From IMG/VR virus record IMGVR_UViG_3300038466_000013, positions 1 to 23,598 of that record: a stretch of 23,598 nt of DNA; one strand, 5' to 3'. Below are positions 1-23,598 of this stretch, piece after piece. Position 1 is the first letter of the stretch; each line of letters begins with the position of its first letter. The translations under genes were made by a program, and so were the position numbers. The notes under the pieces are model-generated. The model saw only the letters and a program-made list of their open reading frames with translations. It made no database searches and was not told where the DNA came from. The stretch comes from a virus.

Positions 1-548
1 CCGACATGCCGCAGACCCTGCTCTACGGCGACGCCCCGGGCGGGCTCAACACCGACGGCGCCGCGGGCCAGCAGCACTGGGAGCGGACGTGCGCGGGCCG
101 GTGGGACGAGGCCCTTTACCCCGCCCTGTCGGATCTCTACCGCCTTCTATTCGCCGCCCAACGGGGTCCGTTCAAGGGCAAGGCCCCCGATTCATGGGAT
201 ATCGTCCGGAATCCGATCTACGTCCCCACGGCGATCGAGACGGCCACGATCCGCAAGACGAACGCCGAGGCGGACGCCGCGTACGTGACCGCCCTTGTCC
301 TGACTCCCGAGCACGTCGCCCGGTCGCGTTTCCGTGAGACGGGCTACGGCGACGACATCCTGCCCGTCGAGGAACTCCCCGAGGAAAACCCCGCCGCCCA
401 GGCCGCCGCCGAGGAAGAGGTCCGCGCCCAGGTGGCTGCCTCCAAGCCCCAGGCGAACCCGACCACCGCGACCGAGGCAAAGACCGACGACGACGAGGAC
501 TTCCGCCGCCGCCGGTTCGACGTTCCCGATGCCAAGCTGAAAGAATGA
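1..548 (+). CDS. Phage portal protein, DUF1073 family, C-terminal part (5' truncated)
   Basis: The reading frame is open to the left edge (a GAC codon precedes the first ATG), and the visible protein starts inside a known family segment, so this is the C-terminal third of a longer gene rather than a 180-aa protein. The segment TLLYGDAPGGLNTDG, then W.I.RNPIYVPTAIETATIRK and YVTALVLTPEHVARSRF, matches the end of DUF1073 (PF06381) portals, which form the dodecameric DNA entry ring at the capsid vertex. The last ~50 residues are acidic and alanine-rich and then basic (RRRRF), probably a disordered tail. The MuF gene follows two small genes later, the usual order in this lineage. PF06381 is also named for the N-terminal part of Acb1-like anti-CBASS proteins, but no Acb1 phosphoesterase domain follows here. 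Family call is from remembered motifs. Confidence 0.85.
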   Translation, partial: DMPQTLLYGDAPGGLNTDGAAGQQHWERTCAGRWDEALYPALSDLYRLLFAAQRGPFKGKAPDSWDIVRNPIYVPTAIETATIRKTNAEADAAYVTALVLTPEHVARSRFRETGYGDDILPVEELPEENPAAQAAAEEEVRAQVAASKPQANPTTATEAKTDDDEDFRRRRFDVPDAKLKE

Positions 549-625
549 CCCTCCCTCCCCGTGTTCGCGCCGCCGTCACGACGCTCCGCAAGTGGGCGGC
601 GCCATCCCCTCACACCGAGGCTCCC

Positions 626-841
626 ATGCCCAACCCGATCCAGATCGAAAACCTTCCCCCCGTCATCGCTGACCTCGTTCGCGCCGTAGCGAAGGCCTGG
701 GACGAGACCCCCGAAGCCGAGCGGGTGGCCGCTGGACTCCATGTCATCGGCCTCCATGCCAACGGCGCGGTCATCGTCCGCCGGGGTGGAACCGCCGGGC
801 TCCTCGGAATCCCGGTGCGTGTCGAGGTCGATGGTGCCTGA
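626..841 (+). CDS. Small unknown protein between portal and MuF
   Basis: This is a 71-aa protein of unknown function starting MPNPIQIENLPPVIAD. It reads as one amphipathic helix (IADLVRAVAKAWDETP) followed by a short beta-rich end (VIGLHANGAVIVRRGG). I chose the ATG at 626 because GAGG lies 6 bases upstream in the leader GAGGCTCCC, almost the same leader that precedes the gene at 19921. An upstream in-frame ATG at 545 overlaps the portal stop (ATGA) and would add 27 residues; third-position GC there is high, so that start remains possible. The position inside the head module suggests a minor head or assembly factor, but nothing in the sequence identifies it. Confidence 0.6.
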   Translation: MPNPIQIENLPPVIADLVRAVAKAWDETPEAERVAAGLHVIGLHANGAVIVRRGGTAGLLGIPVRVEVDGA

Positions 842-1094
842 TCCCCTCGCCGACCTCGGGATCGTTGTGACCCCGACGCACGACGGCTTCGCTATCGACG
901 GGTCCGCGTTGGCCTCGTCGTTGAAGCGCCTGTCGTGGGCGGCCGGGGAACTCGCCGCCGCCTGGGCCGCCGTTCCGCCTGGCGCTCGCGAGAGGATGGG
1001 AACCGTCGTCGTCACCCTCCGACCGGATGCGCCAGCGGCACCGGAGCACGAAGCCGAACTCGTTCAGTTGGGCCGGGTTCGGAGGCAGGGGTGA
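834..1094 (+). CDS. Small unknown protein overlapping MuF gene
   Basis: This 86-aa protein starts MPDPLADLGIVV and carries one helix (SLKRLSWAAGELAAAWAAV) before a beta strand (GTVVVTLRPD). The GTG at 834 is preferred because GAGGT (824-828) is 5 bases upstream. An ATG at 831 is also in frame but only 2 bases from that Shine-Dalgarno. The gene overlaps the end of the preceding small gene and its stop overlaps the GTG of the MuF gene, so all are probably translationally coupled. Its helix-then-strand pattern (W..AW...P...R...G..V) loosely resembles the preceding small protein, which could mean divergent duplication, but the similarity is too weak to assert. Function unknown. Confidence 0.6.
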   Translation: MPDPLADLGIVVTPTHDGFAIDGSALASSLKRLSWAAGELAAAWAAVPPGARERMGTVVVTLRPDAPAAPEHEAELVQLGRVRRQG

Positions 1095-1915
1095 TTCTCC
1101 CGCGTCATCCCGACCCGATCGCTCGGGACTACGAGCGGCGGTTGCTGGCGCGCAATCGCCAGTGCCAGCGGCTTCTCTTGGCCGGCCTGTCCGAGGTCAT
1201 GCGCGAGTCTGCCGACTTCGAGAAGCACGAGGCCGCTACCCGTGGCGACTCGGTGTCTCCGACGTTTCTTCCCCGCCTCATCCAGGTCGTTGACATCGTC
1301 GCCCAGAACTGGCAGACGAAGCGCCCGGCGGAGACGGAAGAGGCCTATCTCCGCCGGATCGGGGCGCAAACGGACGCGTTCACGACCGGCCAGCAGATGA
1401 AGATGTTTTCCCGGCGCGTGAAGATGACCAACCCCTTCCCGAGCCTCAAGGCGTCGGGGCTGATGGACGGTTGGCTGGCGGCCAACGTGGACCTGATCAC
1501 GTCCATCGACACGAGGTTCTTCGCCGACGTCCGCGACACGGTGGAAGAGGCCGTGCGTTCAGGCGTGACCACTGATCGTCTTGCCGAGGACATCGAGGCC
1601 CGCTTCGGAGTCTCCGACTCCCGGGCTCGCTTGATTGCCCGCGACCAAGTGGCGAAGCTCAACGCCGACATTACGCAGAATCGGCAGGCTTCCTTGGGAG
1701 TCAAGGAGTACATCTGGAGCACCTCGGGCGATGGCCGGGTGCGCGAGTCGCACCAGGAGATGGACGGCCAGGTGTGCAGTTACGATAGCCCGCCTTTGGT
1801 GGACGGCGAGAACGTGAACCCGGGGCAGGCCGTGAGTTGCCGCTGCGTCGCCCTTGCGATTCTCCCAGGTGAGTCCGCCGAAGAACTGCGGAAGAGCTAT
1901 GGCGCTGCGGGTTGA
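1091..1915 (+). CDS. MuF-like minor head protein (phage head morphogenesis, SPP1 gp7 type)
   Basis: This 274-aa protein ends in a MuF domain: RARLIARDQVAKLN near residue 178, SHQEMDGQV near 218 and the closing NPGQAVSCRCVA near 242. Proteins of this family are a few copies per capsid, bind near the portal, and help head assembly and DNA delivery. The start is a GTG at 1091, which overlaps the previous stop (GTGA) and sits just behind GGAGG at 1081-1085. The open frame extends upstream to 935, but that arginine-rich stretch is out-of-frame translation of the preceding gene. The protein stops about 20 residues after the MuF motif, so no C-terminal toxin or other fusion domain is present. Confidence 0.88.
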   Translation: MILPRHPDPIARDYERRLLARNRQCQRLLLAGLSEVMRESADFEKHEAATRGDSVSPTFLPRLIQVVDIVAQNWQTKRPAETEEAYLRRIGAQTDAFTTGQQMKMFSRRVKMTNPFPSLKASGLMDGWLAANVDLITSIDTRFFADVRDTVEEAVRSGVTTDRLAEDIEARFGVSDSRARLIARDQVAKLNADITQNRQASLGVKEYIWSTSGDGRVRESHQEMDGQVCSYDSPPLVDGENVNPGQAVSCRCVALAILPGESAEELRKSYGAAG

Positions 1916-1932
1916 CGAAAAAGCGCGCGACT

Positions 1933-1950
1933 ATTGATCGATCGATCAAT
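1933..1950. repeat. 18-bp perfect palindrome containing three GATC sites
   Basis: ATTGATCGATCGATCAAT is a perfect inverted repeat in the short gap between the MuF and protease genes. It overlaps the -35-like hexamer of the promoter candidate that follows, so it could be an operator. It holds three overlapping GATC sites, which a Dam-like methylase could modify. The AT-rich composition stands out from the GC-rich surroundings. No T-run follows, so it does not look like a terminator. Confidence 0.8.
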
Positions 1951-1962
1951 CCGTGGTAGCGT
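1934..1962 (+). promoter_or_regulatory. Promoter candidate before capsid module
   Basis: A TTGATC hexamer (1934-1939) is followed after exactly 17 bases by TAGCGT (1957-1962), resembling the sigma-70 promoters of GC-rich bacteria. The predicted transcription start would fall near 1968-1970, leaving a very short leader that begins around the GGAGGT ribosome binding site (1970-1975) of the next gene. The nine bases CGTGGTAGC (1952-1960) recur at 14366-14374 at the same 13-base distance from a GGAG, which supports a functional element. No transcription data are available, so this is an inference. Confidence 0.5.
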
Positions 1963-1983
1963 TTCGTCCGGAGGTCCCACCGA

Positions 1984-3162
1984 GTGCCCGAATCCCGCGT
2001 CAACCGAATCGACAGAGGCGGCGAGTTGCTCCCGCCCGTCCGACGAGACGATGGATCCCTGTTGTTCGAGGGCTTCGTCGCCCGGCCTGGGGTCATGGCG
2101 TATCGGCAGGCGGATGGGTCCGTCGTCCGCGAGTTCGTGCCCCGTGAGACCCTTCACGACGCCGCTTCCCTCCTGACCCTCGGTCGCGCGCCCCTCACGC
2201 TGGAACACCCGCGCGAAGACGTCTCCCCCGACAACGTCCAGGAACTCGGGGTCGGGGACGTGGATGGCGAAGTCGTGATCGCGGACAACGGTTTCGTCCG
2301 GGTCCGTGGTGCCGCTCGCCGGAAGGATGCCATCGACGCGATCGACGACGACGTGAAGCGCCAACTCTCCCCCGGCTACTCCTGCCGCATTGACCCGACC
2401 CCTGGGATTGACCCGGAGTTCGGTGCATACGACGCGATCCAGCGAGAACGCAGATACAACCACCTTGCGATCGTTGGCGCTGCCCGTGGAGGCGTTCAGA
2501 TTCGCCTTCGGGCCGACTCCGCCGACGAAGTGGACCCCTCACATCTGGAGGCGAAAGCCGACATGGACGAAATCCTCACGGCGTTTCTCGCCGCGCATCC
2601 CGAGTTCCGCCGCGACGGCCTCGCCGTCAAGGACCTGCTCGACGAGCTGTTCCAGGCGATGGGCAAGGCCAAGGGCGAGCTCAAAGACGCCATGAAGGCT
2701 CACGACCTCACCAAGGGCGAGCGGGACGCGTACATGGCGAAGGTTTCCGATCTCGAAGGCAAGCTCGCCGAGATGCTCAAGGCCAAGGGCGAAGAGGAAG
2801 AGTCCGAGTCCGACATCGACGCGAAGCCGAAGACCGACGCCGCCATCGACGAGCCCGCCCTCATCGCCTACGCCTGCGAGCGTGGCCCCCTGACGGCCCG
2901 TGCCGACTCCCTCAAGATCGAGCACGCCAACCTCGGGAACGCCGCCCTTCGTCGTGCCATCGTCAAGGCGATCCATCCCGAACCCGCCCGCATCGACAGC
3001 GCCACCGACGACTACGTCCGCGCCTACCTCGACGCGACCGGCAACGACACACGATACGACGCGATTTCCGAGGCCTTCCGCAAGGCCCAGGATCACCGAA
3101 CCGACGCCGCCGTCTCCGACAACTGGGACGCCACCGGCCGCCGCCGCAACATCAAGGAGTAG
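1984..3162 (+). CDS. DUF2213 prohead protease fused to scaffold domain
   Basis: This 392-aa protein has two parts. Residues ~1-180 match DUF2213, a presumed capsid maturation protease: TLEHPRED near 72, LSPGYSCR near 126 and RRYNHLAIV near 156, giving conserved His and Ser residues that could be catalytic (not verified). Residues ~194-392 are highly charged and helical (AKGELKDAMKAHD, AKVSDLEGKLAEMLKAKGEEEE), typical of a scaffold that the major capsid protein assembles around and the protease then removes. The start is GTG at 1984, 8 bases after GGAGGT. An internal ATG at 2563 with its own GGAGG sits exactly at the domain junction and may yield free scaffold. The cement-like and capsid genes follow directly. 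Confidence 0.82.
   Translation: MPESRVNRIDRGGELLPPVRRDDGSLLFEGFVARPGVMAYRQADGSVVREFVPRETLHDAASLLTLGRAPLTLEHPREDVSPDNVQELGVGDVDGEVVIADNGFVRVRGAARRKDAIDAIDDDVKRQLSPGYSCRIDPTPGIDPEFGAYDAIQRERRYNHLAIVGAARGGVQIRLRADSADEVDPSHLEAKADMDEILTAFLAAHPEFRRDGLAVKDLLDELFQAMGKAKGELKDAMKAHDLTKGERDAYMAKVSDLEGKLAEMLKAKGEEEESESDIDAKPKTDAAIDEPALIAYACERGPLTARADSLKIEHANLGNAALRRAIVKAIHPEPARIDSATDDYVRAYLDATGNDTRYDAISEAFRKAQDHRTDAAVSDNWDATGRRRNIKE
2563..3162 (+). CDS. Candidate nested scaffold protein from internal start
   Basis: This is an in-frame internal product of the protease-scaffold gene, 199 aa, starting MDEILTAFLAAHPEF. The ATG at 2563 follows GGAGG (2548-2552) with 10 intervening bases, and the start lies at the boundary where DUF2213 ends and the charged coiled-coil scaffold begins. 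Lambda makes its scaffold Nu3 the same way from inside the C protease gene, and many phages use this nested design to supply excess scaffold. The arrangement here is inferred from the ribosome binding site and the domain boundary alone. Confidence 0.5.
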   Translation: MDEILTAFLAAHPEFRRDGLAVKDLLDELFQAMGKAKGELKDAMKAHDLTKGERDAYMAKVSDLEGKLAEMLKAKGEEEESESDIDAKPKTDAAIDEPALIAYACERGPLTARADSLKIEHANLGNAALRRAIVKAIHPEPARIDSATDDYVRAYLDATGNDTRYDAISEAFRKAQDHRTDAAVSDNWDATGRRRNIKE

Positions 3163-3165
3163 AAG

Positions 3166-4314
3166 ATGCTCACGTACCCCCGCGGCCAGTCGGCCGATCA
3201 GGTCCCATTCCAGGTCACCCAGGCGATCGCCGGGATGCCCCTTCCCTCGCCGGTCACGGACTACGGCACGGGCCTCAATGCGAAGCCCCAGTCCGCCGAC
3301 GTGTGGACGACCACGGTCATCGGCACGACCTCGCCGAAGACCATGATCGTCAACGGCTCGACCATCACCTACCTCCCCGACTCGACCCCGACGATCGATG
3401 AAGTCGTCACGGGCCTTACCAACGCGATCAACGGCGATCCTGTTGCCGCGCAGGTCTGTCAGGCCGTCGCCGACCTCGGGCCCAACACGATCACCATGAC
3501 CGGCTGGTGGCCGGGTCAGGCGTTTACCGTCACCGACGCGGACGCCGAACTGACGACCGTGCACACGACCTCCAGCGCGGCTGCAGAGGTCATCCCGATG
3601 GGCCGGGCGGTCTGTACCGACGGGTACATGACCAACGGAAGCAAGCGCCTCTTCAACCCGAAGACCTCGTACTTCACGGCGCAGGTGGCGACCCTCGACT
3701 ACACCTACAACGCGGGCGACCTCCTGACCGTCCGCTGCGCCAACGCCCTGACCGGCGACGTCATCGCCGAGTACACCTACACCCAGGCGGGAAACAAGGG
3801 CGCCTCCACCACGGCAATCCTTGCCGCCCTGAACGGCCAGGCTCCCGCCAACTCGGTGATCTTCTCGACCGTCGCCGGCGACAACATCGTCGCGACTGCC
3901 GAAGTCGCTGGCCTCGAGTTCTCGATCGAAATCGGAAGCTCCGCGACCTCCGCTGTCTCCAACACGGCGACCACCGGCCCCTCGATGGCGACCTCGTTCC
4001 TCCGGGCCTTCGTCGGCGTGACCATTCTCGACCAGACCCTGGCTCCCGCGACTCTCACGGACGCCTCGGTGGCCTACCCTGGGAACTCGATGGTCGGCTA
4101 CCTGGCGAAGGGTGACATCTGGGTCGCCAACTCCCAGACCCCGACCAACGGCACCACGGTCTATGTCGAGTGCGACGGAACGTCCGCGGACTGCGGACTC
4201 CTCTACACCACTTCTTCGGCGACCCGCCTTCCCCTGCCCCTCTCCGTCGCTCGTTGGGAGCGCGCCGGTCGCACGGGCTCGGGCCTCGCCGTCTGCCACC
4301 TCAACGTCCGCTAA
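3166..4314 (+). CDS. Head decoration / structural cement-like protein with two beta-rich insertions
   Basis: This 382-aa protein lies between the protease-scaffold and major capsid genes, the usual place of the capsid decoration or cement protein. The N-terminus (MLTYPRGQSADQVPF, residues 1-45) and the C-terminus (DIWVANSQTPTNGTTVYVE onward, ~317-382) fit a cement-protein body. Two similar inserts, ~46-135 and ~173-268, share the pattern of a beta hairpin, a helix ending in a small-residue N-G (LTNAING and LAALNG), then a strand with T...G..F. Such inserts resemble small beta domains that recur in phage structural proteins. Smaller cement proteins lack them, so this copy is enlarged. ATG 3166 follows AAGGAG (3154-3159) at the end of the previous gene. 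Cement assignment is inferred mainly from position. Confidence 0.6.
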   Translation: MLTYPRGQSADQVPFQVTQAIAGMPLPSPVTDYGTGLNAKPQSADVWTTTVIGTTSPKTMIVNGSTITYLPDSTPTIDEVVTGLTNAINGDPVAAQVCQAVADLGPNTITMTGWWPGQAFTVTDADAELTTVHTTSSAAAEVIPMGRAVCTDGYMTNGSKRLFNPKTSYFTAQVATLDYTYNAGDLLTVRCANALTGDVIAEYTYTQAGNKGASTTAILAALNGQAPANSVIFSTVAGDNIVATAEVAGLEFSIEIGSSATSAVSNTATTGPSMATSFLRAFVGVTILDQTLAPATLTDASVAYPGNSMVGYLAKGDIWVANSQTPTNGTTVYVECDGTSADCGLLYTTSSATRLPLPLSVARWERAGRTGSGLAVCHLNVR

Positions 4315-4325
4315 GGAGCGTCACA

Positions 4326-5441
4326 ATGACCCGAAGCATTTTCCTGACCCACAAGGACGCCCCGCAGATGGACGTGTCGGCGTTCGCGCCGGACGCCGCC
4401 CTGATCGAGCGCGCCACCGGCCAGTACCAGGCCGTCTTCGAAGACAAGGCCAAGAGGGACGCTGCGTACCGCCTCGACGCCGCCGCCCTCCGCCGGCCCC
4501 TCCGCCTCGACGCCGCCATGGAAGGCGACCTCGGAACGCTGGCCCTCGGGACCACGTACCGGAGCAAGGCGATCATCGAAGAGGTGATCGCGCCCAACAA
4601 CTCCACGAAGCTCTTCCCGACCTGGGGCGAGGTTCCCCCGGGCGCCCGCGACTACACCGTCGCGTACGAGCGCACGGTCGGTGAGGCCGTGGTTCATCGC
4701 GTCGGAAACCTGAACGTCAACCCTGTCAGCGTCGGTGCCTTCGAGGACCGCTTCCCCGTCGTCCACCTCTGGACCGCCTACGAGATGGAGTACCACGACG
4801 AGGCCTCCCAGAACTTCCAGGTCCAGAACATCGGCCTCCAGGTCGCCACCGAGGCCCGCAAGCAGCGGTCGGCCGCAAAGGTCCTCGCTCAGGCGATGAA
4901 CCGGATGGCGTTCTTCGGAGACACCGAGGAAGGCGTCCCCGGGATCGTCAACTACCCCCGTCTCGTCAAGCCGACCGAAGTGGCCGTCCCCTTCGACGGC
5001 ACCGGATCCCCCGCCGACGTCCTGGCCGTCCTGGCCCGCTTCTGGAACTACCCCCGGTCGCAGTCCCGCGGCGCCATGGGCCCCACCCGGATCGCGACCT
5101 CCGAGCGTGTCGAGAACTACCTGACCATGACCCGCTTTGGCTCGGTCAACGACACCACGATCGGCATGTTCTTCGAGAAAGCGAAGAAGCTCGGCAAGGG
5201 GATCGAGACCGCGCACGAACTTCGCGAACTCGACGGCGCCGGCTCCCTCGTGGACGGGATCCTGATGTACAGCGACGATCCCGAGTCGGCCGCCATCGTC
5301 ACCGTCCAGGGCATCACGTACCTTCCGCCTGTGCTCCTCGGGTACAAGCGGATCGTCTACGCGTTCGCGACCATCGGCGGTGGCATCATGCGGACCCCCG
5401 GCCACAACGTCCTGCTTCGAGTCACGGCGCCGCAGTCGTAG
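4326..5441 (+). CDS. Major capsid protein, DUF2184 family
   Basis: This 371-aa protein forms the icosahedral shell. It shows DUF2184-type features: a central stretch EARKQRSAAKVLAQAMN followed by MAFFGDTEEGVPGIVNYP (~190-215), then ILMYSDDPESAAIVTVQG and a C-terminal IGGGIMRTPGHNVLL. The ATG at 4326 follows AAGGAG (4313-4318); the frame is open back to 4170, but that part overlaps the previous gene and reads as arginine-rich noise. The ~60 N-terminal residues before GTLALGTTYRSKAIIEEV may be a delta-like region trimmed by the upstream protease, which is inference. Codon use is very strongly GC-biased, consistent with high expression. Confidence 0.88.
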   Translation: MTRSIFLTHKDAPQMDVSAFAPDAALIERATGQYQAVFEDKAKRDAAYRLDAAALRRPLRLDAAMEGDLGTLALGTTYRSKAIIEEVIAPNNSTKLFPTWGEVPPGARDYTVAYERTVGEAVVHRVGNLNVNPVSVGAFEDRFPVVHLWTAYEMEYHDEASQNFQVQNIGLQVATEARKQRSAAKVLAQAMNRMAFFGDTEEGVPGIVNYPRLVKPTEVAVPFDGTGSPADVLAVLARFWNYPRSQSRGAMGPTRIATSERVENYLTMTRFGSVNDTTIGMFFEKAKKLGKGIETAHELRELDGAGSLVDGILMYSDDPESAAIVTVQGITYLPPVLLGYKRIVYAFATIGGGIMRTPGHNVLLRVTAPQS

Positions 5442-5466
5442 ACTGAGGCTCACTCACCATAGGCAA

Positions 5467-5479
5467 CCTGGAGACCACC
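5467..5479 (+). promoter_or_regulatory. Conserved ribosome-binding leader CCTGGAGACCACC
   Basis: The 13 bases CCTGGAGACCACC lie directly before this gene's start and recur exactly at 9248-9260 before the tail chaperone gene. GGAG is the Shine-Dalgarno core, 7 bases from the ATG here and 6 there. The surrounding intergenic bases (5442-5466) hold nothing else I can identify. Confidence 0.6.
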
Positions 5480-5480
5480 A

Positions 5481-5807
5481 ATGCCTGATCCCAAGACCAT
5501 CGAAATCGACTACTACGGCTTCGACGACCGCACATTCGAGGTCCCCCGCCTCGACAAGGACGGGGCGCCGCTCCCCTCATACACGCACGACGCCCATGGG
5601 AACCCGAGGCACGATCCAAAGTCGTTCGACGTCCTGGCCTTCCCCGGACGTGGACGTCTGGACGGCCCGCATCCCCCCCCGGTCGTTGTCGATGCCGACG
5701 TGTGGGCGCGCGCGAAGAAGCTGATCCCATCCATTCAGGCGGGACTCAAGGGCGGCGTAGCCGACACCAATGCGCCCGACGGTCGCCTGTTCCATGAGCG
5801 GGGGTAG
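5481..5807 (+). CDS. Small unknown protein between capsid and head-tail adaptor
   Basis: This 108-aa soluble protein starts MPDPKTIEIDYYGFDD. It is rich in Asp, Pro and His in its middle (SYTHDAHGNPRHDP) and has a possible helix near the end (DADVWARAKKLIPSIQAGL). No family is recognised. The ATG is preceded by CCTGGAGACCACC, a 13-base leader identical to that of the tail chaperone gene. Its place between the major capsid gene and the DUF4054 adaptor suggests a virion or head-assembly role, but that is inference only. Confidence 0.75.
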   Translation: MPDPKTIEIDYYGFDDRTFEVPRLDKDGAPLPSYTHDAHGNPRHDPKSFDVLAFPGRGRLDGPHPPPVVVDADVWARAKKLIPSIQAGLKGGVADTNAPDGRLFHERG

Positions 5808-5810
5808 CCC

Positions 5811-6215
5811 GTGGCTTCCATCCTTTCCGTTCTCCATCGGATCGCGCCGACCTGTGCGGCCGATTCGTTGGTGACGGATTGGATCGCCGACTCGGTGAGC
5901 CAACATCGAACCGACGAGTGGGGCGCTGTCTACGCGACGGCGATGGCGAACCACGTCGCCCACTGCTGGACGATGGCCAAGAGGGCGGAACAGTCCATCG
6001 CACAGGGAACCTACGGGGCGCCTGCCGGTGGGGTGAGCAGCCTTCGGGCCGGTGACCTGGCCGTCAGCTATGCGACCCGCAACCAGTCCAGGGGCAACGG
6101 CATCTCCCCCCAGGATGAGGAGTACCTCGCGACCCCCTACGGCGTGCGGTACCTCTCCCTCCGCGACTCCCGGTCCTTTGCAGCCCCTCGGATCGTCTCC
6201 GTGGACGCATCATGA
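5811..6215 (+). CDS. DUF4054-like head-tail adaptor protein
   Basis: This 134-aa protein resembles DUF4054 head-tail connectors: an all-helical body (DSLVTDWIADSV, DEWGAVYATAMANHVAHCW) followed by a loop and the terminal TPYGVRYLSLRDS, equivalent to the family's YG..YL.L ending. Such proteins sit under the portal as the first connector ring. The start is a GTG at 5811, 3 bases past the previous stop and behind a GGGGG run. Its end overlaps the ATG of the next gene at 6212, so the two are coupled. Position and motif agree. Confidence 0.75.
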   Translation: MASILSVLHRIAPTCAADSLVTDWIADSVSQHRTDEWGAVYATAMANHVAHCWTMAKRAEQSIAQGTYGAPAGGVSSLRAGDLAVSYATRNQSRGNGISPQDEEYLATPYGVRYLSLRDSRSFAAPRIVSVDAS

Positions 6216-6748
6216 GCGCCGTCACCGACATCGATCGCGGGTACGCGCGGATCCTCCAGGATATCGCGAGCCTCGACGATACCGTGGTGTTCGTCGGCAT
6301 CCGTCAGGAGAAGGGCATGGACGAAGACGGCGACATCACCGTCGCCGGATACGCGACCGTGAACGAGTTCGGCTCCGAAGACGGCCGGGTTCCCGAGCGG
6401 TCGTTCCTCCGGAGCACGGTGGACGAGAACGAAGCCAAGTACCAGGGCCTCCTTGCTGCCCAGGTCGGGCTTGTCCTCGAAGGCAAGCTGACTCCCGACA
6501 AGGCCTTGATGTCGCTCGGCGAACGCGCTGTCGCCGACGTCCAGATGAAGATCCGGAGCAACATCCCGCCCGCGAATGCCGAGAGCACATACCGCAAGAT
6601 CAAGGTGGGCCTCGCCAAGGGAACGCACGGCTCCGGACCGAAGGTGACCCTGATCGATACCGGGCGGATGCGCCAGTCCATCGACTACGAGGTCCATGTC
6701 GGCGGGAAGGCCATCGAAGCGCCGTCGGGAACAGGGAGCGCCACATGA
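6212..6748 (+). CDS. Phage virion morphogenesis / HK97 gp10-like tail completion protein
   Basis: This 178-aa protein shows the family signature GYATVNEFGSEDGRVPERSFLR (~45-66, G...NEFG followed by PERSFLR) and ends with KVTLIDTGRMRQSIDYEV, matching minor tail and neck proteins of the HK97 gp10 / Mu gpG group. These build the neck that joins the DNA-filled head to the tail. It overlaps its upstream neighbour by 4 bases and its own stop overlaps the next ATG (ATGA). The long central part (~75-135, KYQGLLAAQVGLVLEGKL) is helical. The exact neck position cannot be fixed from sequence. Confidence 0.75.
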   Translation: MSAVTDIDRGYARILQDIASLDDTVVFVGIRQEKGMDEDGDITVAGYATVNEFGSEDGRVPERSFLRSTVDENEAKYQGLLAAQVGLVLEGKLTPDKALMSLGERAVADVQMKIRSNIPPANAESTYRKIKVGLAKGTHGSGPKVTLIDTGRMRQSIDYEVHVGGKAIEAPSGTGSAT

Positions 6749-7113
6749 TTCTCGGCGCCCGCCCCATCACTCGCCGTCGGTTTGCCGCTGGGACGCGCAA
6801 CTCCTCCGGCGAGTTCGTCTCTGGCGCCATGACGCCCTCGACGATCTACGCCTCCGTCCAGCCGGCCACGGTCGAAGACCAGCAGACCCTACCCGAAGCC
6901 GAACGGCACCGATCTACGATCCGCCTCTACACCGTTTTCGCCGACACCCTTCGCACGACCTCGCAGTACACCGAGGTCCAGGCCGATCATGTCGTGATCG
7001 CCATTGGAGACGCCCAACTCGACGGAACCTACCAGGTCCGCACGGTGGACAGCGAGAACGCGATCCTCCCGCACTATCGGGTCCTTGCTGTCGCCCTCCA
7101 GGAAGGTGTCTGA
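6745..7113 (+). CDS. Head closure-like protein
   Basis: This 122-aa protein begins MILGARPITRRRFAAGTRN and is mostly beta strands (TIYASVQPATVEDQQ, YTEVQADHVVIAIGDAQ, TYQVRTVDSEN). Its size, fold pattern and place between the gp10-like and tail terminator genes fit a head closure or head-tail joining protein of the SPP1 gp16 kind. The ATG at 6745 overlaps the previous stop (ATGA), with GGGAG about 6 bases upstream. The open frame extends far upstream, but that part is a shadow of the two genes before it. The assignment rests mainly on synteny. Confidence 0.65.
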   Translation: MILGARPITRRRFAAGTRNSSGEFVSGAMTPSTIYASVQPATVEDQQTLPEAERHRSTIRLYTVFADTLRTTSQYTEVQADHVVIAIGDAQLDGTYQVRTVDSENAILPHYRVLAVALQEGV

Positions 7114-7691
7114 TGGCAACGAACCGAGAAGACATCATCCAGGCGGCACGGGCGCTGTGCAAAGCGACGGCCGATTCCGTGGCTCTGACCGACCAGCAGG
7201 TCATCAAGGGCGACAAGAGCGGGCCTCGCCCGACCTCGAGCGGCGGGACCGTCGTGAAGTACCTCACCGTCCGCGTCGGCGCGATCGTCATCGACGGGAT
7301 GGACGAGCGCCTCAGTTCGTACCCGACCGGCGGGCCGACCCCGATCCGGCACCAACGCGGAAACCGGCGGGCGACTGTGACCATCCAGGGGATCGGCGAA
7401 GGAACCGATGAGTGGTTGGAGTCCATCCGCTCGCGCCTGGCGCTCCCTGCCGCTCGCGCCGTCATCGACTCCACTGGGATCGAGTTCCAGATCCCCGGCG
7501 GAGTGCTCAACCTTTCGACTCTCCTCGACGTCTCGATCGAGCCGCGCTTTGCACTCGACCTGGACGCCTGCTACCTCCTCGACACGACGGAAGCGACCGT
7601 CGCCGCGACAACGATCGTCGTCAACACGACGCTCAACGAGGCCGACGGCTCGTCGCACATCCACACGTCCGACACCATCCCGATCCCATAG
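7113..7691 (+). CDS. Neck / tail terminator protein, gp12-like (LIC_12616 family)
   Basis: This 192-aa protein carries features of the phage neck terminator gp12-like (LIC_12616) family: HQRGNRRATVTIQGIGEG, then EWLESIRSRLALP, VLNLSTLLDVSIEPRFALDLDACYLL. Such a protein caps the tail tube and sheath at the head-proximal end. The ATG at 7113 shares its A with the preceding TGA (TGATG), and GGAAGG lies about 6 bases upstream. The sheath gene follows after 9 bases. The C-terminal 30 residues (AATTIVVNTTLNEADGSSH) look like an added beta tail. Confidence 0.78.
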   Translation: MATNREDIIQAARALCKATADSVALTDQQVIKGDKSGPRPTSSGGTVVKYLTVRVGAIVIDGMDERLSSYPTGGPTPIRHQRGNRRATVTIQGIGEGTDEWLESIRSRLALPAARAVIDSTGIEFQIPGGVLNLSTLLDVSIEPRFALDLDACYLLDTTEATVAATTIVVNTTLNEADGSSHIHTSDTIPIP

Positions 7692-7700
7692 GAGCCCGCC

Positions 7701-8774
7701 ATGCCATACGGCGACGCACTGTACACGGTCAATATCATCCTGGGGCCCGTCCCCGGCGTGGCGGCCAACCTCACCGACGTCCTTTTGCTTGTGGCTAAGG
7801 CCACGAACCCGCTGACCGGCCGCACGCAGACCTTCACCTCTTCGACCCAGGTGGCGACGGCGCTTGCCGCAACGCAGATCAGCGCCACGACGGCCGCCCA
7901 ACTGAACTACGCTTTTGGGCAGACCAGCAAGCGCCCGAAGACGATCTACGTCGGCTATGTCGATGTCGTCGGCCTCGAAACCTACGGTGCCGCGTACACG
8001 ATCATCAAGGCGCTGATCGGGAACAGCTTCTTTTTCGTCTGCGACCAGTCCGACGACAAGACGCAGCAGGAATCCATCAGCGTCCTGATCGAGGCCGAGG
8101 ACTTCCTGCACTTCTACATCTCCCAGGTGCACGACGTCCAATGGTACGGCGCGACCTGGCCGGCGAACTATTCCCTGTTCGAGCATCGCGAGAAGACCGC
8201 GGTGGTATGGCATGAGACGGCCACCTCCGCCCAAGCCCTCGCTTACACCGCCTCCCGTGGCGCATGGAACCCCGACACCGAGAAGTCGGCCTCATGGATG
8301 GGCGACCTCGGATCCGTCGCCGCACCTGCCGCGCTGACCGGCGCACAGGAAGGTTTCCTCTACACCAACAAGGTCAACCTCGGGAAGGCCCTCGGGACGT
8401 CCGGAAACTTCGTCGAGTACGGCCTCAACTGCAACGGCCGCAGCATCGACCACATCGTCTCTGCGGCATGGGTCCGCTCGGCGCTCCGGATCCAGTTCGC
8501 GTACCTGGTCCAGGCCTACGCCAGCCGGGGCGACAAACTGACGGTCGACGCCGTCGGCGGAAACGTCTGCCTTTCCGTGGGGATGGGCGTGTGCCGCCGG
8601 GGTGTCTCCTTGGGGCACTTCCAGGAATACACCGACGCCCAGGGGAACAAGTACCCGGCGGGGTCGTACACCCTCGATCTCGTCAACAAGAAGATCACAC
8701 TCACGCTCACGGACTACTTCGCGGATCAGCTCCGTGAAATTGTCGCGAACGTCTACCTCAACGAAGCCGTGTAA
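7701..8774 (+). CDS. Tail sheath protein, DUF3383 family
   Basis: This 357-aa protein is the contractile sheath. DUF3383 features are the regular alternation of a Rossmann-like early part (TIYVGYVDVVGLETYG, SFFFVCDQSDDKTQQ), a middle HEREKTAVVWHETA, and the conserved end beginning LTGAQEGFLYTNKVNL followed by a last strand-rich domain (KKITLTLTDYFADQLREIVA). It is short for the family, many members being larger, so domain additions seen elsewhere are absent. AGGAG (7690-7694) precedes the ATG. The DUF3277 tube gene follows immediately, the standard sheath-tube order. Its presence is the main reason to call this phage myovirus-like. Confidence 0.88.
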   Translation: MPYGDALYTVNIILGPVPGVAANLTDVLLLVAKATNPLTGRTQTFTSSTQVATALAATQISATTAAQLNYAFGQTSKRPKTIYVGYVDVVGLETYGAAYTIIKALIGNSFFFVCDQSDDKTQQESISVLIEAEDFLHFYISQVHDVQWYGATWPANYSLFEHREKTAVVWHETATSAQALAYTASRGAWNPDTEKSASWMGDLGSVAAPAALTGAQEGFLYTNKVNLGKALGTSGNFVEYGLNCNGRSIDHIVSAAWVRSALRIQFAYLVQAYASRGDKLTVDAVGGNVCLSVGMGVCRRGVSLGHFQEYTDAQGNKYPAGSYTLDLVNKKITLTLTDYFADQLREIVANVYLNEAV

Positions 8775-8785
8775 GGGGGCCTCAA

Positions 8786-9238
8786 ATGCCCGGTTCCATG
8801 ACGAAAACCTACAACATCGCGACGATCTACACGACGATCGGCGGTGTCCAGATCAGCGGCTTCGGCGACTCGGCAGGGATCGAGTTCGAGGACATCCCTC
8901 TGTTTGAGGCGACCGACGGTTGCGACGGCGAGCACGTCGTCTCTCGCATCAACAAGAAGTCCACCACGGCGAAACTGACCCTGATGCAGACGTCGGCCGG
9001 GTATCGAAACCTGGCAGTCCTGCTCAACCTCCAGAAGACCGTCGTGGACGCGGGCGGGCCGATCACGCCGCTCCCCCTGGCCGTCGTTGACCCAAACACG
9101 GGCACGACGGCGATTAGTGGGTACGTGACATTTTTGACCGAACCCGGCCCGAAGTTCGGGGCGAAAGTGGGCACCGTCGAATTCAACCTCGACATCGGGA
9201 ATCCCTCGTTCGTCCACGCGCTCCTGATGCTCGTCTAA
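8786..9238 (+). CDS. Tail tube protein, DUF3277 family
   Basis: This 150-aa protein forms the inner tail tube through which DNA passes. DUF3277 features are YNIATIYTTIGGVQISGFGD at the start, a central DGEHVVSRINKKSTTAKLTLM, and KVGTVEFNLDIGNPSF near the end. Length is normal for the family. AAGGGGG (8773-8779) precedes the ATG at 8786 by 6 bases. It lies directly after the sheath gene. Confidence 0.88.
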   Translation: MPGSMTKTYNIATIYTTIGGVQISGFGDSAGIEFEDIPLFEATDGCDGEHVVSRINKKSTTAKLTLMQTSAGYRNLAVLLNLQKTVVDAGGPITPLPLAVVDPNTGTTAISGYVTFLTEPGPKFGAKVGTVEFNLDIGNPSFVHALLMLV

Positions 9239-9260
9239 CCGCGCCACCCTGGAGACCACC

Positions 9261-9716
9261 ATGCCGGCGCTTCAACCCTTCGAGTTCACCGCCCGGGACG
9301 CCCAAGGCGCCGAGCACCACTATTCCTGCCCGTACATCCCGACCGAGGAAGGGATTGATATCAGCCTCTGGCTTTTGGCCAACCTCGGATCGCTCGTCTC
9401 CGGAATCCTGCCCGACATCATCGGCAAGCTTGCCGACGGCGGATCGGTGGCTGACGTGGACCTCGGGTCGGCCTTCTCGTCGGAATCACTCACCGCTGCC
9501 GGGAGCCAATGGAAGGCGGCGCTCCTCTCGCCCGACGCGCGGCGGATCCTCAAGATCCTGCTCCGCTACGGCGCGCGGGACGGTGCCCCCTTGGCCTCGG
9601 CCTGGCAGGCCGCGTATCAGGGCAACTACGGCGAAATGATCATCGCCGCCTTCGAGATCATCAAGGCCAATCGTTTTTTTTCCTTTCCCGGTATGTCTCC
9701 GTCGGCCGGAACGTAG
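9261..9716 (+). CDS. Tail assembly chaperone, unshifted form
   Basis: This is the 151-aa product read without frameshifting. It is a small, mainly helical protein (LWLLANLGSLVSGILPDIIGKLADG, then ARRILKILLRYGARD) in the fixed slot between the tube and tape measure genes, where lambda gpG-type chaperones are encoded. Such chaperones coat the tape measure during tail assembly. The reading frame crosses TTTTTTTT at 9674-9681 and stops at 9714-9716, while coding continues in the -1 frame. The leader is CCTGGAGACCACC followed directly by ATG. Confidence 0.82.
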   Translation: MPALQPFEFTARDAQGAEHHYSCPYIPTEEGIDISLWLLANLGSLVSGILPDIIGKLADGGSVADVDLGSAFSSESLTAAGSQWKAALLSPDARRILKILLRYGARDGAPLASAWQAAYQGNYGEMIIAAFEIIKANRFFSFPGMSPSAGT

Positions 9717-9910
9717 GGGGCGACGGTGAAGCCGCCGGGCTCGCCGAAGAAGCCGCCCGTGATTGGGGCGTCGAGTGGCTGTCGTGGGGCCTCGTGCTCA
9801 CCGAGGGCCTCGGCATGGACATCCTCACCGTTCGGTCGCTCCCGATCCCGCTCCTTGTCGAGGCCTTGGCCGTCCGCGACGTGCTCGTGCAACTCCGGGC
9901 GAGGAAGTGA
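9261..9910 (+). CDS. Tail assembly chaperone, -1 frameshift fusion form (join 9261-9680, 9680-9910)
   Basis: The fusion protein of about 216 aa shares 140 residues with the short form, then continues in the -1 frame from 9680 (FLSRYVSVGRN) to the TGA at 9908-9910. The added 76 residues are a plausible conserved domain: EEAARDWGVEWLSWGLVLT, then LTVRSLPIPLLVEALAVRD. That frame has no start codon and RBS of its own suited to independent expression, and it overlaps the first frame at the slippery site. This is the gpG/gpGT arrangement, where a small fraction of ribosomes shift to produce the tape-measure-binding form. A mutation or sequencing error in the T-run could mimic it, but the conserved place of such shifts argues for a real one. 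Confidence 0.8.
9674..9680 (+). other. Slippery heptamer T TTT TTT for -1 frameshift
   Basis: The zero-frame codons here are CGT TTT TTT TCC, so the heptamer reads T TTT TTT in the X XXY YYZ phase required for -1 slippage. The homopolymer is 8 T long in total. Downstream, CCGTCG (9699-9704) can pair with CGACGG (9721-9726), a 6-bp stem with a 16-base loop containing the zero-frame stop codon. Its 18-base distance from the site is longer than usual, so a stimulatory role is uncertain. Confidence 0.8.
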
Positions 9911-9913
9911 CTG

Positions 9914-11554
9914 ATGGCCGGGAAAATGACCATCCGCGAACTCCTCGTAAAGATCGGCGTCTCGACCGACAAGGCGAAGCTGACGGCGTTCGATAAGGCG
10001 TTGGAATCGGCGAAAAAGACGGCGCTCGCGGTGACGGCCGCGATCACCGGGGCTGCGATCGGGATTTACAAAATCGTCTCAACGGCCGCTGCTGCTGCTG
10101 ATGACGCCGCGGCCATGTCCGCCCGCCTCGGACTGACCACTGAGTCGTATCAGGAACTTGGATACGTCGCGTCCCGGGCCGACATGTCGATCGAGGAAAT
10201 GAGCGCCTCCCTCCGGGTGCAGTCGAAGAACCTCGACGATGCGCGCCGGGGCGGAAAGGAGACCACAGAGACCCTCAAGCGTCTCGGGTTGGCGGCCAAG
10301 GACATACGGCTCAAAGACCAGTCCTCGGCATTCGACCTTCTCATCACCCGGATGCGTGGGGTAAAGGACGCGCAAGAGCGCATGGCGCTGGCGCAAAAGC
10401 TCTGGGGACGGGGTGGAACCGCCCTGATCCCGCTCATCGACGATCAGACCCTGTCCGTCAAGGCCCTCAGAGAAGAGGCCCATCGGCTCGGGATCGTCAT
10501 GTCGAAGGAGCAGATCGCCGCCGGGTCAGCTTTCGACGATGCCATGAAAGACGCACAGTTTGTCGTACAAGGCCTCAGAAATCAGATCGGCCTTTCTCTG
10601 GCGCCTGTGTTGTCTGACCTTCTTGGGCAGTTCACGGATTGGGCGATGGCCAATCGAGAAATCATCGCAACCAGGGCCCGGGAATGGTTGATGGATTTTA
10701 CGAATTGGGCGATCCGAACCGCGAAAGACGTCCGAGAACTTGTCGAAGCGTTGGGAGGCCTCAAGCGGGTTCTGGAAGCGGTCGTCCTCATCTGGGCCGG
10801 CTCGAAGCTCATCGGCGCGACCGTGACCCTGCTGACGCTGTTCAAGGAACTGCGGACGGTCCTTGCCGGCATTGGCGCGATCGTCGGCGTCAGCGCGGGC
10901 GGAGTGTTCGCTCTGATTCTGGCCGCCGTCGCAAGCCTCGCTGTTGCGTTGTCGATTGCCGTGGGTGAGTTTCTGTTGCTCGAAGACGCGATCGTCTGGT
11001 TGCGCGGCGGAAACTCGGTCATCGGAGACTGGATCGCGAAGAACCGCGAAGCAAGCACAGTCCTCGGTTCGGTCGCGCGCGCTCTTGATGCGGTGGGCGA
11101 CCTCATCAAGTCGGTCGCCCATGCGATCGGCGATCAGCTTTCGCCATACGTCAAGGCGCTGTCCAAGCTGTTTGAGGCGTTGGAACCCTACATTTCCAGA
11201 GCGGCCGATGCGCTGGGACGGTTTGCATCGTCCGCGATCATCGAACGGATCGAACGCCTTACGGGTGCGATCCGGAGCGTGACGGGGTTTGTGCAGAATC
11301 CATCACTTGCCGGGGTGGGTGACTTCGCCGGGAGCGCCGCCCGCGCGAGCCCGGGTGTCGTGGGCTACGGCGCTCGCGCCATCGACCAGACGGCGCGGGC
11401 GATTCAAGGCGCGCGAACGTCCTCGGTTCGGACGGGTGACGTCCACATTCACGGTGTCGGCGTGACGTCGGACGAAGCCGAGCGCATCGGGCGAAACCTC
11501 CTGATGGAGCAGGTCCGCGCCGCGTCCGCTCAATTCGCGACGGGTGACCGATGA
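9914..11554 (+). CDS. Tail tape measure protein
   Basis: This 546-aa protein sets tail length. The N-terminus (KMTIRELLVKIGVSTDKAKL) and helical body with ADDAAAMSARLGLTTESYQELGYVAS are typical of tape measures of this lineage. Hydrophobic segments lie at ~40-60, ~291-311 and ~315-360 (IGAIVGVSAGGVFALILAAV), which could enter the host membrane during injection. The C-terminus (DVHIHGVGVTSDEAERIGRNLL) probably docks on the baseplate hub. At roughly 1.5 angstrom per residue the tail would be about 80 nm, short for a myovirus. ATG 9914 follows GAGGAAG and comes 3 bases after the frameshifted chaperone's stop. Confidence 0.88.
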   Translation: MAGKMTIRELLVKIGVSTDKAKLTAFDKALESAKKTALAVTAAITGAAIGIYKIVSTAAAAADDAAAMSARLGLTTESYQELGYVASRADMSIEEMSASLRVQSKNLDDARRGGKETTETLKRLGLAAKDIRLKDQSSAFDLLITRMRGVKDAQERMALAQKLWGRGGTALIPLIDDQTLSVKALREEAHRLGIVMSKEQIAAGSAFDDAMKDAQFVVQGLRNQIGLSLAPVLSDLLGQFTDWAMANREIIATRAREWLMDFTNWAIRTAKDVRELVEALGGLKRVLEAVVLIWAGSKLIGATVTLLTLFKELRTVLAGIGAIVGVSAGGVFALILAAVASLAVALSIAVGEFLLLEDAIVWLRGGNSVIGDWIAKNREASTVLGSVARALDAVGDLIKSVAHAIGDQLSPYVKALSKLFEALEPYISRAADALGRFASSAIIERIERLTGAIRSVTGFVQNPSLAGVGDFAGSAARASPGVVGYGARAIDQTARAIQGARTSSVRTGDVHIHGVGVTSDEAERIGRNLLMEQVRAASAQFATGDR

Positions 11555-12117
11555 GCACCTCTCTCGTCAACCTGACCACCCTTGGGCTTCTCACCTTTGA
11601 CGCCGCGACGGTGACCTTCGACTACGGGAGCAACATCACCGATCACCCGGTAGAAACCGGGGCGACGGTATCGGATCACATCCAAGTACTCCCAAACGCG
11701 ATCACGATCACGGGGACGATCACCGAGTCGCCCTATGCAGACCAGACCAATGGCGTCCCGATGCTCCGGCGTCAGAACGCTCTGAATTGGATTGAAGCGG
11801 CGCGAAAGTCGCTGATCATGGTGGATACCGAGCAATACGGAGCGTTTTCATCGTATGCGATTGCGACCTTCCGGCATGACTTGACCAACGTGAAGCGGGC
11901 GGTCCTGGTGATCGTCCTCAAGCAGTTTGTGCAAGCGTTGGCCGGGTTCGTGACGATCCCGGTATCTGCCCCGGCCTCGCCTGCGGTGTCGGCCTCGTTT
12001 GCGACGTCGATGGATGCAGGCGTTCAGGCGTCGATGGATGCAGCGCGCGCCAACCTCGCCGCCTCGCTGGCAGACACGAACGCCCTGTCGTCCATTGCGT
12101 ACGGTTGGGTGAACTGA
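11551..12117 (+). CDS. Dit-like baseplate protein
   Basis: This 188-aa protein has the N-terminal signature of Dit-like tail proteins (VTFDYGSN, then TDHPVETGATVSDHI, residues ~20-45) followed by ITITGTITESPY. Such proteins form a ring linking the tail tube end to the baseplate. The C-terminal ~50 residues are Ala/Ser-rich and contain a direct repeat (SMDAGVQA/SMDAARAN) encoded by CGTCGATGGATGCAG at 12005-12019 and 12029-12043. Its ATG overlaps the tape measure stop (ATGA) and its own stop overlaps the next ATG. Confidence 0.75.
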   Translation: MSTSLVNLTTLGLLTFDAATVTFDYGSNITDHPVETGATVSDHIQVLPNAITITGTITESPYADQTNGVPMLRRQNALNWIEAARKSLIMVDTEQYGAFSSYAIATFRHDLTNVKRAVLVIVLKQFVQALAGFVTIPVSAPASPAVSASFATSMDAGVQASMDAARANLAASLADTNALSSIAYGWVN

Positions 12118-12473
12118 TGGGCCAGATCCTCCGGACCTTCCAGGCTCAGCCGCAATTTACCGAGACGGTCACGCTCGGTTCGACGCAGTTTCAACTCACC
12201 TTCACGTACCGGGCGCGATTGTCGGCATGGTACGTGGACTTTTTCACGCTTGACGGCTCGGCGGTCGTGACGGGCCGTCGGTTGTCGCCCGGCTTCGACG
12301 CGCTGTTCGGTGGTCTCCCGGCGCTCGTCGTGGCCGGGCATTTTTTCGTCAGGGGCTCTGACCCCTACACCCGGGAGATGCTCGGCGATCGCGTTGTCCC
12401 CGTGTTCTACCCCTTCGCCGAGGTGCCAGCGCCCCCGGCTTCCGCGACCCTTTCGATCGTGTTGGGGCCCTAA
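12117..12473 (+). CDS. Baseplate plug protein, Pam3 gp18-like
   Basis: This 118-aa beta-rich protein reads FTETVTLGSTQFQLTFTYRARLSAWYVDFF followed by a DG turn and GRRLSPGFDALFGGLP. That pattern (strand, R...WY.D, DG, G.RL) matches the baseplate plug family seen in Pam3-like myophages, which closes the tube lumen at the baseplate. I chose ATG 12117, which shares its A with the upstream TGA (TGATG). A TTG at 12105 in frame would add only four residues. The stop overlaps the ATG of the hub gene (TAATG). Confidence 0.75.
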   Translation: MGQILRTFQAQPQFTETVTLGSTQFQLTFTYRARLSAWYVDFFTLDGSAVVTGRRLSPGFDALFGGLPALVVAGHFFVRGSDPYTREMLGDRVVPVFYPFAEVPAPPASATLSIVLGP

Positions 12474-13282
12474 TGATCGGCCGGCAGGTCATCCTTCAAC
12501 TCGCGACCGCTGCCGGTGTGGGGCGGGAGTTCGCCGGCCTTCGGGTGAGCTTCCGCGTTGAAATGACCCGGGAATCGACGCCCGACACGGCCAAGATCAG
12601 GGCATGGAACCTCTCTTCCGACTCGCTGGCGCTCATCCAGACGCCCGGCGCGATCGTCCGGCTCCTCGTCGGCTACGAGGTCCCACAGCAGATATTCCAA
12701 GGCAACCCGATCTCGAAGGGGATCCGGGTCGTGAAGCAGGGGCCGGATCGTGTCCTCGAAATCGAGGCCCAATCCGGGCACACCGCGCTGTCGTCGGCCC
12801 GGGTGAATGCCTCCTTCGCTACGCAGACCGACCTGGCGACGGTGTTCTCGACGGTGGCTGCTTCGTTGGGGCTTCCATCGGGCGCCATTCAGCTCGGCGA
12901 CCTCGGAACGCGCCGCCTCACCCAGGGCGTCGTGCTGGCCGGGGAGTCGCGCGACATCCTGACCCGCCTGTGCAATTCCGCCGGCCTCGAGTGGTTCATC
13001 CGTGACGATGTGCTTCAGGTCGTCACCGCTGGGGGAAGCACGGGCGAACTGGTGCCCATCTTCTCGACGGTGAGCGGCAACCTGATCGGCTCGCCAACGA
13101 AGACGGAGAACGGCGTCGAAGCCAGGGCGCTAATCTCGCCGACCCTTCGACCGGGCATGATGTTCCAGATTCAGAGCGAGTCGAGCGCCGGCCTGTACAT
13201 CTGCGACTCCCTCGTGTTCGAGGGCGACTCCGGGTGGGAGACTCCCTTCTACGTCATCCCGAGGGGGCACGCAGCGCCATGA
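12473..13282 (+). CDS. Baseplate hub protein (gp27/protein D-like)
   Basis: This 269-aa protein has the architecture of a hub monomer: an N-terminal beta domain (VSFRVEMTRESTPDTAKIRAWNLS, residues ~24-47), a middle domain DILTRLCNSAGLEWFIRDDVLQVV (~160-185) typical of the gp27/gpD fold, and a final domain with RPGMMFQIQSESSAGLYICDS. The hub connects the tape measure end to the spike. It is encoded between the plug and spike genes and overlaps both (TAATG before, ATGA after). Confidence 0.8.
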   Translation: MIGRQVILQLATAAGVGREFAGLRVSFRVEMTRESTPDTAKIRAWNLSSDSLALIQTPGAIVRLLVGYEVPQQIFQGNPISKGIRVVKQGPDRVLEIEAQSGHTALSSARVNASFATQTDLATVFSTVAASLGLPSGAIQLGDLGTRRLTQGVVLAGESRDILTRLCNSAGLEWFIRDDVLQVVTAGGSTGELVPIFSTVSGNLIGSPTKTENGVEARALISPTLRPGMMFQIQSESSAGLYICDSLVFEGDSGWETPFYVIPRGHAAP

Positions 13283-13923
13283 CCGAAGGCAACCCCACCC
13301 TCCCGTATGCCATCGCCAACGCCGTGGCGAAGGCGCTCGGTGGCGTCCATGTCGCCGTCCCTGGAACGGTCCTCACCTATGATCCCGCGACCGGAACGGC
13401 GACGGTCCAGCCTGCGATCCCGGGGGCCTACATCGACGCCCTGACCGGACTCCGCCTGCCCAATATCTACCCGCCTGTGCCTTCGGTGCCCGTGCTCTGG
13501 CCGGGCTGCGCGGCGGGCAGCCTCACCTTCCCACTCGTCGCCGGTGACACGGTGCTCCTCGTGTGCGCCGACCGGTCGACAGACGGGTGGCGCAACGACG
13601 GCTCGATTGGGGTTCCTCCCGTGGACGCGCGCCGGTTCGACCTTTCCGACAGCTTCGCGATCCCCTTCATGCGGATCCCCTCCGCCACAGGCTACGGGGC
13701 GGGGGCGGTGCTCGAATCGGCGTCGGTTCAGCTCGGCAACTCCACCGCGGTGGATTTTGTGGCGTTGGCCTCGCTGGTTCTGGCACAACTCCAGGCGATT
13801 CAGATCGCCTTCGACGCGCATACGCACGGCGGGGTGACCGTGGGCGCGGGGGTGACCGCCATCCCTGTCGCCCCCATGCCCGCCCCCTCTTCTCCCGCTG
13901 CTACGCGGGTCAAGGCGCTCTGA
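13279..13923 (+). CDS. Membrane-puncturing spike protein, Gp138-like
   Basis: This 214-aa protein contains an OB-fold-like N-terminal region (VPGTVLTYDPATGTATVQPAI, ~35-55) and the segment DGWRNDGSIGVPPVDARRFDLSDSFAIPF (W, then D.R..DLSD), matching Gp138 family spikes. A His-Thr-His at 181-183 (FDAHTHGGVTVGAG) resembles the metal-binding HxH of spike tips. The trimer pierces the outer membrane on sheath contraction, so a Gram-negative host is plausible. ATG 13279 overlaps the hub stop (ATGA); the open frame further upstream belongs to hub-gene overlap. The last ~30 residues (Pro/Ala-rich) may be a flexible tip. Confidence 0.78.
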   Translation: MTEGNPTLPYAIANAVAKALGGVHVAVPGTVLTYDPATGTATVQPAIPGAYIDALTGLRLPNIYPPVPSVPVLWPGCAAGSLTFPLVAGDTVLLVCADRSTDGWRNDGSIGVPPVDARRFDLSDSFAIPFMRIPSATGYGAGAVLESASVQLGNSTAVDFVALASLVLAQLQAIQIAFDAHTHGGVTVGAGVTAIPVAPMPAPSSPAATRVKAL

Positions 13924-14336
13924 TGGCTTACGACGTGCTCCTTGATTCTGCGACGGGCGACCTCACCGTCCCCAGCTACATCGGCAGCGGGCCGGACGTC
14001 ACGCGCCAGCGGCTGGGGATCCGCCTTCGGACACTCCTTGGCGAGTGGTTCCTGGATCAGACGGTCGGGATCCCCCTCCTGACGTGGCTATCCGAGAAGG
14101 GCACCTCCCATGCGGCCATCAGTGCACGAGTTCGCGCCGAGGTGGCCGGTTGCCCTGGTGTCGTCTCGGTGACGTCGTGGGGCTTCGTCTGGACAGCATC
14201 CACCGGGACGCTCACCCTGACCGGCGACGTCCAGATCGAGGGGGAGACAGCGTCCACGCCGGTCACAGTCTCAATGTCCACCGTCGGCGGGAACTTCCTC
14301 CCGTTCGTCGTGTTCGCCAGGATGGCGAAGCTATGA
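13923..14336 (+). CDS. Baseplate wedge protein, gp25-like
   Basis: This 137-aa protein has the gp25/GpW-type core RLRTLLGEWFLDQTVGIPLL near residues 33-53, preceded by DVTRQRLGI. The EWF..D..GIP motif is the family hallmark. In contractile tails gp25 binds the first sheath ring and triggers contraction. ATG 13923 shares its A with the spike stop (TGATG). The beta-rich C-terminus (TGTLTLTGDVQIEGE) is usual for the family. It is the last gene before the second promoter-like gap. Confidence 0.82.
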   Translation: MAYDVLLDSATGDLTVPSYIGSGPDVTRQRLGIRLRTLLGEWFLDQTVGIPLLTWLSEKGTSHAAISARVRAEVAGCPGVVSVTSWGFVWTASTGTLTLTGDVQIEGETASTPVTVSMSTVGGNFLPFVVFARMAKL

Positions 14337-14347
14337 CGTGCCTTTCG

Positions 14348-14376
14348 TGGACCTTCCGCCTGATTCGTGGTAGCCT
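14348..14376 (+). promoter_or_regulatory. Promoter candidate before outer baseplate genes
   Basis: TGGACC (14348-14353) and TAGCCT (14371-14376) are 17 bases apart, and the stretch CGTGGTAGC (14366-14374) is identical to the element before the capsid module. In both places TAG lies exactly 13 bases before GGAG and the gene begins with a non-ATG codon. The -35 half is weak, so this is less secure than the first site. It lies in a 58-base gap holding no other feature. Confidence 0.42.
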
Positions 14377-14394
14377 TCCCGCAGGAGTCCGCCC

Positions 14395-15570
14395 TTGACT
14401 GCCCCCGCCCTTACCACTACCGGCCTCGTTGTCCCGCGTGCGGCGGATTTCCTGGCGACGATCCGGGACTCGTTCGAGGCCAACACGGGGCTTACCCCGG
14501 ACTGGGAGCGGGACACCTTCCTCGGCACGTCCACTGCGATCCAGGCCGACCAGCTTGATGCCGAAGGGCAGATCCTCCAAGCCGTCTACGATGCCCGCTC
14601 GCGCAACAACGCGACCGGCGTTCAGCTCGATGACCTGGGGACGATCATCGGCGTCGGGCGGAACCCCGCGACGTACTCGACCCGGATCGTCACGTTCGGG
14701 GGCGTCAACGGAACTTTGATCCCCGCTGGTTTCCTGGTCCAGGGCGGAGGTCCCTCGGGTGACTCTTGGTGGGCCACGATCGCGGACTGCCCGATCATCG
14801 GTGTGATTGGCGTCCAGTATGCCCGATGTACGGTCGCGGGGGCCATCCAGGCGGCAGCGGGGCCGCTGGCCATCGTGACGCCCCAGGCCGGCGTCTCATC
14901 CGCGACGGGCGCGCCGGCGGTACCCGGAAACGACGAAGAGACCGACTCCGCCTATCGGGTCCGTCAGCAGCAGTCCCTTTCAATCGCAGGCTCGGCTTCC
15001 GCCGAGGCCATCCGGGCGAAGATCGCGGCGCTCGACTTCGTGGAGGGCTCCTGCGTTCTGGAGAACGATGACGCGGTCTACCAGACAATCGAGGGGGTGC
15101 TCATGGACCCCAACTCGATCGAGGTCGTTGTCTACCCGGGGACCATCACAGCGGCCGAAAAGGCCACGCTCGCCCAGACGATCTACGAGAACACTCCGGC
15201 CGGGACGAAGACCATCGGCGCGCACTCGGCGGCGGTCACGAAGGCCGACGGACTTTCGAAGACGATCCGGTGGGCCTACGCCTCCAACGTCCCCTGCACG
15301 ATCGCCTTCACCGTCGTCATGGAGTCGGGGTACGTCCTCGCTGACGTTCAGACGGCGCTGATCGCGGCGGTTACGGCGTGGTTCCTGACGCTGCAGATCG
15401 GGCAGGATGTCACGGCGCTCGACATGTACGCCTTGGCCGCCGACCAGGTGGACGCGAACACCGGCCTCAAGGTGGTCCGCTCATGCGCGGTCGCGATCAA
15501 CGGCGCCGCGGTCCAGGCAATCACGGCCGCTGAACTCGCAACCCTCAACGTCTGCACGGTGACCCTGTGA
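14395..15570 (+). CDS. Baseplate J-like protein (Mu gp47 family)
   Basis: This 391-aa protein belongs to the baseplate J/gp47 family that forms the wedge arms. Visible features are the N-terminal helix DFLATIRDSFEANTG, LQAVYDARSRNNATGVQLDDLGTIIGVGRN (~60-90), GNDEETDSAYRVRQQQSLSIAG (~180-202, the conserved NDEETD..YR.R) and the C-terminal helix-strand repeats. The start is TTG at 14395, 7 bases after AGGAG (14383-14387); no in-frame ATG lies nearby. Its stop overlaps the next start (GTGA). Length is typical. Confidence 0.88.
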   Translation: MTAPALTTTGLVVPRAADFLATIRDSFEANTGLTPDWERDTFLGTSTAIQADQLDAEGQILQAVYDARSRNNATGVQLDDLGTIIGVGRNPATYSTRIVTFGGVNGTLIPAGFLVQGGGPSGDSWWATIADCPIIGVIGVQYARCTVAGAIQAAAGPLAIVTPQAGVSSATGAPAVPGNDEETDSAYRVRQQQSLSIAGSASAEAIRAKIAALDFVEGSCVLENDDAVYQTIEGVLMDPNSIEVVVYPGTITAAEKATLAQTIYENTPAGTKTIGAHSAAVTKADGLSKTIRWAYASNVPCTIAFTVVMESGYVLADVQTALIAAVTAWFLTLQIGQDVTALDMYALAADQVDANTGLKVVRSCAVAINGAAVQAITAAELATLNVCTVTL

Positions 15571-16130
15571 GTACAACGGCGCTCGCCTACAACGGCGACC
15601 TCGCCGGGCAGGCGGAATCGCGGCTGCTCCAGCAGTACCGGCTACCCGTCATTACGGCGCTCGTGCGGGCGCTTGCGGCCGGAACGCAACAACTGGAAGA
15701 CATCGCGTGGTCGGTCCTCACCTCGACCCTGGACGTCTGTTCAGCCCATCGCCTCGACCAGTGGGGCGACCTCGTGGGCGAGGCCCGGGGCGGACTGACC
15801 GACGCGCAGTACCGGGGCTTCATCCAGGCGCGCATTCTGGCCAATCGTTCCAGTGGCAAGCTTGACGAGATCATCCGGGTTGCTCAAATGATTACGGCGC
15901 CCTCCACGGTCGTGTCGCGCGAGCTTGCCCCAAAGCACCTCACGATCTACATCTATCGGGACTCGTTCCTCGAGCCTCGGATGCGGGGGCGTTGCGGTCG
16001 GCTCCTTCGGGCCATTCATCCTGCCGGGACGTTCCTGGAGATCATAGAGGTCCAGGCCGGATACTTTGGCTTTGCCGCCGATCCTGATGCGCTCGGGTTC
16101 AACGTCGGTGGACTTGCGAGGATCATGTAA
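15567..16130 (+). CDS. DUF2612 / Mu gp48-like baseplate protein
   Basis: This 187-aa protein follows the baseplate J gene, as Mu gp48-type proteins do. LDVCSAHRLDQWGDLVGEARGGLTDAQYRGFIQARILANRSSG (residues ~55-95, R.L..IG..VG..R.G..D..YR..I..RI..N.S.G) and the end AGYFGFAADPDALGFNVGGLA match DUF2612. Such proteins close the wedge and hold the tail fibre. Start is GTG at 15567 (GTGA overlap), and its stop overlaps the next ATG (TAATG). Confidence 0.82.
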   Translation: MSTTALAYNGDLAGQAESRLLQQYRLPVITALVRALAAGTQQLEDIAWSVLTSTLDVCSAHRLDQWGDLVGEARGGLTDAQYRGFIQARILANRSSGKLDEIIRVAQMITAPSTVVSRELAPKHLTIYIYRDSFLEPRMRGRCGRLLRAIHPAGTFLEIIEVQAGYFGFAADPDALGFNVGGLARIM

Positions 16131-17461
16131 TGCCAGCGACCCCAGGAACTCCCGACATCACGTTTAGCCCAGGGTCCTGGTGCGAAACAGGCGCCGCAGT
16201 CGCGAAGCCCGGGGACGCGCGGATCGGCAATGGCTGGGATCCTGGATTTCCGCCGCCCGCCGAAGATATAAACTACATCCTTCAGCAGATCTACCGCCTC
16301 GTCTACCAGGCCCCTCGCCGGTTTGTGTCCCCGGAAGCTGCTTGTACTGCGCTGGTCCATTCCAACGCGCCGGGCGGCCCAATCTACACCATTTGTAGCG
16401 TCGACGAAAAGGACACAGATCATCAGCCCGGAAGCGTCCACACGTCTACGGTTGGGCCAAACGATATCGTTTCCATCGCCTGCACCGGGGAATCTATCAT
16501 CGTCGCATCGCCGACCGCGCTTTCCGAGCGGGAGCGGGACTCCACGACGTTGATCCAGACTTTTGCCTTCGCCCATGCGGCCACGTCGGTTCAGCGGGTC
16601 GTCACGAATGGAACCTACGTCGTATGCGCCTACACCTCCGGCGGGCCGGCGTACTATATCGAGTGTTGGCTTCGTTCGACGGGCGCGACCCAGTGGCACA
16701 CGGACACCACGGTCGCCGTCAACGACATCGCCATGGACGCAACGCGCGTCTACCTCGTCAATGCGACGGGCGGCGGCGTGTTTGAGGCCAGGGCCATCGC
16801 GATCGCGACTGGCGCCTTCGCGTGGGCATATGACCACGGGGCGGACCTTGTTGCGGTCGCAACGGATGGACTCCGGTGTTATGTGTTTGGCGACGCAACC
16901 CCCCACGCCTCGCTTGCCAAGTTCCGGGGGTTGGTAGCATTCAGCGGCGCCGACGCGACAGGTGAAGGCGGAATAGCGGCGGATCTGACCGGAACCGCAT
17001 GGGACCAGATCCCTGCGATAGGCTCTACCGGCGCCATGTGTACTGATGGGAAGTCCGTTTGGGTCTGGGCATCCGGCGCCTTCGATGTACATCGGTTCGG
17101 CGCAGGGAACGGTAGGCTCATCGTCAGCGCCCATCCGTCTACAATCATCACTATTCCCAACGCCGGGAAGTTGGCGGTCGACCAAGACTACATCTTCGGG
17201 TGCGGCAGCACCGGAGACGTGGGGATGTGGGCTCTCGACAAGAACACCCTTCAACGCGTCTACCAGCGATTCCACGACGTCGGGAATGCGCTCTGCATCG
17301 CCTCCGACGGCGCCGCAGTGTACCAGGGCGCGCAGACGGGCGGCGGCGGCCTCACTCTTGTTCGACTCTACCGAGGCAACCGGGCCGGACTCTGGCGCCG
17401 GGTGGACCCCACGGACAACTTCCTGCCCTACCGGCAGATTCTCATTCCCCAGGAGGGATAG
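16130..17461 (+). CDS. Predicted beta-propeller virion protein
   Basis: No family is recognised, but the 443-aa sequence shows about seven repeated four-strand units, seen as V..VVTNGTYVVCAY (153-168), VNDIAMDATRVYLVNAT (197-213), LVAVATDGLRCYVFGD (240-255), TGAMCTDGKSVWVWAS (300-315), GKLAVDQDYIFGCGST (346-361) and NALCIASDGAAVYQG (386-400). This spacing fits a WD40/PQQ-like beta-propeller. Residues 1-60 (FSPGSWCETGAAVAKPGDA and a helix NYILQQIYRLVYQ) look like an attachment domain to the baseplate. Sitting between the wedge proteins and the long fibre, it is likely a fibre adaptor or receptor-binding protein. Third-codon-position A/T is more frequent than in the core tail genes, hinting at separate origin. 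The start overlaps the previous stop (TAATG). Confidence 0.6.
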   Translation: MPATPGTPDITFSPGSWCETGAAVAKPGDARIGNGWDPGFPPPAEDINYILQQIYRLVYQAPRRFVSPEAACTALVHSNAPGGPIYTICSVDEKDTDHQPGSVHTSTVGPNDIVSIACTGESIIVASPTALSERERDSTTLIQTFAFAHAATSVQRVVTNGTYVVCAYTSGGPAYYIECWLRSTGATQWHTDTTVAVNDIAMDATRVYLVNATGGGVFEARAIAIATGAFAWAYDHGADLVAVATDGLRCYVFGDATPHASLAKFRGLVAFSGADATGEGGIAADLTGTAWDQIPAIGSTGAMCTDGKSVWVWASGAFDVHRFGAGNGRLIVSAHPSTIITIPNAGKLAVDQDYIFGCGSTGDVGMWALDKNTLQRVYQRFHDVGNALCIASDGAAVYQGAQTGGGGLTLVRLYRGNRAGLWRRVDPTDNFLPYRQILIPQEG

Positions 17462-17464
17462 ACC

Positions 17465-19861
17465 ATGACCATCGAAGCCTCCAACATCCCGAACGTCTCG
17501 CTGTCGCAACTGCGGCAGATTCTCTCAACTCTCCGCGACATCAGCGGCGGCCCCATCGGAATGTGGGGCGCGTGGGAAGCGTACGTCCAGGCCCTCAACC
17601 TCCCCGCCGAGTGCCCGATCTTCGTCGGTTCGGCGGCTCCCTCCGGCGGGACCTACGGGAACGTGACCCTTGCACCGACCCAGTCCGCCGTCTACTTCCG
17701 AACCGGTGGGACCATCGACCAGTTCTTCAACTTCACCCTCGATGGTGGCTCCAACTGGAACACAATCGCAGCCCTTCCGATCGGCGTCGGGGATGTCACC
17801 CTGGCGCGTGGCCGGATCATCCGGGGAAGCGCGGCGGGTGTGGGCGAGGCCCTCGACCTGTCCAGCGCACGGGCCATGTCGATCGGAGACGGCAACGACC
17901 ACGTCCTCGTGCTCTCGGAGAACATCCCGGTTCCGGACGCAGGGAACTTCATCACGACCGACACCCTCGGCGGCCTCCTGGCGGCCCTCATCGCCATCGC
18001 AGGCGGGACCGACCAGGCGACCCGAGACTTCGCCGGCGGAACCCTCCAGGAACCCGCGCAGAACGCGACCCTCACGGCGGCGTTGGCTTCCCTGATGCTC
18101 GTCTCGCGCCTCAAGCTCGCCGACATCTGCATGGACCAGACGACTCCCCCGACGGCAGCGGCCGGGCGTGGGTGGGTCACAGGTTGTGCGGTCACCCAGA
18201 ACGGCGGCGGCAATGACAAGGTCAACGTCGCGATCGGAAGCGCGATCAACCACCTGGGCCAGTACATGCCCAGCGCCTCGACCCAACTCGTCATCGCAGT
18301 CAACGGGCTCGGTGGAATCCGGTGGGACATCATCGTTGTGCCGGCAGGTGGTACGGCGCCCGTTGTGCGGGTCGGAACGGTGATCACGACCGATCCCGTG
18401 CTGACGGCCGGAGACGTGCCCCTCGCCCGCATCCGGGTTCCGGACGTCGGCGGCGGTGCGGTCGTCATCCTGACGGCCCTCATCGACAACCTCCGGCAGA
18501 CCGAAGGCATCGACCCCACCAAGATCATGACGGGATACCCGGCGGAATACCTGACCGGCAACCCGGTGACATGCGTCCCGGCGGCGGGTACGGCCCCGCT
18601 GATGAAGTTCTCAGTCAACACCCTGACTCCAGCAGCGGGCGGGGCGTACAACGTCAACTCCATCGCTTTCCTTGAGGACGACTGCTGGGCATGGGCGGTC
18701 ATCGACAACGTGGCGAACCCTGCGACCTTCCAGGATTTCGCGGTTGGCGGCGGAAACGTCCGGACCACGGGCGCGGCCTCGTTCACCCTGGCGGCCGTCG
18801 AAGACGCGGCGCTCATCATGCGGAAGGGCGCCAACTACTTCGCCTTCCCCTTCTGCATCCAGGCCGGCTACCCCCCGACGCTGGCGCTTCCCGTCAATCA
18901 GATCTACATCGGCGATGCAGGCGGACACGCCGCTCCGGTGGCGATGGGCGGCGAAGGCGGGATCGTGGCGGCTGGCACGTTCACCGCGAAGCACCCAACC
19001 CTCCTTCCGTTCGCGATCTTTGGGCCGTGGGCGGTGGACGCCGTCGGGCAAGGTGGTCTTGTTGGCGGGGTAGGCGCTGCGACCGTCCAGGCCAACACCT
19101 TCGCAGTCGTCTACGACGACGGGACCGGGCTCTACATGACCCTGAACCTGTCCTCGACCATGGCGGGCGGGCTCTACACAGCCAACTTCCAGTGCTATCC
19201 CGACGCGGAAGCCGTCAACGACGCGGTGTACTTCGGCGCGGCTGCCAAGTTCGCGGACCTGTACTTCACGAACACGACTCCGGGCGTGTACGCCAACGAT
19301 TCAGTCGTCTGGGAATACTACTCCAGCGCGGGCGGCGGGACCTGGGTAGCCCTGCCCGTGGCGGGCGCGGCCGGCGAAGGCTACGACATGACCGATACGA
19401 CCGCCTACAACGGTCTCCGGCCCTTCCAGGCCGTCGGGAGTCTCACCTTCGCTCCTCCGGATCTTTGGACGACGACGATCATCAACGGTCAGCTCGGGTA
19501 CTGGATCCGGTCCAGGGTCACGGCTGCCCAGATCACCACGATCCCGATCCTCACCGACGAACATGCCGTCGTGGTCTCGGAGGAGCCCTGGCGCGTGCAG
19601 CACAACCTCAACGTCGACTGGATCCGCCTGTCCGACCAGTCCGCCGCGCTTCACGCCGCCGATGTCCACCTGCTCCTGTGGGACTCGTTCAGCGGGACGG
19701 GGCGGACCTTCACCTTCGCTGCCAACCGTCGGGCCCAGCGGATCACCTGTGCGGCGTGGGCGCTCACCGGAAACTCCTTGGTGTCCGCCTACGTCATCCA
19801 GGAGGCGGGCGCAAACGAACCGACGGGCGTGCTGGCGGAAGTCAAGGTCTCCTACACCTGA
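17465..19861 (+). CDS. Large tail fibre / receptor-binding protein
   Basis: This 798-aa protein is the largest here. It begins with a short helical attachment region (SQLRQILSTLRDISGGP), then a beta-rich mosaic. Residues ~234-350 (GWVTG ... GIRWDIIVVPAG ... VPLARIRV ... LIDNLRQ) resemble a beta domain found in phage baseplate and fibre proteins. Residues ~580-690 (VYFGAAAKFADLYF, VVWEYYSSAGGGTWVALPV, LGYWIRSRV) resemble the W-Y...G.W..L...YWIR carbohydrate-contact domain seen in baseplate-attached proteins. The C-terminus (VSAYVIQEAGA) is beta-rich too. AGGAGGG (17452-17458) precedes ATG by 6 bases. No chaperone gene or peptidase domain is obvious. Role as fibre is inferred from size and position. 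Confidence 0.72.
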   Translation: MTIEASNIPNVSLSQLRQILSTLRDISGGPIGMWGAWEAYVQALNLPAECPIFVGSAAPSGGTYGNVTLAPTQSAVYFRTGGTIDQFFNFTLDGGSNWNTIAALPIGVGDVTLARGRIIRGSAAGVGEALDLSSARAMSIGDGNDHVLVLSENIPVPDAGNFITTDTLGGLLAALIAIAGGTDQATRDFAGGTLQEPAQNATLTAALASLMLVSRLKLADICMDQTTPPTAAAGRGWVTGCAVTQNGGGNDKVNVAIGSAINHLGQYMPSASTQLVIAVNGLGGIRWDIIVVPAGGTAPVVRVGTVITTDPVLTAGDVPLARIRVPDVGGGAVVILTALIDNLRQTEGIDPTKIMTGYPAEYLTGNPVTCVPAAGTAPLMKFSVNTLTPAAGGAYNVNSIAFLEDDCWAWAVIDNVANPATFQDFAVGGGNVRTTGAASFTLAAVEDAALIMRKGANYFAFPFCIQAGYPPTLALPVNQIYIGDAGGHAAPVAMGGEGGIVAAGTFTAKHPTLLPFAIFGPWAVDAVGQGGLVGGVGAATVQANTFAVVYDDGTGLYMTLNLSSTMAGGLYTANFQCYPDAEAVNDAVYFGAAAKFADLYFTNTTPGVYANDSVVWEYYSSAGGGTWVALPVAGAAGEGYDMTDTTAYNGLRPFQAVGSLTFAPPDLWTTTIINGQLGYWIRSRVTAAQITTIPILTDEHAVVVSEEPWRVQHNLNVDWIRLSDQSAALHAADVHLLLWDSFSGTGRTFTFAANRRAQRITCAAWALTGNSLVSAYVIQEAGANEPTGVLAEVKVSYT

Positions 19862-19869
19862 TAGCCCCC

Positions 19870-19901
19870 GAGGGGCGAGACGGGGTATCCGTCCGCCCCT
19901 C
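19870..19901 (+). terminator. Strong hairpin after the fibre gene
   Basis: GAGGGGCG (19870-19877) pairs with CGCCCCTC (19894-19901), and GACGG (19879-19883) with CCGTC (19889-19893), giving 13 bp with one bulged A and a 5-base loop. It begins 9 bases after the fibre stop and is followed by CTTCCTCTG, not a clean T-run. It could be a partial terminator lowering expression of downstream genes, or an mRNA processing or stability signal. It is the strongest hairpin I saw in an intergenic gap; the 59-base gap otherwise holds only the next RBS. Confidence 0.6.
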
Positions 19902-19920
19902 CTTCCTCTGAGGCTCCCCC

Positions 19921-20745
19921 ATGGCCACCTACGAGACCGCCCTGCTACTCGACGCCCTGATCGCGGGCCGTGTGCCTTCCTTTGCCGAACAGACCGACGG
20001 ATCGAGCCACACGGGCGACCCGGCTACTACGGGGGCTCCTGCAACGGCGGGGGCTGGCGTGGGCCTCGTTGAGACGGGCGACACCAACGGAGCGATCCGG
20101 GCGCTTGTCGGGATTCAACTTCGGATGGACCCGAGTAAGCGAACCGCCCACGTCTACCCCGTCAACTACGTGGCGGGCGAGACTTACACCGTGACGATCG
20201 GCGGGAATGCTGTCGCAGTTGTCGGTGGCGGGACGTGGGCAGCGACGGTGGCGCTTCTGATCGCGGCGCTCCCGGGCGTCCCCGCAGCAGCGGCGCTGGT
20301 GACGTTCGCGGCGGCCAACACTTCTGATGGTGGCGGCGCTGGGACCGTGGACATTCTCGTCGTCCGCTGGAAGGCCGAGGCAGCAACCTCGATCGCTGCG
20401 ACGGCGACGGGTGCCGCAACAGTTCGATGCGTCGCTGATCCTGAGTCGTGTGATGCCCGGATCTATCTCTACAGAGGCGGGGCGGCCCGGGATACCGTGA
20501 CGCTGATGCCGACAGGATGGGCGTTAGAAGGGACGATCACGGGGATTACCTATCGCAATCTAGTCCGATCGATCCTCACAGCCGGGTGTGTTCGCGCCTA
20601 CGTCGAGATCTATGCCGTCGCTGGCGCCGCGGGCGATGGCGGGATGGTGATCTACCAGGATATACCGCTCACCACATTCGGCCGCACGCAAACCGAATCA
20701 GCAGGACTTCGGGCTTTCTGGGGTCCATGCGTCAACGAGGGATAA
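19921..20745 (+). CDS. Unknown distal virion protein with beta-domain insertion
   Basis: This 274-aa protein starts MATYETALLLDALIAGRVP and has no recognised family. Residues ~84-168 (GETYTVTIGGNAVAV ... ALLIAALPGV ... SIAATATGAA) match the beta-hairpin, helix, strand pattern of the two inserts in the cement-like protein at 3166. The rest is beta-rich with a C-terminal GLRAFWGPC. GAGG lies 8 bases before the ATG, in the leader GAGGCTCCCCC. Its place among fibre genes suggests a tail-tip or fibre-accessory role, but no catalytic motif is visible. Confidence 0.6.
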   Translation: MATYETALLLDALIAGRVPSFAEQTDGSSHTGDPATTGAPATAGAGVGLVETGDTNGAIRALVGIQLRMDPSKRTAHVYPVNYVAGETYTVTIGGNAVAVVGGGTWAATVALLIAALPGVPAAAALVTFAAANTSDGGGAGTVDILVVRWKAEAATSIAATATGAATVRCVADPESCDARIYLYRGGAARDTVTLMPTGWALEGTITGITYRNLVRSILTAGCVRAYVEIYAVAGAAGDGGMVIYQDIPLTTFGRTQTESAGLRAFWGPCVNEG

Positions 20746-22035
20746 ATGCCCGATCTATCGGCGGTATCGCATCCTTTTTCTGGCTCCGTCGCGGTTGGCG
20801 CCGCAGCCTTCACCGAGTTCATCCTCGGCCCGCTGCAACGGGAACTCTGGGTGTGGCTCGGTGATACGACCGGGACCCGTGAGACGGGGCTCGTCAGTCA
20901 CCTCGGATCGGATGCCGGTTCGCCCTTCCCGGTCAAACAGTGGGTCCGGGTCTGGTGTCGCGATCCGTATTTCATCCAAACTATCGGAACGAGCGTCTTC
21001 ATCAAAGCCCTGGATGCCGCGCAGACCCTGTACTATTCCGACTGCATTCAGGGTGCAGAAGGGCCAGGGCTTCCCATCGGTGCCGCGACGAAGGCCGCGC
21101 AAACCGACGGCTCCCAGCTTGCCCGCGCCATGCTCAACGACGGCGCCGGGAAGCAGGTTCAAGCGCTCGGTGAGGTTTCCGGGAAGCTCCAGTGCGACGT
21201 GAAGACGTCGGCGCTTCCGACGGGCGCAGCTGCAGAAGCGACCCTCGCCAAGGTTGCGCTGGCATCTCAACTTCCGGCTGCACTCGTCGGTGGAAAGCTC
21301 TCTGTGACGGACCCAACCGCCCTGCCGTTGCCAGCCGGCGCCGCCACGGATTCCGAGGTGAAGAAGCTCGTCGCCGAGTCCACCTTCACCGCCTGGGCTG
21401 ACGTGAAGGCCAGCACGCTGGCGAAGGCCTCGTCGCAGACCGACGGCGGCCAGAAGACCCAGGTGGTCGATTCCAAGGGCGCCGACGTCGGCGGAAACCT
21501 CGCCAACCTCGACGCGAAGTCGTCCGCACTGGCGCAAGACGCCACCCTCACCGGCGGAAGCCAGGTGACCAAGGTTCATTCCGGCGATGGGGTGGTAATC
21601 ACGGCTTCGGGTTCCGCGCTGGACGTCGAGGCTGGGTCAGTCGTTACTGCCATCAACACGGAAGGGGACACGGCTTACGACATTTCCTGGGGGCCTGCCG
21701 ACGACGGCACGACCCAGCATGAAATCGCTACCGGGCTGGCAGTTGGTACTGTCGTCTGGATCATCGGTGTGTTCGGACTGCTCTCGGCCTCGGCCGGTGG
21801 TGCGGCTACCTGGGTGGTTCATGCGTCGGCGACAACGGGATGGACGATCGGCGACGCCTCCGAGCATTACGAATCGGCGGCCATTCCAGTGGCCGATCCG
21901 ATCACGAGTTCGATTCCGACAACGCCGGCCATGTTCAAGCTCACGGCATCCGGAAAGCTGTTCGTCCGCATCGTGCCCAACGCCGGGACGACGGCCGGGG
22001 CTGCCCAGGTGTTCGTCGCACGGAGGCGGCCATGA
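20746..22035 (+). CDS. Unknown distal virion protein with LPxGAA repeats
   Basis: This 429-aa protein begins directly after the previous stop. The N-terminal ~100 residues form a globular region (FTEFILGPLQRELWVWLGD, YFIQTIGTSVFIKALD). The middle is repetitive: LPIGAAT (109-115), LPTGAAA (157-163), LPAGAAT (195-201), with TDGSQ and TDGGQKTQVVD copies, a pattern common in linker regions of phage fibre-type proteins. The final ~150 residues (DISWGPADDGTTQHE, KLFVRIVPNAGTTAG) are beta-rich. Role as a distal tail or fibre protein is inferred from position and repeat character. Confidence 0.6.
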   Translation: MPDLSAVSHPFSGSVAVGAAAFTEFILGPLQRELWVWLGDTTGTRETGLVSHLGSDAGSPFPVKQWVRVWCRDPYFIQTIGTSVFIKALDAAQTLYYSDCIQGAEGPGLPIGAATKAAQTDGSQLARAMLNDGAGKQVQALGEVSGKLQCDVKTSALPTGAAAEATLAKVALASQLPAALVGGKLSVTDPTALPLPAGAATDSEVKKLVAESTFTAWADVKASTLAKASSQTDGGQKTQVVDSKGADVGGNLANLDAKSSALAQDATLTGGSQVTKVHSGDGVVITASGSALDVEAGSVVTAINTEGDTAYDISWGPADDGTTQHEIATGLAVGTVVWIIGVFGLLSASAGGAATWVVHASATTGWTIGDASEHYESAAIPVADPITSSIPTTPAMFKLTASGKLFVRIVPNAGTTAGAAQVFVARRRP

Positions 22036-22187
22036 CCCGCCCAACGAACCCTCCCGACACGGTCCGGCCAGAGCAGCCAGCCGCCACGTCCACCGCCACA
22101 CCTTCCTGGATCTTTCCCGTCGATGCCTACGGCACGATTGGGGAGCTTGTGGATCTCGTCTATGACACCGGACTAACGGTGATATAG
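22032..22187 (+). CDS. Small unknown protein, 51 aa
   Basis: A 51-aa ORF, MTRPTNPPDTVRPEQ..., is coupled to the preceding gene by an ATGA overlap and has GGAGG (22023-22027 region) just upstream. The first half is Pro/Thr/Ala-rich and disordered; the second (SWIFPVDAYGTIGELVDLVYDT) could form strands. There is no transmembrane segment, so it is not a holin. It may be a small baseplate or fibre-associated protein. The product is too short for any firm call. Confidence 0.55.
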   Translation: MTRPTNPPDTVRPEQPAATSTATPSWIFPVDAYGTIGELVDLVYDTGLTVI

Positions 22188-22195
22188 GAGTTTCA

Positions 22196-23200
22196 ATGTC
22201 TCTCACCCAACCCGTCTGGACCCGTCTCCCCCGCGTGGGGGCCACCGCCGGAAATGGAAAAGCGTGGGCCACCGGCCTCGCGGCTTCCTTCGGGTCCGCC
22301 GTGGACTTTGAGGGCAACGCGCGGACCCCGGGCGTAGGCGTTCAATGGTCGGTGTCGAGCACGCATTATGACGACCCCGCTGCAAACGACGGCGCGGTCT
22401 ACGTGATCCCTGGCGCGGGATCGTCGGCGTCCGGTGGCGTGATCATCGGAGCGGCGGCAGGTGCTCCGACGCCAGTGATGGGGCTCAACAATGCGTTCGC
22501 CGCTTCCTGCCCGATGATCGGCTCCGGTATCGACGTGGGCGGTGTCGTCGGCCTGTGGTCGTCCAACGCCGTCAACCAGCCCCTTGGCGCTGGGAAGAGG
22601 TTCCTTGGTTTCAGCCAACTTTCCTCGACAATGGCGGCTGGGTTGACATGGACGGACGTCTGGACGTGCGCCGATGCCATTTTCCTCGCCGTCAAACTCG
22701 CTGGTGTTGTCCATCTTGGCGCCTCCCACGGGCTGATCGATCCGCGAACGTCAGTATATACGCCGGCTGACGAAGAGGCTGATCGCCGCGTGTATGCAAC
22801 TGCCACGCGCGGCAATTCCGCCGCCGCCCAGACAACTTGGGATTCTTCCAACGTCGGCGGGGTGATGGCGCATACCGCGGGGGCAGGCGGCAAGTGTTTT
22901 TGCAACACACCGGGGGCGACCCCCGTCGTCAATCTTCCACTCGCCCACGCAAATTGGATCAACACGGGGGTTACTTTGCTGCTTGGTAATTGCGCACGGT
23001 CCAAGAGCGGCAGATACATCGGCGAAGAGGTCGGGATGCACGACACAACCGACGGTTCCCGCTTGGGAACGCTTCGCGGCATCCGTATCGGGTGGAACGG
23101 CCTTCACGGACAGCGCGTTCCCGCAGTCGGCGATCTTGAAGGTTGGCTCGTCGGTACGTCGGATACTGTGGCTGGGCTGACATGGTTTTTGTCCGCGTAG
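22196..23200 (+). CDS. Unknown distal virion or fibre-tip protein
   Basis: This 334-aa protein starts MSLTQPVWTRLPRVGATAG and is not recognised. The composition is Gly/Ala/Ser-rich and beta-type (GAVYVIPGAGSSASGGVIIGAAAGAP, GVTLLLGNCARSKSGRYIGEEVG), with segments such as IGWNGLHGQ near the C-terminus. It shows more A/T at third codon positions than the tail genes. AGGAG (22186-22190) precedes ATG by 5 bases. Its place just before the lysis genes suggests a last structural gene. An enzyme is not excluded. Confidence 0.6.
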   Translation: MSLTQPVWTRLPRVGATAGNGKAWATGLAASFGSAVDFEGNARTPGVGVQWSVSSTHYDDPAANDGAVYVIPGAGSSASGGVIIGAAAGAPTPVMGLNNAFAASCPMIGSGIDVGGVVGLWSSNAVNQPLGAGKRFLGFSQLSSTMAAGLTWTDVWTCADAIFLAVKLAGVVHLGASHGLIDPRTSVYTPADEEADRRVYATATRGNSAAAQTTWDSSNVGGVMAHTAGAGGKCFCNTPGATPVVNLPLAHANWINTGVTLLLGNCARSKSGRYIGEEVGMHDTTDGSRLGTLRGIRIGWNGLHGQRVPAVGDLEGWLVGTSDTVAGLTWFLSA

Positions 23201-23208
23201 GAGATCCC

Positions 23209-23394
23209 ATGGCTACCATCCAGCTTTCCGACAATGTCCCCGCTCCCGTCGCCAAGGCGATCCAGGATTTTGCACGCAAGGTCGAAGCCGTCCACGATCC
23301 CGACGGGGAGAAGGACGGGCGTGTGTCTGCCGCTGAACTCCTTGCCGTGGTGGACAGCGCCGTCGCCGTCGTTGTCGCTATACGGAGTGCCTGA
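23209..23394 (+). CDS. Small EF-hand-like protein preceding the endolysin
   Basis: This 61-aa protein has one helix (~11-29), a loop DGEKDGRVSAAE at residues 32-43, then a second helix (~41-59). The loop satisfies an EF-hand or dockerin-like calcium site: acidic residues at positions 1, 3 and 5, Gly at 6, Val at 8 and Glu at 12. The ATG at 23209 follows TAGGAGATCCC. The preceding open frame from 23143 is shadow. Its stop overlaps the endolysin start (TGATG). Hydrophobic residues near the end (AVVDSAVAVVVAIRSA) are too few and interrupted for a convincing holin. Confidence 0.65.
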   Translation: MATIQLSDNVPAPVAKAIQDFARKVEAVHDPDGEKDGRVSAAELLAVVDSAVAVVVAIRSA

Positions 23395-23598
23395 TGATCG
23401 ACCTCTCCCCCTTCACCGCCCGCCTCGGTTGCGACCTGGCCGCACTCCAGGCCGTCATCGTCGTCGAGTCCGCGGGTTCGGGGTTCGGCCCCGACGGCTG
23501 TCCGACCATCCGCGTCGAGGCCCACGTGCTCTGGGAGCGAGTCGGCGCGAAGCTCGGCAACACCACCCAGGTCGACGCCGCCTTCCGGGTCCTTGGCC
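23394..23598 (+). CDS. Endolysin, N-acetylmuramidase (DUF3380-type), 3' truncated
   Basis: The visible 68 residues match the start of the N-acetylmuramidase family (PF11860): LAALQAVIVVESAGSGFGPDG, then TIRVEAHVLWERVG. The Glu of VES is the likely catalytic acid. Such enzymes cut the peptidoglycan glycan chain and release progeny. The ATG at 23394 shares its A with the upstream TGA. The ORF runs off the window end; the C-terminal cell-wall part is not seen. Confidence 0.82.
   Translation, partial: MIDLSPFTARLGCDLAALQAVIVVESAGSGFGPDGCPTIRVEAHVLWERVGAKLGNTTQVDAAFRVLG

Follow-up and report, generated by a model that had tools for sequence, protein, structure and literature searches.

A 61-residue orphan protein with an EF-hand-like loop encoded directly upstream of a phage muramidase

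A small gene overlapping a muramidase gene

The window analysed here, 23,598 bases long, is an entire virus record. It represents part of a contractile-tailed phage and encodes proteins of the head (portal, head morphogenesis, head protease, major head protein) and of the tail (sheath, tape measure, baseplate). Near its right end, on the plus strand, lies a gene (positions 23209–23394) for a protein of 61 amino acids (aa) in which a helix, an EF-hand-like loop and a hydrophobic helix are predicted to follow each other. Its ATG is preceded at a distance of four bases by the ribosome-binding site GGAGA (23200–23204, plus strand), the G+C content by codon position (0.77/0.43/0.70) shows a coding-like pattern, and this open reading frame (ORF) is a real gene. 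A TGATG stop/start overlap (23392–23396, plus strand) with one shared base leads to the next gene (23394–23598, plus strand), which encodes a muramidase (endolysin) of the PF11860 type and is cut by the contig end, so that the record contains 68 residues from the N-terminus of this enzyme. The match to PF11860 (E = 7.8e-9; 36.5 bits, above the gathering cut-off of 22.3) covers only profile positions 1–45 of 175 because of the contig end, and comparison with PHROGs assigned the same frame to the endolysin family phrog_1224 (E = 5.9e-14). The one-base overlap and the two family matches confirm that the small gene directly adjoins a gene for a muramidase, to which an earlier note on this DNA had called it directly coupled. 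The right end of the record falls inside the muramidase gene and the genes 3' of it are missing from the record.

The baseplate genes are followed by five large genes (16130–23200; 443, 798, 274, 429, and 334 aa) that precede the lysis module; none of the five matched a PHROG at E ≤ 0.001 and they probably encode tail fibres or adhesins. The last of them, the 334-aa gene directly upstream of the 61-aa gene (22196–23200, plus strand), also gave no pattern match in an IMG/VR scan and serves here as context only. Between the 429-aa and the 334-aa genes there is a 51-aa ORF (22032–22187) that has a four-base overlap with the upstream stop and whose longer frame had no PHROG match. In our own gene list, 22 of 29 gene junctions in the window measure at most 11 bases and 12 of 29 are overlaps, counts that include four listed starts other than ATG, GTG, or TTG and that become 19 of 25 and 10 of 25 when those are left out. 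Tight gene spacing is a habit of this genome and indicates no special bond between the 61-aa gene and the muramidase gene, and because close spacing is common in the window, their overlap and neighbourhood are weak evidence for a joint function.

Loop, predicted fold and searches for relatives

EF-hand loops of 12 residues have D, N, or S at positions 1, 3, and 5, G at position 6, a hydrophobic residue at position 8 and E or D at position 12. Residues 32–43 of the 61-aa protein (DGEKDGRVSAAE, D32 to E43; codons at 23302–23337, plus strand) fit this rule at all positions except 3, where Glu34 stands for Asp, Asn, or Ser. A relaxed EF pattern with Glu permitted at position 3 therefore matches the loop, whereas the PROSITE-type pattern fails there. 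The relaxed pattern and a stricter form with Gly6, D.[DNSE].[DNS]G, were composed after the loop had been seen and the loop was picked from the whole window, so that the chance figures flatter it: among 200,000 composition shuffles the relaxed pattern was present in 177, the PROSITE-type pattern in 46 and the stricter form in 5, and among 574 deduplicated background ORFs of the window and loci L002–L050 (which could share up to 60 bases with each other) the strict form was found once, in the 61-aa gene itself within a longer frame of 83 aa, the relaxed form four times and the PROSITE-type pattern once. Measured with these post hoc patterns, the loop is above chance for one protein. On the exit side, L44, V47, V48, and A51 obey EF-hand spacing; on the entry side, this spacing is broken by Pro31, the residue immediately preceding the loop, and by the early end of the first helix, which in the model stops at residue 28. 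The same residues might also be read as a 14-residue loop starting at D30 (DPDG..DGRVSAAE), which would be a loop of the DPDGDG type lengthened by two residues.

No Pfam EF-hand or dockerin model matched the 61-aa protein at E ≤ 10 with the HMMER filters on, a negative result limited by the fact that these filters discard most matches above about 0.1. Under the same filters, EF-hand_5 and EF-hand_1 were detected at E ≤ 1 in 20 of 20 proteins from a comparison family, which were favoured in this respect by having been found via an EF pattern. The proposal that D32–E43 fits an EF-hand site thus stands as far as the letters of the loop are concerned, which are present and rarer than chance, and does not stand with regard to Glu at position 3, Pro31 and the missing Pfam EF-hand match. 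From its sequence, we regard the segment as a genuine but imperfect EF-like loop. The variant proposal of a dockerin-type site was abandoned: dockerin type I has two duplicated calcium loops, and the 61 aa contain one loop only and give no Dockerin_1 match at E ≤ 10.

The best AlphaFold2 model, calculated from the single sequence, consists of two helices (residues 12–28 and 41–60) with the loop between them and has a mean pLDDT of 88.3, two of the five models reaching only 63–65. Together with the ORF, this model agrees with the earlier description of a two-helix protein of 61 aa. When the model was submitted to Foldseek, the best E value was 1.8 and no EF-hand chain was present among the best 50 of 82 matches, those titled calmodulin being, by their chain length, partner channel fragments. 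A VIA search gave, among the 50 matches listed, generic helical hairpins with Z up to 6.8. A control model, made for a comparison-family protein whose loop is better formed, likewise had no EF hand among its 10 matches, so that the negative structure searches for the 61-aa protein say little. Structure prediction, which had been put forward as a check, places helices on either side of the loop and finds no EF-hand counterpart among the structure matches listed, the control behaving alike.

KD hydropathy in a 19-residue window reaches its maximum of 2.08 at residues 40–58, and the usual KD cut-off for a membrane segment is 1.6. By this cut-off, the hydrophobicity of the last helix would suffice for a membrane segment. 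The hydrophobic stretch contains Asp49, the tail after it is short with a single Arg, and no holin family of Pfam, PHROGs, or NCBIfam matched the protein.

Searches for homologues of the 61-aa protein were carried out in samples of sequence collections with the window itself as the sole positive control. In phages, tblastn gave no match to the full protein at E ≤ 1 or to a 42-aa core at E ≤ 10, and BLAST against plasmids at E ≤ 10 gave none, the low-complexity filter being on in two phage searches and in the plasmid search. Peptide-pattern scans produced 217 candidate stretches in IMG/VR and 592 in genome_contigs, none of which was confirmed; PHROGs and NCBIfam yielded no family and the PDB sequences no match. 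When whole records were searched, 0 of 49 virus records matched at E ≤ 1, and the matches in 2 of 18 genomes at the same threshold (best E 0.567) included no relative. Two further genome matches, with E values of 0.0085 (1 of 369 genomes) and 0.0098 (1 of 385) and located inside frames of 343 and 315 aa, were attributed to chance for that many genomes. A Pfam match to At5g48480-like_C (E = 0.017), which at 15.9 bits stayed below the cut-off of 27, was likewise taken as chance. Within the collections searched, the 61-aa protein is most likely a lineage-specific orphan, and as no homologue was found, conservation of any of its features cannot be shown.

Related muramidases and a family of EF-loop proteins in other phages

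Relatives of the muramidase were found in 46 viral, 18 genomic, and 518 phage records, the last all with less than 60% identity; when IMG/VR was scanned again with a muramidase alignment, the 46 loci obtained lay on contigs already known and added nothing. Around the 46 viral muramidase loci, from 900 bases before to 1800 bases after on both strands, no small EF-loop protein was detected by the patterns used, neighbours being readable in 45 of the 46 (L042 being the exception), and the plus-strand ORFs of at least 40 aa at the 18 genomic loci contained no EF loop. The sole viral locus with an EF-type pattern (L005) was rejected: the pattern belongs to the final 159 codons of an ORF that extends to the edge of the stretch read, and not to a small protein. 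Looking for the pair in relatives, another check proposed earlier, therefore turned up a small EF-loop protein in 0 of 64 related-muramidase loci by these patterns. An IMG/VR search with a DNA pattern for the loop followed by the muramidase (DG.[VI/M][ST-type]..E, then ES.G.GF) found nothing in the GAC version, which does match the window; the GAT version had one match, which lies inside a single 276-aa frame and was taken as chance. The genes 5' of the viral muramidases vary, encoding membrane-like proteins, tail proteins, or nothing clear, and proteins that by eye look membrane-bound occur there with 107–120 aa in L009–L012 and with 184 aa in L018, L020–L023, and L025. At four loci of bacterial genomes (L227, L228, L230, and L233), a muramidase-like stretch lies inside long frames of 708–940 aa; the muramidase domain may be part of large proteins in some bacterial genomes.

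A broader DNA pattern, in which an EF loop is combined with a nearby TGATG, matched at least 119 loci in IMG/VR (L052–L170; for example L060, 1890–2213, minus strand), and in 105 of them an ORF of less than 200 aa encodes an EF loop and, after it, a hydrophobic stretch (KD > 1.6). All 105 proteins belong to one BLAST-connected family with 47 clusters at 80% identity. Most members have about 100–120 aa, some are longer, and their layout begins with a loop near the N-terminus, for example DADGDGVVTDDE, which is followed by a long helix and then by one or two hydrophobic segments. The EF content of this family is partly built in, as the pattern demanded an EF loop; position 3 of the loop is occupied by D (55 proteins) or N (50 proteins) in the 105 and never by E, although the pattern allowed E. 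The TGATG required by the pattern was not the in-frame stop of the EF-loop gene in any of 80 loci checked. The holin model Phage_holin_3_6 was listed for 4 of 20 aligned members (best E 0.00032), and four family proteins compared with PHROGs had at most a weak relative of unknown function, phrog_27150 (E 1.2e-6 to 0.024). Neighbours were scanned for 30 cluster representatives with long flanks (140/150 same-strand neighbours) and tallied over the whole set, not per locus: the 25 commonest Pfam-type families listed include Phage_lysozyme (6), GTA_holin_3TM (4), Peptidase_M15_3 (4), and Glyco_hydro_108 (1), and the 25 commonest PHROGs listed include three Rz-like spanin families (3 each) and the baseplate hub family phrog_150 (9).

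A whole-protein search with one member detected 13 phage records, a fairer sample than the IMG/VR loci. These records represent nine distinct phages if the four Melnitz isolates are treated as a single phage and the duplicate of HTVC008M is disregarded, and one record was viewed for each (L236–L244). The EF-loop gene lies in the neighbourhood of lysin, holin, or spanin genes in six of the nine, which are not six independent cases, as CRP-1 and CRP-9 are close relatives. It follows a putative lysozyme gene with a four-base overlap in CRP-207, lies one gene away from an L-alanyl-D-glutamate peptidase gene in DC31, directly 5' of a putative endolysin gene in CRP-9, 5' of spanin and endolysin genes in CRP-345 and 5' of genes for a holin and a GH108 enzyme in CRP-810, and overlaps a putative endolysin gene by one base in Roseobacter phage CRP-1 (gp56). 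After a baseplate hub assembly gene it is found in HTVC008M, before the tape-measure gene, and in Melnitz-3, before a hypothetical gene; the family gene of DLP_6 is also preceded by a baseplate hub assembly gene and is followed by a lysozyme gene. Eight of the nine proteins contain the relaxed loop and four the full PROSITE-type pattern, and two segments above KD 1.6 are present in six and one in three. The protein of Stenotrophomonas phage DLP_6 (L244, 2501–2947) is a weak relative (E 5e-4) that keeps the hydrophobic part without the EF loop, and to judge from it at least one lineage seems able to do without the loop. All nine records annotate the gene as "hypothetical protein". The publications listed for EF-hand proteins, phage lysis, holins, cyanophages, and Roseobacter phages, mainly in their titles and the beginnings of their abstracts, name no EF-hand protein in a phage lysis module and do not describe the EF-loop family. 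An excerpt of one paper reports an EF-hand protein among the orphans of phiAC-1 (PMC5795418), and an excerpt of another deals with holin and endolysin in CRP-822-type phages and does not contain the term "EF-hand" (PMC12629253).

Alignment of the 61-aa protein with this family by hhalign was confined to 15 loop columns with a probability of 7.9%, and BLAST against the 105 members aligned pieces of 10–35 residues around the loop with a best E of 0.015, a value computed in a database of just those 105 proteins. On this evidence, the 61-aa protein does not belong to the family; by analogy, it may nevertheless work like one, with a loop followed by a hydrophobic helix and a gene beside an endolysin gene.

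Possible roles and comparison with named systems

Our tentative preference is to see the 61-aa protein as a small accessory protein of the lysis module, perhaps membrane-bound, with a possible cation loop, and the findings are compatible with the accessory role suggested in the earlier note. The gene would be a lineage-specific part of the late lysis module whose translation directly precedes that of the muramidase, the two probably being coupled via the TGATG overlap. Its product would form a short helix-loop-helix whose last 19 or so residues are hydrophobic enough for a location in or on the inner membrane, and would most likely act as a membrane-associated lysis accessory that resembles a holin or antiholin or helps to release the lysin. 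A divalent cation bound by the acidic loop may stiffen the hairpin, a structural or fortuitous role of the loop being more likely than a calcium switch. The position and overlap with the endolysin gene, the KD value of 2.08, a loop rarer than chance and the two-helix model are consistent with such an accessory protein, as are, by analogy, the EF-loop proteins beside lysis genes in CRP-207, DC31, CRP-9, CRP-345, CRP-810, and CRP-1 and the holin model listed for 4 of 20 aligned family members, whereas the lack of a homologue, Asp49 in the hydrophobic helix, a family resemblance restricted to 15 loop columns and the DLP_6 relative without a loop argue against it.

A close rival, to which we give nearly the same credence, is that of an ordinary small late phage protein with an unrelated function, in which DGxVSxxE is a polar interhelical turn with Ser40 as helix N-cap and binds no specific metal. 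Glu as the third loop residue, Pro directly before the loop, the absence of a Pfam EF-hand match, a model that is a plain two-helix hairpin and the failure to find the pair of loop protein and muramidase again all agree with such a hairpin, which accounts less well for the rarity of the strict pattern in shuffles (5/200,000) and for the fact that G37, V39, S40, E43, L44, V47, V48, and A51 obey the EF-hand spacing rule. Holins have one to three transmembrane spans, and the 61-aa protein could itself be a single-span holin or antiholin, which we consider rather improbable: its place just 5' of the endolysin gene, where some muramidase relatives (L009–L012; L018, L020–L023, and L025) have membrane-like proteins as judged by eye, and its hydrophobic C-terminal helix would suit this function, but Asp49 lies within the span, no holin family matched and the span is followed by a short tail with a single Arg. 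The real holin of this phage may sit in the missing stretch 3' of the muramidase. A calcium sensor gating lysis, as the earlier note had imagined, is very unlikely; the resemblance of the loop to an EF hand and the parallel EF-loop family in lysis neighbourhoods of other phages speak for it, but the claim found no support beyond an imperfect loop in a protein without relatives or a Pfam match, the pair was absent from all 64 muramidase loci, and there is a single site, whereas EF hands usually pair.

In a broader and quite speculative scenario, small membrane proteins of phage lysis modules would repeatedly have been fitted with EF-hand-type calcium loops, through which the divalent-cation level, for example its change when the inner membrane starts leaking, tunes the timing of lysis; the family of CRP-1, CRP-810, and DC31 would then be the widespread case and the 61-aa protein a minimal one with a single span that arose independently. 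Taken alone, the 61-aa protein is a modest orphan and the weight lies in the large EF-loop family to which it led. This family of cultured phages is a better place than the window protein to test the calcium idea, and if the EF loop of the isolate family binds calcium, it would connect cation levels with the time at which phages lyse their cells, in a way open to direct tests with phages isolated on cultured hosts.

Among named systems with which the 61-aa protein may be compared, PA1-LRP of Pantoea phage PA1 is a hypothetical protein that aids the endolysin in cell lysis and has a hydrophobic region; the abstract on it mentions no calcium loop (PMC11538084). Members of the EF-loop family such as CRP-1 gp56 resemble the 61-aa protein in being small, in having one EF-type loop with a hydrophobic helix after it and in being encoded beside an endolysin gene, which in CRP-1 is overlapped by a single base just as the muramidase gene is in the window, but differ from it in their usual size of 100–120 aa, their long helix and their one or two hydrophobic segments. 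With the EF-hand loops of PF00036 and PF13202, the 61-aa protein has D1, D5, G6, V8, S9, E12, and a hydrophobic residue at position 13 in common, and it deviates from them in E at position 3, the Pro just before the loop and the presence of a single loop. Staphylococcal CHAP endolysins such as LysGH15 contain an EF-hand-like calcium site inside the enzyme. In these endolysins the calcium loop tied to phage lysis is thus part of the lytic enzyme, whereas in the window it would reside in a separate protein.
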